From positions 124,001 through 188,000 of the forward strand of contig PHCX01000008.1 of NCBI GenBank assembly GCA_002842435.1: DNA of 64,000 nt, written 5' to 3'. Shown piece by piece: positions 1-64,000 of the stretch (position 1 is its first letter; the number at the start of each line of letters is the position of its first letter). This DNA comes from Betaproteobacteria bacterium HGW-Betaproteobacteria-1. Lineage in GTDB: Bacteria; Pseudomonadota; Gammaproteobacteria; Burkholderiales; Methylophilaceae. Below the pieces are notes generated by a model. The model was given only the letters and a program-made list of their open reading frames with translations. It was not told the DNA's origin and made no database searches. The position numbers and the translations under genes were made by a program.

Positions 1-1022
1 TTCGGACGCAGGTCGAAGTATTCACGGACCAAGCCAATAAGCACTTCATCCGACACCTTGCCGGTACCATAAGTTTCCACCATGACGCTGGTCGGTTGTG
101 CAACGCCGATGGCGTAGGAAACCTGCACCAGGCACCGGGTAGCAAGGCCGGCGGAGACAATGTTCTTGGCCACATAACGTGCAGCATAGGCAGCGGAACG
201 GTCGACCTTGGATGGATCCTTGCCGGAGAATGCACCGCCGCCGTGCGGGGCTGCACCACCGTAGGTGTCGACAATGATCTTGCGACCGGTCAGACCGCAA
301 TCGCCTTGCGGACCGCCGATGACGAAACGACCGGTCGGGTTGACCAGATACTTGATCTCGCCCTTGATCAGTTCCTTCGGCAGGATGGGCTTGATGATTT
401 CCTCAACCACCGCTTCGCGGATCTGGGCCAGTGTCATTTCCGGCGCATGTTGGGTAGAGAGCACGACCGTATCGATGGAATCCGGCTTGCCGTCGACATA
501 CTTCACTGTCACCTGACTCTTGGCATCAGGACGCAGCCAGGAAAGGCGGCCATCCTTGCGCAACTGGGACTGACGCTCGACCAGACGATGGGACAGCCAG
601 ATCGGCAAGGGCATCAACTGCGGTGTTTCTTCACACGCATAACCAAACATCAGGCCCTGGTCACCGGCACCCTGATCCAGCGGATCGTCTTCTGCCTTGT
701 CCACGCCCTGAGCGATGTCGGGAGACTGCTTGTCATAAGCCACCAGCACGGCACAACCCTTGTAATCGATACCGTAGTCGGTATTGTCATAGCCGATACG
801 CTTGACCGCTTCACGCGCGACTTTGATGTAATCGACATTGGCTGTGGTTGTGATTTCACCCGCCAGCACGATCAGGCCGGTATTGGCCAGCGTTTCCGCA
901 GCGACGCGCGCAGTCGGGTCCTGTTCAAGAATTGCATCAAGAATGCTGTCGGACACCTGGTCGGCCAGTTTGTCCGGATGGCCTTCGGAAACAGATTCGG
1001 AAGTAAAAAGATATTCGCTCAT
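1..1022 (-). CDS. metK: S-adenosylmethionine synthetase (partial, 3' end outside window)
   Basis: The enzyme makes S-adenosylmethionine from methionine and ATP. The minus-strand frame opens at an ATG whose complement is at 1020-1022 (protein starts [18 protein letters not shown]) and stays open to the window edge, giving about 340 of the usual ~385-390 residues. Family signatures seen are the GHPDKLADQ metal/ATP segment near the N terminus, the GAGDQG loop, and the glycine-rich GGGAFSGKD loop late in the visible part. It is divergent from the lpxL-like gene, with about 70 bp between starts. That spacer shows no SAM-riboswitch-like fold that I can recognise. The call is secure; only the C-terminal end is missing. 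Confidence 0.96.
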
Positions 1023-1091
1023 GAGGTGCTCGGAAAAGGTTGGCAAAAGGTTGTTAGAATACCAAACTTGCTAACGTTCAAAAAGTATTTC

Positions 1092-1931
1092 ATGCTCAAA
1101 GCCTTGCTTCGCATCTTCGCCAGCCTGCCGCTTCCGGTGATACACGGGCTGGGCGTGATGTTCGGTTACCTGTACTTTCTTTTCTTCAGAAGACGCTTGC
1201 GCCGCACGCGGAGGAATCTCCGCTGGGTCAGGAATTCTCTTAGCCACAGGGATTACCGGCGCCTGATGCATGCCAGCATCCGCGAGACCGGCAAGGGCAT
1301 GCTGGAGACTTTCGCCATCTGGTTCAAGCCGGAGGCGTCCGTATTGAAACTGGTGCGCAAATGCAAAGGCTGGGAGCACGTTGAAGCAGCGCACGCCAAA
1401 GGCAAGGGCATCATCTTTCTGACACCTCATCTCGGCTGTTATGAGATAACCGCCATTTACTATGCCTCGCACTACCCGATCAGCGTACTCTTCAAACCAC
1501 CGCGCAACCCCGAACTCGGCAAACTGGTAGAAGAAGGTCGCCAGCGCACTCATATCACGCTGGCTCCAACCAACATGAGCGGCATACGCACCTTGCTGAA
1601 AACCCTGAAAAAAGGCGAGGCAGTCGGCATCCTGCCGGACCAGGTGCCGGAAGAGAACGAAGGCGAATGGGCCAGTTTCTTCGGCAGACAAGCCTACACC
1701 ATGACGCTGGTCGGCAAACTGGCAGAATCCACGGGGGCAACCGTGCTACTCGCTTTCGGCGAGCGACTGCCATTGGGACGCGGCTATGTAATTCATATCG
1801 AACCCCTGGATCCTGAAGGCAAACTCGCCGCCGCACCAACGCCGCAAGACGTCAATGACGGCATAGAACGTCTGGTGCGCCAATGTCCGCAACAGTATCT
1901 CTGGAGCTACGGCCGTTTCAAGCGGCCCTGA
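1092..1931 (+). CDS. lpxL: Lysophospholipid/lipid A acyltransferase (LpxL/HtrB family)
   Basis: A 279-residue inner-membrane acyltransferase of the LpxL/LpxM (HtrB) family, which adds secondary acyl chains to Kdo2-lipid A. One hydrophobic N-terminal segment (about residues 10-35) is followed by an arginine-rich stretch and the catalytic HX4E motif (HLGCYE). An ILPDQVPEENEG segment, typical of the family, comes later. The start is set at the ATG at 1092 because family members begin directly before the hydrophobic segment; the frame is open further upstream, but that part lies antisense to metK. It precedes dapF by 43 bp, so co-transcription is likely. The exact acyl specificity (LpxL or LpxM) cannot be told from sequence alone. 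Confidence 0.88.
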   Translation: MLKALLRIFASLPLPVIHGLGVMFGYLYFLFFRRRLRRTRRNLRWVRNSLSHRDYRRLMHASIRETGKGMLETFAIWFKPEASVLKLVRKCKGWEHVEAAHAKGKGIIFLTPHLGCYEITAIYYASHYPISVLFKPPRNPELGKLVEEGRQRTHITLAPTNMSGIRTLLKTLKKGEAVGILPDQVPEENEGEWASFFGRQAYTMTLVGKLAESTGATVLLAFGERLPLGRGYVIHIEPLDPEGKLAAAPTPQDVNDGIERLVRQCPQQYLWSYGRFKRP

Positions 1932-1974
1932 CATGTCCTACAATGCTAGCTAACCTTTCAATTCAAAACTGTTT

Positions 1975-2832
1975 ATGACGCTAAAGTTCACCAAAATGCA
2001 TGGAATCGGCAACGATTTTGTTGTAATTGACGCCATCTCCCATAAAATTGCGCTCAGTGCAGCGCAGATTCGCCTGATTGCCGATCGCCATTTCGGCGTA
2101 GGTTGCGACCAACTGTTGTTGGTAGAACAACCTTCCGGCAAGTTCGCCAATGTGGATTTCCGCTACCGCATCTTCAATGCTGATGGCGGCGAGGTCGAAC
2201 AATGCGGCAATGGCGCGCGCTGCTTCGTCAAATTCGTGCACGAAAAGCAGTTGACCGACAAACGCAGCATCGACGTGGAAACAGCGCGCGGCATCATCAC
2301 CCTGCAATTACAGGATGATGGCCAGGTCACCGTCAACATGGGGGCGCCCGACTTTCAGCCCGCCAACATCCCATTTGTCGCGGAAGCTACAGCCGATCTC
2401 CACGCACTCGACCTCGGGGCAGAGTTCATTGATGTTTGCGCCGTATCCATGGGCAACCCGCATGCAGTTCAGATCATTGAGGATGTCGATCGCGCCGCGG
2501 TGGAAACGCAGGGTCCGCTGATCGAGTCACACCCGCGCTTTCCGCAACGCGTCAACGCAGGTTTCATGCAAATCGTCGATCCGCATCACATCAGGCTGCG
2601 CGTGTTCGAGCGTGGCAGCGGAGAAACCCTGGCTTGCGGCTCGGGTGCCTGCGCCGCAGTTGTCAGCGGCATCCGGCTCAGGCTGCTGCAATCACCAGTC
2701 CGTGTCAGCATGCGCGGCGGCGAGCTCAACATCAGCTGGAATGGTGACCAAACCCCGGTATGGATGACCGGACCAGCCACCACCGTATTCGAAGGCGAAA
2801 TGGATATTGGCGCCTTGACAGTTGAAGCTTAG
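1975..2832 (+). CDS. dapF: Diaminopimelate epimerase
   Basis: Interconverts LL- and meso-diaminopimelate in the lysine and peptidoglycan pathway; cytosolic and cofactor-free. The 285-residue protein has the two catalytic cysteines in their usual settings: C77 in EQCGNGARC and C221 in LACGSGACA. The N-terminal [12 protein letters not shown] signature and the ERGSGET segment just before the second cysteine also match. Length is normal. Position between an lpxL-like gene and DUF484/xerC is the common betaproteobacterial arrangement (dapF-DUF484-xerC). Very secure call. Confidence 0.97.
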
Positions 2833-2842
2833 AATTAAATAA

Positions 2843-2929
2843 GGGTGCCTCGAAAAACTGTCACGAGCAGACACAGTGCAAGGAAGCGGCGCCGCAATCC
2901 GTTCGCCCAGTAGGTTTTTCGAGGTACCC
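2843..2929. repeat. 87-bp inverted-repeat (MITE-like) element in the dapF-DUF484 spacer
   Basis: The arms GGGTGCCTCGAAAAAC (2843-2858) and its near-perfect complement ending at 2929 match at 15 of 16 positions and enclose about 54 bp. It fills almost the whole 116-bp spacer between two otherwise tightly packed genes, leaving only the ribosome-binding site of the next gene outside. No coding capacity and no T-run, so it does not look like a plain terminator. It may be a small non-autonomous repeat or a long hairpin in the transcript. No second copy was noticed in this window. Confidence 0.55.
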
Positions 2930-2948
2930 ATAAACATCACAGGGAGTC

Positions 2949-3632
2949 ATGATGCAATTATCCGAAGAAGCATTACCAAGCGCAGAAGAAGTTGCGGCCT
3001 ATTTACACAAGAACCCGCAATTTTTCGAACACCACGCCGCATTGCTGACGGAACTCTACCTGCCCAGCCCGCATGGTGGTGGCACAGTGTCGCTGGCCGA
3101 ACGTCAGCAGCTGACCCAGCGCGACAGAATCCGTGTACTGGAGGCCAAAGTTTCCGAATTCCTGCAATATGGCCGTGAAAATGACCTAATCAGCGAAAAG
3201 GTTCATCGCCTGAGCCTGGGCCTGCTGGCCGCACCCAATCTCGAGGTATTGGTGCAGCTATTGATGCAGGACCTGCGCGACAGCTTCTCAGTCCCGCATG
3301 TCGGGCTGCGGTTGTGGTCCAACCCAAAAGATAGCATCGATGCCTGCAATGAAGTTTTCAAGCCTATTGATGCTGAACTACGTAGTTGGGCACAAGGCTT
3401 GGTCGAGCCATACTGCGGCCATCGGCCGGGCCTGGAACTGGACAGCTGGTTTGGTGAGAACGCTGCTCCCAAGTCGTTTGCATTGATCGCACTACGCAGC
3501 GACAAGGTTTCCGGCCTGCTGGCCATTGCCTCTGAAGATGAAAAACGCTTCCACCCTGAAATGGGTACCCAATACCTGACCCGTATCGGCGAACTGGTCA
3601 GCGCGGCCCTCCTGCGCCATACGGAGCAATAG
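2949..3632 (+). CDS. DUF484 family protein
   Basis: A 227-residue protein of the DUF484 family (YigA-like in enterics). Family members have an N-terminal helical part with a coiled-coil feel (here about residues 1-90, including the VAAYLHKNPQFFEHH motif) and a C-terminal GAF-like domain. The biochemical role is not established. The gene sits between dapF and xerC, with only 11 bp to the xerC start, as is conserved in many proteobacteria, so a link to XerC expression or chromosome maintenance is often suspected by association only. Two adjacent ATG codons (2949, 2952) are possible starts after a GGGAG ribosome-binding site. Confidence 0.88.
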   Translation: MMQLSEEALPSAEEVAAYLHKNPQFFEHHAALLTELYLPSPHGGGTVSLAERQQLTQRDRIRVLEAKVSEFLQYGRENDLISEKVHRLSLGLLAAPNLEVLVQLLMQDLRDSFSVPHVGLRLWSNPKDSIDACNEVFKPIDAELRSWAQGLVEPYCGHRPGLELDSWFGENAAPKSFALIALRSDKVSGLLAIASEDEKRFHPEMGTQYLTRIGELVSAALLRHTEQ

Positions 3633-3643
3633 GCGCCAGCTCG

Positions 3644-4519
3644 GTGGACTACCTTGCCGGTTACCTTGAACATCTGGCATTCGAGCGCGGACTCAGCCCG
3701 CTGACACGGGAAAATTATGCACGCGACATCCGGCTGCTGCTCACGCTGGCAGACAAAACACCGCTGAATGACCTGACCAGCAACCACATCCGCCGCTTCA
3801 TCGGCAATGTGCATGGCCGAGGCACCGGCGGCAAAAGCATTGCCCGCCATTTGTCAGCCTGGCGCGGATTCTTCGACTACCTGATCCAGCGCCACGGCTT
3901 CAGCAATAACCCCTGTACCGGCATGCGCGCCCCCAAAAGCCCGAAGTCGTTGCCACAGGCCTTGTCTTCCGACCAGGCCATCCAATTGGTGACAATAGAA
4001 GGCGATGAGCCGCTAACCCTGCGCGATCGCGCCATCCTTGAATTATTTTATTCCTCCGGTCTGCGCCTCGCCGAACTGGTTGGCTTGAATATCGACGCTC
4101 TCAACTTTGCCGAAGGCACCGTTATTGTCACCGGCAAGGGCAGCAAGACCCGCATCGTGCCTGTCGGCAGCCATGCCACACAGGCCATCCGCAACTGGCT
4201 TGGCATCCGCAACACCATGACACCAGCAGAAGAAACTGCCCTGTTCGTCAATCAGCGCGGCAAACGTATCAGCGCACGCGCCGTGCAATACCGCATCAAG
4301 GAATGGGCAATCAAGCAGGGGATCAGCAGCGATGTGCACCCGCACATGCTGCGTCACAGTTTTGCCAGCCATGTGCTGCAATCCAGCGGCGACTTGCGCG
4401 CCGTGCAGGAGATGCTGGGACACGCCAATATCAGCACGACCCAGGTATATACGCATCTCGACTTCCAGCATCTCGCCAAAGTTTATGACGCCGCACACCC
4501 GCGGGCGAAGAAGAAATAA
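3644..4519 (+). CDS. xerC: Tyrosine recombinase XerC
   Basis: Site-specific tyrosine recombinase that, with XerD, resolves chromosome dimers at dif. The 291-residue protein starts at a GTG (MDYLAGYLEHLAFERG). It has an N-terminal SAM-like core-binding domain (about 1-90) and a catalytic domain with the complete active set: R141, K165, H234, R237, H260 and nucleophile Y269 (QVYTHL). The dapF-DUF484-xerC context and typical length favour chromosomal XerC over a phage or integron integrase. It is the last gene of the run; about 200 bp without a gene separate it from sodB. Confidence 0.95.
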   Translation: MDYLAGYLEHLAFERGLSPLTRENYARDIRLLLTLADKTPLNDLTSNHIRRFIGNVHGRGTGGKSIARHLSAWRGFFDYLIQRHGFSNNPCTGMRAPKSPKSLPQALSSDQAIQLVTIEGDEPLTLRDRAILELFYSSGLRLAELVGLNIDALNFAEGTVIVTGKGSKTRIVPVGSHATQAIRNWLGIRNTMTPAEETALFVNQRGKRISARAVQYRIKEWAIKQGISSDVHPHMLRHSFASHVLQSSGDLRAVQEMLGHANISTTQVYTHLDFQHLAKVYDAAHPRAKKK

Positions 4520-4721
4520 CCATCGTTTCTGGATTTTAGTTCCGGCATAACGCGATTAAACTCGTATTAGCCTCATGGCGCTGTGGCTCCAACATCATGC
4601 CCGACAGGGGAACAAAATGCGTCAGTTAACCCACGAACTCTTATCTGTCATGAAACTATGGCAAAATAAGGGCATCAAATTTGCTTGTCTGTAATGTCAA
4701 TTCAACTTCTAGGAAATCACA

Positions 4722-5303
4722 ATGGAACATCAATTACCCCCACTACCCTATGCCAAAGACGCACTTGCACCGGTCATCTCCGCCGAAACCATCGAATATC
4801 ATTACGGCAAACACCATCAAACCTATGTAACCAACCTCAACAACCTGATCAAGGGCACCGAGTTCGAAAACGCCACATTGGAAGAAATTGTCATGAAGTC
4901 TACAGGTGGCATTTTCAACAATGCGGCCCAAGTCTGGAACCACACTTTCTACTGGAACGGCCTCAAGCCGAACGGCGGCGGCGCGCCCAAGGGCGAACTG
5001 GCAGCTGCCATCGACAAGGCTTTCGGCTCATTCGATGAATTCAAGAAGCAATTCAGCCAGAAAGCCATTACCACCTTCGGCTCCGGCTGGGCATGGCTGG
5101 TCAAGAACAAGGACGGCTCACTCAGCCTGGAAAGCACCAGCAACGCTGCGAATCCGATGACCGGCGGCCAGACTCCTCTGCTGACCATCGACGTCTGGGA
5201 ACATGCCTACTATGTCGATTACCGTAACGCGCGCCCCAAGTACGTCGAAGAATTCTGGAGCATCATCAACTGGGATTTCGTTGAAGCCAACTTCAAGGGC
5301 TAA
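4722..5303 (+). CDS. sodB: Superoxide dismutase [Fe]
   Basis: Converts superoxide to hydrogen peroxide and oxygen in the cytosol. The 193-residue protein carries the four metal ligands H27, H74, D157 and H161 ([13 protein letters not shown]). Glutamine at residue 70 just before VWNH is the iron-type arrangement. No signal peptide is visible. An AGGAAATC ribosome-binding site lies before the ATG. It is monocistronic: a strong hairpin terminator follows about 30 bp after the stop. The upstream 200 bp hold no gene; a candidate promoter there is not clear enough to call. Confidence 0.96.
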
Positions 5304-5333
5304 TCCCTACGTATAGATTGCTGACGAAATGAC

Positions 5334-5362
5334 AAAAGGCCGCATGTGCGGCCTTTTGTTTT
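5334..5362 (+). terminator. Rho-independent terminator after sodB
   Basis: Arms AAAAGGCCGCA and TGCGGCCTTTT form a perfect GC-rich hairpin followed by GTTTTG. It lies about 30 bp past the sodB stop and before the hydrolase gene. Confidence 0.9.
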
Positions 5363-5446
5363 GCCCGTCAAAGCATTGTAGAATCAGCCTTTATTCCTGC
5401 GCAGACGACATCAGGCGCAACCATACTCAACCGCACTGGACCAACC

Positions 5447-6184
5447 ATGAACATACAAAGTGAATTCATCGATCTCGATACGCCGACCGGCATCATGCGT
5501 ACCTACATTCACCGGCCCGTCGCCGCAGGCAGCTACCCGGTCATCCTGTTCTATTCGGAGATCTTCCAGCAGACCGGCCCAATCGAGCGTGCAGCCAAAA
5601 TCATGGCTGGCCACGGCTACGCTGTGCTGGTACCGGAAGTGTTCCATGAACTGAACCCGATCGGCACCGTGCTGGCCTATGACGATGCCGGCCGCGACAA
5701 GGGCAATGCCGACAAATCGGCAAAGGATGTACAAGGTTACGACACGGATAATGCCGCCATGATTGCCTGGGTCAAAAAACAAGCCTGGTGCAACGGCCGG
5801 ATCGGCGCCATGGGTTTCTGCATCGGCGGCCACTTGGCCTTCCGAGCTGCCCTGCAGCCTGAAGTCGAAGCCACCGCCTGCTTCTACGCCACCGACCTGC
5901 ACACCAATGTCATCCCCAACAAGCCGGGGCAGCACAGCATGGAACGTCTGGCCGACATCAAGGGTGAACTGCTGATGATCTGGGGCAAACAGGACAACCA
6001 CATCCCGACCGAAGGCCGCGCTGCGGTTTACCAAAAACTGACCGCAGCCAACCTGACTTTCACCTGGCACGAGTTCAATGCCCAGCATGCCTTCATGCGC
6101 GATGAAGGCGAGCGCTACGACCCGCAGCTAGCCATGACCGGCTACCAGCTGGCGCTGGACATGTTCAGAAGAAAATTTGCCTGA
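5447..6184 (+). CDS. Dienelactone hydrolase family protein
   Basis: A 245-residue alpha/beta hydrolase of the dienelactone hydrolase family. The catalytic triad is visible as C125 in GFCIGGH, D183 in KQDNHIP and H214 in NAQHAF. No signal peptide, so it is cytosolic. The natural substrate is unknown: no chlorocatechol or aromatic pathway genes are near, so a role as true carboxymethylenebutenolidase is not supported by context. Its last 57 bp overlap, on the opposite strand, the 3' end of the manganese exporter gene; its own C terminus (MFRRKFA) looks natural. Confidence 0.88.
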   Translation: MNIQSEFIDLDTPTGIMRTYIHRPVAAGSYPVILFYSEIFQQTGPIERAAKIMAGHGYAVLVPEVFHELNPIGTVLAYDDAGRDKGNADKSAKDVQGYDTDNAAMIAWVKKQAWCNGRIGAMGFCIGGHLAFRAALQPEVEATACFYATDLHTNVIPNKPGQHSMERLADIKGELLMIWGKQDNHIPTEGRAAVYQKLTAANLTFTWHEFNAQHAFMRDEGERYDPQLAMTGYQLALDMFRRKFA

Positions 6185-6679
6185 TTTCACCGGGATGCGA
6201 TGTGCCAGTTTCTCGCCGACCAGTACAGCCGGCACATTGGCAATCATCATGCCCAATGTCGTGCCCATCACCACCAGGAAAAAAGCCTGATACTGCGCCG
6301 CCAGCGCCACTGTCGCTATCTGCGTCTTGTCGCCCATTTCCGCCAGAAAGAAAGTCAGCAAGGTGGTGCCGAAGACGCTCAGATGGCTAATGCTGACCGC
6401 CTCAGTGTCATCCAGCTTGTCCGGAATCAGAATCCAGCCCGCCATCAGCACAAAGGAAATGCCCAGCACCCAGCGCAAGGCATCCGGTGGCAAGAGTGTC
6501 GTCAGCCATGTGCCGAGCAAACCGGCCAACGCATGATTGGCGATGGTAGCGAGCAGAATGCCCAGAATAATGGTCCAGGGTTTTTTGTATCGTGCCGCCA
6601 GCAGGAATGCCAGCAGTTGCGTCTTGTCGCCGATCTCTGCCAATGCGACGACGCCAGTTGATACGAGAAATGCTTCCAT
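6128..6679 (-). CDS. UPF0016/GDT1-family Mn2+ exporter, C terminus truncated
   Basis: A membrane protein of the UPF0016 (GDT1/TMEM165, MneA-like) family of Mn2+/Ca2+ transporters. Both hallmark motifs are present: EIGDKTQ in the first half and EMGDKTQ in the second. The start is the ATG at 6679 (MEAFLVSTGVVALAEIGDKT), preceded by GGAG. The family normally ends with a sixth membrane helix after KIPLK-like residues. Here the frame diverges after HRIPVK and ends in a polar, hydrolase-antisense tail (57 bp overlapping the hydrolase gene), so about one helix is missing. A Mn2+ riboswitch precedes the gene and supports manganese export. Whether this shortened form works is unknown. Confidence 0.87.
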   Translation of the reverse strand: MEAFLVSTGVVALAEIGDKTQLLAFLLAARYKKPWTIILGILLATIANHALAGLLGTWLTTLLPPDALRWVLGISFVLMAGWILIPDKLDDTEAVSISHLSVFGTTLLTFFLAEMGDKTQIATVALAAQYQAFFLVVMGTTLGMMIANVPAVLVGEKLAHRIPVKSGKFSSEHVQRQLVAGHG

Positions 6680-6734
6680 GAATGAGCTCCGGCCGGAGTT
6701 AACCAAAGACCGCGCTGAACCCAGCCACGAAGCA

Positions 6735-6858
6735 GCGCAGTCAATGGTCTCGCCAAGTCATGCAGTACTGGCATGAAACGCTTACGCCATGGCCGAAAGC
6801 CAAGTATGTTGACGCAAGCCCTTTGCCGTCGGCAAAGGAGGCTACTCCCCAATGAGTG
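6735..6858 (-). promoter_or_regulatory. yybP-ykoY manganese riboswitch
   Basis: Read on the minus strand, the conserved blocks appear in order: GGGGAGTAGC near 6845-6855, GTCAACATACT in the middle (about 6804-6814) and GGCGAGACC at 6746-6754. Paired stems lie between them. This is the yybP-ykoY consensus, known to sense Mn2+. It ends about 60 bp before the UPF0016 exporter start, so it should turn the exporter on when manganese is high. Confidence 0.9.
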
Positions 6859-6863
6859 TCCGC

Positions 6864-6892
6864 ATTCTACTCGCGGCCTGTGCCAGCGTCAA
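6864..6892 (-). promoter_or_regulatory. Sigma-70 promoter of the Mn riboswitch/exporter transcript
   Basis: On the minus strand, TTGACG (6887-6892), a 17-bp spacer and TAGAAT (6864-6869). The expected start near 6857 is exactly where the riboswitch begins. Confidence 0.75.
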
Positions 6893-6934
6893 AAGTTGGT
6901 AGCATGGGTTACCTTACGCCCGACTCAAGCCCTT

Positions 6935-6978
6935 TTGGCGCTTTTGCAAAGCTCTGCTAAAATGCAATCATGTTGCAT
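6935..6978 (+). promoter_or_regulatory. Promoter with operator-like palindrome over the +1 of the small CxxC gene
   Basis: TTGGCG (6935-6940), a 17-bp spacer and TAAAAT (6958-6963) predict a start at about 6970, the A of the ATG of the small gene; the mRNA would then be leaderless. A palindrome ATGCAA-5 bp-TTGCAT (6962-6978) covers the -10 and the start. That is the place expected for a repressor site; a zinc-responsive regulator is a guess from the ZnuD-like gene downstream. Confidence 0.5.
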
Positions 6979-7284
6979 AGAATTGTTCTTGCTTTCGCGC
7001 TGACCTTCCTGCTTGGCTTCGGCCAGCAGAGCGCCCTGCTGCACGAAGTTTCCCACCTGGCCGACCTCGATCCGCTATCGCAACAACAGGATCAGACGGC
7101 GCAACATGCAGCAAACTGTGAACACTGCCTGAGCATCAGCCATTTTTCCGGTACCATCCCCAGCAGCTTCCACTTCGATTTTGATCAGCAGTCAATTGAA
7201 GAGCATGCAATCTCAGGAGGCCGGTATTACATACCTGAATTTTCACAAACCTACGCAGCACGCGCACCTCCTTTACTCATTTAG
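6970..7284 (+). CDS. Small exported His/Cys protein upstream of ZnuD-like receptor
   Basis: A 104-residue protein with an N-terminal hydrophobic, signal-like segment (MLHRIVLAFALTFLLGFG). It then has a histidine-rich region with a C-x2-C motif (NCEHC) around residues 50-57 and several histidines (HEVSH, HAANCEHC, SHFSG). This could bind metal in the periplasm. It resembles the small DUF2946-type proteins that often precede metal-related TonB receptors, but I do not claim membership. It lies 66 bp upstream of the TonB receptor with a small hairpin (CAGCCGT/ACGGCTG, about 7302-7318) between, so the two are likely one transcript. Start chosen at the ATG matching the predicted promoter +1. Confidence 0.6.
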   Translation: MLHRIVLAFALTFLLGFGQQSALLHEVSHLADLDPLSQQQDQTAQHAANCEHCLSISHFSGTIPSSFHFDFDQQSIEEHAISGGRYYIPEFSQTYAARAPPLLI

Positions 7285-7350
7285 CAAATCCCTGGAGCAG
7301 CCGTCGAACGGCTGATATCCGTTTCTGCCTGTTTGCACAATGAGGTTCAT

Positions 7351-9426
7351 ATGTCTTCCATCAACACCAGAGCGCGCCTGCCTGCGCGTAAAGCACTGTT
7401 TCTGGCTGTCGCATTTGCTGTCAGCCACTCATTCCTTTTCGCCCTCAATGCCAAAGCCGACAGCGATACCATAGAACTCGCCCCGGTACCGGTCACGGCC
7501 AATCCGCTTGGTGCCGGTTCCGACGAGATGGTGGTACCGGTCTCCGTGCTCAGCGGCCGTGAATTGTCTCTGGGCCGCGAAAGCACCTTGGGTGACACCC
7601 TGAAATCCCTGCCCGGCGTCAGCGCCACCTCTTTCGGTCCCAACGCATCGCGCCCGGTCATACGCGGTCTGGATAGCGAGCGCGTGCGCATCATGCAAAA
7701 TGGTGTCGGCATTCTCGACGCCTCCAGCCTCAGTTTCGACCATGCGGTCGGTATCGACCCGCTGATCATTGAACAGATCGACGTCGTGCGCGGACCTGCC
7801 GCCCTGCTCTATGGCGGCAGCGCCATCGGTGGCGTGGTCAACGCCATCGACCACCGTATCCCCAAGGAACAGTTGGACGGTATTACCGGCCGCGGCGAAG
7901 TACGCTTCGGCGGTGCCGAAGACCAGAAAAGCGGCGCCATCGTGCTGGATGCCGGCAACGGCCTGTTCGCCATCCATGCCGATGTCTATGAACGCAAAAC
8001 CAACGACATGGATATTCCGGGCTATGCCGTCTCCAGCCGCAAGAATCGCGAAGACGGTACCCCGCGCGAACATCGCGGACGCCTGGTCAACAGCGCCTCA
8101 CGTGCCGATGGTGGCGCACTGGGCGCTTCGCTGACCTTTGATAACGGCTATGTCGGCCTTTCCTACTCCGGCCACGATAACAAATATGGCGTAGTCGCCG
8201 AGGAAGACGTCATCATCAACCAGAGCACCGACCGTTGGGATCTGGCGACCGAGTTCAAGGATCTCGGCAATATCATCAACCGCGTCAAGTTCCGCTTTGC
8301 CAACACCGATTACAAACACGTGGAGATCGCTGACGGCAGCCCAGAGACCCGTTTCAGCAACCGCGGCAACGAGGGTTCGCTGGAAATCGGCCACGGCAAC
8401 ATCGGCAAACTGTCCGGCGCTGTCGGCTTCCAATTCCAGGACAGCAAGTTTGCCGCCATCGGCGACGAAGCCTTCGTGCCGAAAAACCAGACACAGAGCC
8501 GCGGCGTTTATGTTTACGAAGAACTGCCGATCAGCCTGACCAATGCTGACGACCTCAAGCTGAGTCTGGGTGGCCGCGTCGACCGCGTGGAGGTCGACTC
8601 CGAAGGCGGTGGTCGTTTCGGCACGGCCGTTTCGCGCGACTTCACGCCCAAGAGCATCTCTGCTGGGGCACTGCTCAAGATCAACGAACAATGGGCTGTA
8701 TCCGGCAATCTATCCAGCAACCAGCGTGCACCAAGCTATTTCGAGTTGTATGCCAACGGGCCGCACGTCGCCACCGGCCAGTACGAAGTAGGCAATACCG
8801 ATTTCGATATTGAACGCTCCAGAGGCATAGACGCACAAATCCGCTGGAAATCCGGCAAACATGCTTTCAACGTTGGCGCCTACCATACACGCTTCAGCAA
8901 CTTTATCGGCCTGTTCAGTAACGGCCTGATGTTCGATGAAGACGGCGTAATTGACCCTGCCGGCGAACTCGCAGGCGCTGATTTCGAACAAGTGAAGGCG
9001 ACATTCAGCGGTCTCGAAGCGGACGGCAAATTCCGCATCTACGAAGGGCGCGGCACTCTGGACCTGACCATGCGTGGCGACTATGTGCGTGCCAGGAACC
9101 GCGATGCAGGTGAATACCTGCCGAGGATTTCACCATTACGTCTGGGCTGGGGCCTGAACTACAGCTTCAACCGTTTCGGCACCAGCCTTGATGTGCTGCA
9201 TGGCTTCAAACAAACCAAGGTGGCGGATAACGAATTGCCGACCGACAGCTATACCTCAGTCAACGCCACGGCAACCTGGTTGCTGCCTACCACCATGAGG
9301 CTGGAAGCCTTTGCCAAGGCCTACAATCTGCTGGACGATGAGATCCGCGACCACACTTCCTTCCTCAAGGATATCGCGCCGCAACGCAGCCGTTCCCTGC
9401 TGATCGGTCTGCGCGGCGAGTTCTAG
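7351..9426 (+). CDS. TonB-dependent receptor, ZnuD-like
   Basis: An outer-membrane TonB-dependent receptor of about 691 residues. After a signal peptide (cut near NAKADS) come a plug domain (VIRGLDSERVRIMQNG, RGPAALLYGGSAIGGVVN) and a 22-strand-type barrel ending in aromatic-free GLRGEF. Similarity by eye to the zinc receptor ZnuD is good, for example SNQRAPSYFELYANGPHVATG and the segment after it with VGN and ERS. However, the histidine-rich loop of neisserial ZnuD is not obvious here, so the metal is inferred. The start is placed at the ATG at 7351, preceded by GAGG; a TTG 18 bp upstream is also in frame. Probably co-transcribed with the small CxxC protein gene. Confidence 0.85.
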   Translation: MSSINTRARLPARKALFLAVAFAVSHSFLFALNAKADSDTIELAPVPVTANPLGAGSDEMVVPVSVLSGRELSLGRESTLGDTLKSLPGVSATSFGPNASRPVIRGLDSERVRIMQNGVGILDASSLSFDHAVGIDPLIIEQIDVVRGPAALLYGGSAIGGVVNAIDHRIPKEQLDGITGRGEVRFGGAEDQKSGAIVLDAGNGLFAIHADVYERKTNDMDIPGYAVSSRKNREDGTPREHRGRLVNSASRADGGALGASLTFDNGYVGLSYSGHDNKYGVVAEEDVIINQSTDRWDLATEFKDLGNIINRVKFRFANTDYKHVEIADGSPETRFSNRGNEGSLEIGHGNIGKLSGAVGFQFQDSKFAAIGDEAFVPKNQTQSRGVYVYEELPISLTNADDLKLSLGGRVDRVEVDSEGGGRFGTAVSRDFTPKSISAGALLKINEQWAVSGNLSSNQRAPSYFELYANGPHVATGQYEVGNTDFDIERSRGIDAQIRWKSGKHAFNVGAYHTRFSNFIGLFSNGLMFDEDGVIDPAGELAGADFEQVKATFSGLEADGKFRIYEGRGTLDLTMRGDYVRARNRDAGEYLPRISPLRLGWGLNYSFNRFGTSLDVLHGFKQTKVADNELPTDSYTSVNATATWLLPTTMRLEAFAKAYNLLDDEIRDHTSFLKDIAPQRSRSLLIGLRGEF

Positions 9427-9472
9427 CCAAACCGACACTGGCCAAACCGGTAGCGTAACTGGAGTGCCCTCC

Positions 9473-9500
9473 CGATTTGCTTTAAGCTGAGAGCAAATCG
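9473..9500 (+). promoter_or_regulatory. Hairpin abutting the nnrS ribosome-binding site
   Basis: Arms CGATTTGCT and AGCAAATCG (9 bp, perfect) are directly followed by AGGAGG at 9501-9506, the ribosome-binding site of nnrS. No T-run follows, so it is not a standard terminator. It could influence nnrS translation or act as a protein site; function unknown. Confidence 0.45.
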
Positions 9501-9513
9501 AGGAGGCGTTGTC

Positions 9514-10716
9514 ATGCTGGTACAACCTGTTGAAATATCACGAAACAAGACGGATGGTTTTGCCCTGTTCAATCTGGGCTTCCGGCCGTTCTTTCTTGGT
9601 GCGGGCATCTTTGCGCTGATTTCAATGACGGTATGGATTGCGAGCTATGCCCTTGCCATGCCGCTGGCGATCGAAGCCATCAACCCCATGCAGTGGCATG
9701 CACACGAAATGCTCTACGGCTATGGTCTCACCGTCATCGCCGGCTTTCTGCTGACGGCCGTGAAGAACTGGACCGGTGTGCAAACCGTGCATGGCAAAGC
9801 GCTCCTCGGCCTGTTCGCAGTCTGGGTGCTGGCGCGGCTGCTGATGCTGGCCGGCACCGGATTCATCGCCATCGCCGCCGTGCTCGACCTGCTATTCGGC
9901 CTGCTGCTGATGGTGGCAGTCGCCCACCCCATCATCAAGGTGCGGCAGTGGCAGCAACTGGCGGTTCTCTCCAAACTCGTCATCATCGTCGCCGGCAACG
10001 GACTGTTCTATCTCGGCGCGTTGGGTTATGTAGAGAACGTTGTTCATCTCTCGCTCTACGGCGCGCTTTATCTCATCATCAGCCTGATCATGCTGATCGG
10101 CAGGCGCGTCATCCCGTTCTTCATCGAGCGCGGCGTCGAGAAAAAAATCAAACTCCGCCAGCATCGCTGGCTAGACATCAGCATCTTGCTGTTTTTCATC
10201 CTGTTCTTTATCAACGAACTCTTCATCGGCCGTGCCGAATTCACACCGCTCACTACTGGGCTACTGTTCCTGCTCAACGGCCTGCGCCTTTTCAACTGGC
10301 ATACACCGGGTATCTGGCGGGCACCGCTGTTATGGGGCCTGTACGTATCTTCCTGGCTGATCAATGCCGGTTTCCTGCTGATGGCACTGCAATACTGGCT
10401 GCCGATCTCCGGCATCCTGACCGTGCATCTGTTCACCATCGGCGGCATCGGCCTCATGACCCTGTCCATGATGTCACGCGTCGCCCTCGGCCACAGCGGC
10501 CGTAACATCCGCCAACCGCCGGTACTGGTCGGCTACGCACTCGCCCTGCTGGTACTGAGTGCAGTCTTCCGTATCGGCCTGCCGCTGATCGACATGAGCC
10601 ACTACCTCTGGTGGATCATCGCGTCCTACCTCTGCTGGATGGCGGCCTTTGCCCTCTTCGTGCTGGTCTATGCGCCGATACTGACCAAACCGCGTCCTGA
10701 CGGCCAGCCCGGATGA
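9514..10716 (+). CDS. nnrS: NnrS family protein
   Basis: A 400-residue polytopic membrane protein of the NnrS family, heme/copper membrane proteins linked to nitric-oxide stress and denitrification. The family signature is present early (HAHEMLYGYGLTVIAGFLLT, near residues 65-85), and about twelve hydrophobic segments follow. The ATG at 9514 follows a strong AGGAGG. No denitrification genes lie next to it in this window, so it may protect against NO rather than belong to a local denitrification operon. Its biochemical activity is not settled in the family. Confidence 0.88.
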   Translation: MLVQPVEISRNKTDGFALFNLGFRPFFLGAGIFALISMTVWIASYALAMPLAIEAINPMQWHAHEMLYGYGLTVIAGFLLTAVKNWTGVQTVHGKALLGLFAVWVLARLLMLAGTGFIAIAAVLDLLFGLLLMVAVAHPIIKVRQWQQLAVLSKLVIIVAGNGLFYLGALGYVENVVHLSLYGALYLIISLIMLIGRRVIPFFIERGVEKKIKLRQHRWLDISILLFFILFFINELFIGRAEFTPLTTGLLFLLNGLRLFNWHTPGIWRAPLLWGLYVSSWLINAGFLLMALQYWLPISGILTVHLFTIGGIGLMTLSMMSRVALGHSGRNIRQPPVLVGYALALLVLSAVFRIGLPLIDMSHYLWWIIASYLCWMAAFALFVLVYAPILTKPRPDGQPG

Positions 10717-10798
10717 AGCAACTTCCCGCGCCAGATGCAGTCCGGGCCTTGTTAGGCTATGATAGTCAGCTTCTCAGTCAACTTTCTAGAGTCTAAAC

Positions 10799-11071
10799 AT
10801 GGCACGTACAGTTCAATGCATCAAATTGGGTCACGAAGCTGAAGGTCTGGATTTTCCACCGTATCCCGGCGAGCTCGGCAAACGTATCTTTGAAAACGTC
10901 TCCAAGGAGGCATGGGCTGGCTGGCTCAAGCATCAGACCATGCTGGTCAATGAGAACCGCTTGAGCCTGGCCGATCCGCAGGCACGCAAGTATCTGGCAC
11001 AACAAACTGAAGCTTATTTCTTCGGCACCGGTGCCGATGCAGCATCGGGCTATGTTCCGCCGAAAAACTGA
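10799..11071 (+). CDS. yggX: Probable Fe(2+)-trafficking protein YggX
   Basis: A 90-residue cytosolic protein of the YggX family, involved in iron-sulfur cluster protection and oxidative stress resistance. It starts [11 protein letters not shown], with the conserved cysteine at position 7, and contains [16 protein letters not shown] and [17 protein letters not shown], both family hallmarks. Typical length. It stands alone between nnrS and ppk. In many proteobacteria it pairs with mutY; that partner is not here. Confidence 0.95.
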
Positions 11072-11092
11072 AGCGCCACCTGACTGTCACAA

Positions 11093-11111
11093 TCGTCATA
11101 CCTTTGTCACA
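11093..11111 (+). promoter_or_regulatory. Putative PhoB (Pho box) site upstream of ppk
   Basis: GTCAT at 11095 and GTCAC at 11106 are 11 bp apart with an AT-leaning spacer, as in the CTGTCAT-N4-CTGTCAC consensus. A further GTCAC sits 9 bp upstream at 11086. A TACATT -10 candidate lies at 11121-11126, about ten bases past the box. It suggests phosphate-starvation control of ppk. Confidence 0.55.
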
Positions 11112-11137
11112 CAACCGGCCTACATTGAGGTTTTAAG

Positions 11138-13219
11138 TTGCGATCAGTCAAATTGAATCCGGAATATTTTGTAAACCGCGAACTAGGCATATTGGCCTTC
11201 AACCGCCGCGTGCTCGCCCAAGCCGAAGACGACCATGTACCTCTGCTGGAACGCCTGAAGTTCCTCTGCATCTTCAGCAGCAATATGGACGAGTTCTTCG
11301 AGGTGCGCGTCGCCGGACTCAAGGAACAGATCCGTTTCAACGACACGACCTGCGGTCCGGACGGCATACGGCCAAAACAGGCTTTTGCCAGCATTTGCGC
11401 CGAAGCGCACGCATTGGTCGATCACCAGTACAGGATTCTGAATGAGGTGGTTCTGCCCCGTCTGGAGCAGGAAGACATCAAGTTTCTGCGGCGTACGCAA
11501 TGGAATGAAACCCAGGCCGAATGGATACGTGAATACTTCTTCCGCGAATTGATGCCCATCCTCACCCCCATCGGCCTGGACCCCGCCCATCCCTTCCCGC
11601 GCATCCTCAACAAAAGCCTGAATTTTGCCGTTGAACTGGAAGGCAAGGATGCCTTCGGCCGCAATTCCGGCGTTGCCGTAGTACAGGCTCCGCGCGCGCT
11701 GCCGCGGGTAATCCGCCTGCCGTCCGAGATTGCCGGCTGCGAATACGGTTTCATCTTCCTCTCCTCCATCCTGCACGCACATGTCGGCGAACTGTTTTCC
11801 GGCATGCAGGTGAAAGGCTGCTATCAGTTCCGCGTCACACGCGATAGCGACCTAACTGTCGATGATGAAGATGTGAAGGATTTGCGCATCGCGCTGCAGG
11901 GTGAACTGACCCATCGCCAATATGGCGAAGGTGTACGTCTGGAAGTTGCAGACAATTGTCCGGACGAGATGTCGGCCTTTTTGCTCGGCCAGTTCGGCCT
12001 CGTTCAAGAAGACCTGTACAAGGTCAACGGCCTGGTCAACCTGGTTCGACTGATGCAGATTCCTGATTCGGTGGACAGACCGGACCTCAAGTTCACACGC
12101 TACTCACCCAGCATGCCGCGCGAACTGAGCAAGGAAACCGACCTGTTCAAAGCCATCCACAAGGCCGACATACTGCTGCATCACCCTTACCAGTCCTTCA
12201 ATCCGGTAATCGAGTTCATCAAACAGGCAGCGGAAGACCCGCATGTGCTGGCAATCAAGCAAACCTTCTACCGCACCAGTGCTGACTCCACGCTGATGCA
12301 GTCACTGATTGAGGCTGCCAGGCGCGGCAAGGAGGTGACTGTGGTGGTCGAACTAATGGCGCGCTTCGACGAAGAGGCCAATATCAACTGGGCAGCCAAG
12401 CTGGCAAACGCCGGCGCTCACGTGGTCTATGGTGTGGTCGGTCACAAGACACATGCCAAGATGGCCATGGTCGTCCGCCGGGAGGATGGCAAACTGAAAC
12501 GCTATGTGCATCTTTCGACTGGCAACTATCACCAGCGCACGGCCAGACTCTATACCGACTTCGGCCTGATGACCTGCCAGGAGGAGATTTGCGCAGACGT
12601 AAATGACGTATTCGCACAGCTCACCGGCCTTGGAAAAGTCACCAAACTGAAGCATCTGTGGCAATCCCCTTTCACCTTGCACAGCAAACTGATCAAGGCG
12701 ATCCTTCACGAAGCAGAGATGGCAAAGTCAGGCAAAAAAGCACGCATCATCGCCAAGATGAATGCACTGCTCGATGCCGACATCATCCGCGCTCTATATG
12801 ACGCCTCCAGCGCCGGCGTCAAAATCGACCTGATCGTGCGCGGCGTATGCGCGCTGAGACCCGGCATAGCCGGCGTCTCGGAAAACATCACAGTGCGTTC
12901 CGTCGTCGGCCGTTTTCTCGAACACAGCCGCATTTTCTACTTCTACAACGAAGGCGAAGAAAACGTCTACATGGCCAGCGCCGACTGGATGTATCGCAAC
13001 TTCTTCCGCCGGATTGAAGTCTGTTTCCCGCTGCTGGACAGCAGAGTGAAAAAACGCGTGATCAAGGAAGGTCTGGAACCTTATCTGAAGGACAATCTGA
13101 ATGCCTGGGAAATGCTACCGGACGCAAGTTACCGCCGACGGGCTGCGCGTCGCGGTTATGAGTTCTCGGCGCAACAACAGTTGATGGCCGAGCTAGGGCA
13201 AAGTTTCCCTACCGAATAA
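11138..13219 (+). CDS. ppk1: Polyphosphate kinase 1
   Basis: Reversibly polymerises the gamma-phosphate of ATP into polyphosphate. The 693-residue protein has the family order: N-terminal domain starting NPEYFVNRELGILAFNRRVLAQ, head domain, and two phospholipase-D-like C-terminal domains. The phosphorylated histidine is H439 in THAKMAM, and the second conserved histidine is H596 in LEHSRIFYFY. The start is a TTG at 11138 behind GAGG; no better ATG is available before the conserved N terminus. It is convergent with ppx, only 6 bp apart, and a Pho-box-like sequence precedes it. Confidence 0.95.
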   Translation: MRSVKLNPEYFVNRELGILAFNRRVLAQAEDDHVPLLERLKFLCIFSSNMDEFFEVRVAGLKEQIRFNDTTCGPDGIRPKQAFASICAEAHALVDHQYRILNEVVLPRLEQEDIKFLRRTQWNETQAEWIREYFFRELMPILTPIGLDPAHPFPRILNKSLNFAVELEGKDAFGRNSGVAVVQAPRALPRVIRLPSEIAGCEYGFIFLSSILHAHVGELFSGMQVKGCYQFRVTRDSDLTVDDEDVKDLRIALQGELTHRQYGEGVRLEVADNCPDEMSAFLLGQFGLVQEDLYKVNGLVNLVRLMQIPDSVDRPDLKFTRYSPSMPRELSKETDLFKAIHKADILLHHPYQSFNPVIEFIKQAAEDPHVLAIKQTFYRTSADSTLMQSLIEAARRGKEVTVVVELMARFDEEANINWAAKLANAGAHVVYGVVGHKTHAKMAMVVRREDGKLKRYVHLSTGNYHQRTARLYTDFGLMTCQEEICADVNDVFAQLTGLGKVTKLKHLWQSPFTLHSKLIKAILHEAEMAKSGKKARIIAKMNALLDADIIRALYDASSAGVKIDLIVRGVCALRPGIAGVSENITVRSVVGRFLEHSRIFYFYNEGEENVYMASADWMYRNFFRRIEVCFPLLDSRVKKRVIKEGLEPYLKDNLNAWEMLPDASYRRRAARRGYEFSAQQQLMAELGQSFPTE

Positions 13220-13225
13220 AACCTG

Positions 13226-14728
13226 CTAAGCATCGGGCTGACTGAGCGTCAACTTGATACCCGCTTCCTGCCAGTAGGCCCGTTCATTCTGCAAGGCTGA
13301 CTCGGTCAACGGGTTATTCGCCAGCCAGCCGGCCGGCACTTCCAGCCTGAATTCGCTTTTGCTTCTGGCCAGACTGAGTTGCGGCACATCGTCATCCAAT
13401 CTGTTACGGTTGAAAAGTATGCTCAACCTGAGTATCAGCAGCAGCAGACAACGATCGTCGCCGAAGTCCGGCAGACCAATCTTGCCCAGGCCGCGGCGCT
13501 GCCCCCTGACCAGAAAACCCAGGGTCTGTTGCTCCATTCTGGAAAAGCCCGGCATGTCAGCATTTTCGACGATGTAAGCCGAATGCTTGTGATAGCCACT
13601 ATGGGCGATGGAAATGCCGATTTCGTGCAATCTGGCCGCCCAGCCCAGATATTGTCTGGCCGCCTCCAGATTCATCTGGAGCTTGTCGCCAACCTGCGTC
13701 AGCATCATTGATGCCAGCACCTCAACACGACGTGCCTGCGCATGATCGACGTGATAGCGTCGCATGAAACCAAGAACGGTAGCCGCGCGGATATCATGAT
13801 GCTGCATGCGCCCCAGCATTTCATACAACACACCCTCACGCAGCGCGGCACCAACTGCTGTCATGCGCTCGATATCAAGCTCATCGAAAGCCGCGAGCAT
13901 GATACAGAGACCTCCGGGAATTACCATGGCGCGGTCGCTGCTGAGACCCTCGATCTGCAGCTTCCTTGTGTCCTTAGTCTTCAGCAACACCTCACGCATC
14001 GAATGCAGGCCTTCCCGCGTGATATGGCCATCGCTCCAGCGGTTGAGCAGCATGATCTCGCCCAACGAACGCGCTGTGCCGGAAGATCCCACGGCCTCGG
14101 ACCAACCCAGTTTCTGGTATCGCGAACGGATAGCCTGAATCTCACTGGCTGCTGCCAACTGTGCGTGGCGCAAGGCATCCTCGCTGATCTTGCCATCAGG
14201 GAAGAATCGTCGGCTGTAACTGACACAGCCCATATACAGACTTTCCATCTCGATCGGCTCCAGCCCCTGGCCGATGATGAACTCGGTTGAACCGCCGCCG
14301 ATATCAATGACCAGGCGCCGGTCATTCACTGCCGGCAGACTATGGCTGACCCCGACAAAAATCATGCGTGCCTCTTCGCGCCCGGCGATAATCTCGATCG
14401 GACAGCCGAGCGCAGCCTGCGCCTGTGCAATCAGTTCTGTGGAGTTTTTTGCGACCCGGAAGGTGTTGGTCGCGACCGCGCGGATAGCTTCCTGCGGCAA
14501 TCCGCGTAAACGTTCGCCGAAACGCTTGAGGCAATCTATCGCACGCTGTTGGGCGGCGGGGTCGAGATAGTTGTTCTTGTCGAGACCTGCGCCCAAACGC
14601 ACAACTTCGCGCAGGGAATCATGAAAAATCAGGCGCCCGTCGACGACGCGCGCCAGTTGCAATCTGAAGCTGTTGGACCCGAGATCAACAGCGGCTATTT
14701 CAGAATAAGGCGGATTCTTCGTTAACAA
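13226..14728 (-). CDS. ppx: Exopolyphosphatase (Ppx/GppA family)
   Basis: Degrades polyphosphate from the chain ends, or hydrolyses pppGpp; the two activities are not separable by sequence here. The 500-residue protein starts AAVDLGSNSFRLQLARV (ASKHA phosphate-binding loop). It has VIDIGGGSTEFI as the second phosphate loop and a C-terminal HD-like region, typical of the long Ppx. The start is taken as a TTG at 14728 behind an AAGGCGG-like site; no ATG lies closer to the conserved N terminus. It follows phoU by 39 bp on the same strand and converges with ppk, so polyphosphate making and breaking are grouped with phosphate signalling. Confidence 0.92.
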   Translation of the reverse strand: MLTKNPPYSEIAAVDLGSNSFRLQLARVVDGRLIFHDSLREVVRLGAGLDKNNYLDPAAQQRAIDCLKRFGERLRGLPQEAIRAVATNTFRVAKNSTELIAQAQAALGCPIEIIAGREEARMIFVGVSHSLPAVNDRRLVIDIGGGSTEFIIGQGLEPIEMESLYMGCVSYSRRFFPDGKISEDALRHAQLAAASEIQAIRSRYQKLGWSEAVGSSGTARSLGEIMLLNRWSDGHITREGLHSMREVLLKTKDTRKLQIEGLSSDRAMVIPGGLCIMLAAFDELDIERMTAVGAALREGVLYEMLGRMQHHDIRAATVLGFMRRYHVDHAQARRVEVLASMMLTQVGDKLQMNLEAARQYLGWAARLHEIGISIAHSGYHKHSAYIVENADMPGFSRMEQQTLGFLVRGQRRGLGKIGLPDFGDDRCLLLLILRLSILFNRNRLDDDVPQLSLARSKSEFRLEVPAGWLANNPLTESALQNERAYWQEAGIKLTLSQPDA

Positions 14729-14767
14729 TTGCCGCCTTAGCCGAAATGAGGTTTCTGTAAAAACATA

Positions 14768-15469
14768 CTACAGCGTTTCGCGCTCCATCTCCTCGACGGA
14801 GGTATGACGCACATCCTTGCCCTTGACCATGTAAACCACGTATTCCGCGATATTCTTGGCATGGTCGCCGATACGCTCGATCGCTTTGGCTACAAACAGC
14901 ACCTCCAGCGACATGGAAATGGTACGCGGATCTTCCAGCATGAAAGTGATGAGCTGGCGCATGGCGACGCGAAATTGCTCATCGACCTGTTCATCCTGGC
15001 GCGCGACTTCCACCGTCTTGCTCACATCCAGCCGCGCAAATGCATCGAGCGAAGTGCGCAGCATGTCACGCACCAGACTTACCATGGTTTTGATCTCGGC
15101 AAAACGTGGAGTGAACATGCGATCCGATTCGTAGATCTTTTCCGCAACACGGGCGATCTTGGTCGCTTCGTCGCCAATACGCTCCAAATCGGTGATGGTC
15201 TTGACGATCATCATGATCATCCGCAGGTCACCGGCAGCCGGCTGGCGGCGTGCAATGATATGACTGCACTCCTCATCTATTTGCACTTCCAGCGCATTAA
15301 CACGATGATCGTTGCGAATCACGCTCTGCGCCAGCGTCGGGTTGGCATTCACCAGCGCTTCGAGCGCGTTGACGATTTGCTGCTCCACCAGCCCGCCCAT
15401 TTCCAGGACGCCGGCACGCACCGATTCCAGTTCCGCATCGTACTGCTTCGAGGTATGTTCAAATTGCAT
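14768..15469 (-). CDS. phoU: Phosphate signalling protein PhoU
   Basis: A 233-residue cytosolic all-helical protein, made of two PhoU repeats, that normally transmits Pst transporter status to PhoR. It begins MQFEHTSKQYDAELESVRAGVLEMGGLVEQQI, and each half carries the metal-binding E/D-x3-D-type motifs (for example ERIGDEATKIA and ERIGDHAKNIAE). The pstSCAB and phoBR genes that usually accompany it are not in the window; here it leads into ppx. A Pho-box-like sequence is found upstream (15525-15543). Confidence 0.95.
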   Translation of the reverse strand: MQFEHTSKQYDAELESVRAGVLEMGGLVEQQIVNALEALVNANPTLAQSVIRNDHRVNALEVQIDEECSHIIARRQPAAGDLRMIMMIVKTITDLERIGDEATKIARVAEKIYESDRMFTPRFAEIKTMVSLVRDMLRTSLDAFARLDVSKTVEVARQDEQVDEQFRVAMRQLITFMLEDPRTISMSLEVLFVAKAIERIGDHAKNIAEYVVYMVKGKDVRHTSVEEMERETL

Positions 15470-15524
15470 GGTAATCCTTTAAGTTAAGCTACAGATTTGT
15501 GAACACTGTAGCCTAACGCCTGTT

Positions 15525-15543
15525 CATGACAATTTTATGTCAA
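15525..15543 (-). promoter_or_regulatory. Putative Pho box upstream of phoU
   Basis: On the minus strand TTGACATAAAATTGTCATG contains two half-sites 11 bp apart with an A-rich spacer, close to the PhoB consensus. A TACAGT -10 candidate lies at 15505-15510, about 14 bp downstream, and the phoU ATG about 55 bp downstream. Confidence 0.6.
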
Positions 15544-15582
15544 TTCGCACATGATGTGCGGACGATGAACTGCCTGCAATGA

Positions 15583-16239
15583 TTATTTGCTGTAGGTCTT
15601 GACGCCATCTGCTGTCGCCAGCAACAGCACATTGGCCGGACGTGCGGCAAACAGGCCATTGGTAACGACACCGACGATCTGGTTGATTTTGGATTCCATC
15701 TCGACTGGATTCATGATGGTCAAACCATGCACATCCAGAATCACGTTGCCGTTATCGGTCGTGAAATCGCGCAACACCGGCTGCCCCCCCAGCTTGACCA
15801 GTTCGCGTGCCACATGGCTGCGTGCCATCGGCAACACTTCCACCGGCAGCGGAAACTTGCCGAGCACCGGCACCAGCTTGGTTTCGTCACAGATGCAGAT
15901 GAAGCGTTTGGCGCATGCTGCCACAATCTTCTCGCGCGTCAGCGCACCGCCACCGCCCTTCAGCATGTGCATGTTCTCGGTGATTTCATCCGCACCGTCG
16001 ACATAGATCTCCATACCGTCAACGCTATTAAGGTCGAACACCTCGATGCCGTGAGCACGCAAACGTTTGGCCGTGGCTTCGGAACTGGCTACCGCGCCGT
16101 CAATCTTGTGCTTGACCCTGGCCAGTTCATCAATGAAGAAATTCGCTGTCGAACCGGTACCGACACCGATGATGCCGTCCTTGACGTATTCCACTGCAGC
16201 CTTGGCTACCTGTTGCTTCAATTCGTCCTGTGTTGCCAT
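15583..16239 (-). CDS. rpiA: Ribose-5-phosphate isomerase A
   Basis: Interconverts ribose 5-phosphate and ribulose 5-phosphate in the pentose phosphate pathway. The 218-residue protein carries the RpiA signatures [15 protein letters not shown] (phosphate loop), DGADEI and [12 protein letters not shown], the last holding the active-site lysine region. Length is normal. It is divergent from ilvA; a TATAAA-like box lies in the short shared spacer (16240-16335) on its side and AAGGATAA precedes its ATG. Confidence 0.96.
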
Positions 16240-16335
16240 TTACTTTTATCCTTCTGTTTTCTTTATAATTCAGGTCTTAACTAACCTTGAATGATACACC
16301 GCAGCCTGCATATTGAAAAACAGCTGCGCCCACCA

Positions 16336-17847
16336 ATGAAAAACACATACTTCGAAAAGATCAAAAACGCGCGCGTCTACGATGTCGCGGAAAAAACGCC
16401 GCTTGAATACCAGCCCATACTCTCTGCGCGTTTAAACAACCGTATCCTGCTCAAGCGCGAGGATACACAGCCGGTATTTTCCTTCAAGCTGCGCGGTGCC
16501 TACAACAAGATGGTCAACCTGACACAGGAAGCACGCGACAAGGGCGTTATCGCCGCCTCCGCCGGCAACCATGCGCAGGGCGTGGCATTGGCCGCGAAAA
16601 AACTGGGCTGCCGTGCCGTCATCGTCATGCCGACCACCACCCCACAGATCAAGGTCGATGCCGTGCAAAGCCGCGGTGCTGAAGTCGTGCTATTCGGCGA
16701 TTCCTATTCGGATGCCTACGTACACGCGCTGGAACTGGAAAAGACCAAGGGCCTGACCTTTGTCCACCCTTACGACGACCCGGACGTCATCGCCGGCCAA
16801 GGCACCATCGCCATGGAGATCCTCGAACAACACCCGGAACCGATCGATGCCATTTTCTGCTGCGTCGGCGGCGGCGGACTGATCGCCGGCATCGCAGCCT
16901 ACGTCAAGGCCGTGCGGCCGGAAATCAAGGTCATCGGTGTCGAAGCTGTCGATGCCGACGCCATGACACAGTCGCTGAAAGCCGGCAAACGCATCACGCT
17001 GGAACAGGTCGGCCTGTTCGCCGACGGCGCTGCCGTCAAGCAGGTCGGCGAGAACACTTTCAAGCTCTGTCAGGAATATGTCGACGACATGATCGTGGTC
17101 GACAACGATGCCATCTGCGCAGCCATCAAGGACGTGTTCGAAGACACGCGTTCGATTCTGGAACCGGCCGGTGCACTGGCCACCGCCGGCATCAAGGAAT
17201 ACATCAAACGCCACCAGTTGAGCGGCAAGACCCTCATTGGCATCGCCTCCGGCGCCAACATGAATTTCGACCGCCTGCGTTTCGTCGCCGAGCGTGCCGA
17301 GATTGGCGAAAAACGCGAAGCCGTGCTGGCCGTCACCATCCCGGAAAAACCAGGCGCCTTCAAGGCGTTCTGCCGGTTGCTAGGCAATCGCAACATCACG
17401 GAATTCAACTACCGCTATGGCAATGCGAAAGAGGCTCACATCTTTGTCGGTATCGCCATCCAGAACCGCGAAGAAGCCACCAAACTGGTTGAAAGCCTCA
17501 AAGCCCACGGCCTGCCTGCGATCGACCTGACTGACAACGAAGTCGCCAAACTGCACCTGCGCCACTTGGTCGGTGGCCATGCGCCGCAGGCAGAACATGA
17601 AGAAGTGTTCCGTTTCGAGTTTCCGGAAAAACCCGGTGCGCTGATGCAGTTTCTCGACAACATGGGCCACGACTGGAACATCAGCCTGTTTCACTACCGC
17701 AATCACGGTGCCGATTTTGGTCGCGTGCTGGTCGGCATTCAGGTGCCGCCGGCCGAGAAAATCGAGTTTGAAAGCTTTCTGAAGAATCTGAACTACCCGC
17801 ATTGGGAAGAAACCGGCAATCCGGCCTATAAATTATTTCTCGGCTGA
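16336..17847 (+). CDS. ilvA: Threonine ammonia-lyase, biosynthetic
   Basis: PLP enzyme deaminating threonine to 2-oxobutanoate, the first step to isoleucine. From the ATG at 16336 the protein has 503 residues, close to E. coli IlvA. The PLP lysine is K51 in SFKLRGAY, the glycine loop is CCVGGGGLIAG, and two ACT-like regulatory repeats follow (starting near EAVLAVTIPEKPGAF and EVFRFEFPEKPGAL), as in the isoleucine-inhibited form. An upstream ATG at 16291 is in frame but adds a non-conserved segment; neither start has a clear ribosome-binding site. Confidence 0.94.
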   Translation: MKNTYFEKIKNARVYDVAEKTPLEYQPILSARLNNRILLKREDTQPVFSFKLRGAYNKMVNLTQEARDKGVIAASAGNHAQGVALAAKKLGCRAVIVMPTTTPQIKVDAVQSRGAEVVLFGDSYSDAYVHALELEKTKGLTFVHPYDDPDVIAGQGTIAMEILEQHPEPIDAIFCCVGGGGLIAGIAAYVKAVRPEIKVIGVEAVDADAMTQSLKAGKRITLEQVGLFADGAAVKQVGENTFKLCQEYVDDMIVVDNDAICAAIKDVFEDTRSILEPAGALATAGIKEYIKRHQLSGKTLIGIASGANMNFDRLRFVAERAEIGEKREAVLAVTIPEKPGAFKAFCRLLGNRNITEFNYRYGNAKEAHIFVGIAIQNREEATKLVESLKAHGLPAIDLTDNEVAKLHLRHLVGGHAPQAEHEEVFRFEFPEKPGALMQFLDNMGHDWNISLFHYRNHGADFGRVLVGIQVPPAEKIEFESFLKNLNYPHWEETGNPAYKLFLG

Positions 17848-17854
17848 GCCAACA

Positions 17855-17898
17855 TTGGCTGTTTACAACCGACTGGTGGCTGTAAACAGCCAATTTTC
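17855..17898 (+). terminator. Hairpin terminator after ilvA
   Basis: Arms TTGGCTGTTTACA (17855-17867) and TGTAAACAGCCAA (17881-17893) pair perfectly over 13 bp and are followed by TTTTC. It lies just past the ilvA stop. The following 254 bp to the next gene hold no coding frame I can support. Confidence 0.75.
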
Positions 17899-18152
17899 TG
17901 CGGGCGATCTTATGCAACCCATGGCCAAGTAACTGTTTTTATGAAACAAGCACCGGCCAAGAATGGATATTGCTTATTTTTCAATCACTTCATTGCCTGT
18001 GCAGTGTTTTGAGCTATTTAAACTTGAATCATGGAAGTCAGATGTGAATTAATTGGAACCTACGCAGCACGAGATTGACCAATAAGTTCGCATATCTGCA
18101 ACGTTGAAGCAGATTTATCCAATAATTTATAAAACACAAGGAGAAAGTCAGG

Positions 18153-19277
18153 ATGAAATCCCCTCACCTCGCAACGAGGCTACGCAATGGCCTGTTAATG
18201 GTCGCAGTGGCAGGCGCACTCGCTGCCTGCGGCGACAAATCGGAACAGGCCGCCGTTGAATCGAGCGCAGACAGCACCGTTACCGCTGACCGCGGCCTCG
18301 CCTACGTTTCCAACCAGAAAGGTGGCGTTACTGTCATCGACCTCAACACCATGGAAACCGTCCGCGAAATCGACAACAAGGGCGGCACACCGCGCGGTAT
18401 CGGCATCACACCTGACGGCAAGACCCTGATCATCGCCAACAAGGACGAAGGCAACATCTCCATCCTCAATGCCGAAACCGGCGAACTGGTTCAGCACGTC
18501 GAAATCGGCGTCAATCCTGAGTTCGTCCGCGTCGTCGGCCAGACCGCCTACGTCTCCTTTGAGCCCAGCTCCAAAGGTGGACCTCCACCAAAACCGGGCG
18601 AAGAAGTGATCGAGGAAGAAGATGATGACGAGGAAGAAGTACCAGCCCGCATCTCTATCGTTGACATCGCTCAAGGCAAGGTCACCAAGGAAGTAGTCGG
18701 CGGCCCGGAAACCGAAGGCATTGAGTTTTCGCATGACGGCAGCAAGCTGATCATCACCAACGAGGCCGACAACACAATCACTGTGCATAGCATTGAGACC
18801 GGTGAACTGTTGAAGACCATACCGACCCATGAAATCGGCGACCGCCCTCGCGGCATCAAATCCGCACCAGATGGTTCTGCTTATGTCTCCACGCTGGAAT
18901 TCGGCAACAACTTCGTCGTGCTGGATAGCGAATTCAATGTCGTCCGCACCGTCGATACCGGCGAAGCACCATACGGCATCGCCTACAACCGTGACGGCAG
19001 CCTGATCTATGTCGCCGCCGGCAAGGCCAAGACGCTGGAAGTCTATGATGCCAAAACCTACGAGAAGGTCAACGAAGTCGCTACCGGCGAACGTTGCTGG
19101 CACTTCACCTTCACACCGGACGACAAGGAAATCCTGCTAGCCTGCGGCCGCTCCGATGAAGTCGTAGTCATCGACACTGCCAGCCTGCAAGTCATCAAGC
19201 GCATCGAGGACAAGCAACTGCCCTGGGGTATCGTTGCCTATCCGAAATCGGTCGGCAGTCTGGACGCACCCGAGTAA
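18153..19277 (+). CDS. YncE-like beta-propeller lipoprotein
   Basis: A 374-residue seven-bladed beta-propeller of the YVTN/YncE type. A signal peptide ends in a lipobox (GALAAC), so it should be a periplasmic lipoprotein. Repeated blade motifs are seen (GTPRGIGITPDGKTLIIAN, RPRGIKSAPDGSAYVS, APYGIAYNRDGSLIYVA). It resembles beta-propellers associated with PQQ-dependent alcohol metabolism (for example WHFTFTPDDKEILLACGRSDEV), but no PQQ genes are near. An unusual insertion after residue 130 is proline/glycine-rich then strongly acidic (EEEDDDEEE), a possible cation-binding loop. RBS AAGGAGAA. Monocistronic, with a clear terminator. Ligand unknown. Confidence 0.75.
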   Translation: MKSPHLATRLRNGLLMVAVAGALAACGDKSEQAAVESSADSTVTADRGLAYVSNQKGGVTVIDLNTMETVREIDNKGGTPRGIGITPDGKTLIIANKDEGNISILNAETGELVQHVEIGVNPEFVRVVGQTAYVSFEPSSKGGPPPKPGEEVIEEEDDDEEEVPARISIVDIAQGKVTKEVVGGPETEGIEFSHDGSKLIITNEADNTITVHSIETGELLKTIPTHEIGDRPRGIKSAPDGSAYVSTLEFGNNFVVLDSEFNVVRTVDTGEAPYGIAYNRDGSLIYVAAGKAKTLEVYDAKTYEKVNEVATGERCWHFTFTPDDKEILLACGRSDEVVVIDTASLQVIKRIEDKQLPWGIVAYPKSVGSLDAPE

Positions 19278-19298
19278 GCACTCGCTACATTGCTCAAC

Positions 19299-19328
19299 AA
19301 AAAGCCCGCTTGATGCGGGCTTTTTTTA
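19299..19328 (+). terminator. Rho-independent terminator after the beta-propeller gene
   Basis: AAAGCCCGC and GCGGGCTTT arms with a long T-run (19321-19327). The spacer 19329-19534 after it is AT-rich and holds a palindrome ATCAATTT-C-AAATTGAT (19388-19404) and two direct copies of AATTCATGCAT (19454-19464, 19506-19516), 52 bp apart, ahead of the chaperone-usher operon. Confidence 0.92.
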
Positions 19329-19534
19329 TTCGGTCTGAAGACTGACAATGACTTGCCAACAGCTCTGATTCGACCAAATTTTTAATGTATCAATTTCAAA
19401 TTGATCCTGAACAAGTTGATTAAAAGGTATATATTGGTCATCATAAAGTCAAGAATTCATGCATAAGCATGCTAGATTGAACCGCATATGATTATCGGTA
19501 TCCAAAATTCATGCATGCCAAAGGAGACACCATC

Positions 19535-20044
19535 ATGTACACATCTTCCATCAGGAAATCTCTGCCTTTCGTACTGGCCGCCATGGTAGCTCTGTCGCCG
19601 ACGAACGCGATATCAGCCACCACGACCGACACATTCCAGGTGACCGCTACCGTGCTTGGTTCCTGCTCGGTATCGGCCACCGACCTTGCCTTCGGCAACT
19701 ACACACCAACTTCCGGCACAGCGCTGGACCAGACCAGTACTGTCAGCGTCACCTGCACGACGGGCACCACCTATTCAGTGGGCCTGAATGCGGGGCTAAA
19801 CGACGACGGCAACGGCGTCACCGGTCGCAGAATGGTCTTTGACACCACCAACTTCCTCGCCTATGCACTGTATTCAGACAGCGGCCGCACCACGAACTGG
19901 GGTAACACCCCGCCCACTGATACGGTTGCTGGAACCGGTAACGGAGCGGCACAAGACATCACCGTCTACGGCCGCGTGCCCATCAACCAGTATGTCACTG
20001 CCGGCGCCTACGCAGACACCATTACCGTTACGGTGACCTACTAG
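19535..20044 (+). CDS. Spore coat U (SCPU) domain major pilin, Csu type
   Basis: A 169-residue secreted subunit with a signal peptide (cut near NAISA) and one SCPU domain: VLGSCSVSATDLAFGNYTP at the start and the alternating GAYADTITVTVTY donor-strand-like end. The start at 19535 is chosen because AAGGAGACACC precedes it. It is first in a four-gene set (subunit, chaperone, usher, SCPU tip protein), the layout of archaic chaperone-usher pili such as Acinetobacter Csu, so it is probably the main shaft subunit. The pair C-S-C..TCTTG contains the conserved disulfide cysteines. Confidence 0.85.
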   Translation: MYTSSIRKSLPFVLAAMVALSPTNAISATTTDTFQVTATVLGSCSVSATDLAFGNYTPTSGTALDQTSTVSVTCTTGTTYSVGLNAGLNDDGNGVTGRRMVFDTTNFLAYALYSDSGRTTNWGNTPPTDTVAGTGNGAAQDITVYGRVPINQYVTAGAYADTITVTVTY

Positions 20045-20074
20045 CGCCAACGCAAAATTCAAGAGGATATCCGC

Positions 20075-20818
20075 ATGCAGATCAGCAAACACCCCATCTA
20101 CAAACTGTTATTGGCCATTGCTGTAATACTTGGCATGGCCGGCCCGACTGCCGCCGCCAATCTGACCATTTATCCGGTAGGCGTCATCCTGAATGCACAG
20201 AAACCGGCAGGTGAAATCAATCTGCAAAACGACGATGAAGCGCCCAAGGTAATTCAGATTGAACTGATGGAGTGGAGCCAGAAAAACGGTCAGGACATCT
20301 ATACACCAAGCCGCGACCTGCTGGTCAATCCCCCGGTATTCACCTTGCAGCCGGGCAAAACCCAGTTGATCCGCCTTGGCCTCAACAAACCGAGCAAGAA
20401 TGCTGAAGAACTGGCATATCGCCTGTATATCAATGAAGTGCCGCCGCCACCCAAGCCCGGCTTTACCGGTTTGCAAATGGCACTGCGCGTCGGCATCCCG
20501 ATATTCGTCGAACCTCAACAGCCGGCCAAGCCCAAACTCGAATGGCAGGCCAGCAGAAACGGCGATGGCAACATCCAGTTGACCGTAACCAACACCGGCA
20601 ATGTGCACATGAAGCTGCTGGATTTCGATCTGAAAGAAGCCGAACAGAACCGCACACTCGCCAAGGAAAGCCGCAGTTTCTACCTGCTGCCAGGTCAATC
20701 GCGCGAACTCAGCTTCATTCCGGAATTCGACTGGCAAGGCAATAGCCTGAAACTTTCGACAAACACTGGCAGAGGCCTGGTGGAAACTGCGCTTGCCTTG
20801 GAAAAAGCACAACCATAG
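20075..20818 (+). CDS. Periplasmic pilus chaperone (Csu/archaic type)
   Basis: A 247-residue PapD-like chaperone with a signal peptide (GMAGPTAAA) and two immunoglobulin-like domains. It would cap pilus subunits in the periplasm and hand them to the usher. Seen are NLTIYPVGVILNAQKPAGEINLQN (first domain), the G1-strand-like FTLQPGKTQLIRLGL and a second domain ending around GLVETALALE. AGAGGATATCC precedes the ATG. Its 3' end overlaps the usher frame by 26 bp. Confidence 0.85.
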   Translation: MQISKHPIYKLLLAIAVILGMAGPTAAANLTIYPVGVILNAQKPAGEINLQNDDEAPKVIQIELMEWSQKNGQDIYTPSRDLLVNPPVFTLQPGKTQLIRLGLNKPSKNAEELAYRLYINEVPPPPKPGFTGLQMALRVGIPIFVEPQQPAKPKLEWQASRNGDGNIQLTVTNTGNVHMKLLDFDLKEAEQNRTLAKESRSFYLLPGQSRELSFIPEFDWQGNSLKLSTNTGRGLVETALALEKAQP

Positions 20819-23150
20819 ACGCCGCTTCGCGGCACTCTTGGCAGCTTTGACTCTCTGCATCGGCGCCGTCTCATCAGCCTATGCCGCAGCCGTAAAACCT
20901 GCCGCCGCCGAGGAAAGTGAATGTAGCGGAGAGCTGTTGCTCACCGTCACTATCAACGGCTTGTATTCGCCTTTTTGTGAGCATATCGCCACCCTGAAAG
21001 AAGGCGGCCTGGCAGCCCAATCTGAAGCCTTCCAGCGCTGGCGCATTCCCGTTCCCAACATGGAGCCAATCCATCATGAAGGTCGGGATTATTTCCCACT
21101 TACTGCAGTGCCCGGCCTCTCGTTCTACATCGATCATGAAAAACAGCAACTGATACTGGAAGCGCCACCCAAGGTCTTCTTCGCGACCAAACTCACGGAA
21201 CAACGCGGTTATATCGCCAGTACGCCACCACCTGACCCCGGTGCTTTCTTCAACTACGATTTTTCCGCCGAACACGCACAAGGTGGCCGCACCAACCACA
21301 GCGGCCTGCTGGAACTGGGCACTTTCAACCGCTTCGGTGTCGGTACGGCGACCATGCTCTGGCGCGACACCGAAGCGGTAAACAATCTGGTGCGACTCGA
21401 CACGACCTGGACCCGTGATAATCCGGAGGACATGACACGGCTGCGTCTGGGCGACACTATCGGCCGTGCCGGCAGCTGGGGCCGCGCGGTGCGCTTCGGC
21501 GGCATCCAGTGGGGCAGCAGCTTCGATACGCAGCCCGGCTTCATCACCATCCCGCTGCCATCCGCCAGTGGCGAAGCAGCCTTGCCGTCCACCGTCGATG
21601 TCTTTGTCAACAATGCGCGGCGCCTGAGCCGGGACATTCCGGCCGGGCCGTTCGAAATTGAAAACGTGCCGGTGGTCACCGGCCAGGGCGATGTGCAACT
21701 GGTCGTCACCGACCTGCTTGGCCGCCAGCAAATCATCACGCAGCCGTATTACGCCAGCTCAAATCTGCTGCGCGCCGGCTTGAGCGACTATTCCTACGAG
21801 GCCGGCTTTATCCGCAACAATTACGGCATAGACAGTGACGACTACGGCAGGCTGGTCACCAGTGCGACCCATCGCTACGGCATCACGGACTACTTTACCC
21901 GTGAACTCCGCGCCGAACTGCTGAGCGACCAGCAAACCGCCGGTATGTCTGCCGTCTATCTGTGGCCGACACTAGGTACTGCGAACGCATCGCTTGCGCT
22001 CAGTCACGGCCCCGATGGCGACGGTGAACTGTTTTCGCTCGGCTTCCAGCGCATCGCGCAGCGCATGAGCTTCACCGCGCAAAGCCGCTACAACAGTCAG
22101 GATTTCGCCCAGATCGGCCTGACGCCCGGGCCTTCAAACCCCAAACTGACGCACACGGCCAGCATTGGCTATTCCACACCGGGCTATGGCGCAATATCGC
22201 TCTCCTACCTGAATCAGTCCTACTGGGGGCAACAGGACAACGAAATCTTCTCGGCGAACTACAGCATCAATCTCGGTAACGATTACTTCTTTACCATACA
22301 GGCACTGGAAAGCCGCAGTGAAAATACCAATCGCAGCCTGGGCTTGAGCATCACCCGCGCATTCGGTTCAAACACCTCCGGCAGCCTGCGGCACAGCCAC
22401 CAGACCGCCGGTGACAGCACGGCAATACAGCTCCAGCGCAATCTGCCGGTAGGTCCGGGATTCGGTTATAGCCTGTTCAGCGAAGAAGGCTTCAATCGCC
22501 GCCATGAAGCGCGTGGTTACTGGCAGACCGATATCGGCACCTACAGCGCCGAGGCATCCGAGTCCTCAAGTGCTTCCATATACCGCCTCGGCGCCCGTGG
22601 CGGTGTCGCCATGATGGGCGGCGGCGTATTTGCCAGCCGCACCATCAACGACAGCTTCGCCGTGGTCAAGACCGGTGACTACCCGGACATCACCATCTAT
22701 GCCGAAAATCATCCGGTTGCCAGTACCAACAGCAGTGGTCTGGCGATGGTGCCGCGCCTGCGCGCCTACGACCGCAATTCGATCAGCATCGACGCCGCTG
22801 AACTGCCGCTGGATGCGGAAATCGAGACACAGCGCCAGGTAGCCATCCCCTATCTGCGTAGCGGCGTATTCGTCAATTTCCCGGTCAAGCCCTCGCGCGG
22901 TGCCACTATCCGCATTACACTGGAAGACGGCAGTCCGATACCGTCCGGCGCAATAGTCCAGGTTATCGGCATGGATGAGGAATTTCCGGTCGCGTTGCGC
23001 GGCGAGACTTTTCTTAGCGGTCTGGATGAAAACAATGCGCTTGTCGTTAGCTGGAAAGGGCAGGAATGCAGGATAGACCTGCACATCCCGGCGGATGCCG
23101 GCCCGTTGCCCGATCTGGGCAGTTTTATCTGCAAGGGAGTTGAGCCATGA
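20793..23150 (+). CDS. Outer-membrane fimbrial usher (Csu type)
   Basis: A 785-residue outer-membrane usher for the SCPU pilus. After a signal peptide (ALTLCIGAVSSAYA) comes a short N-terminal domain, a beta-barrel with the plug segment (VDVFVNNARRLSRDIPAGPFEIENVPVVTGQGDV, here only sampled) and two C-terminal beta domains. The start is a TTG at 20793 inside the chaperone gene, the only start that gives a full signal peptide. It ends with an ATGA overlap into the tip gene. The length is typical of archaic ushers, shorter than PapC/FimD. Confidence 0.85.
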   Translation: MPWKKHNHRRRFAALLAALTLCIGAVSSAYAAAVKPAAAEESECSGELLLTVTINGLYSPFCEHIATLKEGGLAAQSEAFQRWRIPVPNMEPIHHEGRDYFPLTAVPGLSFYIDHEKQQLILEAPPKVFFATKLTEQRGYIASTPPPDPGAFFNYDFSAEHAQGGRTNHSGLLELGTFNRFGVGTATMLWRDTEAVNNLVRLDTTWTRDNPEDMTRLRLGDTIGRAGSWGRAVRFGGIQWGSSFDTQPGFITIPLPSASGEAALPSTVDVFVNNARRLSRDIPAGPFEIENVPVVTGQGDVQLVVTDLLGRQQIITQPYYASSNLLRAGLSDYSYEAGFIRNNYGIDSDDYGRLVTSATHRYGITDYFTRELRAELLSDQQTAGMSAVYLWPTLGTANASLALSHGPDGDGELFSLGFQRIAQRMSFTAQSRYNSQDFAQIGLTPGPSNPKLTHTASIGYSTPGYGAISLSYLNQSYWGQQDNEIFSANYSINLGNDYFFTIQALESRSENTNRSLGLSITRAFGSNTSGSLRHSHQTAGDSTAIQLQRNLPVGPGFGYSLFSEEGFNRRHEARGYWQTDIGTYSAEASESSSASIYRLGARGGVAMMGGGVFASRTINDSFAVVKTGDYPDITIYAENHPVASTNSSGLAMVPRLRAYDRNSISIDAAELPLDAEIETQRQVAIPYLRSGVFVNFPVKPSRGATIRITLEDGSPIPSGAIVQVIGMDEEFPVALRGETFLSGLDENNALVVSWKGQECRIDLHIPADAGPLPDLGSFICKGVEP

Positions 23151-23638
23151 AAATCAAACTGGCGGGATGTTTTCTGCTGCTTTTCCTGGGCTGGCTGCCA
23201 CAGAACAGCTGGGCTTTGTGCGTGGGCTGCACGTGCAACATCACCCGTGCCGATAATGTCGCCTTTGGCAATTACCAACCGTTTTCCAGTGGTGACATCG
23301 ATGTTGCAGGTACAGTAGAGGTGTACTGCTTTGTCACGGTTGGAGTTACTGCCAGTATCGACATCTCGCTCAGCACCGGCGCCAGTGGCAGTTACACGCC
23401 GAGAACCATGATGTCCGGCAGCAATACGCTGAACTACAACCTGTATAGCAACTCCAGCCGCACCACGATTTGGGGCGATGGCAGCGGCGGCACCTCCCGC
23501 GTTACCAGAAACTTCATATTGGGCTTACTCGGCAGCATCACCCTGACCAACACTGTCTATGGCCGTTTACCCGCAGGACAGACAACCGCTGCCGTTGGCC
23601 CCTACAGCGACACCATCACCGTCACGGTCGAATATTGA
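23147..23638 (+). CDS. SCPU-domain tip subunit, Csu type
   Basis: A 163-residue secreted protein with a signal peptide (LFLGWLPQNSWA) and one SCPU domain with the same end pattern (GPYSDTITVTVEY) as the shaft subunit. It has extra cysteines at its N terminus (CVGCTCNITR). It follows the usher with an ATGA overlap. In Csu systems the last gene encodes the tip adhesin, usually with two SCPU domains (~300 residues); here only one is present, so this may be a shortened tip or an adaptor. Convergent with the EVE gene. Confidence 0.75.
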   Translation: MKIKLAGCFLLLFLGWLPQNSWALCVGCTCNITRADNVAFGNYQPFSSGDIDVAGTVEVYCFVTVGVTASIDISLSTGASGSYTPRTMMSGSNTLNYNLYSNSSRTTIWGDGSGGTSRVTRNFILGLLGSITLTNTVYGRLPAGQTTAAVGPYSDTITVTVEY

Positions 23639-23659
23639 CCATCGTCAGATCGACGATTA

Positions 23660-24115
23660 CTAGAGCAAGCCCATGATGAACGCCCACTCGCGCGGATCGA
23701 CCGGCGTGATGGAGAGCCGATTACCGCGCTGCAGGATGCGCATGGTTTCCAGTTCCGGATAAGTGCGCAATTCCTTCAGGCTGAGCAGCCGGGTCTTGCG
23801 CATCAGTTTGACGTCGACGTTGACCCAGCGCGGATTCTCAGGCGTCGATTTGGGGTCGTAATACTTGTGCCCTTCGATAAACTGCAAGCGGTCAGGATAA
23901 GCTAGCTTGCTGACTTCGACGATGCCGACGATGCCCGGCTCGGCGCAATTGGAATGGTAGAAGAAAGCCTGGTCTCCCAGTTTCATCTGGTCGCGCATGA
24001 AATTGCGCGCCTGATAGTTACGGATACCATACCAGTCCACGGTTTGATTGGGGAAGGATGCAAGATCGTCGATCGACACATCCGATGGCTCGGATTTCAT
24101 CAGCCAGTAGCGCAT
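23660..24115 (-). CDS. EVE domain protein
   Basis: A 151-residue single-domain EVE protein (YTH/PUA-like fold), a family thought to read modified bases. The signature MRYWLMKSEPSDVSIDDL opens the protein; YGIRNYQARNFMRD, QAFFYHSNC and GIVGIVEV follow, all conserved positions. No partner domain is fused. The neighbours (pilus operon, DUF2237) do not suggest a defence island; in many proteobacteria a close relative sits next to zapA/ygfA, and zapA is indeed about 800 bp away. Molecular target unknown. Confidence 0.9.
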   Translation of the reverse strand: MRYWLMKSEPSDVSIDDLASFPNQTVDWYGIRNYQARNFMRDQMKLGDQAFFYHSNCAEPGIVGIVEVSKLAYPDRLQFIEGHKYYDPKSTPENPRWVNVDVKLMRKTRLLSLKELRTYPELETMRILQRGNRLSITPVDPREWAFIMGLL

Positions 24116-24209
24116 TCAGTACCTCGATTTTTCAGGATATTCTCAAACTGCCGGAGTTGTCCGTATCATAGCGTATTCATTCACCAGACACGCACACGAA
24201 AGTCTCTTC

Positions 24210-24569
24210 ATGGCACGTAACGTTCTCGGCACCACCCTGCAAATCTGCAGTCTGGATCCGCTCACCGGTTTTACCCGCAGCGGCTGTTGCGAAACAGGAC
24301 CGGAGGATCTTGGTAGCCATACTGTCTGTACGCAGGTAACAGAGGAGTTTCTGGCTTTTTCCATGATGCAGGGCAATGACCTCAGCACGCCGAGGCTGGA
24401 ATACGGTTTTGCCGGACTCAAACCCGGGGATCGCTGGTGCCTGTGCGCCTCACGCTGGATGGATGCAGCCGAGGCCGGCATGGCACCGCCGGTAATACTG
24501 GAAGCCACACACGAAAAGGCGCTGGAGATCATCAGTCTGGCTGACCTCAAATATCACGCACTGCGCTGA
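24210..24569 (+). CDS. DUF2237 family protein
   Basis: A 119-residue cytosolic protein of DUF2237. It starts MARNVLGTTLQICSLDPLTGFTRSG, with CCETGPEDLGSHTVC and LKPGDRWCLCASRW following; the repeated cysteines are typical of the family. Function unknown. It lies alone between the divergent EVE gene and the 6S RNA gene. Confidence 0.85.
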   Translation: MARNVLGTTLQICSLDPLTGFTRSGCCETGPEDLGSHTVCTQVTEEFLAFSMMQGNDLSTPRLEYGFAGLKPGDRWCLCASRWMDAAEAGMAPPVILEATHEKALEIISLADLKYHALR

Positions 24570-24629
24570 ATATCCCCGGCTGCAGCAATCAGACAAACTG
24601 CGCTAAAACCACATGAAATGCCAACCAGA

Positions 24630-24658
24630 CAAAACAAAGCCGCGAAATCTCGCGGCTT
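24630..24658 (-). terminator. Terminator of the 6S RNA transcript
   Basis: Read leftward: AAGCCGCGA/TCGCGGCTT stem (24637-24658) followed by TTGTTTTG. It sits directly past the 3' end of the 6S RNA. Confidence 0.85.
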
Positions 24659-24663
24659 GAATA

Positions 24664-24843
24664 AATGTCCCCACGGTAACTGCCCAGGCCAGCATCCTGA
24701 ACCAAAGGTTCAAGTGGTAACAGTCTCAAGCGTTTCAGGCTCACCCGCAGATTTGGAGCGCGCACACCACAACTTGATAGACCGCAACCGATGCTAAAGA
24801 CTAGTTCAAGGAATATATAACCTGAACAATACCGCAGGGAGCA
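24664..24843 (-). ncRNA. ssrS: 6S RNA
   Basis: Regulatory RNA that binds sigma-70 RNA polymerase in stationary phase. On the minus strand the ends TCCCTGCGGTATTG and CAGTTACCGTGGGGA form the closing stem. Inside, GTGGTGTGCGCGCTCC and CTGCGGGTGAGCCTG match the E. coli 6S core by eye, and CTTGAACC..GGTTCA is the well-known 3' hairpin motif. It lies downstream of zapA on the same strand, the conserved place for 6S RNA in beta- and gammaproteobacteria. The usual next gene (5-formyltetrahydrofolate cyclo-ligase) is absent. The ends are estimated from the stem, within about 10 bases. Confidence 0.88.
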
Positions 24844-24903
24844 AACTGACAGGCTGGTTGGAACTGCTTTGCGACCAGCCGGTTGATGATCGATAAATCC
24901 GGT

Positions 24904-25212
24904 TCAGAACAATTTGCTGCTTGTTGCATCAAGCGCTTCATCAATCTGTTCCTGCATGAGATCGATTCTACGCTTGTAATCGCCGATGTCAAAATTGCCA
25001 TGTTTGGCACTCAACAGTTCGTGCGTGATATTCAACGCTGCCATGATGGCGATGCGCTCGACCCCGACGATCTTGCCAGTGGCCTGAATATCCTTCATCT
25101 TCTTGTCGAGATAGTTGACGGCCTGCATCAGGCCGGCGCGCTCTTCCTCGGTGCAGGAGACGGTGAAATCGCGCCCAAGAATGCTGACATCGACACCACG
25201 CACTTCGCTCAT
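24904..25212 (-). CDS. zapA: Cell division protein ZapA
   Basis: A 102-residue FtsZ-associated protein that bundles protofilaments at the division ring. VDVSILGRDFTVSCTEEERAGL at the start, followed by NYLDKKM and the ALNITHELL segment, then a C-terminal coiled coil, are the family pattern. It overlaps the preceding zapB-like gene by 4 bp. An inverted repeat (GGCTGGT/ACCAGCC, about 24851-24882) lies between its stop and the 6S RNA. Confidence 0.93.
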   Translation of the reverse strand: MSEVRGVDVSILGRDFTVSCTEEERAGLMQAVNYLDKKMKDIQATGKIVGVERIAIMAALNITHELLSAKHGNFDIGDYKRRIDLMQEQIDEALDATSSKLF

Positions 25213-25409
25213 ACCGACTCCTCTGGCAATCGCTCGATGATGGCTTCCAGCCGGCTGCTCACCACTTCCACGTTCTCTTTCAGTTTTTTGCTTTCACTTT
25301 GCGCCTGCACCAGCTCCTGACGCAAGGCAACATTTTCCGCTCGCAAACCCTGACTCAACTCGATGAGCTTGCTCAGTTTGGTTTCTAGGCTTTTAAGGTC
25401 GGCATCCAT
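25209..25409 (-). CDS. ZapB-like small coiled-coil protein
   Basis: A 66-residue protein, nearly all heptad coiled coil (LKSLETKLSKLIELSQGLRA and on to the C terminus), of the TIGR02449/ZapB-like kind. It lies in an operon with zapA, overlapping by 4 bp, as in many betaproteobacteria, so a division-ring role is likely. The start is placed at the ATG at 25409 (MDADLKS). A longer frame from a TTG at 25445 would begin inside the -35 box of a strong promoter and is rejected. The transcript from that promoter would be leaderless. Confidence 0.8.
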   Translation of the reverse strand: MDADLKSLETKLSKLIELSQGLRAENVALRQELVQAQSESKKLKENVEVVSSRLEAIIERLPEESV

Positions 25410-25415
25410 GCTGGC

Positions 25416-25445
25416 ACTATAATTTGAAAAACCTTGTATGGTCAA
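25416..25445 (-). promoter_or_regulatory. Sigma-70 promoter of the zapB-like/zapA operon
   Basis: Minus strand: TTGACC (25440-25445), 18-bp spacer, TATAGT (25416-25421). The expected start falls at about 25409, the A of the ZapB-like ATG. Probably also feeds zapA and the 6S RNA region. Confidence 0.75.
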
Positions 25446-25495
25446 CAGCTAAGCGAGATTTATGAAAGTAATTAGACATCTACAAAAATAATTTT

Positions 25496-25525
25496 TTGCC
25501 GATCAGGAAATGAATAACTTATAAT
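25496..25525 (+). promoter_or_regulatory. Sigma-70 promoter of the B12 uptake operon
   Basis: TTGCCG (25496-25501), 18-bp spacer, TATAAT (25520-25525). The predicted start near 25532 is where the cobalamin riboswitch begins. Confidence 0.8.
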
Positions 25526-25531
25526 CGCTGC

Positions 25532-25775
25532 AAGTTGTCAGGTGCCCGATTTTCTTTTCTGAAGTTCGGGTGAAACTGGGAAACAGGTGCGTTTTGTTAA
25601 TTTCGAAACAATTCCTGTGCTGCCCCCGCAACGGTAAACGAGAAAAATTTGCCAAACAGCCACTGTGATGATGTTCGTCATGGGAAGGCGGCAAATTTGG
25701 TGTATCAGCCAGCTCGTGAGCCCGGAGACCGGCCTGCAACCAAGCATGGAAATACCGCGGGGTGATGGTATAAAA
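25532..25775 (+). promoter_or_regulatory. Cobalamin (B12) riboswitch
   Basis: All conserved blocks appear in order: CAGGTGCCC near the 5' end, GGGAAACAGGTGCG, the B12 box CTGCCCCCGCAACGG, GCCACTG with GGGAAGG, and GAGCCCGGAGACCGGCCTGC. It is followed by about 115 bp of leader and then btuB. By known behaviour it lowers btuB-operon expression when adenosylcobalamin is plentiful. No separate terminator with a T-run was recognised, so control may be at translation. Confidence 0.96.
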
Positions 25776-25891
25776 CGCGTTGCAGGCTGGTTCGCTCACA
25801 GGCAATCTCCCTCTTCCGCTTTCTACAAGTCCCGGGGTATTTCTCTTAATGAACTGACACATGCGGGGTCGCGTGTGATTAAGGGAAAACA

Positions 25892-27781
25892 ATGAACAGA
25901 ACCACCATCGCAGGTCTGATAAGCCTGCTATTTGCCACTCCAGTCGCTACTCCAGTTTCAGCCGCAGAAAACCTCCATCTCGACGAACTTGTCGTCACTG
26001 CCAGCCGCACAGAACAGTCACGCGACAATCTGTTGCGCGATGTCACCGTGATCAGCCGGGACGAAATCGAACGTGCAGGCGCCGCTTCGCTCACTGATTT
26101 ATTGCGTTCACAACCCGGCGTGCAGATTTCCACCAACGGTGGTGCCGGCACTGCCAGCAGCATCTTCCTGCGCGGCACCAATGACCAACATCTGGTCGTG
26201 CTGGTCGACGGCTTGCGCATCAATTCAGCCACGCTCGGCACGACTTCATTTGAAAACCTGCCGCTCGGCCAGATCGAACGTATCGAAATCCTGCGCGGCC
26301 CGGCTTCCAGCCTGTACGGTGCCGATGCCATCGGCGGCGTGATCCAGATTTTCACGCGCAAGGGCGAAGCAGGCAATCCGCTGCTGCATGCCGCTGCAGG
26401 CTTCGGCAGCCATGACACCAAAACCGGCGAGGCCGGCATCAGCGGCGGCATCGGTGCCCTCAGCTATGGCTTGAACATCAGCAGCCTGGATACCAACGGC
26501 TTTTCCGCCAAGCGCATCCGCGGCAACAGCATCGACGCGGACGACGACGGCTACCGCAATCTCAGCGCTTCGGCCTATCTGGAACTTGCCCTGAAAGATG
26601 GACACACCTGGGGTTTGCAATTCTTTGAAAGCAAGGGACGCCATGAATTCGACAGTGGTTACGACAACTACGGTAACCAGACCCAACAGGCCTACGCCTT
26701 CACCAGCAAGAACCAGTTCACCGGTTTCTGGCACAGCACCTTCAAGCTGGGCATGGGCGTGGACGACAGCGACAGCCATGCGATGCCGAGTTTCAGCAAC
26801 CCCACCGGGGTCAGCAAATATCGCACTGAACAACAACAACTCACCTGGCAGAACGATCTCAGCCTGCCGCTCGGCTTGCTGACACTGGCCTATGAAAGAC
26901 TGGAACAGGATGTAGACAGCAAAAGCAGCCCCAGTTCAAAGTTCAGAAAAGAGCGTAACAACGACAGCTTCCTCGCCAGCTATCTGCTCGATGAAGGCAA
27001 GCATTCCCTGCAGCTTTCCTTGCGAGAAGACCACAATTCGCAATACGGCAATCACACCACCGGCGGCGCGGGCTACGGTTACCGCATTGCGCCCGAGTGG
27101 CGCGTCACGGCAAGCTATGGCAGCGCCTTCAAGGCACCCACCTTCAACCAGCTGTATTTCCCCAACTTTGGCGACCCCAACCTGAGCCCGGAAAAATCGG
27201 ACAATGTGGAAGCCAGCCTCAGATACAGCGGACCACAGTCCAATCTCAGCCTGACCGTGTTCGAGAACAAGATCAGAAACCTGATCGCCTTTTCCGGATC
27301 GGCAACCGCAGGCTGCACGTTCTCCGGCTTCTGTCCGGTCAACGTCGGCAAAACCACGATACCGGGCGCGACACTGGAAGGCAGCTGGAATGTTACAGAC
27401 GCCCTCATGTTGAACGGCAACTTCACAGTTCAGTCGCCGCGCGACGAAGAGGACGACAATCTGGCACCGCGACGCAGCAACCGCTACGGCGCTGTCAGCC
27501 TGCTGCATCACTGGCGCGGCCTGCAATGGGGCGCCGAAGTCACCGGCGCCTCGGCCCGCTACAACGATGCGGCCAACACCAAACGCATGGGCGGCTATGC
27601 GCTCCTCAACCTGACCGCCAACTACAGCATCACCCCGGAATGGAAACTGGAAGCGCGCGCCAACAACGTGCTGGACAAGGATTACGTCCTCGCCTATACC
27701 GGCAATACCGACGATGCCATCGCCTACAACACGGCGGGCAGCAATCTGTTCGTCGGCTTACGCTACCAGATGAAGCGCTAA
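25892..27781 (+). CDS. btuB: Outer-membrane vitamin B12 receptor BtuB
   Basis: A 629-residue TonB-dependent receptor for cobalamin. A signal peptide (cut after PVSAAE), a TonB box region (LDELVVTASRTEQ), a plug (IFLRGTNDQHLVVLVDGLRIN, sampled; RGPASSLYGADAIGGVIQIF) and a barrel ending NLFVGLRYQMKR are seen. The aspartate-rich segment DADDDGY (about residue 215) lies where BtuB has its Ca2+-binding loops. It is directly behind the B12 riboswitch and heads the operon with btuM and cob genes, which makes cobalamin the substrate with confidence. Confidence 0.93.
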   Translation: MNRTTIAGLISLLFATPVATPVSAAENLHLDELVVTASRTEQSRDNLLRDVTVISRDEIERAGAASLTDLLRSQPGVQISTNGGAGTASSIFLRGTNDQHLVVLVDGLRINSATLGTTSFENLPLGQIERIEILRGPASSLYGADAIGGVIQIFTRKGEAGNPLLHAAAGFGSHDTKTGEAGISGGIGALSYGLNISSLDTNGFSAKRIRGNSIDADDDGYRNLSASAYLELALKDGHTWGLQFFESKGRHEFDSGYDNYGNQTQQAYAFTSKNQFTGFWHSTFKLGMGVDDSDSHAMPSFSNPTGVSKYRTEQQQLTWQNDLSLPLGLLTLAYERLEQDVDSKSSPSSKFRKERNNDSFLASYLLDEGKHSLQLSLREDHNSQYGNHTTGGAGYGYRIAPEWRVTASYGSAFKAPTFNQLYFPNFGDPNLSPEKSDNVEASLRYSGPQSNLSLTVFENKIRNLIAFSGSATAGCTFSGFCPVNVGKTTIPGATLEGSWNVTDALMLNGNFTVQSPRDEEDDNLAPRRSNRYGAVSLLHHWRGLQWGAEVTGASARYNDAANTKRMGGYALLNLTANYSITPEWKLEARANNVLDKDYVLAYTGNTDDAIAYNTAGSNLFVGLRYQMKR

Positions 27782-27862
27782 TTGAGCGACAGGCTACCCG
27801 CAAGTTTTGAGTTAGAATTGCAGCAACGTTTTTTAATCAACCAAATAGAAGGCTAACCCATC

Positions 27863-28432
27863 ATGTTAACCCTTTCAAAAACCAACCAGATCCTCGTCGG
27901 CCTCGTCATCGCCTTGCTCGTCATCGCCACCCGCGGCCATCATTTCGCTTCCATCGAGCACTTGCCCAGCATCTCGCTGGCGGCATTCTTCCTGATCGGC
28001 CTCTACCTGCGTCCGGTCTGGGTGTTCCCCGCCCTGCTCGGTTTGTGTGCCGCGCTGGACTTTCATGCAGTTACCTACGCCGGGGTCAGCAACTTCTGCG
28101 TGACACCGGCCTACGGCTTCCTGCTGCCGGCCTATGGCACCATGTGGCTGGCCGGTCGCTGGCTGGCGAAGCATTACAGTTTCACGGTCGGCACACTGCT
28201 ACGCACCGTCGGCTTCGTCGCAGTGGCTTCCGCCGTCAGCGAACTGTTTTCCAGCGGCGGCTTCTACTTCTTCGGCGGCCGCTATGCTGACCCGACACTG
28301 ACAGAATTCGGCACACGACTGGTCAAGTACTATCCGCACCAGCTGGAGAATCTCGCTTTCTGGCTCGGCATCGCGCTGGTGACTCACGTCGCGTTCGCAC
28401 TGGCAACCCGCGCTGATCGCGCCAAAGCCTGA
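27863..28432 (+). CDS. btuM: BtuM-type cobalamin transporter (solitary ECF S-component-like)
   Basis: A 189-residue inner-membrane protein with six hydrophobic segments. It matches by memory the BtuM family studied in Thiobacillus denitrificans, a solitary S-component-like B12 transporter. The key family feature is a cysteine that ligates cobalt and removes cyanide; here C79 in GVSNFCVTPAY sits at the equivalent place. Other matches are ATRGHHFA, FFLIGLYLRP and ELFSSGGFYFFGGRYADPTL. It follows btuB by 81 bp and precedes cobO, completing outer-to-inner membrane uptake without BtuCD. Confidence 0.85.
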   Translation: MLTLSKTNQILVGLVIALLVIATRGHHFASIEHLPSISLAAFFLIGLYLRPVWVFPALLGLCAALDFHAVTYAGVSNFCVTPAYGFLLPAYGTMWLAGRWLAKHYSFTVGTLLRTVGFVAVASAVSELFSSGGFYFFGGRYADPTLTEFGTRLVKYYPHQLENLAFWLGIALVTHVAFALATRADRAKA

Positions 28433-28448
28433 TTTCAAGAACCTGATT

Positions 28449-29054
28449 TTGACCGATAGCAATACCAATGCGCGCCACCAGGCGCGCATGCAACGCAAAA
28501 AGGCGGTGGTGGATGCCAAGATAGAATCCGCCAGCATCGCCAAAGGCTTGCTGGTGATCCACACCGGCACCGGCAAAGGTAAATCCACCGCCGCTTTCGG
28601 CACCCTCGCCCGCGCCCTCGGGCACGGCATGAAGGCGGCCGTGGTGCAGTTCATCAAGGGCCGTTCGGATACCGGTGAAGAAGCCTTCTTTCGTAGCGCC
28701 CCCAATCTCAGCTGGCATGTCATGGGCGACGGCTTCACCTGGGAAACCCAGGATGCGGAACGCGACCACGCCTCAGCGCGCAAAGCCTGGGAACTGGTCT
28801 GTGGCTATCTGCAAGACGAAACCATCAATCTATTGATTCTTGACGAGTTCACTTACGCACTGAAATACGGCTGGCTGACCATCGAAGAAGTCACCGAAGC
28901 ACTCCACCAGCGACCATCCATGCAGCATGTCATCATCACCGGCCGCGGCGCACCGGATGCGCTGATCGAGCTTGCCGACACCGTGAGCGAGATCCATCTG
29001 GTCAAACATGCATTCAGCAATGGCGTGCAGGCCATGCCCGGCATCGAATTCTGA
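28449..29054 (+). CDS. cobO: Cob(I)yrinic acid a,c-diamide adenosyltransferase
   Basis: Transfers the adenosyl group from ATP to the corrinoid cobalt (CobO/BtuR/CobA family). The 201-residue protein begins at a TTG (MTDSNTNARHQARMQRKKAV), which fits the family N terminus. The Walker-like ATP loop is GTGKGKST at residues 40-47; LILDEFTYALKYGW and ITGRGAPDALIELAD are later hallmarks. It sits 16 bp after btuM within the riboswitch-led operon. It serves both salvaged and de novo corrinoids. Confidence 0.94.
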   Translation: MTDSNTNARHQARMQRKKAVVDAKIESASIAKGLLVIHTGTGKGKSTAAFGTLARALGHGMKAAVVQFIKGRSDTGEEAFFRSAPNLSWHVMGDGFTWETQDAERDHASARKAWELVCGYLQDETINLLILDEFTYALKYGWLTIEEVTEALHQRPSMQHVIITGRGAPDALIELADTVSEIHLVKHAFSNGVQAMPGIEF

Positions 29055-29071
29055 TGAATTGAGCCATCACC

Positions 29072-30358
29072 GTGAGCAAAGTCAGCTGTCCTGCCGTCCT
29101 CATTTCCGCTCCCGCTTCCGGTCAGGGTAAGACACTGGCGACCGCGGCGCTGGTGCGCGCCTGGAAAAACCGCGGACTCAAGGTGCGCGCCTTCAAATGC
29201 GGCCCCGACTTTCTTGACCCGATGATCCTGCAAAAAGCCAGCGGCCAGCCTGTCTACAATCTGGACCTCGGCATGTGCGGCGAAGAAGATGGCCGCCGAC
29301 GCCTGCACGCCGCCGCGCAGGAAGCTGACGTCATCATCGTCGAGGGCGTCATGGGCCTTTATGACGGCAACCCTTCCAGTGCCGACATCGCCGCACGTTA
29401 CGAACTGCCGGTGCTGTTAGCAATCGATGCAGGCGGCATGGCGCAGACCTTCGGCGCACTCGCCTCCGGCCTGCTGGCGTACAAACCCGAACTGAAACCG
29501 GTTGGCGTCCTCGCCAACAAGGTCGGCAGTGCCGGGCATGCCGCTTTGTTGCGCGACAGCCTGCCGCCGCACTTGAGCTGGTTCGGCGCCCTGCCCCGGG
29601 ATGCAGATTTTGCGCTGCCCGAACGCCATCTCGGCCTGTTTCGCGCCGATGAAATCGACGACCTGGAAGCCCGCATCGAAGCTGCGGCACGTGCATTGTC
29701 CGATTCCGGCGAGCTGCCCTTGCCGCCTGCCGTCAGCTTCGAACTGCCTGCCGGCGAGGCCCAAGCGCCATTGCTGGCCGGCAAGACCATTGCCGTTGCC
29801 CGCGATGTTGCCTTCTGTTTCATCTATCCGGCCAATCTGGACTGGCTACGCGAGATGGGCGCGAACATCACCTTCTTTTCGCCTCTGCACGACCAGAATC
29901 TGCCGTACGCAGATGCGTACTGGTTGCCGGGCGGCTATCCGGAACTGCACCTTGAAGCGCTTGCCGGCAACACAGCCATGCGCGAAGCGCTGCGCCGCGC
30001 ATGTCAGCAGCAGAAACCGATATTGGCAGAATGCGGCGGCATGATGGCACTCGCGGAGAGCATCGATGAGCAACCGGCTTTCGGCCTGTTGCCGGGGAAA
30101 TGCCGCATGCACGACCGCCTGCAGGGCTTGGGCGTGATACAGATGGAACTCCCAGCCGGCAAGCTCGGCGCGCATGTGTTCCACTATGGAAGTTTTGAAA
30201 CCGGCCTGACCCCGATTGCCACCATGCCGAGCCGTTTCGGCAAGCCCGAGCATATCTACCGCCACGGCAGCCTGCAGGCGAGCTTCCTGCATTTCTATTT
30301 CGCCTCCAATCCGCAGGCGGCCGCCAGCCTGTTTCTACCGGATTCGCACAAAACATGA
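29072..30358 (+). CDS. cbiA: Cobyrinic acid a,c-diamide synthase
   Basis: Amidates the a and c side chains of cobyrinic acid using glutamine and ATP (CbiA/CobB). The 428-residue protein starts at a GTG. The N-terminal dethiobiotin-synthetase-like ATPase domain has PASGQGKT (P-loop) and EGVMGLYDG. The C-terminal class I glutamine amidotransferase domain has the nucleophile C321 in AECGGMMAL and a HFHYGSFET-like histidine region. Its stop overlaps the bluB ATG (ATGA). Presence of this enzyme means either de novo corrin synthesis elsewhere or salvage of incomplete corrinoids. Confidence 0.93.
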   Translation: MSKVSCPAVLISAPASGQGKTLATAALVRAWKNRGLKVRAFKCGPDFLDPMILQKASGQPVYNLDLGMCGEEDGRRRLHAAAQEADVIIVEGVMGLYDGNPSSADIAARYELPVLLAIDAGGMAQTFGALASGLLAYKPELKPVGVLANKVGSAGHAALLRDSLPPHLSWFGALPRDADFALPERHLGLFRADEIDDLEARIEAAARALSDSGELPLPPAVSFELPAGEAQAPLLAGKTIAVARDVAFCFIYPANLDWLREMGANITFFSPLHDQNLPYADAYWLPGGYPELHLEALAGNTAMREALRRACQQQKPILAECGGMMALAESIDEQPAFGLLPGKCRMHDRLQGLGVIQMELPAGKLGAHVFHYGSFETGLTPIATMPSRFGKPEHIYRHGSLQASFLHFYFASNPQAAASLFLPDSHKT

Positions 30359-31020
30359 GCACGCACCGCTATTCCGATGCCGAGATCGCTGCGATCTACC
30401 GCGTCATTGAAGAACGACGCGACATGCGACATTTTCTGCCGACACCGGTAGCACCGGAGGTGCTCGGCAGAATACTGGCAGCCGCCCACCACGCCCCCAG
30501 TGTCGGTCTCATGCAGCCCTGGCGCTTCATCCGTATCACGAACCATGGACTGCGCCAAGACATCCACCGCTTGGTCGATGCTGAACGTATCCGCACCGCG
30601 CATGCCATCGGCGAATACGAGAACACGGCGCGCATGGCCGAATTCATGCGGCTCAAGGTCGAAGGCATCCTCGATTGCGGCGAACTGCTGGTGGCGACGC
30701 TGTGCGACAAGCGCGAACAGCACATCTTCGGTCGCAGAACCATGCCGGAAATGGACCTGGCTTCGGTCAGCTGCGCCATCCAGAACATGTGGCTGGCGGC
30801 ACGGGCGGAAGGACTGGGCATGGGCTGGGTGTCGATCTTCGAGCCAAAAGAACTGGCACAGCTGCTTGGTATCCCGGATGACGCCAAACCGGTCGCCATT
30901 CTTTGCCTCGGCCACGTCAACAGCTTCTACAAGGAGCCGATGCTGGTCGAGACCGGCTGGAAGACGGCACGGCCGCTGCAGGACATGGTGCTGGAGAACG
31001 GCTGGGACAGCAAAAAATGA
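30355..31020 (+). CDS. bluB: 5,6-dimethylbenzimidazole synthase BluB
   Basis: Oxygen-dependent flavin-destroying enzyme that converts FMNH2 to 5,6-dimethylbenzimidazole, the lower ligand of B12. The 221-residue nitroreductase-fold protein shows ERRDMRHFLP, AAHHAPSVGLMQPWRF and RAEGLGMGWVSIFEP, all BluB signatures. ATGA overlaps with cbiA and with the next gene show tight coupling. It implies that the lower ligand is made aerobically by the cell itself. Confidence 0.93.
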   Translation: MSTHRYSDAEIAAIYRVIEERRDMRHFLPTPVAPEVLGRILAAAHHAPSVGLMQPWRFIRITNHGLRQDIHRLVDAERIRTAHAIGEYENTARMAEFMRLKVEGILDCGELLVATLCDKREQHIFGRRTMPEMDLASVSCAIQNMWLAARAEGLGMGWVSIFEPKELAQLLGIPDDAKPVAILCLGHVNSFYKEPMLVETGWKTARPLQDMVLENGWDSKK

Positions 31021-31832
31021 GGTATCCGCAGCGCATCGTCTGCCTGACCACCGAGCCGACTGAAGTGCTCTACCTGTTGGGCGAACAGCATCGTATCGCC
31101 GGCATCTCCGGGTTCACGACCCGGCCCGCCATCGCCCGCAAGGAAAAACCCAAGGTCGCTGCATTCACCAGCGCCAACATTGACAAGATTCTGGCTCTAA
31201 ACCCCGACCTCGTGCTCGGGTTTTCCAACCTGCAGGCCGATATCGCGGCCGAGCTGGTGCGCGCAGGCGTCGAGGTGCACATCTTCAACCAGCGTTCCAT
31301 CTCGCAGATGTTGAACATGATCATCACGGTCGGCAGTCTGGTCGGTGCCGCAGACAAGGCGGCTGCGCTGGTGAGCGAACTGGAAACAAAAATTGAACGA
31401 TCACGCGACATCGCCAGCGAATTTGCAGCCAGACCCATCATCTATTTCGAGGAATGGAACGACCCACTGATCAGCGGCATCCGCTGGGTCAGCGAGCTGA
31501 TCGAGATTGCCGGCGGCAGCGACTGCTTTGCCGAACTGGCGCAACACAAGGACGCAAAAAACCGCGTCATCGCCGACCCGGATGAGGTCGCCCGGCGCAA
31601 TCCGGATATTATTATCGGCTCCTGGTGCGGCAAGAAATTCCGGCCGGAACAACTGATGCAGCGTCCGGGCTGGAAATCTATCAAGGCGGTGCAAAGCGGC
31701 TTCGTACAGGAGATCAAATCCGCCGACATCCTGCAGCCCGGCCCGTCACTGATCACAGAAGGGTTGCCACAGCTGCAGGCCATCATCCAGCGCTGGAGCG
31801 TGGCACAGAGTTTCAGGAAGCATTGGGATTAG
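31017..31832 (+). CDS. BtuF-like cobalamin-binding protein without signal peptide
   Basis: A 271-residue protein of the periplasmic-binding-protein type III fold (BtuF/FecB family): RIVCLTTEPTEVLYLLG at the start, then PDLVLGFSNLQADIAAELVRAG, NPDIIIGSWCGKKF and GPSLITEGLPQL. Unlike BtuF it has no signal peptide; the frame starts directly at the domain, in an ATGA overlap with bluB. No BtuC or BtuD is in the operon. It may be a cytosolic corrinoid carrier or sensor working with BtuM and the assembly enzymes; that is inference. An upstream start inside bluB would not give a signal peptide either. Confidence 0.78.
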   Translation: MRYPQRIVCLTTEPTEVLYLLGEQHRIAGISGFTTRPAIARKEKPKVAAFTSANIDKILALNPDLVLGFSNLQADIAAELVRAGVEVHIFNQRSISQMLNMIITVGSLVGAADKAAALVSELETKIERSRDIASEFAARPIIYFEEWNDPLISGIRWVSELIEIAGGSDCFAELAQHKDAKNRVIADPDEVARRNPDIIIGSWCGKKFRPEQLMQRPGWKSIKAVQSGFVQEIKSADILQPGPSLITEGLPQLQAIIQRWSVAQSFRKHWD

Positions 31833-31847
31833 AGAGGCAATCAATCT

Positions 31848-32372
31848 ATGAGCACTACACTGATTCTGGGCGGTGCCCGTTCCGGCAAGAGCGCCTACGC
31901 CGAGCAGTTGGCCAAGGACAGCGGCCTGCCTGTCACCTACATCGCCACAGCCCAGGTGTATGACAGTGAATTCTCCCAACGCATAGCGCACCACCGCAAC
32001 CGGCGCCCGGTCGAATGGCAGCTGGTCGAGGAACCGTTCTTTCTGGCGGATACAATCAAACGTCACGCCTCGCCAGACCGCTGCCTGCTGGTCGATTGCC
32101 TCACCCTGTGGCTGGCACAATGGATCTGCGACGACTGCCACCCGCCTCAGGACAAAACATGGGAAGCCGAACAACAGGAGCTGCTGGACCTACTCCCCAC
32201 ACTACCCGGCAACATCATTCTAGTCAGCAACGAAGTTGGCATGGGCATTGTGCCGCTGGGCGAAATCAACCGCCGTTTTCAGGATGCACAAGGCCGGCTG
32301 AACCAGGCGGTAGCAGCCCTGAGTCAGCGGACGCTGTTCATGGCGGCCGGACTCCCACTGCAGCTCAAATAG
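31848..32372 (+). CDS. cobU: Adenosylcobinamide kinase / GTP:adenosylcobinamide-phosphate guanylyltransferase
   Basis: Bifunctional enzyme that phosphorylates adenosylcobinamide and then attaches GMP, preparing it for nucleotide loop assembly. The 174-residue protein has the P-loop GGARSGKS at residues 8-15, YIATAQVYDSEF, the histidine pair before R50 (RIAHHRNRRP) that carries GMP in the family, and LVDCLTLWLAQW. It is the last gene of the riboswitch-led operon; the next gene runs opposite and its stop is adjacent (1 bp gap). Confidence 0.94.
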   Translation: MSTTLILGGARSGKSAYAEQLAKDSGLPVTYIATAQVYDSEFSQRIAHHRNRRPVEWQLVEEPFFLADTIKRHASPDRCLLVDCLTLWLAQWICDDCHPPQDKTWEAEQQELLDLLPTLPGNIILVSNEVGMGIVPLGEINRRFQDAQGRLNQAVAALSQRTLFMAAGLPLQLK

Positions 32373-32373
32373 A

Positions 32374-32757
32374 TTATTTGGCGGCATAGCCGGTTGGGGC
32401 GACATAAGTAGATCTCGCCGCCCGCACAGCCTCCTGATGTGTCGCCGCCCAAGTAACCATGGGCTGTATACTGGCAAAAAACGACACGCCCATATTGGTC
32501 ATTGCGTACTCCACCTTGGGTGGCACCGAAGCATAGACCGTCCTCGATACCAAACCATCGCGCTCAAGATTTCTCAGTGTCTGCGCCAGCATTCGCGGCG
32601 AAATATCCGGTATACGCTTCTTGAGCTCGCTGAAACGCAGCGTCCCCTTTTCCAGTTCGTACAGCACCAGAACCGTCCATCGGTCGCTCAACCGGTCCAG
32701 CACATCGCGAATCGGGCAACGTTCAGCCAGCGGTGTAGCTTGTTTATGTAATGTCAT
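32374..32757 (-). CDS. HxlR-family transcriptional regulator (YtfH-like)
   Basis: A 127-residue winged-helix regulator of the HxlR family. CPIRDVLDRLSDRWTVLVLYEL and RFSELKKRIPDISPRMLAQTL are the classical DNA-binding signature, with one cysteine (CPIRD) at the place used for redox sensing in several members. The start at 32757 is chosen because GAGGAGG precedes it. It is divergent from a QorB-like quinone reductase gene, the same pairing as ytfH/qorB in E. coli, so it likely controls that gene in response to electrophiles or quinones. Confidence 0.88.
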   Translation of the reverse strand: MTLHKQATPLAERCPIRDVLDRLSDRWTVLVLYELEKGTLRFSELKKRIPDISPRMLAQTLRNLERDGLVSRTVYASVPPKVEYAMTNMGVSFFASIQPMVTWAATHQEAVRAARSTYVAPTGYAAK

Positions 32758-32774
32758 ATGTCCTCCTCGCCTAT

Positions 32775-32812
32775 GGTTACCGCACTGGTTACCGAACAGT
32801 AACCTGGTAATC
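32775..32812. promoter_or_regulatory. Candidate HxlR operator between ytfH-like and qorB-like genes
   Basis: GGTTACCG occurs twice as a direct repeat (32775-32782 and 32787-32794), and the second copy forms an inverted repeat with GTAACC (32799-32804). The site lies right upstream of the regulator start in the 137-bp divergent spacer. Assignment as operator is inferred from position. Confidence 0.45.
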
Positions 32813-32894
32813 ATTGGCTCACTACTTCCCTTGAAAATTCACATTAGTATCATATCGGAACTGATTTATATTTTAATACTAAAGGAACTTACCT

Positions 32895-33794
32895 ATGTCC
32901 ACCAAAACTCAACAACCCATCCTGGTCACCGGTGCCTCAGGTCATTTGGGGCGCAGCGTCCTGAAGCACTTGCTGGAAACTGAAAAATTTCCGCCCGGCA
33001 AAATAACCGCCACAACACGCAATGTATCCGCCCTTGCGGATTTCGCTGCACGAGGTATAACCATACGACAAGCGGATTTTGAAGACGCTGCCAGCCTGGC
33101 AGCAGCCTTTGCCGGTTCAAAACGTCTGCTACTGATCAGCACCGATACACTCGACCGGCCCGGACACCGCCTGCAGCAGCATCGCAACGCAATTGCGGCG
33201 GCCGTGAAAGCTGGAGTCGAACATATCGTCTATACGTCGATGCCCAACCCGGAAAATTCACCACTGCTGATTGCACCAGACCATGCAGAAACCGAGCACG
33301 CTCTGGCCGCCAGCCCGCTGACCTCGATTATCCTGCGCAACAACTGGTATTTCGAGAACCTGTTCCTCGGGCTGCCGCAATACCTCGCAAGCGGGTTGTG
33401 GTACTCCGCCTCTGGCGACGGGCGCATTGCCCACATCGCGCGCGACGATCTAGGCCGTGCCGCCGCCGCAGCACTGGCTTCGGCAGACACGGGAAACCGC
33501 ATTTATAACCTTACAGGCCGGAAAGCCTACTCTACGGAGGAAATCGCACGATTGGTAAGCGCCACGGCCGGCAAACCAATCCAGGTCGTACCAGTTCCGG
33601 TGGAAGCGCTCATTCAGGGAATGATCCAGGCCGGCATGCCTGAAGGCTTGGCAACGATATTCGCCTCATTCGACACAAATACCGCTGCAGGCCGTGTTGC
33701 CGATATCACGGATGACTTCCTGAAACTGACGGGGGTGCACCCGCAAGACTATCAGGACTGGTTGGCCGCGAATCGCGCTAACATCGCCGGATAA
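32895..33794 (+). CDS. NmrA-like NAD(P)H:quinone oxidoreductase (QorB/YtfG-like)
   Basis: A 299-residue atypical short-chain dehydrogenase of the NmrA group. The Rossmann dinucleotide loop is TGASGHLG near the N terminus; GITIRQADFED, KRLLLIST, VEHIVYTSM and LRNNWYFENL follow the same order as E. coli QorB (YtfG). The divergent HxlR gene strengthens this call. AAAGGAACTTACCT precedes the ATG. The pair interrupts the cobalamin region and has no evident link to B12. Confidence 0.82.
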   Translation: MSTKTQQPILVTGASGHLGRSVLKHLLETEKFPPGKITATTRNVSALADFAARGITIRQADFEDAASLAAAFAGSKRLLLISTDTLDRPGHRLQQHRNAIAAAVKAGVEHIVYTSMPNPENSPLLIAPDHAETEHALAASPLTSIILRNNWYFENLFLGLPQYLASGLWYSASGDGRIAHIARDDLGRAAAAALASADTGNRIYNLTGRKAYSTEEIARLVSATAGKPIQVVPVPVEALIQGMIQAGMPEGLATIFASFDTNTAAGRVADITDDFLKLTGVHPQDYQDWLAANRANIAG

Positions 33795-33809
33795 TCATAC
33801 GCAATCACT

Positions 33810-35261
33810 TTAGGATGGGAGCAACGGATTCAGTTGCTCCCAATCAAGATACGTCTCCAGTGCGTCGGCGAGCCTGTCCAGGCCAGCCTCGCGCTGGGCG
33901 CCATAATCGAAGGCGGAAACCGCCTGCAAACCCGCCCACTGCAATAATGCAGCGCAGGCCTGCGGGTGATCGAACAAGCCATGCAAGTAAGTCCCCGCTA
34001 TCGCGCCATCATTTGAAATTGCGCCTTCCGACCCGGAAGAAAGTTGCAGAAGCGGATGCTGCAACGCAGCGCCCCTGCTAACACCCATATGAATCTCGTA
34101 ACCCGTGACGGACGCATCAGCAAAGGCCAACTTGCCAGTGACGTTCACCAGCTTTTTTTCCGCTTCCAGCGTGGTGTCCATATCCAGCACACCCAATCCT
34201 GCGGCACTGCCAGGCACGCCTTCAAGGCCAAGGGGATCATGCAAGGCACGCCCCAGCATCTGGAAACCACCGCAGATGCCAAGCAACTTGCCGCCATAGC
34301 GCAGGTGTCGCAAAAGTACTGGTTCCCAGCCATGCTCGCGTAAAAACTCGAGATCGGCGCGCACGCTCTTGCTGCCAGGCAGGATAATCAAGTCGGCCGA
34401 TGGAATGGATTCATCCGGGCCGATGAAACGGAAATCCACCTGCGGGTGCAAACGCAGGGCATCGAAATCGGTATGGTTGCTGATACGCGGCAGTACCGGC
34501 GCGATCACGCGCAATTTTTCTTCCACCAGCAAAGTAGAAGGAGTATGTGGCACGGCATCTTCCGCTTCGATATGCAAATCGTGCAAATAGGGCAGGACGC
34601 CGAGCACTGGTTTGCCGGTAGTTTGTTCCAGCCAGTCGAGACCGGATTGCAGCAGCGCGATATCGCCGCGAAAGCGGTTGATGACAAAGCCGATCACGCG
34701 CTTGCGCTCACTTCCCGACAGCAATTCCAGCGTGCCGACAATGTGCGCAAAGACGCCGCCACGGTCAATATCCGCTACCAAAATGACCGGGCAATCCACC
34801 GCCTCGGCAAAGCCCATGTTGGCAATGTCATTTGCGCGCAGATTAATCTCTGCCGGGCTGCCTGCCCCTTCCACCACAACGCAATCATATTGTTCGGTCA
34901 GCCGCCGGTAGGAATCCAGCACGGCTCGCATCGCAGTCGGTTTGTAGGCATGGTAGTCGGTCGCCTCCAGATTGCAGGCCACCTTGCCCTGTATGATGAC
35001 CTGGCAACCGGTATCGGAATTGGGCTTGAGCAGCACCGGATTCATGTCGATATGCGGCGCCAGCCCGCAAGCCTGCGCTTGCACTGCCTGCGCACGGCCG
35101 ATCTCGCCGCCGTCGACGGTGACTGCCGAATTCAGGGCCATGTTCTGCGGCTTAAACGGGGCGACTTTGACCCCCCTGCGGTACAATACCCGGCATATTC
35201 CAGCAACGAGCGTACTCTTACCCGCATCCGATGTAGTGCCCTGAATCATCAATGTTTTCAT
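33810..35261 (-). CDS. cobQ: Cobyric acid synthase
   Basis: Amidates side chains b, d, e and g of adenosylcobyrinic acid a,c-diamide. The 483-residue protein starts [17 protein letters not shown] (P-loop). It has [10 protein letters not shown] and [12 protein letters not shown] in the synthetase half and a glutamine amidotransferase half with nucleophile cysteine in [12 protein letters not shown] and the histidine of YLHGLFDH. It is convergent with qorB and divergent from cbiB, with only 17 bp between the chosen starts. Confidence 0.95.
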
Positions 35262-35278
35262 ATCCCGATTATCTCATA

Positions 35279-36187
35279 ATGCCCGCCATGGCCCTCGTCG
35301 CCGTCGCGCTGGATTACGTGCTGGGCGAGCCGCGCCGTTATCATCCGCTGATCGGTTTCGGCTGGCTGGCGAACCGGCTTGAAGCATGGCTGAATCCGGC
35401 CCGGCGCCAGGCCAGAACGATACAACGCCTGACCGGCAGCCTTGCCTTGCTATTGCTGCTCAGCCCCTTCGTTTTGTTGGCCTGGTGGTTATGCAATCTG
35501 CAGCCGTTCGGCATCGTCGCCAACATCCTGTTGCTTTACTTCGCCCTCGGCCACAAAAGCCTGCACCAGCATGCCCATGCCGTCACACAAGCGCTGGATA
35601 ACAACGATGAGACGCAAGCCAGGATCGCCGCATCCTGGATGGTGAGCCGCGACTCCGCCGCCATCGAGCCGGTGCCCGCCACCATCGAATCCGTGCTGGA
35701 AAACGGCAATGACGGCGTCTTCGGCGCGCTGTTCTGGTTCTTCGTGCTGGGCGGTGCCGGTGCACTGCTATTCAGGCTGGCGAACACCATGGATGCCATG
35801 TGGGGATATAAAACCCCGCGTCTTTACTATTTCGGCTGGGCGGCAGCGCGGCTCGATGATGTATTGAATTACATTCCGGCCAGACTGACCGCGCTGACTT
35901 ACGCCCTGCTCGGCAAGACCCGCACCGCATTACGCTGCTGGGCTAGTCAGGCGCCGCTGTGGGACAGCCCCAACGCCGGCCCGGTCATGGCTGCAGGAGC
36001 CGGAGCGCTAGACATCAAACTGGGCGGTGCCGCCCGTTATCAGGACGAATGGCATCTGCGCCCGCAACTGGGCTCCGACAAGCAAGCGCTTGCCACTGAC
36101 ATAGACCGCGCCCTCAAACTGGTGCGGCATGGCGTCTATCTCTGGCTTGCGCTATTTTTACTGATCGTCGTTATCTATCATGCTTGA
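35279..36187 (+). CDS. cbiB: Adenosylcobinamide-phosphate synthase CbiB
   Basis: Membrane enzyme joining adenosylcobyric acid with aminopropanol (phosphate). From the ATG at 35279 it has 302 residues with several hydrophobic segments. DYVLGEPRRYHPLIGFGWL is the family N-terminal motif, with DSPNAGPVMAAGAGAL towards the C terminus. An alternative ATG at 35252 would overlap the cobQ start; the shorter form gives the usual family N terminus. It overlaps the cobD gene by 8 bp, so the two are translated together. Confidence 0.9.
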   Translation: MPAMALVAVALDYVLGEPRRYHPLIGFGWLANRLEAWLNPARRQARTIQRLTGSLALLLLLSPFVLLAWWLCNLQPFGIVANILLLYFALGHKSLHQHAHAVTQALDNNDETQARIAASWMVSRDSAAIEPVPATIESVLENGNDGVFGALFWFFVLGGAGALLFRLANTMDAMWGYKTPRLYYFGWAAARLDDVLNYIPARLTALTYALLGKTRTALRCWASQAPLWDSPNAGPVMAAGAGALDIKLGGAARYQDEWHLRPQLGSDKQALATDIDRALKLVRHGVYLWLALFLLIVVIYHA

Positions 36188-37169
36188 ACACGGCGGCAAC
36201 CTGGCGGCGGCAGCGCAGCAATACGGCATTGCGCTGCAAGACTGGCTCGATCTTTCCACCGGCATCAACCCGCACGGCTACCCGATTACGGCCATTCCGC
36301 AGGAAACCTGGCAAAGATTGCCGCTGGAAAATGATGGCCTGATCGAGGCAGCCTGCGCCTACTACGGCTGCCGCTCTGCATTGCCGACGGCCGGCTCGCA
36401 GGCCGCACTGCAGGTATTGCCGCAATTGAGAGCCGGCAACCGGCTCAACAAGCCAGCCAAAGTCGCCATGCCGCAGCTGATGTATCAGGAACACGCCAAA
36501 GCCTGGCAGCGGTACGGGCATGAGGTGATTCGATTCGATACCAGCCCGGATCAAGCCATGCTTCAGCAGGCGGATGTGCTCCTGCTGTGCAACCCAAACA
36601 ACCCGACCGGGACCTGTTTTGCTGCGGAACAACTATTGGAGTGGCATGCCGAGCTGGCACAGCGCGGCGGCTGGCTCATCGTCGACGAGGCCTTCATGGA
36701 TGCCACGCCGGATGGCAGCATCGCACAACATGCCAATCAGGAAGGTTTGTTCGTATTACGTTCGCTCGGCAAATTCTTTGGCTTGGCAGGTGCACGTGTC
36801 GGTTTTCTACTCACTACCGAACAGATGCTGCTTGAAGCTCAGGAAATCATCGGCCCGTGGTCCGTCACCGGCCCGAGCCGCCATGCAGCCAGAACGGCAC
36901 TCGAAGACCAGGTCTGGCAGCAAGGCACCAGACACCAGCTACTTACCAACAGCCAGCGACTCGCCGACCTGCTCGCACAACACGGCTTGCAACCGGCGGG
37001 CGGCACCGCGCTGTTTCAGTTCGTGCTTACGCCGGATACCGCAGCATGGCATCAACACCTGGCAAGGCAAGGCATCTGGGTGCGACTGTTTCCGGATGTA
37101 CCGGCATTGAGATTCGGCCTGCCGCCGGAAAATGCGTGGAATCGATTGCGCGATGCGCTTCAGACTTGA
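36180..37169 (+). CDS. cobD: L-threonine-O-3-phosphate decarboxylase
   Basis: PLP enzyme of the aspartate aminotransferase fold that makes (R)-1-amino-2-propanol phosphate, the linker in the nucleotide loop. The 329-residue protein shows LEHGGNLAAAA, LDLSTGINPHGYP, LCNPNNPTGTC, IVDEAFMD and the PLP lysine K198 in RSLGKFFGLAGARVGF. Overlap with cbiB supports the role, since CbiB uses its product. The gene ends before a 141-bp inverted-repeat element. Confidence 0.92.
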   Translation: MLEHGGNLAAAAQQYGIALQDWLDLSTGINPHGYPITAIPQETWQRLPLENDGLIEAACAYYGCRSALPTAGSQAALQVLPQLRAGNRLNKPAKVAMPQLMYQEHAKAWQRYGHEVIRFDTSPDQAMLQQADVLLLCNPNNPTGTCFAAEQLLEWHAELAQRGGWLIVDEAFMDATPDGSIAQHANQEGLFVLRSLGKFFGLAGARVGFLLTTEQMLLEAQEIIGPWSVTGPSRHAARTALEDQVWQQGTRHQLLTNSQRLADLLAQHGLQPAGGTALFQFVLTPDTAAWHQHLARQGIWVRLFPDVPALRFGLPPENAWNRLRDALQT

Positions 37170-37173
37170 TTTT

Positions 37174-37314
37174 CCACAGAGCTCGCAGAGAGCACAGAGG
37201 GAGAATATCTGTAGAAATGCTGATGGTTTGAGATGGGATTTATCCGTTTGTATTGGCGGTTAAATCAAAGGTTTTGTAGTTGGTTTTTCTCTGTGCTCTC
37301 TGTGAGCTCTGTGG
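37174..37314. repeat. 141-bp inverted-repeat element between cobD and cobC
   Basis: Arms at 37174-37199 and 37289-37314 match over 26 bp with one mismatch, built from CACAGAG-like units (for example CCACAGAGCTC...AGCACAGAG). The enclosed 89 bp have no coding frame. It lies between two convergent genes, so it could terminate transcription from both sides as a long hairpin, or be a small mobile or REP-like repeat. Similar CACAGAG repeats are widespread between genes in bacteria from memory. Confidence 0.65.
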
Positions 37315-37336
37315 CTAATTGATGTTTTTTTGAGAG

Positions 37337-37927
37337 CTAGGCATTGATGCGAAGCACTTTCGGTATCTCGCCCTTGAACTCCAGTTCAGTCACGCTGCCG
37401 TGATCGATGGCGATGCGGAACAGGCGTTTCAGCGGCAGGTTCAGGGCTTCGGCAATCAGAGCGCGAATCAAGCCGCCGTGCGTCACTACCAGCAGGTTCT
37501 TTCCATGTGAGTGACTGCCCACCTCTTCCACAAAGCTTTTGGCACGAGCATGCAGCTCGGTGAAAGTTTCGCCGTTGGGCGGCGCCAGATTGGCGTAGTC
37601 GTTCGCCCAGCAGTCGAACGGTTCACGCGGAATCGCATCCCACGGACGCATTTCCCAATCGCCGAAGTTCAGCTCCTTCAGCCGTTCGTCCAGCCGGATT
37701 TCATCGGCCGCAACCTTCAGGCCATCTGCCACACACAAGGCTTGCGCCAGCTGATGACAGCGCCGCAAAGGGCTGGCATAGACAGCATCAAACTCCAAGC
37801 TGCGCAGTTTCTGCAGCAGCACCTGCGACTCCAGTTCAAAACTATCCGACACCTCGACATCGCTCTGCCCATAACAGATATACGGCGCGACATTCAGGGT
37901 GGTATGGCGTATCAGGGTGATTTTCAT
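37337..37927 (-). CDS. cobC: Alpha-ribazole phosphatase (histidine phosphatase family)
   Basis: Removes the phosphate in the last step of nucleotide loop assembly. The 196-residue protein starts MKITLIRHTTLN (catalytic histidine motif RHT). It has SPLRRCHQLAQAL, LKELNFGDWEMRPWDAI and VVTHGGLIRALI with the second catalytic histidine. The run cobC-cobS-cobT (transcribed leftward as cobT-cobS-cobC, gaps of 2 and 10 bp) makes the B12 role firm over a generic phosphoglycerate mutase. Confidence 0.92.
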   Translation of the reverse strand: MKITLIRHTTLNVAPYICYGQSDVEVSDSFELESQVLLQKLRSLEFDAVYASPLRRCHQLAQALCVADGLKVAADEIRLDERLKELNFGDWEMRPWDAIPREPFDCWANDYANLAPPNGETFTELHARAKSFVEEVGSHSHGKNLLVVTHGGLIRALIAEALNLPLKRLFRIAIDHGSVTELEFKGEIPKVLRINA

Positions 37928-37937
37928 GGTTCAGTGC

Positions 37938-38705
37938 TTAAAAGCGGGCGAACATGGCGACACTGGCCAGCAACCCGAGATAGAACGCGATCTCCGTCAA
38001 CTGCTGCATGGCGCCGAGGCAGTCGCCGGTATAACCACCGATACGCGCCTTGATTTTTGCACTGAACCAGAGCCAGACCAGCGCAGCCGGCAGCAACGCG
38101 AGTAGCATCTGCACTTCAAGAAAAGCCAGCGGTAGCAGCCCGAAAACGGCTGCGGTCAGCAACTCCCCGGATGATATCTGTGTCGCCAGCGGTTTGGATT
38201 TGCCCTCGTGCTTGACGTAATGTTGGGTGGCGATGACCAGCACGGCACAAAAACGGCTGAGCGCGTGGCCCGCGATCAGCACAAGCGGAATCAGGACTGT
38301 CGGCTGATGACTGAGTGCCTGAAATTTGATCAGCAGCGCCAGCACGATGGCAATCGCACCGTAACTGCCGACACGCGAATCGGTCATGATAGTCAGCACT
38401 TGCTCTTTCTCCCAGCCTCCACCGAGGCCATCCACCGCATCGGACAAACCGTCCTCATGGAATGCGCCGGTCAGCAGAATGGTAGCGACCATGCTCAGCA
38501 GAACGGCAAGTTCGAGTGTCAACACGAAATCGCTCAGCCAGAACACCAGCGCGCCGAAAGCACCGACCAGGATACCGACCAACGGGAAATAACGCGTCGA
38601 CCTCGCCAGTTCAGCCTCGTCATAACCGGGGAGTTGCAGCGGCAGGCGGGTGAAGAACACCAGCGCAGTCTTCAGCAGACGCCACTGCCGGATCAGGCAC
38701 TGCAT
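37938..38705 (-). CDS. cobS: Adenosylcobinamide-GDP ribazoletransferase (cobalamin synthase)
   Basis: Integral membrane enzyme that joins adenosylcobinamide-GDP with alpha-ribazole to finish cobalamin. The 255-residue protein has about six membrane segments. The acidic metal motif GAFHEDGLSDAVDGLGGG and TRLPL and RYFPLVG near the N terminus are conserved. It sits between cobT and cobC on the same strand. Confidence 0.94.
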   Translation of the reverse strand: MQCLIRQWRLLKTALVFFTRLPLQLPGYDEAELARSTRYFPLVGILVGAFGALVFWLSDFVLTLELAVLLSMVATILLTGAFHEDGLSDAVDGLGGGWEKEQVLTIMTDSRVGSYGAIAIVLALLIKFQALSHQPTVLIPLVLIAGHALSRFCAVLVIATQHYVKHEGKSKPLATQISSGELLTAAVFGLLPLAFLEVQMLLALLPAALVWLWFSAKIKARIGGYTGDCLGAMQQLTEIAFYLGLLASVAMFARF

Positions 38706-38707
38706 AT

Positions 38708-39745
38708 TCAGTCTGCCCTGCCTGAAACATGGGCCGATTCGAACGAGGCCATATCGTTGAGAAAATTGACGGCGGCCTGCAACAGCGGATAAGCCAGCAC
38801 GGCGCCCGTACCCTCACCGAGGCGCATGCCGAGCTGCAATAAGGGCCTGGCCTTGAGATGCTGCAGCAAGGCTGCATGGCCGGCTTCATCGGAACAATGA
38901 CCGAATACACAATAATGCATGATCGCCGGCTGCATCCTGCAGGCCACCAGCAGCGCCGTGGTCGCAATAAAGCCGTCGACGAGGATCAGGCAGCGGTTCT
39001 GCGCAGCTGCCAGCATGGACCCTGCCATCATGGCGATCTCGAAACCACCAAAAGTAGCCAGCACCTTTAACGGCGTATCAAGGTTCTGATGCAACTTGAT
39101 GGCTTGCTCAATGACTGCCGCCTTGTGCTGCAAACCGGCGTCATCCAGCCCGGTGCCGCGGCCGACGCAATCATGCACCGGAAAATCACACAACACTGCC
39201 ATCAAGGCCGCTGCCGAAGAAGTATTGCCTATACCCATCTCGCCGAACACCAGGACATTGCTGCCGGCCGCCACCTCCTGCGCTGCCAGCCGAGCACCTG
39301 CCTCAAGTGCCTGTTTGCACTGGCCCGCCGTCATGGCAGCTTGCCTGGCAAAGTTGTGCGTACCCATCGCCACCTTGGCATCAATCAACTGCGGATGCGG
39401 CGCGAACACATGGTTTACCCCGGCATCGACCACCCGCACCTGCATGCCATGCTGCCGGGCAAAGACATTGACACCGGCACCGCCAGCCAGAAAATTCATC
39501 ACCATCTGCTGCGTCACCGCCTGCGGATAAGGGCTGACACCCTCCTCGACAATACCGTGATCTCCGGCGAACACCATGACCGCCGGCCTATGCAATTGCG
39601 GCGACAGACTGCCCTGCGCCAGGCCTACCTGCAGTGCCAAGGATTCCAGCCGTCCCAAGGCGCCCAAAGGCTTGGTCTTCTGGTCTATCTTCGCTTGCAA
39701 GGCGTGGATCAAACTGTTGTCCGGAACTGTGATATTGAATTGCAT
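38708..39745 (-). CDS. cobT: Nicotinate-nucleotide:dimethylbenzimidazole phosphoribosyltransferase
   Basis: Activates 5,6-dimethylbenzimidazole to alpha-ribazole phosphate. The 345-residue protein shows KTKPLGALGRLE, VFAGDHGIVEEGVSPYPQAVT, GEMGIGNTSSAAAL and the catalytic glutamate in MRLGEGTGAVLA. First gene of the leftward cobT-cobS-cobC run; 157 bp separate its start from tRNA-Phe. Together with bluB it shows that the lower ligand used is dimethylbenzimidazole. Confidence 0.96.
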   Translation of the reverse strand: MQFNITVPDNSLIHALQAKIDQKTKPLGALGRLESLALQVGLAQGSLSPQLHRPAVMVFAGDHGIVEEGVSPYPQAVTQQMVMNFLAGGAGVNVFARQHGMQVRVVDAGVNHVFAPHPQLIDAKVAMGTHNFARQAAMTAGQCKQALEAGARLAAQEVAAGSNVLVFGEMGIGNTSSAAALMAVLCDFPVHDCVGRGTGLDDAGLQHKAAVIEQAIKLHQNLDTPLKVLATFGGFEIAMMAGSMLAAAQNRCLILVDGFIATTALLVACRMQPAIMHYCVFGHCSDEAGHAALLQHLKARPLLQLGMRLGEGTGAVLAYPLLQAAVNFLNDMASFESAHVSGRAD

Positions 39746-39835
39746 GCCTGAAAATCCGATTGAGACATGCGAGCATACGCGAGCGGAGGCATTTTTTGAA
39801 CCACTTCAACCAAAGCAAACTTCTTTTATCGGCAC

Positions 39836-39865
39836 ATGACACGAATCGAATTAGTTTGCTATAAT
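39836..39865 (+). promoter_or_regulatory. Promoter of tRNA-Phe
   Basis: ATGACA (39836-39841), an 18-bp spacer and TATAAT (39860-39865), followed by GCGCCCTCTTGCG, a G+C-rich discriminator typical of stable RNA genes. About 37 bp before the tRNA. Confidence 0.75.
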
Positions 39866-39902
39866 GCGCCCTCTTGCGAGAGCTCAGAGGCATCGCAATG
39901 AT

Positions 39903-39978
39903 GGCCAGGTAGCTCAGTTGGTAGAGCAGCGGATTGAAAATCCGCGTGTCGACGGTTCGATTCCGCCCCTGGCCACCA
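39903..39978 (+). tRNA. tRNA-Phe (GAA)
   Basis: A 76-base cloverleaf: acceptor GGCCAGG/CCTGGCC, D arm AGCTCAGTTGGTAGAGC, anticodon stem GCGGA/TCCGC with loop TTGAAAA (anticodon GAA at 39936-39938), T arm with GGTTCGATTCC, and an encoded CCA end. No direct repeat of its 3' end suggesting an integrated element was noticed in the following sequence. Confidence 0.98.
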
Positions 39979-39988
39979 GAATACATAA

Positions 39989-40016
39989 GGGTTTAGCAAA
40001 GCGCTAAACCCTTTTT
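39989..40016 (+). terminator. Terminator after tRNA-Phe
   Basis: GGGTTTAGC/GCTAAACCC hairpin with a following TTTTT run. The next 278 bp to the PEP-CTERM gene hold no gene. Confidence 0.9.
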
Positions 40017-40127
40017 CATTTCCGAACGTGTCATTTCCGGCAAGTTGCCAGCGGCATTCCTGATCCTGGACGCCATCCCGGTCACCAATAACACTCCAGC
40101 TCAACCACGCCTCACCACAGGAAAATT

Positions 40128-40154
40128 CTCATGATTATCAATTGAAATCATGAG
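40128..40154. promoter_or_regulatory. Palindrome upstream of the PEP-CTERM gene
   Basis: CTCATGATT and AATCATGAG form a perfect 9-bp inverted repeat with a 9-bp AT-rich centre. A second small palindrome (TGTACG..CGTACA) follows near 40196-40212. They lie 80-170 bp before the start and could be regulator sites or a hairpin. No sigma-54 element of the kind tied to PEP-CTERM genes was recognised. Confidence 0.35.
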
Positions 40155-40294
40155 ATTGAGTGAAATCCACACGCCTCCAAAAATAAATTCCAGTATGTAC
40201 GAAAGCGTACAGAAGTTGAGTAAATAGCCAGATATTGTTCCATCAATGAACAAACTCCGATTGTTCGATTTACCCAACATTTAGGAGAAATAAA

Positions 40295-40981
40295 ATGACC
40301 GCCTACAGCAGCAAAAAATCATTATTGAAATTGGGAATTGCTGCCATGGCGTTCGCCGCAACAACAGCCCATGCCCAATTGGAATATCTTGGTCCTGTCG
40401 TTTTGCAGGGTAATGGCCTGGGTGCCGTCAGCACTATATTGACGCTACAAAACAGTCCGTCAGAAACCGGCAGTGTCGGCCTGGATGCGACGGGCACACA
40501 AGTGATTACTGGAGATGCATTGACAGGTGCCTCACAGACCTTGGTACGCTCACTCAGCGAATTGGGGGCAACGAGTGCGGAAGACTTGCGCATTGTCTTC
40601 AATGCCAACGAACCCGATGGCAACGGGATTGAACTGATCGATCTCGTCATGAGCATCTATAATCCGTCCGGCACACTATTATTTCAATCGGGCGTTTTTA
40701 GTCCTATCAGCTTCGATAGCACAGCCAACGGCATAGGTAACGCCGGATTCTTATTTGGCCTGGATAGTGCAGACGCGATATTTGCCCAGTCTTCCGCTTT
40801 TACGGGTGACTTCGGTTTCAATCTGGTTGGACTTTCTGCCATTTTGGGCATGGCAGCTGGCGGACCCGAAACCTTCTTTGGTGCTACAACTGTTCCAGCA
40901 ATACCGGAGCCGGCAACCTCGGCGATGCTGGCAATGGGAATGTTGGGCATGACTTGGCTGCGTCGCAGGAATTTCATTTAA
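40295..40981 (+). CDS. PEP-CTERM sorting domain protein
   Basis: A 228-residue exported protein with a signal peptide (AATTAHAQ) and a C-terminal sorting signal: IPEPATSAMLAMGMLGMTWL followed by basic residues (RRR). This is the PEP-CTERM signal recognised by exosortase, which links such proteins to exopolysaccharide biosynthesis and surface display in betaproteobacteria. The central part (DATGTQVITGDALTG, a domain rich in small and hydroxyl residues) has no family I recognise. AGGAGAAAT precedes the ATG. No exosortase or EPS genes lie in the window. Confidence 0.85.
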   Translation: MTAYSSKKSLLKLGIAAMAFAATTAHAQLEYLGPVVLQGNGLGAVSTILTLQNSPSETGSVGLDATGTQVITGDALTGASQTLVRSLSELGATSAEDLRIVFNANEPDGNGIELIDLVMSIYNPSGTLLFQSGVFSPISFDSTANGIGNAGFLFGLDSADAIFAQSSAFTGDFGFNLVGLSAILGMAAGGPETFFGATTVPAIPEPATSAMLAMGMLGMTWLRRRNFI

Positions 40982-40988
40982 TCCCCCT

Positions 40989-41019
40989 GGAGAGAGCAAC
41001 GCTTTGGCTTGCTCTCTCC
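40989..41019 (+). terminator. Hairpin after the PEP-CTERM gene
   Basis: GGAGAGAGCAA and TTGCTCTCTCC pair perfectly over 11 bp, starting 8 bp past the stop. There is no T-run, so termination is likely but not certain. Confidence 0.6.
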
Positions 41020-41122
41020 AATCACACCAGTTAAAAATCAGAATATTCCATTCATTCCAAGTTACTAGCTGACTCATTCGTATAAAATCACTGCTTCTCG
41101 TCTTTTTGATAGGCAATCCCGA

Positions 41123-41443
41123 ATGATCGGCTACAAGGAAATCGAAGCCAGCGATTTGCAAAGCATGCTGGCCAACAGCCAGGTGCAACTGGTAGATGTA
41201 CGCAACGATGACGAAGTCGCCAGAGGCATCATCCCCGGCGCCACGCACATTCCGCTCGCACTGCTGCCACTCAAATACGAATCGCTGAACGGCGACGATG
41301 CACTGGTGTTCTATTGCCACAGCGGTATGCGTTCAGCACAGGCAGCGGCTTTCATCAGCAGCAAAGGCCGCAAAAACATTTACAACCTGCGCGGCGGCGT
41401 GCTGGCCTGGGGCAAGGCAGGCCTGCCGTTCGGCCAAAAGTGA
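41123..41443 (+). CDS. Single-domain rhodanese
   Basis: A 106-residue cytosolic sulfurtransferase. QLVDVRNDDEVARGIIPGATHIPL and the active-site loop YCHSGMRS with the persulfide cysteine are seen. It lies 62 bp ahead of tusA and dsrE2 on the same strand. Such rhd-tusA-dsrE2 sets are known from sulfur oxidisers as a persulfide relay; here no other sulfur oxidation genes are visible. Confidence 0.92.
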   Translation: MIGYKEIEASDLQSMLANSQVQLVDVRNDDEVARGIIPGATHIPLALLPLKYESLNGDDALVFYCHSGMRSAQAAAFISSKGRKNIYNLRGGVLAWGKAGLPFGQK

Positions 41444-41505
41444 ACCGGCCATTTCGTTTACTGCTAAAATTTCACTTATTCATTAAATAGATACAGGCAC
41501 TCCCC

Positions 41506-41739
41506 ATGGATTTCGATAAAGAACTAGATGCACGCGGCCTCAACTGCCCCTTGCCCATTCTGCGCTGCAAGAAGGGCTTGGCTGAGATCGAGAACGGCCA
41601 GGTGTTGAAGGTCATGACCACCGATCCGGGCGCGGTCAAGGATTTCCAGGCTTTCTGCAAGCAGACCGGCCACGAACTGCTTTCGATGGAACAATCGGAA
41701 AGCGAAACCGTGTTTCACATCAAGAAACGCGCCGCCTGA
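41506..41739 (+). CDS. tusA: TusA family sulfur carrier
   Basis: A 77-residue sulfur carrier with the family motif ARGLNCPLPILRCKKGL, whose first cysteine carries the persulfide. It receives sulfur from a rhodanese and donates it to acceptors. Located between rhodanese and DsrE2 genes, it would be the middle step of that relay rather than only the tRNA thiolation factor. Confidence 0.92.
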   Translation: MDFDKELDARGLNCPLPILRCKKGLAEIENGQVLKVMTTDPGAVKDFQAFCKQTGHELLSMEQSESETVFHIKKRAA

Positions 41740-41759
41740 TCGGGGCCGGATAACACATC

Positions 41760-42227
41760 ATGGCCAAAAAACTCGCACTGATCGCTTCCAAAGGCACACT
41801 GGACTGGGCATATCCGCCTTTCATCCTCGCCTCCACCGCAGCTGCGCTGGATTATGAAGTGCAGATTTTCTTCACCTTCTACGGTCTGACCTTGCTGAAA
41901 AAGGATGTGAGCGACCTCAAGGTATCGCCGCTCGGCAACCCGGGCATGCCGATGCCGGTGCCCATGCCCAACCTTGTACAGATGATTCCGGGCATGGAGT
42001 CGATGGCGACCATGATGATGAAGCAGAAGATCGCCGACAAGGGCGTGGCTTCCATCGAAGACCTGCGCGCCGCCTGTCTGGAATCAGGCGTCAAGCTGAT
42101 CGCCTGCCAGATGACGGTCGACCTGTTCGACTTCAAGCCGGAGGATTTCATCGAAGGCATCGAGTTCGGCGGCGCGGCGACCTTCTTCGAGTTCGCCGGC
42201 GAATCGGACGTCAATCTGTTCATCTAG
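41760..42227 (+). CDS. DsrE2-like protein (DsrE/DsrF/DrsH family)
   Basis: A 155-residue protein of the DsrE/F superfamily, subgroup DsrE2. It starts KKLALIASKGTLDWAYPPFILASTAAALDYEVQIFFTFYG (sampled), a conserved opening. It has a methionine/proline-rich middle (NPGMPMPVPMPNLVQMIPGM) and conserved cysteines in AACLESGVKLIACQMTVDLF. Starts 20 bp after tusA. Members bind or transfer persulfide sulfur with TusA; the precise role here is inferred. Confidence 0.88.
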   Translation: MAKKLALIASKGTLDWAYPPFILASTAAALDYEVQIFFTFYGLTLLKKDVSDLKVSPLGNPGMPMPVPMPNLVQMIPGMESMATMMMKQKIADKGVASIEDLRAACLESGVKLIACQMTVDLFDFKPEDFIEGIEFGGAATFFEFAGESDVNLFI

Positions 42228-42244
42228 TGGAATCCATAGCCAAC

Positions 42245-42272
42245 AAAAAGCCCTCTTGCGAGGGCTTTTTGC
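42245..42272. terminator. Bidirectional terminator between dsrE2 and the small membrane gene
   Basis: AAAAAGCCCTC/GAGGGCTTTTT hairpin flanked by A- and T-runs on both sides, between convergent genes. Confidence 0.9.
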
Positions 42273-42293
42273 TTTGATGGACATATTTTGCGC

Positions 42294-42536
42294 TTACTTC
42301 AGCACGCGGCCTTCGCTGCGGCTACGCACCCAATTAAGCACAAAGAACAGCAGCGGCAGCATGAGCACGATACCTGCCGCCATCAGCACATAAGCACGAT
42401 ACTCGAAGCTGAGCGCAGTCGGCAGCACATCGAGCCCGGCAAAGTGCTCCGCCAGCCCGAGTGCTAACAGCACGGCACCAACCCCATCCAGCAGGACCAG
42501 GTTGATTGGTAGCTTGAACGGTGCTTCCTGCGCCAT
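42294..42536 (-). CDS. Small two-helix membrane protein
   Basis: An 80-residue protein with two membrane segments (LPINLVLLDGVGAVLLALGLAE and AYVLMAAGIVLMLPLLFFVLNW, each about 20 residues). The C-terminal tail is basic. It is encoded 14 bp downstream of valS on the same strand, so likely co-transcribed. No family or function recognised with confidence. Confidence 0.65.
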   Translation of the reverse strand: MAQEAPFKLPINLVLLDGVGAVLLALGLAEHFAGLDVLPTALSFEYRAYVLMAAGIVLMLPLLFFVLNWVRSRSEGRVLK

Positions 42537-42550
42537 GCCGTGTCTCCTCT

Positions 42551-45496
42551 TTATTTCAGCTTGGCGAGCTGCGCCTGCAGTTTATCCAGCGTGGCGCTAA
42601 AGTCGGCAAGGCGACTCTTCTCCTGCTCCACCACTGCTGCCGGCGCGCGGGCGACAAAGCCCTCGTTACCGAGCTTGGCATTGGCCTTGGCAACCTCGAC
42701 TTCGATGCGGGCGACCTCCTTACCCAGACGCTCCTTCTCGGCCGCAACGTCGATCTCGATCTTCAGCATCAGGCGGAAATCGCCGGCCAGCGCGACCGGT
42801 GCGTCAGCTTCCGGCAGTTCAGCGACGATCTCGACCTCGGCCAGTTTGGCCAGCGCCTTCAGGTAGGGCGCAAAGATCTGCAATTGCGCCTGATCGCCTG
42901 CTGCCACCAGCGGCACGCGCTGGGCTGGCGAAACACCCATTTCACCGCGCAAGCTGCGGCAGGCATCGACTGCATGCTTCAGTGTTGCCACCCAGGCTTC
43001 CGCCTGCTCGTCGATCTTCTGCGGCTGGCTCTGCGGATAGGCTTGCAGCATGATGCTGGGGCCGGTACGCCCGGTCATACGATCTTCTTCGGGCTTTAGC
43101 CCGGTAGAAGTCGGAGTCCCGCGGGACATGGGGCCAACGGTCTGCCACAGTTCTTCCGTGATGAACGGAATAATCGGGTGCGCCAGACGCAGGATGGTTT
43201 CCAGCACACGCAACAACGTGCGGCGGCTGGCACGCTTCTGCGCATCGGTACCATTCTGCAATTGCACCTTTGCAAGCTCCAGATACCAGTCGCAGTATTC
43301 ATCCCAGACGAATTCGTAGATGGCCTTGGCGGCGAGGTCGAAGCGGTATTCGCCAAAGGCGCGCTCGACATCGGCCTCGGTGCGTTGCAGCTGGCTGACG
43401 ATCCAGCGGTCGGCCTGCGAGAAGTCCAGGTAACCCTCCGGACCGCAATCGTGCTGGCAGGGCTCCAGGCCGCAATCCTGTCCCTCACAATTCATCAGCA
43501 CGAAGCGTGTGGCATTCCACAGCTTGTTGCAGAAATTGCGGTAGCCTTCACAACGGTTGAGGTCGAACTTGATGTCGCGACCCGGGCTGGCGAGTGATGC
43601 GAAAGTGAAACGCAAGGCATCGGTACCAAAAGCCGGAATGCCTTCCGGGAATTCCTTGCGCGTGCGCTTCTCGATTTTTTCCGCATCTTTCGGGTTCATC
43701 AACCCCGTGGTGCGCTTTTTCACCAAATCTTCGAGACCGATGCCGTCAATCAGGTCGATCGGGTCGAGCACGTTGCCCTTGGATTTGGACATCTTCTGGC
43801 CTTCGGCATCGCGGATCAGGCCGTGCACGTATACATGCTTGAACGGGATTTTGCCGGTGATGTGTGTGGTCATCATGACCATACGCGCCACCCAGAAGAA
43901 GATGATGTCGAAACCGGTCACCAGTACCGATGACGGCAGGTATTGCTGCAGCATCTGGTTCTGCGCATCCTTGGCATCATCGCCGGTCCAGTCCAGTGTG
44001 GAGAACGGCCACAGCGCGGAGGAATACCAGGTGTCGAGCACGTCTTCGTCACGCTTCAGATTGCCGGTGTAGCCATCCTTGGCGGCCAACGCCCCGGCTT
44101 CGGCTTCATCATGGGCGACGTAGACACGGCCGTCGTCGGCATACCATGCGGGAATCTGGTGACCCCACCACAGCTGGCGGGAGATACACCAGTCCTGGAT
44201 GTTGTTGAGCCACTGGTTGTAGGTGTTGACCCAGTTTTCCGGCACGAACTTGATCTCGCCATTGGCAACCACATCCAGCGCCTTTTGCGTGATGCTCTTG
44301 CCATCGGCGGTCGGCTTGCTCATGGCGACGAACCACTGGTCGGTCAGCATGGGCTCGATGACGACATTGGTACGGTCGCCGCGCGGTACCTTGAGCTTGT
44401 GCTTCTCGACCTTTTCCAGACAGCCCTGCGCATCGAGATCGGCGACCACCTGCTTGCGCGCGGCGAAGCGCTCAAGACCGACCAGATTGGCCGGCAAGGT
44501 AATGGATGACTTGCCGGTACCATCGGTAGCGATCACTTCAGCATTGGCCGGGATATTGCCGTTCAGGTCGATGACAATGATCTTGTCCAGTTGATGACGC
44601 TGCCCTACGGCATAGTCGTTGAAGTCGTGCGCGGGGGTGACCTTGACCACGCCGGTACCGAACTCACGGTCAACGTAGTCATCGGCGATGATGGGGATTT
44701 CGCGCTCGCACAACGGCAGCTTGACGGTTTGGCCGATGAGCTTGCTGTAGCGCTCGTCTTCCGGATGCACCATGACGGCGACGTCGCCGAGCATGGTTTC
44801 CGGGCGTGTGGTGGCAACGGTCAGGTGGCCGGAACCATCGGCAAGTGGATAGTTGATATGCCACAGATGGCCGTCTTCTTCCTCCTGCACCACTTCAAGG
44901 TCGGAGACGGCAGTGCCGAGCTTGACGTCCCAGTTGACCAGACGCTTGCCGCGGTAGATCAGACCTTCGTTGTAAAGGCGGACAAAAGTTTCGGTGACGG
45001 TTGTCGACAGACCTTCATCCATCGTGAAACGCTCCCGGCTCCAGTCCGGCGAGGTGCCGAGGCGGCGCATCTGGCGCGTAATGCTGTTGCCGGAGTATTC
45101 CTTCCATTCCCAGACCTTTTCCAAGAATTTCTCGCGGCCGAGGTCGTGACGGCTGACGCCTTGTGCATCAAGCTGGCGCTCGACGACGATCTGTGTCGCG
45201 ATACCGGCATGGTCGGTGCCCGGCTGCCACAAGGTGTTGTCGCCGCGCATGCGGTGATAGCGCGTCAGGCTGTCCATGATGGTCTGGTTGAAACCGTGAC
45301 CCATGTGCAGCGTGCCGGTGACGTTGGGCGGCGGTAGCAGGATGCAGAAATTGTCCTGCTTGCTCGCGTCGGCGCCGGCGGCGTAGTAGCCGCGACTTTC
45401 CCAGAACTGGTACCAGCGACCCTCGATATCCTTGGGGTCGAACGATTTTGCCAGCTCCGGAGCCGGCGTTTTTTCAGTGGTGTTTTCGGTAGTCAT
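42551..45496 (-). CDS. valS: Valyl-tRNA synthetase
   Basis: Charges tRNA-Val. The 981-residue class I synthetase has the HIGH-type motif in [14 protein letters not shown], the editing domain in the middle ([29 protein letters not shown]) and [12 protein letters not shown]. An anticodon-binding domain and the C-terminal coiled coil that marks ValS ([20 protein letters not shown]) follow. Length is slightly above the family average. Contains an unusual proline/arginine-rich short insertion ([19 protein letters not shown]) in the anticodon-binding region. Confidence 0.97.
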
Positions 45497-45556
45497 AAGC
45501 GCGCGATTTTACCACAGCGCCCGCATGACTGCGGCTTTTCGCCTCATCTGCCGGTG

Positions 45557-46444
45557 TTAATTCAGCAGCCAGATCACAGCCAGCACCGACCCCAGCACGA
45601 TCAACAGATGCCAGATGCTCCAGCACAGGTACTGATTGCGCAGCCGATGCGGTGAATGATTGGAGAGTATGAACAACCGGCCGTCTCGCGGTGCGCGCAT
45701 GATATGAGTGCCGTTCTGCGCACGGATCTCGCGATGCTGTTTCTCCACTTCCCGCACCGCCGCGCGCCGCGCCAGCTCCCACTCCTGCAGATCGATCTCG
45801 CCATTGCCGTCCAGATCGAAACGCGCATGCAGCGCAGTGCGGTCGCGCTTCCATTCGGCCAACAATGCAGCCACATCCTCTTTCAGACTCAGTTGCGAAC
45901 TGGCACCGCCCTGCGTGCTGAACTCGCCCAGCGCATAAACCGAATGGCCGAACAACAGCTCCTCGATCCGCCGGTATTGCCCGTCCGTCGTCACGCGTCG
46001 CTCTGCACCGATGACCTCGGCATGGTCAGGATCGATGAAACATTGGCCGCTGCCATCGGTAATCAGGAAGATGCTGTCGCTGACGCCATGACCGACCTGC
46101 TGCCATTTATTATTGTCCTGACGCAGATAGACACGGTAGCGATACCAGATGCAGGAAATGCCGCTGACCGGGCTGCGGATCAGGTTATCTTCTTCCAGCA
46201 CGGCACGGCCATGCAGTTCAACATAACCTTGCGCGGCTGAGCCAATGCGCGAAGTCGGTGTATCGGCGATCAGCCGCATGCGGTGAAAACTGGAAGCCCA
46301 GGCAAAGAAACTGATGAGACCGATCAGGCCGACAAAAAAAGCCGTTTCCGGCTGATTGCCGTGCTGGATGGCGACCACCAGCAGCGCCAGATGACTGAAC
46401 GAGGTGATCAGCCCGGCATAGTGGCTTTTGAAGCCTCGCAGCAT
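45557..46444 (-). CDS. GIDE-domain membrane protein with an EF-hand
   Basis: A 295-residue membrane protein with hydrophobic segments at about 12-50 and 272-294. Between them is a GIDE-like domain, the domain of the MUL1/MAPL type (GYVELHGRAVLEEDNLIRSPVSG, CIWYRYRVY). It carries one canonical EF-hand Ca2+ loop at residues 210-221, with D, D, N, E, D, E at positions 1, 3, 5, 7, 9, 12 (DLDGNGEIDLQE). No RING finger. It is followed 5 bp later by lemA, the usual company of bacterial GIDE proteins. Function unknown; a calcium-responsive membrane role is inferred. Confidence 0.75.
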   Translation of the reverse strand: MLRGFKSHYAGLITSFSHLALLVVAIQHGNQPETAFFVGLIGLISFFAWASSFHRMRLIADTPTSRIGSAAQGYVELHGRAVLEEDNLIRSPVSGISCIWYRYRVYLRQDNNKWQQVGHGVSDSIFLITDGSGQCFIDPDHAEVIGAERRVTTDGQYRRIEELLFGHSVYALGEFSTQGGASSQLSLKEDVAALLAEWKRDRTALHARFDLDGNGEIDLQEWELARRAAVREVEKQHREIRAQNGTHIMRAPRDGRLFILSNHSPHRLRNQYLCWSIWHLLIVLGSVLAVIWLLN

Positions 46445-46449
46445 GTGGA

Positions 46450-47016
46450 CTAACTGGCGAAGCGTTTGCTGATATCGACGTCCTTCAGCTCGGAACTGGC
46501 GAAGCGCAGCAGATCGAAGGCAGGAAATCCAAGCAATCGGGCCACGATGAGATCCGGGAATTGGGCGATGCGCACATTGTTGATGTTGACGCTGTCGTTA
46601 TAGAACTCGCGGCGGTCGGCGATGGCGTTCTCCAGACCGCTGATGCGCGCCTGCAAATGCAGAAAATGCTCGTTGGCCTTGAGTTCGGGGTAGGCTTCGG
46701 CGACCGCGAACAGATTGCCCAACCCGACACGCAAGGCACCTTCCGCCGCGCCCAGCGCCGCCACGTCATGCGCCTCACGCGCTTCGGACACGCGCGCCCT
46801 TGCCTGTGTAACCTTTTCCAGCGTCTCCTGCTCGTGCTTCATGTAGTTCTTGCAGGTATCCACCAGCTTGGGCAGTTCGTCGTGGCGCTGCTTGAGCAGA
46901 ATGTCGATATTCGACCAAGCCTTGGCCACGTTGTTTTTGATGTTCACCAGACTGTTGTAGATCATGATGAAATAAATGACGACGACGATCAGAACGACCA
47001 GCCCCACGATCCCCAT
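46450..47016 (-). CDS. lemA: LemA family protein
   Basis: A 188-residue protein with one N-terminal membrane helix (GLVVLIVVVIYFIMIYNSLV) and the LemA four-helix domain outside or in the periplasm: NNVAKAWSNIDILLKQRHDELPKL and YNDSVNINNVRIAQFPDLIVA are strong signatures. Start at 47016, preceded by GGGGAG. Role unknown; family members often accompany TPM- or GIDE-domain membrane proteins, as here. Confidence 0.93.
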   Translation of the reverse strand: MGIVGLVVLIVVVIYFIMIYNSLVNIKNNVAKAWSNIDILLKQRHDELPKLVDTCKNYMKHEQETLEKVTQARARVSEAREAHDVAALGAAEGALRVGLGNLFAVAEAYPELKANEHFLHLQARISGLENAIADRREFYNDSVNINNVRIAQFPDLIVARLLGFPAFDLLRFASSELKDVDISKRFAS

Positions 47017-47053
47017 AACACTCCCCTTTATTTGCAGATTATTTTTCGAGAGT

Positions 47054-48334
47054 CTACGCGTCCACTTCCGTCTTGTGCAATGTACGCGACGCTGCAGAGG
47101 TTTGCGACGCGGCAGCAACACCCAGCACATACGGCCCCACCTTGTCCCAGTAGCGCGAAAAGCGCTTGAGACGCTTGGGATTGACCTCAACATCCACCAG
47201 CCAGGGTTCCGGATGCCAGGTTGGGGAAAAGGCCGACAACACGTTCTTCAGCTCGCGATTGGGCGTATCCTGCGTCTCGATACGACCGACTTCACGCTGC
47301 ATCAGTACCTCGCGCGTATCGCCGACCCAGACTTCCACATCCGGCATTTCACTGAGGCAATCGGCCATGAACTGCAGGCGATGGATAGCCCAATGGGCAT
47401 AGACGTTGTCATCAAAAATGAAGATCTTGGTGAACGGACGGCGCATGAGCGGATGTGCCGGTGACAGCATCTCGTCATGCACCAGCAGAGCGAAAGCATT
47501 CAAACCCTGAACGACCGGCATCACCGGCCGCACCGGCGGGTATTGCACCGGTTGCACCGAAAGCGTGTCGCCGAACAGATGATCATGCAGGTTCTCGTAA
47601 CTGTCGTCGAAAGGGCACTGCACCTTGCAGCCGGTGCAATATTTCTCGCCGGTATGGCGTGCCAGATTTTCCTTGTCGAAATAATAGGGCTTGGAACTGA
47701 ACAGCGACGCTACCCATTGCCAGGAAAGATGGTTGGAAGCCTTGTCGCCATCCAGCAGATTAGCCTCAAACCAGTCGGCAGCCTCACGCCAGTTGGTCTT
47801 GCGCCAGTGCAGCACATAGGCGGCGAACCACAGGCGCGCGTGATTGTGCACATAGCCTTCCTGTAACAAATTCTTGATAAAGCCATCCATGCACGGCAGG
47901 CCGGTCTTGCCCTTGCGGATGTCGTCAGCCAGCGGACGGCGGCCTATCGCCACCTTCGGCGTTTCCATATCCGCAAGAATCTCGTCGCCTTTCAGATACC
48001 ACACCTGACGCCAATATTCGCGCCAAGCCAGTTGCATGATCAGTTTGGCGCCATGGTCGCCGGATTGGGATTTGACATGGTCGACGGTCTCGGCCAGCGT
48101 GATACAGCCGTGACGCAGGTAAGGCGAGAGCCGGGTCACCGCGCCATTGAGAAAATTGCGATTGCGGCCATAGGTCAGCGCATCGACCTCATGCAAACGC
48201 TTGAGAGCCGCAGCCCGGCCACCGACCCAGTCATCAGTCAGGTCAGCGCCGGGATTTTGCGGAAACATGCGCCGCATGTAATGCAGGCGTTCCTGACGGT
48301 CTTGCGGAATCATCAATTTGCGCGGCTTGGACAT
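47054..48334 (-). CDS. Photolyase/cryptochrome-like FAD protein with permuted domains
   Basis: A 426-residue protein. Residues ~25-240 match the FAD-binding C-terminal half of DNA photolyases: NFLNGAVTRLSPYLRHGCIT, QLAWREYWRQVW, and DGDKASNHLSWQWVASLF as the FAD contact region. A cysteine cluster CTGCKVQC (233-240) follows. The usual N-terminal Rossmann antenna domain is missing in front. Instead, residues ~302-395 (FIFDDNVYAHWAIHRLQFM, VEVWVGDTREVL, FSRYWDKV) resemble that domain by eye, so the order seems swapped. No signal peptide. Possible repair enzyme or light sensor; neither is proven. The length is normal for the superfamily. Confidence 0.75.
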   Translation of the reverse strand: MSKPRKLMIPQDRQERLHYMRRMFPQNPGADLTDDWVGGRAAALKRLHEVDALTYGRNRNFLNGAVTRLSPYLRHGCITLAETVDHVKSQSGDHGAKLIMQLAWREYWRQVWYLKGDEILADMETPKVAIGRRPLADDIRKGKTGLPCMDGFIKNLLQEGYVHNHARLWFAAYVLHWRKTNWREAADWFEANLLDGDKASNHLSWQWVASLFSSKPYYFDKENLARHTGEKYCTGCKVQCPFDDSYENLHDHLFGDTLSVQPVQYPPVRPVMPVVQGLNAFALLVHDEMLSPAHPLMRRPFTKIFIFDDNVYAHWAIHRLQFMADCLSEMPDVEVWVGDTREVLMQREVGRIETQDTPNRELKNVLSAFSPTWHPEPWLVDVEVNPKRLKRFSRYWDKVGPYVLGVAAASQTSAASRTLHKTEVDA

Positions 48335-48597
48335 GGTATCCGGATTTCCTCTAGCTCTAGGTCTGTGCTTGATGACACCCGGGTTTTATTCTTGTTGGCC
48401 GGACGACAGATTCATATCGCGTCCCGGGTTGCCGATTGTTTTCCAATGGACAATTCTACTCCCGATAAGCCGGGCTTCCGTAACCAGACAAGCGACGAAA
48501 CTGACGGATTTTGTCAGCGCAACCACTGACGCAGGATTTCACGGATCTTCTATAACATAGTACTTCTGCCGGGCCAGTTTTCAGCTCAAACGCTGTA

Positions 48598-48640
48598 ATG
48601 CACAAGCTGCTTGTGCATCGCTATTTTCTGCTAGCATAGT
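48598..48640 (+). promoter_or_regulatory. Promoter with overlapping palindrome before the NfeD/SPFH genes
   Basis: TTGTGC (48611-48616), an 18-bp spacer and CATAGT (48635-48640). The -35 lies inside a perfect 9-bp inverted repeat ATGCACAAG/CTTGTGCAT (48598-48618), a good place for a regulator. The rest of the 332-bp spacer 48335-48666 holds no gene or structure I can support. Confidence 0.5.
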
Positions 48641-48666
48641 GCAACTAAAAACAAGAGGGTACAGAC

Positions 48667-49125
48667 ATGATTGAACCGATCTGGCTTTGGGGCATCCTGG
48701 GGTTGATGCTGGTGGCGATGGAGATGATGAACGAGACGTTCTATATCCTCTGGTTCGGTATCGCCGCTCTGATCGTCAGCGTCTGCCTCTACTTCTTCCC
48801 GGAACTGCACGCCGGCTGGCAGTTCCTCATCTTCGCCATTTTCTCCCTCGGCTCGCTGGCGATCTGGAAAATCTATTACCGCAAGTCACCGGACCTCGAC
48901 CTCAAGGTCGGTCAATCGCAGGGCGACGAAGTCGGCCGCATCGGCACCATCGTCGAAGCCGTCAACCGCAAACAGAACGGCCGTATCCAGTTTGCTCAAG
49001 GCGTCATGGGCAGCAAGGAATGGACTGCAATTTCAGAAGAAGAGCTCGAAGTCGGTAGCGAAGCGGAAATCACAGCGGTCGTCGGCAACGCGATGACAGT
49101 AAAACGACACATCCCCAGTCACTAA
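48667..49125 (+). CDS. NfeD family protein (short form)
   Basis: A 152-residue membrane protein: three hydrophobic segments (residues ~5-70) followed by an OB-fold (GRIGTIVEAVNRKQNGRIQF, GSKEWTAISEEELEVGSEAEIT). This is the short NfeD1b/YbbK type that partners with an SPFH protein. The SPFH gene follows after 23 bp. The pair is linked with membrane microdomain quality control; function otherwise unsettled. Confidence 0.9.
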   Translation: MIEPIWLWGILGLMLVAMEMMNETFYILWFGIAALIVSVCLYFFPELHAGWQFLIFAIFSLGSLAIWKIYYRKSPDLDLKVGQSQGDEVGRIGTIVEAVNRKQNGRIQFAQGVMGSKEWTAISEEELEVGSEAEITAVVGNAMTVKRHIPSH

Positions 49126-49148
49126 ATCAGAAAAGGAAAACCTTCATC

Positions 49149-49991
49149 ATGACCGAATTCATGTTTATCCTCATCATCCCGGCCTTCATCCTCATCTGGA
49201 AAGGCATCCGCATCGTGCCGCAGGGCGAGGAATGGGTGGTCGAACGCCTGGGCAAGTTCAGCGCCGTGCTGAAGCCGGGCCTGTCCGTCATCAATCCCAT
49301 CTTCAGCAAGGTGTCATACAAGGTCACCACCAAGGACATCATTCTCGATATCCCGGAGCAGGAAGTCATTACCAAGGATAACGCCGTCATCCTCGCCAAC
49401 GCCGTCGCCTTCATCAAGGTCACCAACATCGAGCGCGCGGTCTACGGTATCGACAATTTCGCCGAAGCCATGCGCAACATGGTACAGACCAGCCTGCGCT
49501 CCATCATCGGCGGCATGGACCTCAACCACGCCTTGTCCTCGCGCGACCGCATCAAGGCCGAACTGAAGACCGCCGTGGCGGACGAGGCGGCAGACTGGGG
49601 CCTGACCGTGAAATCGGTGGAGATTCAGGACATCAAACCCTCGCCCAACATGCAACAGGCCATGGAACGCCAAGCCGCTGCCGAGCGCGAGCGTGTCGCC
49701 GTCGTGACTCAGGCCGAAGGCGAGAAACAGGCCCTGATCCTGGACGCCGAAGCCCGGCTGGAAGCCGCACGCCGCGATGCCGAAGCACAGGAAGTCGCCG
49801 CCAAGGCGTCGGCCGAATCCATCCGCCTGATCACCGAAGCGGTCAAGGAAAACAACAGTTCCGCCATGTTCCTGCTTGGTGACCGCTACATTCAGACGCT
49901 GCAGAAAATGTCAGCCTCCGATAACAGCAAGATCGTCGTCATGCCGGGCGACGTCATCGGCGCCGTCAGGAATCTGGTCGGCGGCAAGTAA
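49149..49991 (+). CDS. SPFH/band-7 family protein (QmcA-like)
   Basis: A 280-residue membrane-anchored protein with one N-terminal helix, a band-7 domain (IVPQGEEWVVERLGKF, VLKPGLSVINPI, TKDNAVILANAVAFIKV) and a C-terminal alanine/glutamate-rich coiled coil (QAEGEKQALILDAEARLEAA). It ends MPGDVIGAVRNLVGGK. Stomatin-like, forming oligomers with the NfeD partner upstream. A duplicate of its last 10 codons occurs about 1.9 kb downstream (51918-51950). Confidence 0.93.
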   Translation: MTEFMFILIIPAFILIWKGIRIVPQGEEWVVERLGKFSAVLKPGLSVINPIFSKVSYKVTTKDIILDIPEQEVITKDNAVILANAVAFIKVTNIERAVYGIDNFAEAMRNMVQTSLRSIIGGMDLNHALSSRDRIKAELKTAVADEAADWGLTVKSVEIQDIKPSPNMQQAMERQAAAERERVAVVTQAEGEKQALILDAEARLEAARRDAEAQEVAAKASAESIRLITEAVKENNSSAMFLLGDRYIQTLQKMSASDNSKIVVMPGDVIGAVRNLVGGK

Positions 49992-50018
49992 ATCCTCACT
50001 TAACTAAAGGAGCATCGC

Positions 50019-50195
50019 ATGAACAAATCCTTCTGGGGCATCATCGTCCTCATCGCCGACATCTACGCCATCATCAAGATCGTGCAGAGTTCGGCATCCG
50101 CGCTGAGAAAAACATTGTGGATTGTCGGCGTGCTTCTGTTCCCGGTGATCGGCTTCATCGTCTGGCTGCTGTTGGGTCCAGGCGGCAGAAAATAA
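50019..50195 (+). CDS. Small PLDc_N-like membrane protein
   Basis: A 58-residue protein with two membrane helices (WGIIVLIADIYAIIKIVQ and TLWIVGVLLFPVIGFIVWLL). The pattern, with the RKTLWI step and a PVIGFIVWLLLGP ending, matches the phospholipase D-nuclease N-terminal (PLDc_N) small proteins. AAAGGAGC precedes the ATG. It follows the SPFH gene by 27 bp, so it probably belongs to the same operon. Function unknown. Confidence 0.8.
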   Translation: MNKSFWGIIVLIADIYAIIKIVQSSASALRKTLWIVGVLLFPVIGFIVWLLLGPGGRK

Positions 50196-50323
50196 CCCGA
50201 GCCTCCACCAACCCGGGCGTTTGCTGGATGTCTCAGCTAACCCGCAAACACGCCGGCAGTATCATCAAACACTGACATCAAGCCGCAAGCTGGACAGTTT
50301 GTTTTCACGAGTAAGGATAACGT

Positions 50324-50929
50324 ATGGCTGTGAAAAACTTTCTCAAGAACAATTTCGTGCTGGTGATCGGGCTGGCGCTACCTGCCCTGCTCATGATCGG
50401 CTTCATGATCGCGGCCAGCCTGCCCGATGTCATATCCGACCCGCCGGAATACGATCTCGTTTTCGCCATTCACGACAACAGCAGCCACAACCTGCCGGCA
50501 TCTCTCAAACTGACCGTCGATAAGGACGGTTCGCTGAAAGCGCAAGTCACCCCCGTACGCAAGGAAAACTACGGCTACGGCACCTGGAAAAAACTCTACC
50601 TGTATGAAGCCAGGTCGCAGAAAGTGCGGGAACTGCCTTTGCCTTATCCCGCTGACATGGACAAGATCGCCGAGGTCAAGGAATTTGCCGTGGAAGCGAC
50701 CAAGGGCATGAAACTCGACACCACATCGGAATCGCCGGACGGCTATGCGCTTTCCTATGCCGGCTACAGCCATAGCGGCCTGGTCGGCGAACTGTTCATG
50801 GGCAACCGCTACAACAGCGAACCGCGCCTGCGGAAAGGCAGCAGTTCGGTACGACTGGTTTCCGGCAGCGAGCGCTCCTATTTCTACTACGGCAACATCG
50901 AGTTCATCGGCTGGGTGGTCGGCAAATGA
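50324..50929 (+). CDS. Membrane-anchored protein of unknown function, partner of DUF2157 gene
   Basis: A 201-residue protein: one N-terminal membrane helix (FVLVIGLALPALLMIGFMIAAS) and an extracytoplasmic domain of about 170 residues rich in Tyr and charged residues, including KENYGYGTWKKLYLYEARSQ. No catalytic motif recognised. Its stop overlaps the DUF2157 start by 4 bp (ATGA), indicating a common role. DUF2157 genes are often paired with a membrane-anchored GDYXXLXY protein; the characteristic motif is not seen here, so this is a different partner or a divergent one. Confidence 0.75.
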   Translation: MAVKNFLKNNFVLVIGLALPALLMIGFMIAASLPDVISDPPEYDLVFAIHDNSSHNLPASLKLTVDKDGSLKAQVTPVRKENYGYGTWKKLYLYEARSQKVRELPLPYPADMDKIAEVKEFAVEATKGMKLDTTSESPDGYALSYAGYSHSGLVGELFMGNRYNSEPRLRKGSSSVRLVSGSERSYFYYGNIEFIGWVVGK

Positions 50930-51864
50930 CCGCACGGCAGGACGCCCTCGTCGAAGTGGTCGACACCATCCGGCGCCATAACCTCAGCTTGGAGGAAATC
51001 ACCGAAGCATTGCGTGACGGGCCGGAGATCAAGGAGCAACAATCAAGCGGAATCCTGTCGCGCGTGTTCGGTTATATAGGCGGCATTTTCGTGTTTGCCG
51101 GGCTGGCCATTTTTATCGGCATGCAATGGGATGTCTTGGGAACGGCGCAGCGCATCCTGCTGACTCTGGGCAGCGGATTCTGCGTCTTTATCATGGCGCT
51201 GGCCTGTACGACCAACGACCGGCTCGAAAAAGCAGCCACGCCATTGTTCCTTGTGGCGGCGCTGCTGGAAGCCACCGGCATCCTGGTCACGCTCAAGGAA
51301 TTCTCGCTCGGCGGCGACCCGGCCCACGGCCTGCTGTTCCTGCATTTCGTCATGGCCCTGCAGCAAGGTTGCGCGTTCATTGCCAGACAGCGCAGCGTAC
51401 TCGCGGTCACCACGGTTTATTTTCTGACCGGCTTTTTTGTCATCGCGTTCGATCTGCTGGAAGTCGACCGCCATCTGATCGGTTCGACCATCGGTCTCTC
51501 GCTGCTATGCATCGGCTGGGCGCTCGACCATTCACGCCACAAACCGGTAGCGGGGCTGATGTATTTCTTCGGTTCTATCCTGTTCCTGGCCGTAGCCCAC
51601 GATTGGCTCGATGGCGGGCCTTTTGACATTCTTTTCCTGGCATTGGCTTGCGGCACCATCTTCCTCAGTACCGTCGCACGCTCACGCACGCTGCTGTTCG
51701 TTGGCACGCTGGCGCTCATTTTCTATATCGGGGATTTCATGGCCGAGCATTTCGCCAACAACCTCGCGGGGCCCATCGGGCTGATATTGGCCGGCTTCAT
51801 GCTCATCGGTGTCGGCGCCGTAGCGGTGCGCATCAACAACCGCTACATCCGGGAGAAAAGTTAA
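50926..51864 (+). CDS. DUF2157 domain membrane protein
   Basis: A 312-residue protein with a short N-terminal soluble helix region (residues 1-40) and then about eight membrane helices. GILSRVFGYIGGIFVFAGLAIFIGMQW, only sampled here, is the DUF2157 opening. It is translationally coupled to the gene before it. Function unknown. The next 96 bp contain a short fragment of a second SPFH gene and then a mobile-looking element. Confidence 0.8.
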   Translation: MTARQDALVEVVDTIRRHNLSLEEITEALRDGPEIKEQQSSGILSRVFGYIGGIFVFAGLAIFIGMQWDVLGTAQRILLTLGSGFCVFIMALACTTNDRLEKAATPLFLVAALLEATGILVTLKEFSLGGDPAHGLLFLHFVMALQQGCAFIARQRSVLAVTTVYFLTGFFVIAFDLLEVDRHLIGSTIGLSLLCIGWALDHSRHKPVAGLMYFFGSILFLAVAHDWLDGGPFDILFLALACGTIFLSTVARSRTLLFVGTLALIFYIGDFMAEHFANNLAGPIGLILAGFMLIGVGAVAVRINNRYIREKS

Positions 51865-51917
51865 GGGTTTAACCGGCCGCTGAAAAACTACTGCGGTGGC
51901 CATCAACGGCGTCGCGC

Positions 51918-51950
51918 GGTGCCGTCAGAAACCTGGTCGGCGGCAAGTAG
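51918..51950 (+). pseudogene. 3' fragment of a second SPFH (QmcA-like) gene
   Basis: Ten codons and a stop, GAVRNLVGGK*, identical in protein to the end of the SPFH gene at 49149-49991. The DNA agrees at 27 of the last 29 bases before the stop. Upstream the likeness fades within about 10 bases. It directly precedes the DUF559 element, so a second SPFH gene or a duplicated segment was probably deleted here. Confidence 0.7.
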
Positions 51951-51960
51951 CGCCGGGTAG

Positions 51961-52002
51961 CCTCACACCCCCATCCTAACCTTCCCCCTGTCAGGGGGAA
52001 GG
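51961..52002. repeat. Left 42-bp terminal inverted repeat
   Basis: Identical, as reverse complement, to 52400-52441. It holds an 11-bp-stem hairpin with a one-base centre (about 51980-52002) and the stop codon of the DUF559 gene. Confidence 0.9.
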
Positions 52003-52389
52003 CGTGTTGAGGTTTAACGACACTGTAATGGTGCGATGAATTTGCTCAACTACATCTCCAGTATTTTGCAGAACTTCATTGTTCCAGAAACGCAGAATTT
52101 TCCAGCCTTGCTGCTCCAGCCATTCGGTACGTGTTCTGTCTGAAGTCAGCAATTCGCCGTGTTGACCTCCATGCACCTCGATAGCCAATTTCACCTCAAT
52201 ACAGGCAAAATCCAGAATAAATTTACCAACCGGATGTTGGCGCCTGAATTTCAGACCGTCTATCTGTCGACCGCGCAATCTTCTCCATAAGTGAGATTCT
52301 GCATCAGTCATCTTGCTGCGCAATTGACGAGAGAAGTTTCTGGATTGCGGTGAAATTCTTTGCATGCTTTGATAATTCAATAAACTCAA
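51991..52389 (-). CDS. DUF559 endonuclease-like protein
   Basis: A protein of about 132 residues of the DUF559 family, which belongs to the PD-(D/E)XK nuclease group and is related to Vsr. MTDAESHLWRRLRGR, LKFRRQHPVGKFILDFACIEVKLAIEVHGGQH (sampled) and GWKILRFWNNEVLQN are the family signature; the D of ILDF and E of AIEV are the likely metal ligands. Start is either the TTG at 52389, with AAGGA from the right repeat at good spacing, or the ATG at 52365 (MQRISPQ). The last codons and stop lie in the left repeat. No other gene is in the element. Confidence 0.88.
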   Translation of the reverse strand: MSLLNYQSMQRISPQSRNFSRQLRSKMTDAESHLWRRLRGRQIDGLKFRRQHPVGKFILDFACIEVKLAIEVHGGQHGELLTSDRTRTEWLEQQGWKILRFWNNEVLQNTGDVVEQIHRTITVSLNLNTPSP

Positions 52390-52399
52390 TACTTTGTTT

Positions 52400-52441
52400 C
52401 CTTCCCCCTGACAGGGGGAAGGTTAGGATGGGGGTGTGAGG
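52400..52441. repeat. Right 42-bp terminal inverted repeat
   Basis: Perfect reverse complement of 51961-52002, with the same internal hairpin (52400-52422). It ends 61 bp before the moeB/thiF stop. Confidence 0.9.
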
Positions 52442-52502
52442 TTACCGACTACAACCTCTAGTCGCCAGCCCAGCCTTATTCAAAGCCAATTCAAATTGGA
52501 TA

Positions 52503-53249
52503 CTACCCGCCGCACACCTTGCACGCCGGGTCCTTGGCCAGCTTGAGCGAGCGCCATTCCATATGTAGCGCGTCCAGCAGCAACAAGCGCCCCTGCAAAC
52601 TCTGGCCGATGCCCATCAACAGTTTCATCGCCTCCGCCGCCTGCGTGGTACCGATAATGCCCACCAGCGGCGAGAACACGCCGCTCTCTGCACAGCGCAG
52701 CCCTTCCTCGTTGCCGATCTCCGGGAACAGGCAGTGATAACAGGGGCTGTCATCAGCACGCATATCAAACACCGTCACCTGCCCCTCGAAATTGATTGCA
52801 GCACCTGACACCAGCGGCTTGCGCAGTTTCACGCATATGCGGTTGAGTGCGTAACGCGTAGCGAAATTATCACTGCAATCAATCACCACATCGGCCTCAG
52901 CTACCAGTGCCTGCAGGCTATCCTCGGTCGAACGCTCGCATACAGTGCGCACCTCCACATCCGGATTGATTTCATAGATAGACTGCTGCGCAGAAACTGC
53001 CTTGTTGATACCGACCGATTGCGTGGTATGGATGATCTGCCGCTGCAGATTGGTGAGATCCACCACATCGAAATCGCAGATCGTCAGCTTACCGACTCCG
53101 CCCGCCGCCAGATAAAGCGCGGCCGGCGAACCGAGCCCACCAGCACCGACGATGAGCGCATGGCTGTTGACCAGTTTTTCCTGGCCTTCGTAACCGATTT
53201 GCGGGAGAAGAATGTGCCTGCTGTAGCGCAGGAGTTGGTTGTCGTTCAT
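52503..53249 (-). CDS. moeB: ThiF/MoeB-type adenylyltransferase
   Basis: Adenylates the C-terminal glycine of a small sulfur carrier (ThiS or MoaD) before sulfur transfer. The 248-residue E1-like protein has LLRYSRHILLPQIGYEGQEKL, the nucleotide loop GAGGLGSPAALYLAAGGVG, DVVIDCSDNFATRYALN, and two C-x2-C zinc pairs (CYHC and CKVC). No fused rhodanese domain. MoeB and ThiF cannot be separated by eye; neither moaD nor thiS lies nearby. It sits 6 bp downstream of the pilus operon on the same strand. Confidence 0.9.
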   Translation of the reverse strand: MNDNQLLRYSRHILLPQIGYEGQEKLVNSHALIVGAGGLGSPAALYLAAGGVGKLTICDFDVVDLTNLQRQIIHTTQSVGINKAVSAQQSIYEINPDVEVRTVCERSTEDSLQALVAEADVVIDCSDNFATRYALNRICVKLRKPLVSGAAINFEGQVTVFDMRADDSPCYHCLFPEIGNEEGLRCAESGVFSPLVGIIGTTQAAEAMKLLMGIGQSLQGRLLLLDALHMEWRSLKLAKDPACKVCGG

Positions 53250-53254
53250 AAGGG

Positions 53255-53977
53255 CTAATGCAGTTGACCTGCTTGTATCATTGCGTTGTAAAGGACGTAG
53301 GGCGAAATCCAGACGACAATGTGATCAAAAGTCGATGTTGGGCTTTGACTTACAAATTGCGTATCCGCACCCGGCACAGTCGGATTCTCGTCTTCATCAA
53401 CACCTTGCGAAGCCAAGGCGCCAGTAGGGCCAAGCGAATAGATAATAGCAACTGCATTATCAATCAAATAAGTTGCCGGACAGTTATCAGCCTCTGGGCA
53501 CACCACGAGGTCAGGCGCAAGATTTGCCACACCAACCACATTCATCTCATTTGCCGTGGTGAAATCTGGCGTAGCTGCGCCACCCGCAGTGATAACCTGG
53601 GTCACCCCATACAGTATCGGATTATTCCAGCCATCAATTGCCAATCCATCTTCATTTGCAGGCTGCAATCCCAATGTGGCGGCTGGCAGATAGCCAAGTT
53701 GATTGGTGCACGTGCCACCGCCTGCCGGACTTTCCAATCCACCACTGACTGCAGTTGCAGGGCAGGGCAAGCGACCATTGGTTTGCGCAAAGCCAATCAA
53801 TGCTCTTTTTGCAATTTCAAGCTGATTTTCAGTTTGCGATCGAAATGTATTCTCACGTTGCGCCTGCAGCGGCAATAGCAACGCCGCGAGGACAAACCCC
53901 AGGATGACGAGAACGACTGCGAGTTCAACCAGGGAAAAACCCTGCTGACCCCTGGTTTTTAGACTGACAATTTTCAT
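53255..53977 (-). CDS. Type IV prepilin-like protein
   Basis: A 240-residue secreted pilin-like protein with a prepilin peptidase site: short basic leader ending QQG, then FSLVELAVVLVILGFVLAAL with Glu at position +5. The long globular part contains GQTNGRLPCPA-like and QLGYLPAATLGLQPANEDG segments and a few cysteines. At the 3' end of the MSHA-type operon it may be a minor or the major pilin; it does not resemble the short MshA. Overlaps the preceding gene by 4 bp. Base composition is more AT-rich than the genes around. Confidence 0.8.
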   Translation of the reverse strand: MKIVSLKTRGQQGFSLVELAVVLVILGFVLAALLLPLQAQRENTFRSQTENQLEIAKRALIGFAQTNGRLPCPATAVSGGLESPAGGGTCTNQLGYLPAATLGLQPANEDGLAIDGWNNPILYGVTQVITAGGAATPDFTTANEMNVVGVANLAPDLVVCPEADNCPATYLIDNAVAIIYSLGPTGALASQGVDEDENPTVPGADTQFVSQSPTSTFDHIVVWISPYVLYNAMIQAGQLH

Positions 53978-55791
53978 GGCGCGACTATATAAACCCTGTC
54001 GTTGTAATTGGTGTTTCTGCGCAAGTAATGCGCATCGAAGACCAAATCTTCATCCGCATTTTCGATACTGTCCATATAATCGTTCACTTCACAAGACGGC
54101 CTTACCTGATCCGCACCTTTGGATACCGCAACAGCGGGGGCAAGCAAAGACCCTCCGGTTCCAATCAACATGGCAGTAACATCGTCTCTTGTACCTGTTG
54201 TCAGATTACCAGCTTCGCCACGCGAAGTCCGATAGTAAAAGTATTCATACCAACGATTGGAGATTATCCAAGTTGGCAAAGCAGACGTTCCGGTATTAAA
54301 AGTCGGATCACTGCAACCAAGCCCACCTGAACCCGGACCAAACCCTGAACAAACCAACTCCCTGCTAAAAACTGTTCCACAAGCGTTCGATAACGAACAT
54401 CGGAGCGAACTCGTAGTAAATTCACCATTAAACCTAACGCTACTTGCATTTACCACGAAGATAGACATATCAGTTTCACAGCTGCCGGATGCATCGCATG
54501 TAAAGATGTCACCGCCCTCATTGCAGCTGCCCGCACCAGTACAAGTGCATGTGGTTCCGCTATGTGTACATGAACCACTGTTCGATGTGAAAGCAGCACC
54601 TGATTTAGTAAATTCAACACTAGCTATCTGATCAAAACCCAAATCACAGGACGTGGTGACTTTTAATTCGATAGGGAAGAATCCGACTAGTTCCTGCGTG
54701 TATGTACACCCGGAATCGGCTGGAGAGATAGGTAGCAAGCCTCCGGACGACTCTCGAGTCAAATCATGAGGAGGCGCAGCGGGCTCTCTGCAGCCATAGT
54801 TTTTTGCAGCCCCAAGTGGGGCGGCATAAGGGAAATATCCGACATCGCGTCCATTAGGTCTACTTGCCGATGCCGGCTCAACATAGTTCAGCAACGCTTC
54901 CCTGATTTCATTTGCAGCGCGCTTTTCTACAGCGTAAATCAGCTCATCTATGGTGATAAAAACCAACCGATCGTTAAACGTGTTACTCAAGGTCGCATCA
55001 CCACCCATTACAAAGTCCTCATCCGGCTGGTCATAATCCCGGTTAGAGTATGTCATTGCACCTATCGTAATCTGATCAAGAAAATGCGCTGATGTAGCAG
55101 TATTCGTTCGATTCTGACCAGGCAATGGAGGGCCGGGGGAAATAATGACAGCTGCAACCCTGTCCGATAACACATTCCCATTTATATCCCTGACAATCAA
55201 CCAAGGATAGGAACTGCTCGCATCTGTACCATCGTAGGGTTTCGGCTTAACAGCATCCACATTCACCATCCCCGGATTGATAACCGGATTTATAGCGGGT
55301 GCCTCATAATTTCTGACCAGATTTCTGGAAACTGCATACCAAAGTGGATTCCCAGCTGCATCCCTGAAATCCGGCAAACCTTTTCTAGTAGCTGCCATGC
55401 AATTTATGTCGTTAGTATCTCGGGAAGGCAGCATCCCGATCAAAAACTGATAATTAAACGGCACTGCAAAAAAACAATCAGCACCGCCATCTGCATATCC
55501 TGCGGCATCACTTCCGCGATTGGGATAAGGCATCATTCCCGGCAAATCCCGATAGGAGACAGACCACGCGAGCAATGCTTCCTTTGCCTGCCCCAAGGTC
55601 TGCATGGTCTTTTCTTCCTGCTGTACTCTGAGTGAATCGGCATTGTAGGAGTTGATCAGCAATGCGACGGCTGCAAGGCCAACGATGAACATGATGACTA
55701 TCAGGGCCGCGCCCTGCTGCCTGAAACAGGAGGCAGACGAATGCTCGCGCTCAAGGCCCTTCATTCGGACTTGCTCCGATGGTTCCGGCAT
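53974..55791 (-). CDS. Large PilX-like pilus protein with Cys-rich insert
   Basis: A protein of about 605 residues. The start is set at the ATG at 55791 behind AGGAGG, inside the mshK gene; another ATG at 55764 is possible. A membrane helix (QQGAALIVIMFIVGLAAVALL) resembles the PilX N terminus but lacks the +5 Glu of true prepilins. After it come AWSVSYRDLPGMMPYPNRG-like motifs, repeated in the next gene's RLPCPA. Around residues 400-440 there is a Cys-rich repeat (SGSCTHSGTTCTC, GSCNEGGDIFTCDASGSC). AT-richer than neighbours. Possibly a pilus tip or assembly-initiating protein; function not proven. Confidence 0.7.
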   Translation of the reverse strand: MPEPSEQVRMKGLEREHSSASCFRQQGAALIVIMFIVGLAAVALLINSYNADSLRVQQEEKTMQTLGQAKEALLAWSVSYRDLPGMMPYPNRGSDAAGYADGGADCFFAVPFNYQFLIGMLPSRDTNDINCMAATRKGLPDFRDAAGNPLWYAVSRNLVRNYEAPAINPVINPGMVNVDAVKPKPYDGTDASSSYPWLIVRDINGNVLSDRVAAVIISPGPPLPGQNRTNTATSAHFLDQITIGAMTYSNRDYDQPDEDFVMGGDATLSNTFNDRLVFITIDELIYAVEKRAANEIREALLNYVEPASASRPNGRDVGYFPYAAPLGAAKNYGCREPAAPPHDLTRESSGGLLPISPADSGCTYTQELVGFFPIELKVTTSCDLGFDQIASVEFTKSGAAFTSNSGSCTHSGTTCTCTGAGSCNEGGDIFTCDASGSCETDMSIFVVNASSVRFNGEFTTSSLRCSLSNACGTVFSRELVCSGFGPGSGGLGCSDPTFNTGTSALPTWIISNRWYEYFYYRTSRGEAGNLTTGTRDDVTAMLIGTGGSLLAPAVAVSKGADQVRPSCEVNDYMDSIENADEDLVFDAHYLRRNTNYNDRVYIVAP

Positions 55792-56266
55792 CCTCAACTT
55801 CCTCCTGCGGCCTGTCGGTCATCCTCGCCTTGTCCTCGGAAACACTATCCGTCTCCGGCACATAGACCTGTCCGGCCTTGAGCTTGAGGTCGCGGCCGAT
55901 GGAGGGGATGCTGATCTGCACTTGGTTGCCGTTCTGCGGCAGTTTTTTCACGTGCACATCACCGGCTGCATCGTTTTCCTGCACCGGCGTGTTGTTGATC
56001 CAGACCGTGCCTTTCTTGCCGTCGCTGCGGGTGATATAACCCTGCACAGAAACGCTGCGCGGGGCGGCTGGGGCAACAATGACTTCTTCAGTTTGTTCGT
56101 CCTGCATTTCCTGCGCGCTCGGCGGTTTGCTGGTGAGCCTGAGCTGGTCGAGTCGTGCGCGTTCAGCGGGGGTGGTGAACAGGCGACCTTCAAGCGGAGC
56201 GGCATTGACGCTATTCATGGCGAGCAATTGCGCGGTCACCAACAGAATGATGAGGTTCAGCTTCAT
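55751..56266 (-). CDS. mshK: MshK-like pilus biogenesis protein
   Basis: A 171-residue periplasmic protein with a signal peptide (IILLVTAQLLAMNSVNA). A proline-rich region is followed by a PilP-like beta domain: VSVQGYITRSDGKKGTVWINNTPV and ending around KLKAGQVYVP. It lies between mshJ and the PilX-like gene with overlaps on both sides (4 and 41 bp). In MSHA systems MshK takes the PilP role, connecting the inner-membrane complex with the secretin. Assigned by order and features more than by sequence identity. Confidence 0.7.
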   Translation of the reverse strand: MKLNLIILLVTAQLLAMNSVNAAPLEGRLFTTPAERARLDQLRLTSKPPSAQEMQDEQTEEVIVAPAAPRSVSVQGYITRSDGKKGTVWINNTPVQENDAAGDVHVKKLPQNGNQVQISIPSIGRDLKLKAGQVYVPETDSVSEDKARMTDRPQEEVEDAGTIGASPNEGP

Positions 56267-56880
56267 GGCTGCGCTCCCAATACGGCCGGTTCACGCACGG
56301 TCAGCCAATCCAGTTCGCAATCGGCTTGCAGATTCGGTAGGAATTTGTCGAAGCTGGCGACGGACCTTTTGCTGATTTCACATTGACGCAGGATAAAGGG
56401 CGTGATTTTGCGCGCCCGCAGTTCGTCCAGCAACAACAGTAGATCGCCTTCATGCAGCATGGCCAATTCCAACTTCATGATTGAACGATGCAGAGACATC
56501 GGCCCCGGGTTCAGGTTGAATGCCGGCTTGTAGGCTTCCTGCACGCCGATGCTGTAGTTGATGCCGAACAGCTTGTTTTCCTGATGGATGGTGCGCAGGT
56601 TATCGACCCATTCGATGCGGCGTTCCTCGCCGATGAAGCCCTCGCTGATCAGACGCCGGTAGACCGGCAGATAACGCACGATGGTTTCCTTCTCCTGGCC
56701 GGAAGACTGATAGCGCTGTCTGGCCTGATTGAGCTGCATCTCCTGCGCCTGTAATACGGCCTCGGTGGCAGTTTTCTGCTGATGGGCGAAATACACCAGC
56801 GCCGCCATGCAGACCACGACCAGCACCAGCACAGCAAGCGGAATCTGCAGAATGCGCCATTCTTGCGGAGTCAGTTTCAT
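56263..56880 (-). CDS. mshJ: MshJ-like (PilO-like) pilus biogenesis protein
   Basis: A 205-residue inner-membrane protein: one membrane helix (residues ~13-31, LQIPLAVLVLVVVCMAALVYF sampled), a coiled coil (AVLQAQEMQLNQARQRYQSS) and a PilO-like ferredoxin-like domain. It overlaps mshK (4 bp) and mshI (4 bp), so the three are translated together. Expected to form the inner-membrane alignment complex with MshI and MshK. Confidence 0.75.
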   Translation of the reverse strand: MKLTPQEWRILQIPLAVLVLVVVCMAALVYFAHQQKTATEAVLQAQEMQLNQARQRYQSSGQEKETIVRYLPVYRRLISEGFIGEERRIEWVDNLRTIHQENKLFGINYSIGVQEAYKPAFNLNPGPMSLHRSIMKLELAMLHEGDLLLLLDELRARKITPFILRQCEISKRSVASFDKFLPNLQADCELDWLTVREPAVLGAQP

Positions 56881-58469
56881 GTGACCGGCTCCTCGCGCTT
56901 GAAGATCACGCGCAGCTTGAACAATGCCGGTGTCACCTGCGCCGTGCGTTCATCGGTGGTACTACCCTGCAGGTTGGAATAGGAGCTGACATTGACCGGC
57001 GCCTGCAGCACATCGACCTGCGCTACGGATGCATCTGCCTTGAGCCTTTCCATCAGGCGATTGACGCTCTCCAGCGCGGCGCGGTAATCGCCGCTGAAGC
57101 GACGGATCTCGCCGTTTACAAAGGCGACCTCATAGAGATAATTGGGGTCAGGCACGAAAGCAGAAGCGACCGGACTGGCCGTATTGATCGCCACCGGCCC
57201 GCCACTGCGGTCACCATCCTTGGGGTCGGCATCATTGCTCAGCGTCCAGGCCAGCCGGTTGATGTCGATCTCTGGCGAAGCATTAACGGCCTTGCTGATC
57301 ACCTGCATCGCCCGTTGCGGCAGGCTGGCATTCTGCATGATGGCCGTTTCCAGCTCCGCCACAGTCTGCAGATCAGCTGCGGGGATTGGTGTAGCCGGGA
57401 AGTCCTTGGCAACTTCTTCATACAGCTGCTGTTGATGCACGGTTGCCAGTGCCGCCTGCTCGGTATGTGTCCGGTTGTCGTAACCGTGCTTGAAGAAAAC
57501 CGCCGATGCCGCCAAGCCAAGCAGCAGAACGATGGCCGATGCCGCATTGATCGACTGACGGATGACGTTGAGCTGATGATGCTTGCCCAGTGCGATAGGT
57601 GCCAGATTGTCCGGCACGGTACCGCTGGCGACCAGTTGCATATGCAGCAATTCCGGATTGTCGCGCAGCAGCACCGGATCCAGCTTATAGCCTTGTGCCA
57701 GTTTGACCAGATCTATGGTTTTACATTCAAGGCCGCTTTCGTGCCCGACATCGCGGCACAGTGTCTGGCTGTTATTCTGATGGGATGGAATCAGTACGGT
57801 GAGTTGTGTCGCCCGGTTGATGAAGCGCTGGCTGTCCAGATAAAGTCTGGCCTTTTCAGTCTCTGCCACATAGAAGAATTCGATCGAACTCTTCGCTTCC
57901 TCGGTGAATGGCACCAGTCGGCTGATACGCAGACGGCCATTGTGCAAATAGGTTTGACGGAGTCCACAGGACAATCGCTCGGTCAGCAAAATATCCGGAT
58001 CACTGATCTTGAGGCGGCGCACGAAATGCTGGCTGACCATGGACAGCAGATAAATGCCGACCAGCGGCATCTGCTGTGCCTGCAGGCGTTCGATCCAGGG
58101 CTGCAGCAGTTCGCCATAAGTCAGCGCGGCAAACAGGAAACGGTCATCCTTGCGCTTCAGCGGCTCGCGGTTGATGAAATGCGCCGTTCGGTAAGGCGTG
58201 CTGCGGTAAACCTGACTCAGCTTGCGATTGATCAACTCGCGACGGGCGTTGCCCATTGTGTGCGGCAGGGTCTCGAGGCGATAGTCTTCCTCCACCACAT
58301 CGACCAGCAGGTAAACCTTGGTACCTTCATGCTTTTGCAGATAGCGGCCAAAGTCCTCATGCCCTTGCGGGTCATTCCTGAACACCTGATGCGACAACAG
58401 TTTGCCGAACTGCCATTTACCGGCGAGCAGCCTGTTGTTCGTTGCACAAAGGACGATTTTTGAAAACAT
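56877..58469 (-). CDS. mshI: MshI-like (PilM/PilN-like) pilus biogenesis protein
   Basis: A 530-residue protein that combines an actin-like N-terminal part (about 1-280; YLLVDVVEEDYRLETLPH, ERLSCGLRQTYLHNGRLR) with one membrane helix near 310 (SAIVLLLGLAASAVFF) and a periplasmic coiled-coil and PilN-like region. So it looks like a PilM-PilN fusion, as in some MSHA-type systems. Gap to mshG 31 bp, overlap with mshJ 4 bp. Confidence 0.75.
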   Translation of the reverse strand: MFSKIVLCATNNRLLAGKWQFGKLLSHQVFRNDPQGHEDFGRYLQKHEGTKVYLLVDVVEEDYRLETLPHTMGNARRELINRKLSQVYRSTPYRTAHFINREPLKRKDDRFLFAALTYGELLQPWIERLQAQQMPLVGIYLLSMVSQHFVRRLKISDPDILLTERLSCGLRQTYLHNGRLRISRLVPFTEEAKSSIEFFYVAETEKARLYLDSQRFINRATQLTVLIPSHQNNSQTLCRDVGHESGLECKTIDLVKLAQGYKLDPVLLRDNPELLHMQLVASGTVPDNLAPIALGKHHQLNVIRQSINAASAIVLLLGLAASAVFFKHGYDNRTHTEQAALATVHQQQLYEEVAKDFPATPIPAADLQTVAELETAIMQNASLPQRAMQVISKAVNASPEIDINRLAWTLSNDADPKDGDRSGGPVAINTASPVASAFVPDPNYLYEVAFVNGEIRRFSGDYRAALESVNRLMERLKADASVAQVDVLQAPVNVSSYSNLQGSTTDERTAQVTPALFKLRVIFKREEPVT

Positions 58470-58500
58470 GCCGTATTAACTATGCCTATTTAACTAATGC

Positions 58501-59706
58501 CTAGATATTTAACTTGCCGAAGGAATCGTACACCGGACCCAGCACCGAGAACATGATAAACGCCAGTATGCCGCCGAGCAGCACCGTCAACGTCGGTTCG
58601 ATCAATTTCATCATCTTCTCGATCGACTCGTTGACGTCCCGATCATAAAAGTAACTGATCTTCAGCAGCGATTTATCCAGACCGCCAGTGCCCTCACCGA
58701 CGCGGATCATGCGCACGACCAGCGGCGGGAACAGTCCGGCGTTACGGAAACTCTCGCTCATGCTGTCACCGGCATTGATCTGTTGCTGTGCGCGGCTCAA
58801 GGCATCCGCCACCACGCGATTGGCGACGATCTCCTCGCAGGTCTTGATGGCGTCCAGAATCGGGATGCCGGTCTGGTACATCAGTGCGAAATAGCGCGCA
58901 AAACGGGCGAGAATGATCTTTTGCAGAATATCCCCCACCACCGGAATATGCAGCTTTACATAATCGAACTTGTAACGCGCCTCCGCGCTTCTGCGCACCA
59001 TGATGGCAATCACGACGGCAAGCAGGAAAGGCACGGAAACAATGATCCACCAATAGCTGACGAAGGTGTTCGACATGAAGATCAGCACACGCGTCTCCAG
59101 CGGCAGCTCCTGCCCCATGTTCTGCAGGAACGACACCATCTGCGGCACCAGATAACTCATCAGAAACGCCACCGCTCCCAGCACCACCACCAGCACGAAA
59201 CTGGGATACGCCAGCAGCCGCTTGGTCTGCGAAACCAGTTCATCCTGCCACTTGAGCGTGGCCGCCAGATTGTCGAACACTTCGGGCAGGCGGCCGGTCT
59301 GTTCGCCGGCCTGCACCAGGCTGACAAAAACATGGCTGAAGACATTGGGGTATTCCGCCATGGCCTGCGACAGCATCCTGCCGCCTTCGACCTCGGAAAC
59401 CAGGCCGCCGATGACTTTCTGAAAATGCGGATTCGATGTGCTGTCGCGCAGGTCGATCAGACCGTCCAGCAAGGGCACGCCGGAACTGGTCAACTGTTCC
59501 AGCTGAAAACAGAACATCATCAGGTCTTTATGGCTGACCGTCTTGCGGCTGAACAGCGAAGCCGACTTCTGGATCTGACGGAAAGTGATCAGGTCCAGCC
59601 CGATCTTTTCCAGACGCAACTCAAGGTCGATCTCGTTCAACGCGTCGATCTCGCCCTGTGCCGAACGGCCTGTCTGATCCACCGCCTTGTAGTTATAGGT
59701 TGGCAA
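58501..59706 (-). CDS. mshG: Type II secretion F / MshG inner-membrane platform protein
   Basis: A 401-residue polytopic protein of the GspF/PilC family with two repeated cytosolic domains and three main membrane segments (FVLVVVLGAVAFLMSYLV, VSYWWIIVSVPFLLAVVIAI and LTVLLGGILAFIMFSVL). PTYNYKAVDQTGRSAQGEID and QLEQLTSSGVPLLDGL are family markers. It directly follows the ATPase gene (3 bp), as usual for mshE-mshG. Confidence 0.9.
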   Translation of the reverse strand: MPTYNYKAVDQTGRSAQGEIDALNEIDLELRLEKIGLDLITFRQIQKSASLFSRKTVSHKDLMMFCFQLEQLTSSGVPLLDGLIDLRDSTSNPHFQKVIGGLVSEVEGGRMLSQAMAEYPNVFSHVFVSLVQAGEQTGRLPEVFDNLAATLKWQDELVSQTKRLLAYPSFVLVVVLGAVAFLMSYLVPQMVSFLQNMGQELPLETRVLIFMSNTFVSYWWIIVSVPFLLAVVIAIMVRRSAEARYKFDYVKLHIPVVGDILQKIILARFARYFALMYQTGIPILDAIKTCEEIVANRVVADALSRAQQQINAGDSMSESFRNAGLFPPLVVRMIRVGEGTGGLDKSLLKISYFYDRDVNESIEKMMKLIEPTLTVLLGGILAFIMFSVLGPVYDSFGKLNI

Positions 59707-59709
59707 GAC

Positions 59710-61416
59710 TTAATGCCTGATCAAGCTGGTCAAATCGATCACGCGCGTCACTTCGGAGAAACTGGTGTAGCCCTCAAGGATGCGGCGTACCCCGTCTTCC
59801 GCCAATGTCACGAATCCCTTCTCCATCGCCACCGCACGGATTTCATCCAGCGGTGAACGACGCGCCACCAGCGCATCGATATCATTGTCGATGCGCAGCA
59901 ATTCGATGATCGCCATGCGGCCACGATAGCCGGTGTAGTTGCAGCGCTTGCAGCCGACCTGACGGTAGATCTGCACTTCGGTCTTCGCTTGCAGGCCGAG
60001 CAGACGGCGCTCGTCGGCATCCGGGCTGTAGGCCTCCTTGCAATGCGGGCACAGCACGCGCACCAGACGCTGGGCGACGACACCGATGATGTTGCCGGCC
60101 ATGATGTCCGGCGAAACGCCGATATCGAGCAGGCGCGGGAAGGTACCAAGGGCCGAATTGGTGTGCAGGGTGCTGAACACCTGGTGGCCGGTCATTGCAG
60201 CGCGGAATGCCATGGTGGCGGTATCTTCATCGCGGATTTCACCGACCAGGATGATGTCCGGGTCCTGCCGCATGATGGAACGGATGCCGTTGGCGAAATC
60301 GACCTTGTTCACTTCAGCCACCGAGGTCTGGCGCATCATGGTGACCGGATATTCCACCGGGTCTTCCAGCGTCATGATGTTGACGCTTTCGGTATTGAGG
60401 TGCGACAGCAGTGAATAGAGCGTGGTCGTTTTGCCGCTACCGGTCGGGCCAGTGACGATGACGATGCCTTCAGGCCGCGTCATCATCAGCTTCAGTTCTT
60501 CCAGAGTCTCGTCGCGCAAGCCCATTCTATCCATCGGTATGATGGATTTTTCGCGGTCCAGCACACGCAGGACGATGTTCTCGCCATGAATGGTCGGATG
60601 ACTGGCGACACGAAAATCGATGGGGCGGCCACCGAGATTGATGTTCAGGCGACCATCCTGCGGTGAACGTGTCTCGGCGATATCCATACCGCTGATGACC
60701 TTGAGGCGCACGGCGATGCCGGGCCAGTAGGTCTTGTGCAGACTGCGTATCTGCTGCAAGACGCCATCGATACGATAGCGAATGCGCAAGAAGGCGTATT
60801 CCGGCTCGAAGTGGATGTCCGATGCGCCGCGCTTGACCGCGTCCATCAACAAGGCACCGACCAGACGCACCACCGGTTGCGTATATTGGTCGCCCTCGGC
60901 GATCAAACTCTGGTAATCGATCTCGCCGGTTTCAATCTCGCGCAGGATGCCGTCAACCGACAGTTCATATCCGTAGAACTGGTCGATATATTCTTCCAGC
61001 TGCGCTTCTGCCGCCAGCGCAGGCTTGAGCTGGATCTGGCCGCCCAGCATGGCACGCAACTGATCCAGCGCCACCACATTGAACATGTCGGCCATCGCTA
61101 CCGTCAGCAGCTTGATATTGTCCTCATAGGCGATCGGCAGCAGGTGATAACGCCGAGCAAACTCTTCCGGCACCATCTTCAGCGCATCCGAATCGGCAAT
61201 CACGGTGGAAAGATCGATACTTTCCTGGCCGATGGTGTGCGCGACCAAGTCGCGCACCATGGCTTCCGTCACGAACCCAAGACGCACCAGCTGGCGGCCG
61301 AGCGGAATATTGTTCTGCTCCTGCTCCATCAGCGCAATACGCAGCTGGTCCTGACTGATCAGCCCCTGCTGCACCATAAGTTCGCCTAAGCGTAGCTTGC
61401 GTCGCTGCTCGGCCAT
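59710..61416 (-). CDS. mshE: MshE-type pilus extension ATPase with c-di-GMP-binding N-terminal domain
   Basis: A 568-residue secretion ATPase of the GspE/PilB type. The N-terminal MshEN domain has the two tandem motifs known to bind c-di-GMP: RLGELMVQQGLISQDQLRIA and PLGRQLVRLGFVTEAMV. The ATPase core has Walker A GPTGSGKTTTLYS, the Asp box, Walker B (ILVGEIRDEDT) and a zinc-binding tetracysteine (CPHC...CKRC). So pilus assembly should respond to c-di-GMP. Lies between mshN and mshG. Confidence 0.93.
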   Translation of the reverse strand: MAEQRRKLRLGELMVQQGLISQDQLRIALMEQEQNNIPLGRQLVRLGFVTEAMVRDLVAHTIGQESIDLSTVIADSDALKMVPEEFARRYHLLPIAYEDNIKLLTVAMADMFNVVALDQLRAMLGGQIQLKPALAAEAQLEEYIDQFYGYELSVDGILREIETGEIDYQSLIAEGDQYTQPVVRLVGALLMDAVKRGASDIHFEPEYAFLRIRYRIDGVLQQIRSLHKTYWPGIAVRLKVISGMDIAETRSPQDGRLNINLGGRPIDFRVASHPTIHGENIVLRVLDREKSIIPMDRMGLRDETLEELKLMMTRPEGIVIVTGPTGSGKTTTLYSLLSHLNTESVNIMTLEDPVEYPVTMMRQTSVAEVNKVDFANGIRSIMRQDPDIILVGEIRDEDTATMAFRAAMTGHQVFSTLHTNSALGTFPRLLDIGVSPDIMAGNIIGVVAQRLVRVLCPHCKEAYSPDADERRLLGLQAKTEVQIYRQVGCKRCNYTGYRGRMAIIELLRIDNDIDALVARRSPLDEIRAVAMEKGFVTLAEDGVRRILEGYTSFSEVTRVIDLTSLIRH

Positions 61417-61487
61417 GTTTATCCAACCATCCTCTGAGTGTCTTTTTATTAATCTTTCGCGGTCGATGACGACATTAACCGCATTTT

Positions 61488-62666
61488 TTACTGAAGTTGC
61501 ACGATACGCGACTCCAGTGTGGCGCGGTCTATGGCTGCCACGCTCCGGTTCCCCAACAAGTTCAATGTCTGCCGGTAATACTGCAGGGCAAGCGCCGTCT
61601 TACCCAGCTGATCCAGACTGATTGCCAGATTGAACGCATGTTCGGGATTGGCGGCATCCAGTCGATGGGCCTCGAAGAACGCCTGCTGCGCCTGCGACCA
61701 TTGACTGTGTTCCGCATACAGGCTGCCGAGCGCCGCATGCAGATGAGCCGCTTCCGGCTGCAGGGCGATCAGATTCCTGATGCGCGACTCGCTGCTGACC
61801 GGATCCGCCTGGCCGAGCAAAGTCGCCATCGCCGACTGCGCAAAACTGTTTCTTGGCTCTATCTCCAGCACCTTGCCATACCAGCCCATCGCATCATTAC
61901 CACGCCCCTGGCGCATGGCGATTGCCGCCATGCCCAGCAAGGCATCCGTATTGCGCACATCGGCCTGCAGCACCCGACGATAGGCAGCCTGCGCAGCAGC
62001 GTCATCACCCGCCTGAAAAGCCTGATAGGCCGCCACCAGATTGGGGTTGATCGCCGGCGGCGGATTGTTGATCGTCACCTTGACCTCACGTTGCGGAGCC
62101 GGCGGCGGGGTACTGGCCACAGGCCGAGAGACCGGTGCCGTTGCTGCTTCAGCCAGCGAAAACCCCTGATCAACCGGCGCAGATTCTGTAGTCGCACTCA
62201 CTTCTTCCGCAACCGTCTCCTGCGCGAATTCACCCGCAGCCATTATTTCAGCCTCTGCAATCTCTTCCGCTGGCGGTGCTTCAGGCAAGTCCGGCGTTGG
62301 CGTGACTTCCACCACGCGCGCCGGCATCACCAGCTCTGGCTGTTTGAACGACTCGAGATAGTAATAAAAGCCAGCTGCCGCCAGCAACAGCAAGGCGACT
62401 CCGCCCAGCAGTAACATCTTGGTCGCGTCGCTCGTACTGCCCGATTTGGCTGCGAAAACGACACCAGCAGCCTTCTGCTTTGCATTGCCGGATTCTGCTC
62501 GAGCCGGCCGCACTGCAGGCTGACTATCGGAAAACCCGGCTTCCGTTTCAAGGTCCGGCTCGATAGGCGTCAGCTCCAGAGATGCAGCCCCCGCCGAGGC
62601 GCCGGTTTTTTCCTCGGAGGACTTTTCCTGTTCTGCCTTGTGCAGTGCCTTAATAAGCAGACTCAT
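61488..62666 (-). CDS. mshN: MshN-like TPR protein
   Basis: A 392-residue inner-membrane-anchored protein. The N-terminal start MSLLIKALHKAEQEKSSEE is typical of MshN-like proteins. A single membrane helix (LLLGGVALLLLAAAGFYYYL) lies near residue 90-110. A Pro/Glu/Ala-rich linker and a C-terminal block of TPR repeats follow (AYQAFQAGDDAAAQAAYRRV, LLGMAAIAMRQGRGNDAMGW, FNLAISLDQLGKTALALQYY). It overlaps the end of mshL by 17 bp. MshM, usually between mshL and mshN, is not present here. Confidence 0.8.
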   Translation of the reverse strand: MSLLIKALHKAEQEKSSEEKTGASAGAASLELTPIEPDLETEAGFSDSQPAVRPARAESGNAKQKAAGVVFAAKSGSTSDATKMLLLGGVALLLLAAAGFYYYLESFKQPELVMPARVVEVTPTPDLPEAPPAEEIAEAEIMAAGEFAQETVAEEVSATTESAPVDQGFSLAEAATAPVSRPVASTPPPAPQREVKVTINNPPPAINPNLVAAYQAFQAGDDAAAQAAYRRVLQADVRNTDALLGMAAIAMRQGRGNDAMGWYGKVLEIEPRNSFAQSAMATLLGQADPVSSESRIRNLIALQPEAAHLHAALGSLYAEHSQWSQAQQAFFEAHRLDAANPEHAFNLAISLDQLGKTALALQYYRQTLNLLGNRSVAAIDRATLESRIVQLQ

Positions 62667-64000
62667 CGAGACTTTGCTGCAATTGTTGCGTTGGAAGATA
62701 TTGCTTGTAGGACTGCAACTCGTCGCTTTCCAGGCTGGCGTTGGTAATCACGGTCGGTCGCAGGAAGATGACGAGTTCGGTTTTTCTGTTCGAATCATTT
62801 CTGCCGGTAAAGGCACGGCCCACACCCGGGATATCAGACAGCCCCGGCACCTTGTCGGTATTGCTCCTGATCACGTCCTGCATGAGCCCGCCAAGCACGG
62901 CAGTATTGCCGCTACTGATCTGTAGCAAGGACTCCATCTCCCGTACCTGAATTTCGGGAATACCCTGATAATCGACTTTAGCCAGATCCAGCTGCGGATT
63001 CGGGTCCGGTACATAGCGGATCAAACTGGAAATAGTTGGGCGGACATTGATATTCACATTGCCGGTGTCATTGATTTGCGGCGTCACGCTCATGACAATA
63101 CCAACCGGCACCGTATTAGGTGTTGTTGTCACTGATTGCAGATTCGTACCAGACACACCCGACGCCGACTGCGATATCTGCGACTGCACGGTGAAATAGA
63201 CCAGATTATCGACCACCTTCAAAACTGCAGTCTGATTATTCAGCACCATCAGTTTTGGACTGGAGAGCACCTTGGTGTCACCAAACTCCTTGAGCAGCCT
63301 GATGGACGCTGCGATATTCCCCAATGAGCTGGTCGGATTGAAATAACCGGCAATCAGACCTGTACCTGTGCCGCGCGTCTGTAAATCGCCGCGAGCGAAA
63401 CCTTCCGGCAGCTGCAGTCTCTGACTTAACGTAAAACCGCTGCTGGCGCCTGCATTGCCCAGACGACTCCAGTCTATCCCCGCCTGGTAGCCATCGTTCA
63501 GCTGCACCTCGACAATGGTAGCCTCGATCAGCACCTGGCGCTTGGCACTGCTCATGACCTTGTCGATAAATTCCCGTACTTTTTCATGCTGCTTGTTGGT
63601 GCCACGAACCGTAATCACCCCCGCTTCGCGATTGGAAATCACTGTCGCCGCAAACAGGGTTTTATATTCCGCTCTGGCTTTTTCCCGATCTTCGGTGCTT
63701 GTCGTGCTGGCAGGCGAAATTGCTGCAGTGAGCGCCGCGGTCACGCCATCCGCATTCGGCACCGGCGCGGCAGACTGTGGACTGCCTTCACGCGTGATAA
63801 TGACTTCCTTGTCCGTCTCGGCAAGCAGTTCCTTGACGTTCTTCTCCAGATTTTCCCAGAAACGGTTCTGTGACTCGCTGGTGACGGAAGTACGCGAACT
63901 GTTGTTGGCGCCGCCGGATGCGCTGGTCGTGACACTGCTGCCACCCGAGCCTGTCGTCGCGCTCTGGCCGGTACTGGAAATCTCGGCTGCCGCACCGATA
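62650..64000 (-). CDS. mshL: MshL secretin (partial, 5' end outside window)
   Basis: Outer-membrane secretin of the MSHA-type pilus. The minus-strand frame is open to the window edge; the visible 450 residues lack the N terminus. A serine/glycine/threonine-rich linker precedes SQNRFWENLEKNVKELL, then a secretin N-domain (VITVRGTNKQHEKVREFIDKV) and the secretin core (VEVQLNDGYQAGIDW, VLSSPKLMVLNNQTAVLKV, VGIVMSVTPQI, NTAVLGGLMQD). A GTG near 63762 could be misread as the start, but the upstream part is clearly coding. Confidence 0.9.
   Translation of the reverse strand, partial: IGAAAEISSTGQSATTGSGGSSVTTSASGGANNSSRTSVTSESQNRFWENLEKNVKELLAETDKEVIITREGSPQSAAPVPNADGVTAALTAAISPASTTSTEDREKARAEYKTLFAATVISNREAGVITVRGTNKQHEKVREFIDKVMSSAKRQVLIEATIVEVQLNDGYQAGIDWSRLGNAGASSGFTLSQRLQLPEGFARGDLQTRGTGTGLIAGYFNPTSSLGNIAASIRLLKEFGDTKVLSSPKLMVLNNQTAVLKVVDNLVYFTVQSQISQSASGVSGTNLQSVTTTPNTVPVGIVMSVTPQINDTGNVNINVRPTISSLIRYVPDPNPQLDLAKVDYQGIPEIQVREMESLLQISSGNTAVLGGLMQDVIRSNTDKVPGLSDIPGVGRAFTGRNDSNRKTELVIFLRPTVITNASLESDELQSYKQYLPTQQLQQSLDESAY

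Follow-up and report, generated by a model that had tools for sequence, protein, structure and literature searches.

The stretch of DNA analysed here, called the window below, comprises 64,000 nucleotides of the genome of Betaproteobacteria bacterium HGW-Betaproteobacteria-1. Between its convergent genes DUF2157 and moeB lie two inverted arms (51956-52002 and 52400-52446; 47 nt, 98% complementary), whose inner parts (51961-52002 and 52400-52441; 42 nt) match at 100%, as an earlier sequence-only reading of this DNA had recorded. The 23-nt palindrome which that reading placed within each repeat is also there, at 51980-52002 and 52400-52422, a single central base separating arms of 11 bp. When folded, it forms a 10-bp stem with a 3-nt loop (-18.1 kcal/mol, RNA parameters), and with up to 3 mismatches allowed it appeared in 0 of 100 shuffles of the window. 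The features of the locus are the following.

51921..51951, plus strand: 31-bp match to the end of a same-genus stomatin-like (SPFH) gene, abutting the element
51956..52002, plus strand: left inverted arm, an outer C-rich tail and then the palindrome, tail outward (47 nt, 98%)
51961..51979, plus strand: left unpaired tail CCTCACACCCCCATCCTAA, read from the sequence
51980..52002, no strand: left 23-nt palindrome, holding the DUF559 stop codon
51991..52389, minus strand: DUF559 gene, 132 aa, TTG start (Pfam PF04480, E=2.8e-39)
52400..52422, no strand: right 23-nt palindrome, whose end gives part of a candidate ribosome-binding site, AAGGA
52400..52446, minus strand: right inverted arm, the palindrome and the outward tail TTAGGATGGGGGTGTGAGG (47 nt, 98%)
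52503..53249, minus strand: flanking moeB, whose downstream spacer is the comparison site within the genus

Besides the DUF559 ORF, no ORF of at least 60 aa is present between the arms, and therefore the unit encodes no transposase, in agreement with the earlier description of repeats that enclose this gene alone. That description also holds in placing the stop codon inside the left repeat and a plausible ribosome-binding site partly in the right one: the candidate AAGGA upstream of the DUF559 start begins inside the end of the right palindrome. The left tail CCTCACACCCCCATCCTAA is the counterpart of the purine-rich tail (the GGGTGAGGG type) found beside hairpins at other DUF559 loci, and the tails of the window unit point outward, the rarer type among these loci. 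On the tail side, the bases directly beside the palindromes are AA and TT, and GTAG occurs solely in the left tail, at the end away from the palindrome (51957-51960). No Rfam match was obtained in 51800-52600, the window DNA had no match in a search of plasmids, and no methyltransferase was recognised among the immediate neighbours, whose ORFs were judged by eye. The perfect identity of the two ends had also been read as a sign of recent insertion; this part was not supported, as arms can be homogenised and direct repeats of at least 6 bp were absent around the unit for the end positions tried.

The DUF559 protein of the window keeps all residues that are invariant in a 40-sequence alignment, including E31, D60, E71, H77 and D84; E31, D60, H77 and D84 are presumably the letters of the EDxHD motif. 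It is alone in this alignment in having H in place of the nearly invariant D73; an H there presumably resembles the active site of E. coli Vsr. Its predicted structure (mean pLDDT 80.6) matched the folds of 3hrl (Z 17.4), I-Bth0305I (Z 13.2) and Vsr (1cw0, Z 9.9), the last being tied with mitoribosomal chains at Z 9.4-9.6; the match to TnsA was weak (Z 5.9), and structure matches under Z 8 were not used. I-Bth0305I, the nearest characterised fold, was matched by sequence profile too (E 5e-5). Structural modelling thus predicts a PD-(D/E)XK protein of the Vsr/I-Bth0305I type with nuclease activity. YcjD of E. coli had earlier been assigned to PD-(D/E)XK, with a profile-based connection to Vsr (accessible part of PMC1189080).

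Judged from codon comparisons, DUF559 orthologues are under purifying selection, with dN/dS of 0.07-0.17 for the four Xanthomonas pairs compared and of 0.04-0.08 for the four from Pseudomonas, dS being saturated in several. For copies within one genome, the ratio is 0.97 (the two closest) and 0.30 in genome G131, both on few changes; for G420 it is 0.17 and for G447 0.30. The gene occupies the same place in four Xanthomonas loci and in four Pseudomonas loci, and vertical inheritance therefore dominates there. The protein matched 41 of 72,556 plasmid records (E<=1e-10), some of them megaplasmids or chromosome-sized. Carriage by phages was considered and set aside, as merely 1 of 50,697 phage records matched (E<=1e-8).

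The architecture of the window unit recurs far beyond its locus, which bears out the proposal that gene and ends form one unit. Across a set of 100 genomes, a DUF559 match was found in 32, the window's own included, and 19 of the 22 stronger loci (window unit counted) have such a hairpin or a flank-to-flank inverted repeat. None of the eight weaker loci does; six of them are in large frames, L036 is cut by a contig end, and at L040 there is just a 12-bp GC repeat together with a hairpin, but not a C-rich one. A larger sample consisted of the best 80 relatives, from many phyla, out of at least 588 stretches in genome contigs, a sample ranked by similarity and so biased to the window's DUF559 branch. 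Counting perfect, C-rich hairpins with a stem of at least 9 that lie no more than 300 bp from the gene, and scoring loci cut by contig ends as misses, we found a hairpin upstream at 54 and downstream at 57 of these best 80 loci, on at least one side at 67 and on both sides at 44. Control windows of equal size from the same loci had a hairpin in 19 of 1114 cases, against the 67 of 80 at the DUF559 genes. The expectation that DUF559 genes elsewhere would be flanked by palindromes is thereby confirmed, and the contrary outcome that the sequence-only reading had itself raised, repeats confined to the locus or homologues without such ends, was examined and is contradicted by the recurrence.

In a set of 101 loci, flank-to-flank inverted repeats had a median score of 51, compared with 22 for mismatched flanks, and a score of at least 60 was reached at 39 loci (among them L048, which owes its score to a run of Ns) against 2 of 101 mismatched. 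Upstream tails point toward the gene at 43 of the 101 loci, away from it at 10 and both ways at none, with 16 unclear; for downstream tails the corresponding numbers are 47, 9, 4 and 15, and the remaining loci lack a hairpin on the side in question. These loci thus show short palindromes whose unpaired tail is conserved and which frequently come as inverted doublets, as do the 17 doublets in genome G096. The association between the palindromes and DUF559 is near certain.

Palindrome and nuclease also go together at the level of genomes. Class-wide, in 369 genomes, at least one palindrome is found in 62 of the 76 with a DUF559 match (E<=1e-10) and in 77 of the 293 without. When at least 10 copies are demanded, a cut that guards against counting just the gene-adjacent palindromes, the numbers are 37 of 76 versus 24 of 293 (Fisher 1.8e-14, for genomes that are not independent, close pairs being among them). 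The reversed pattern, as a control, had 14 matches in total versus 2978 for the palindrome pattern, which misses variant stems: G131 has units and zero pattern matches. In the set of 100 genomes, the palindrome is present in 19 of 23 with DUF559 (best hit >70 bits) and 13 of 77 without. RAYT as the sole hidden cause was rejected, since the association persists in genomes without a RAYT over the cut-off (10/12 with DUF559 vs 8/63 without, p=2.7e-6); in genomes with one, the counts are 9/11 vs 5/14 (p=0.04). Exceptions exist on both sides and are counted against the explanation preferred below: in 14 genomes at least 20 palindromes occur without a DUF559 match (E<=1e-10), and 14 others have DUF559 but not the palindrome pattern.

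The type of palindrome follows the DUF559 lineage. On the DUF559 tree, the stem class of the palindrome, assigned in 68 of 79 rows, changes 16 times, whereas 500 shuffles gave no fewer than 22 changes, a signal to which same-genus rows contribute; when the classes were shuffled within host class (66 rows), the minimum was 21 against the 16 observed. The two flanks have the same stem class at 39 of 44 loci, where 19 are expected.

Comparison of unit copies makes the mobility of palindrome-DUF559 units likely. Genome G131 has three units of ~534 bp at different sites, 98% and 91% alike; the homology between the closest two stops sharply at the unit ends, and 8-bp direct repeats flank all three (8/8, 8/8 and 7/8). 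These units all lie within copies of another short palindromic repeat and two of them share ~80 bp of flank, so that the flanks are not wholly unrelated. Beyond the hairpins they have extra outer inverted repeats which, with the 8-bp direct repeats, are typical of DDE transposition. With up to 3 mismatches, this outer repeat is found in that genome solely at the units, at 5 of the 6 ends; the idea that it is the end of a known plasmid element was dropped for want of a useful plasmid match. Further pairs of units within one genome are 90% (G420) and 84% (G447) alike. Outer repeats containing TATCTACAC were also noted outside the hairpins in three genomes (L188 1106, L050 943-1500 and L170 1098), and perhaps these form a second layer of mobile element ends.

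Hairpin-DUF559-hairpin insertions are found in frame within host genes, adding ~152 aa to hsdM, 147 aa to a DNA methyltransferase gene and 172 aa to ygiQ, each judged by one aligned homologue, which runs on uninterrupted at that point. Plasmid records covering 80% of the query numbered 0 of 3375 for hsdM and 0 of 74 for ygiQ. For the methyltransferase they numbered 99 of 407, the best being joined from 2 or 3 pieces; such coverage is expected because the insert makes up merely 16% of that query. In the complete genome G096, 34 of the 47 hairpins form 17 gene-less doublets (0.1 expected), with a spacing of 86-96 bp in 13 of the 17. Both tails point inward in 11 of these doublets and at least one does in 16, while none of the 17 has them outward. 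The spacers of the doublets resemble one another little more than shuffled ones do, and around the 17 doublets target duplications did not exceed those in shuffles; set against the 8-bp repeats of G131, this means that two routes may exist.

An empty site was also sought for E. coli ycjD, present at 80% query coverage or more in 3362 of 5426 E. coli genomes; this candidate was rejected, as an efflux cluster occupies that place in each of the three strains examined among those without ycjD (cf. the accessible part of PMC12817139). In S. meliloti (L202, ~1635), a deletion with its end at the hairpin has shortened the DUF559 gene, and the spacer of Shinella that corresponds to the Sinorhizobium one has hairpins and no gene. 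These two cases are suggestive of an unstable spacer and fall short of proof of insertion.

In the window's own 2.5-Mb genome (G000), the window gene is the one DUF559 match, no match to NF047646 (RAYT) was found, and the palindrome pattern occurs five times, twice at the unit and three times in one cluster on contig 7. The contig 7 palindromes, arranged in pairs with tails inward, belong to a tandem duplication at a gene's 3' end, and a further, imperfect palindrome pair is on contig 4. The tandem duplication of the two-palindrome stretch on contig 7 (L013, 2190-2500; tails inward) also copied the end of the neighbouring gene.

Within the genus, the spacer downstream of moeB has one imperfect palindrome of the form tail-hairpin-tail, without the gene, in G003 (genome 85% complete, MoeB 97% identical). 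In G004 it has a complete unit, oriented the other way and with tails inward, and in G001 and G002 neither palindrome nor gene; in G005 a moeB match was not found. The comparison of orthologous moeB spacers, which had been proposed for defining the ends, thus supplied a gene-less palindrome and a full unit; as an empty site the spacers had to be given up, being too divergent for the exact ends to be read. Beside the unit in G000 is the 31-bp near-copy of a stomatin-like gene end (51921-51951), and in G003 the stomatin-like gene directly abuts the palindrome; the spacer has therefore been rearranged. Its sequence fits an unstable, rearranging site, without demonstrating a recent insertion.

Palindromes of this kind have been described before. 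The intrastrand triplex motif (TM, Holder et al. 2015) is G/C-rich, and triplex formation in vitro is reported for the E. coli motif; according to the accessible part of that paper (PMC4666352), TM-type palindromes occur in >260 genomes and five times as inverted pairs in E. coli MG1655, and transposase or integrase remnants were never found near them. The same part of the text makes no mention of DUF, Vsr or endonuclease. In Enterobacter 638 there are 100 similar palindromes, CCCTCTCCC..GGGAGAGGG (PMC2869309, accessible part), and the accessible parts of these two papers name no linked gene for either set. The palindromes described here share with TM the G/C-rich hairpin and the purine-rich stretch able to fold back as a third strand, a likeness that for the window is one of sequence architecture alone. 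E. coli ycjD is itself a DUF559 gene and has a TM-like motif, CCCCTCACCCTAACCCTCTCCCCAGAGGGGCGAGGGG, ~170 bp downstream; no such motif was found on its other side. At the ycjD start in L134 (E. coli K-12, ~4256-4300), a different long inverted repeat, TCACCTCATTCTGACA...TGTCAGAATGAGGTGA, was noted.

The earlier analogy with RAYT enzymes and REP palindromes proved apt in architecture. Like REP/REPIN-RAYT systems, the present one has tailed palindromes, inverted doublets, many dispersed copies, a cognate gene between palindromes and co-variation of gene and palindrome. However, RAYT is a Y1 HUH transposase of the IS200/IS605 type, whereas here the gene encodes a predicted Vsr-fold PD-(D/E)XK nuclease; the GTAG/CGTC tag (defined in the accessible part of PMC3733652) is not directly beside the window palindromes, and the tail of the DUF559 palindromes is a longer purine-rich strand (the GGGTGAGGG type). 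Because the defining enzyme and tag are absent, the system is not a REP/REPIN-RAYT member, although similar in working. It resembles the EDxHD, or Vsr-fold, homing endonuclease I-Bth0305I in predicted fold (Z 13.2) and sequence profile (E 5e-5), but the window gene is free-standing between palindromes and not in an intron or intein. Vsr, the very-short-patch repair endonuclease for T:G mismatches with its linked cytosine methyltransferase, is likewise similar in predicted fold (Z 9.9 to 1cw0), but the window unit has palindromic ends and no methyltransferase recognised in its immediate neighbours. With MITEs and small insertion sequences it shares terminal inverted repeats and, at the G131 units, the 8-bp direct repeats; unlike them, it has tailed-hairpin ends, no transposase gene and no duplication at the G096 doublets or the window unit. 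The accessible texts of the literature searched, a search with preprints and most subscription papers outside its scope, contained no report of a link between DUF559 and palindromes.

On balance, we consider it probable that these loci belong to a widespread REP/REPIN-like repeat system with the DUF559 nuclease as its partner enzyme, and that the window holds one unit of it. A full unit would consist of a palindrome, the DUF559 gene and an inverted palindrome, and gene-less inverted doublets and solo palindromes would be its non-autonomous relatives. The DUF559 protein may recognise the tailed hairpin and nick or cut beside it, whereupon the repair or replication of the cell would copy the unit or doublet elsewhere; the joining step could be a RAYT-like single-strand transfer or a homing-like break repair. 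A role of the nuclease as mobiliser of the palindromes is plausible. The more far-reaching proposal, a new transposase-free class of elements in which one nuclease of the Vsr fold would spread itself, gene-less doublets and solo palindromes through bacterial genomes of many phyla by acting on tailed hairpins that form triplexes, is a serious possibility that stops somewhat short of probable. The idea of a small mobile element at this locus holds in part: the unit is recurrent and related units behave as insertions, but the window copy is the sole one in its genome, lacks a target duplication and carries H where D is nearly invariant, all of which count against the preferred explanation.

The palindromes or units could also be moved in trans by a DDE transposase or a RAYT, with DUF559 as selfish or useful cargo, which we regard as rather unlikely. 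Such a course is suggested by the G131 outer inverted repeats beyond the hairpins with their 8-bp direct repeats, by the TATCTACAC shared between the outer repeats of L188 and L050, by the 14 genomes with at least 20 palindromes and no DUF559 match (E<=1e-10), and by three repeated segments in Legionella that hold a transposase together with DUF559 (accessible part of PMC12308824). Nevertheless, the G131 outer repeat (up to 3 mismatches) is found solely at DUF559 units and has no good plasmid match, the association persists in genomes without a RAYT over the cut-off, and the palindrome class tracks the nuclease tree.

Homing is less probable still. Here a free-standing DUF559 endonuclease would cut gene-less palindrome alleles and its gene would enter pre-existing palindromes or doublets by break repair, the palindromes themselves not being dispersed. 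The nearest characterised fold is indeed that of a homing enzyme, I-Bth0305I, a DUF559 gene has been noted as an EDxHD homing endonuclease among inteins (accessible part of PMC9403480), and the orthologous moeB spacer of G003 has a single imperfect tail-hairpin-tail palindrome without a gene. However, palindrome copy number tracks DUF559, palindromes are nearly all gene-less where they are many, and whole units lie within host genes whose aligned homologue is free of palindromes at that position.

Very unlikely, in our judgement, is a function in host maintenance or defence, with a repair or restriction-type nuclease that resolves hairpins or triplexes and palindromes that are terminators or autoregulatory sites. 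It would agree with the purifying selection between orthologues, with the location conserved in two genera and with Caulobacter VsrA (DUF559), a predicted mismatch-repair endonuclease tied to cytosine methylation (accessible part of PMC12907096), but it leaves whole-unit copies at new sites and the in-frame insertions unexplained. Local terminators without any mobile element can practically be dismissed: the window arms do lie between convergent DUF2157 and moeB and fold as stable hairpins, but the architecture recurs at 67 of the best 80 of at least 588 loci, and tails, inverted doublets and stem-class co-variation would go unexplained.

To our knowledge, no means of dispersal is known for TM-type palindromes, and we know of no settled function for DUF559 (E. 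coli YcjD); a link between them offers both a role that can be tested. If the proposed element class is real, it would account for the enterobacterial intrastrand-triplex repeats and perhaps for similar rhizobial and cyanobacterial palindromes. Should the nuclease prove to be the mobiliser, REP-like systems would have had two or more origins, with enzymes unrelated to each other, and a nuclease of the repair type would be able to act in mobility.

Two further loci were noted among rhizobia and cyanobacteria. The palindromes beside the Sinorhizobium DUF559 gene (L199, 2372-2519) look like the rhizobial RIME repeats and seem to be behind most of the matches in 117 plasmid records, in at least 558 places. 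On the Picosynechococcus plasmid pAQ6 (L197), CCCCC..GGGGG hairpins with GGGGGC tails surround the DUF559 gene, a cyanobacterial variant of the same plan.
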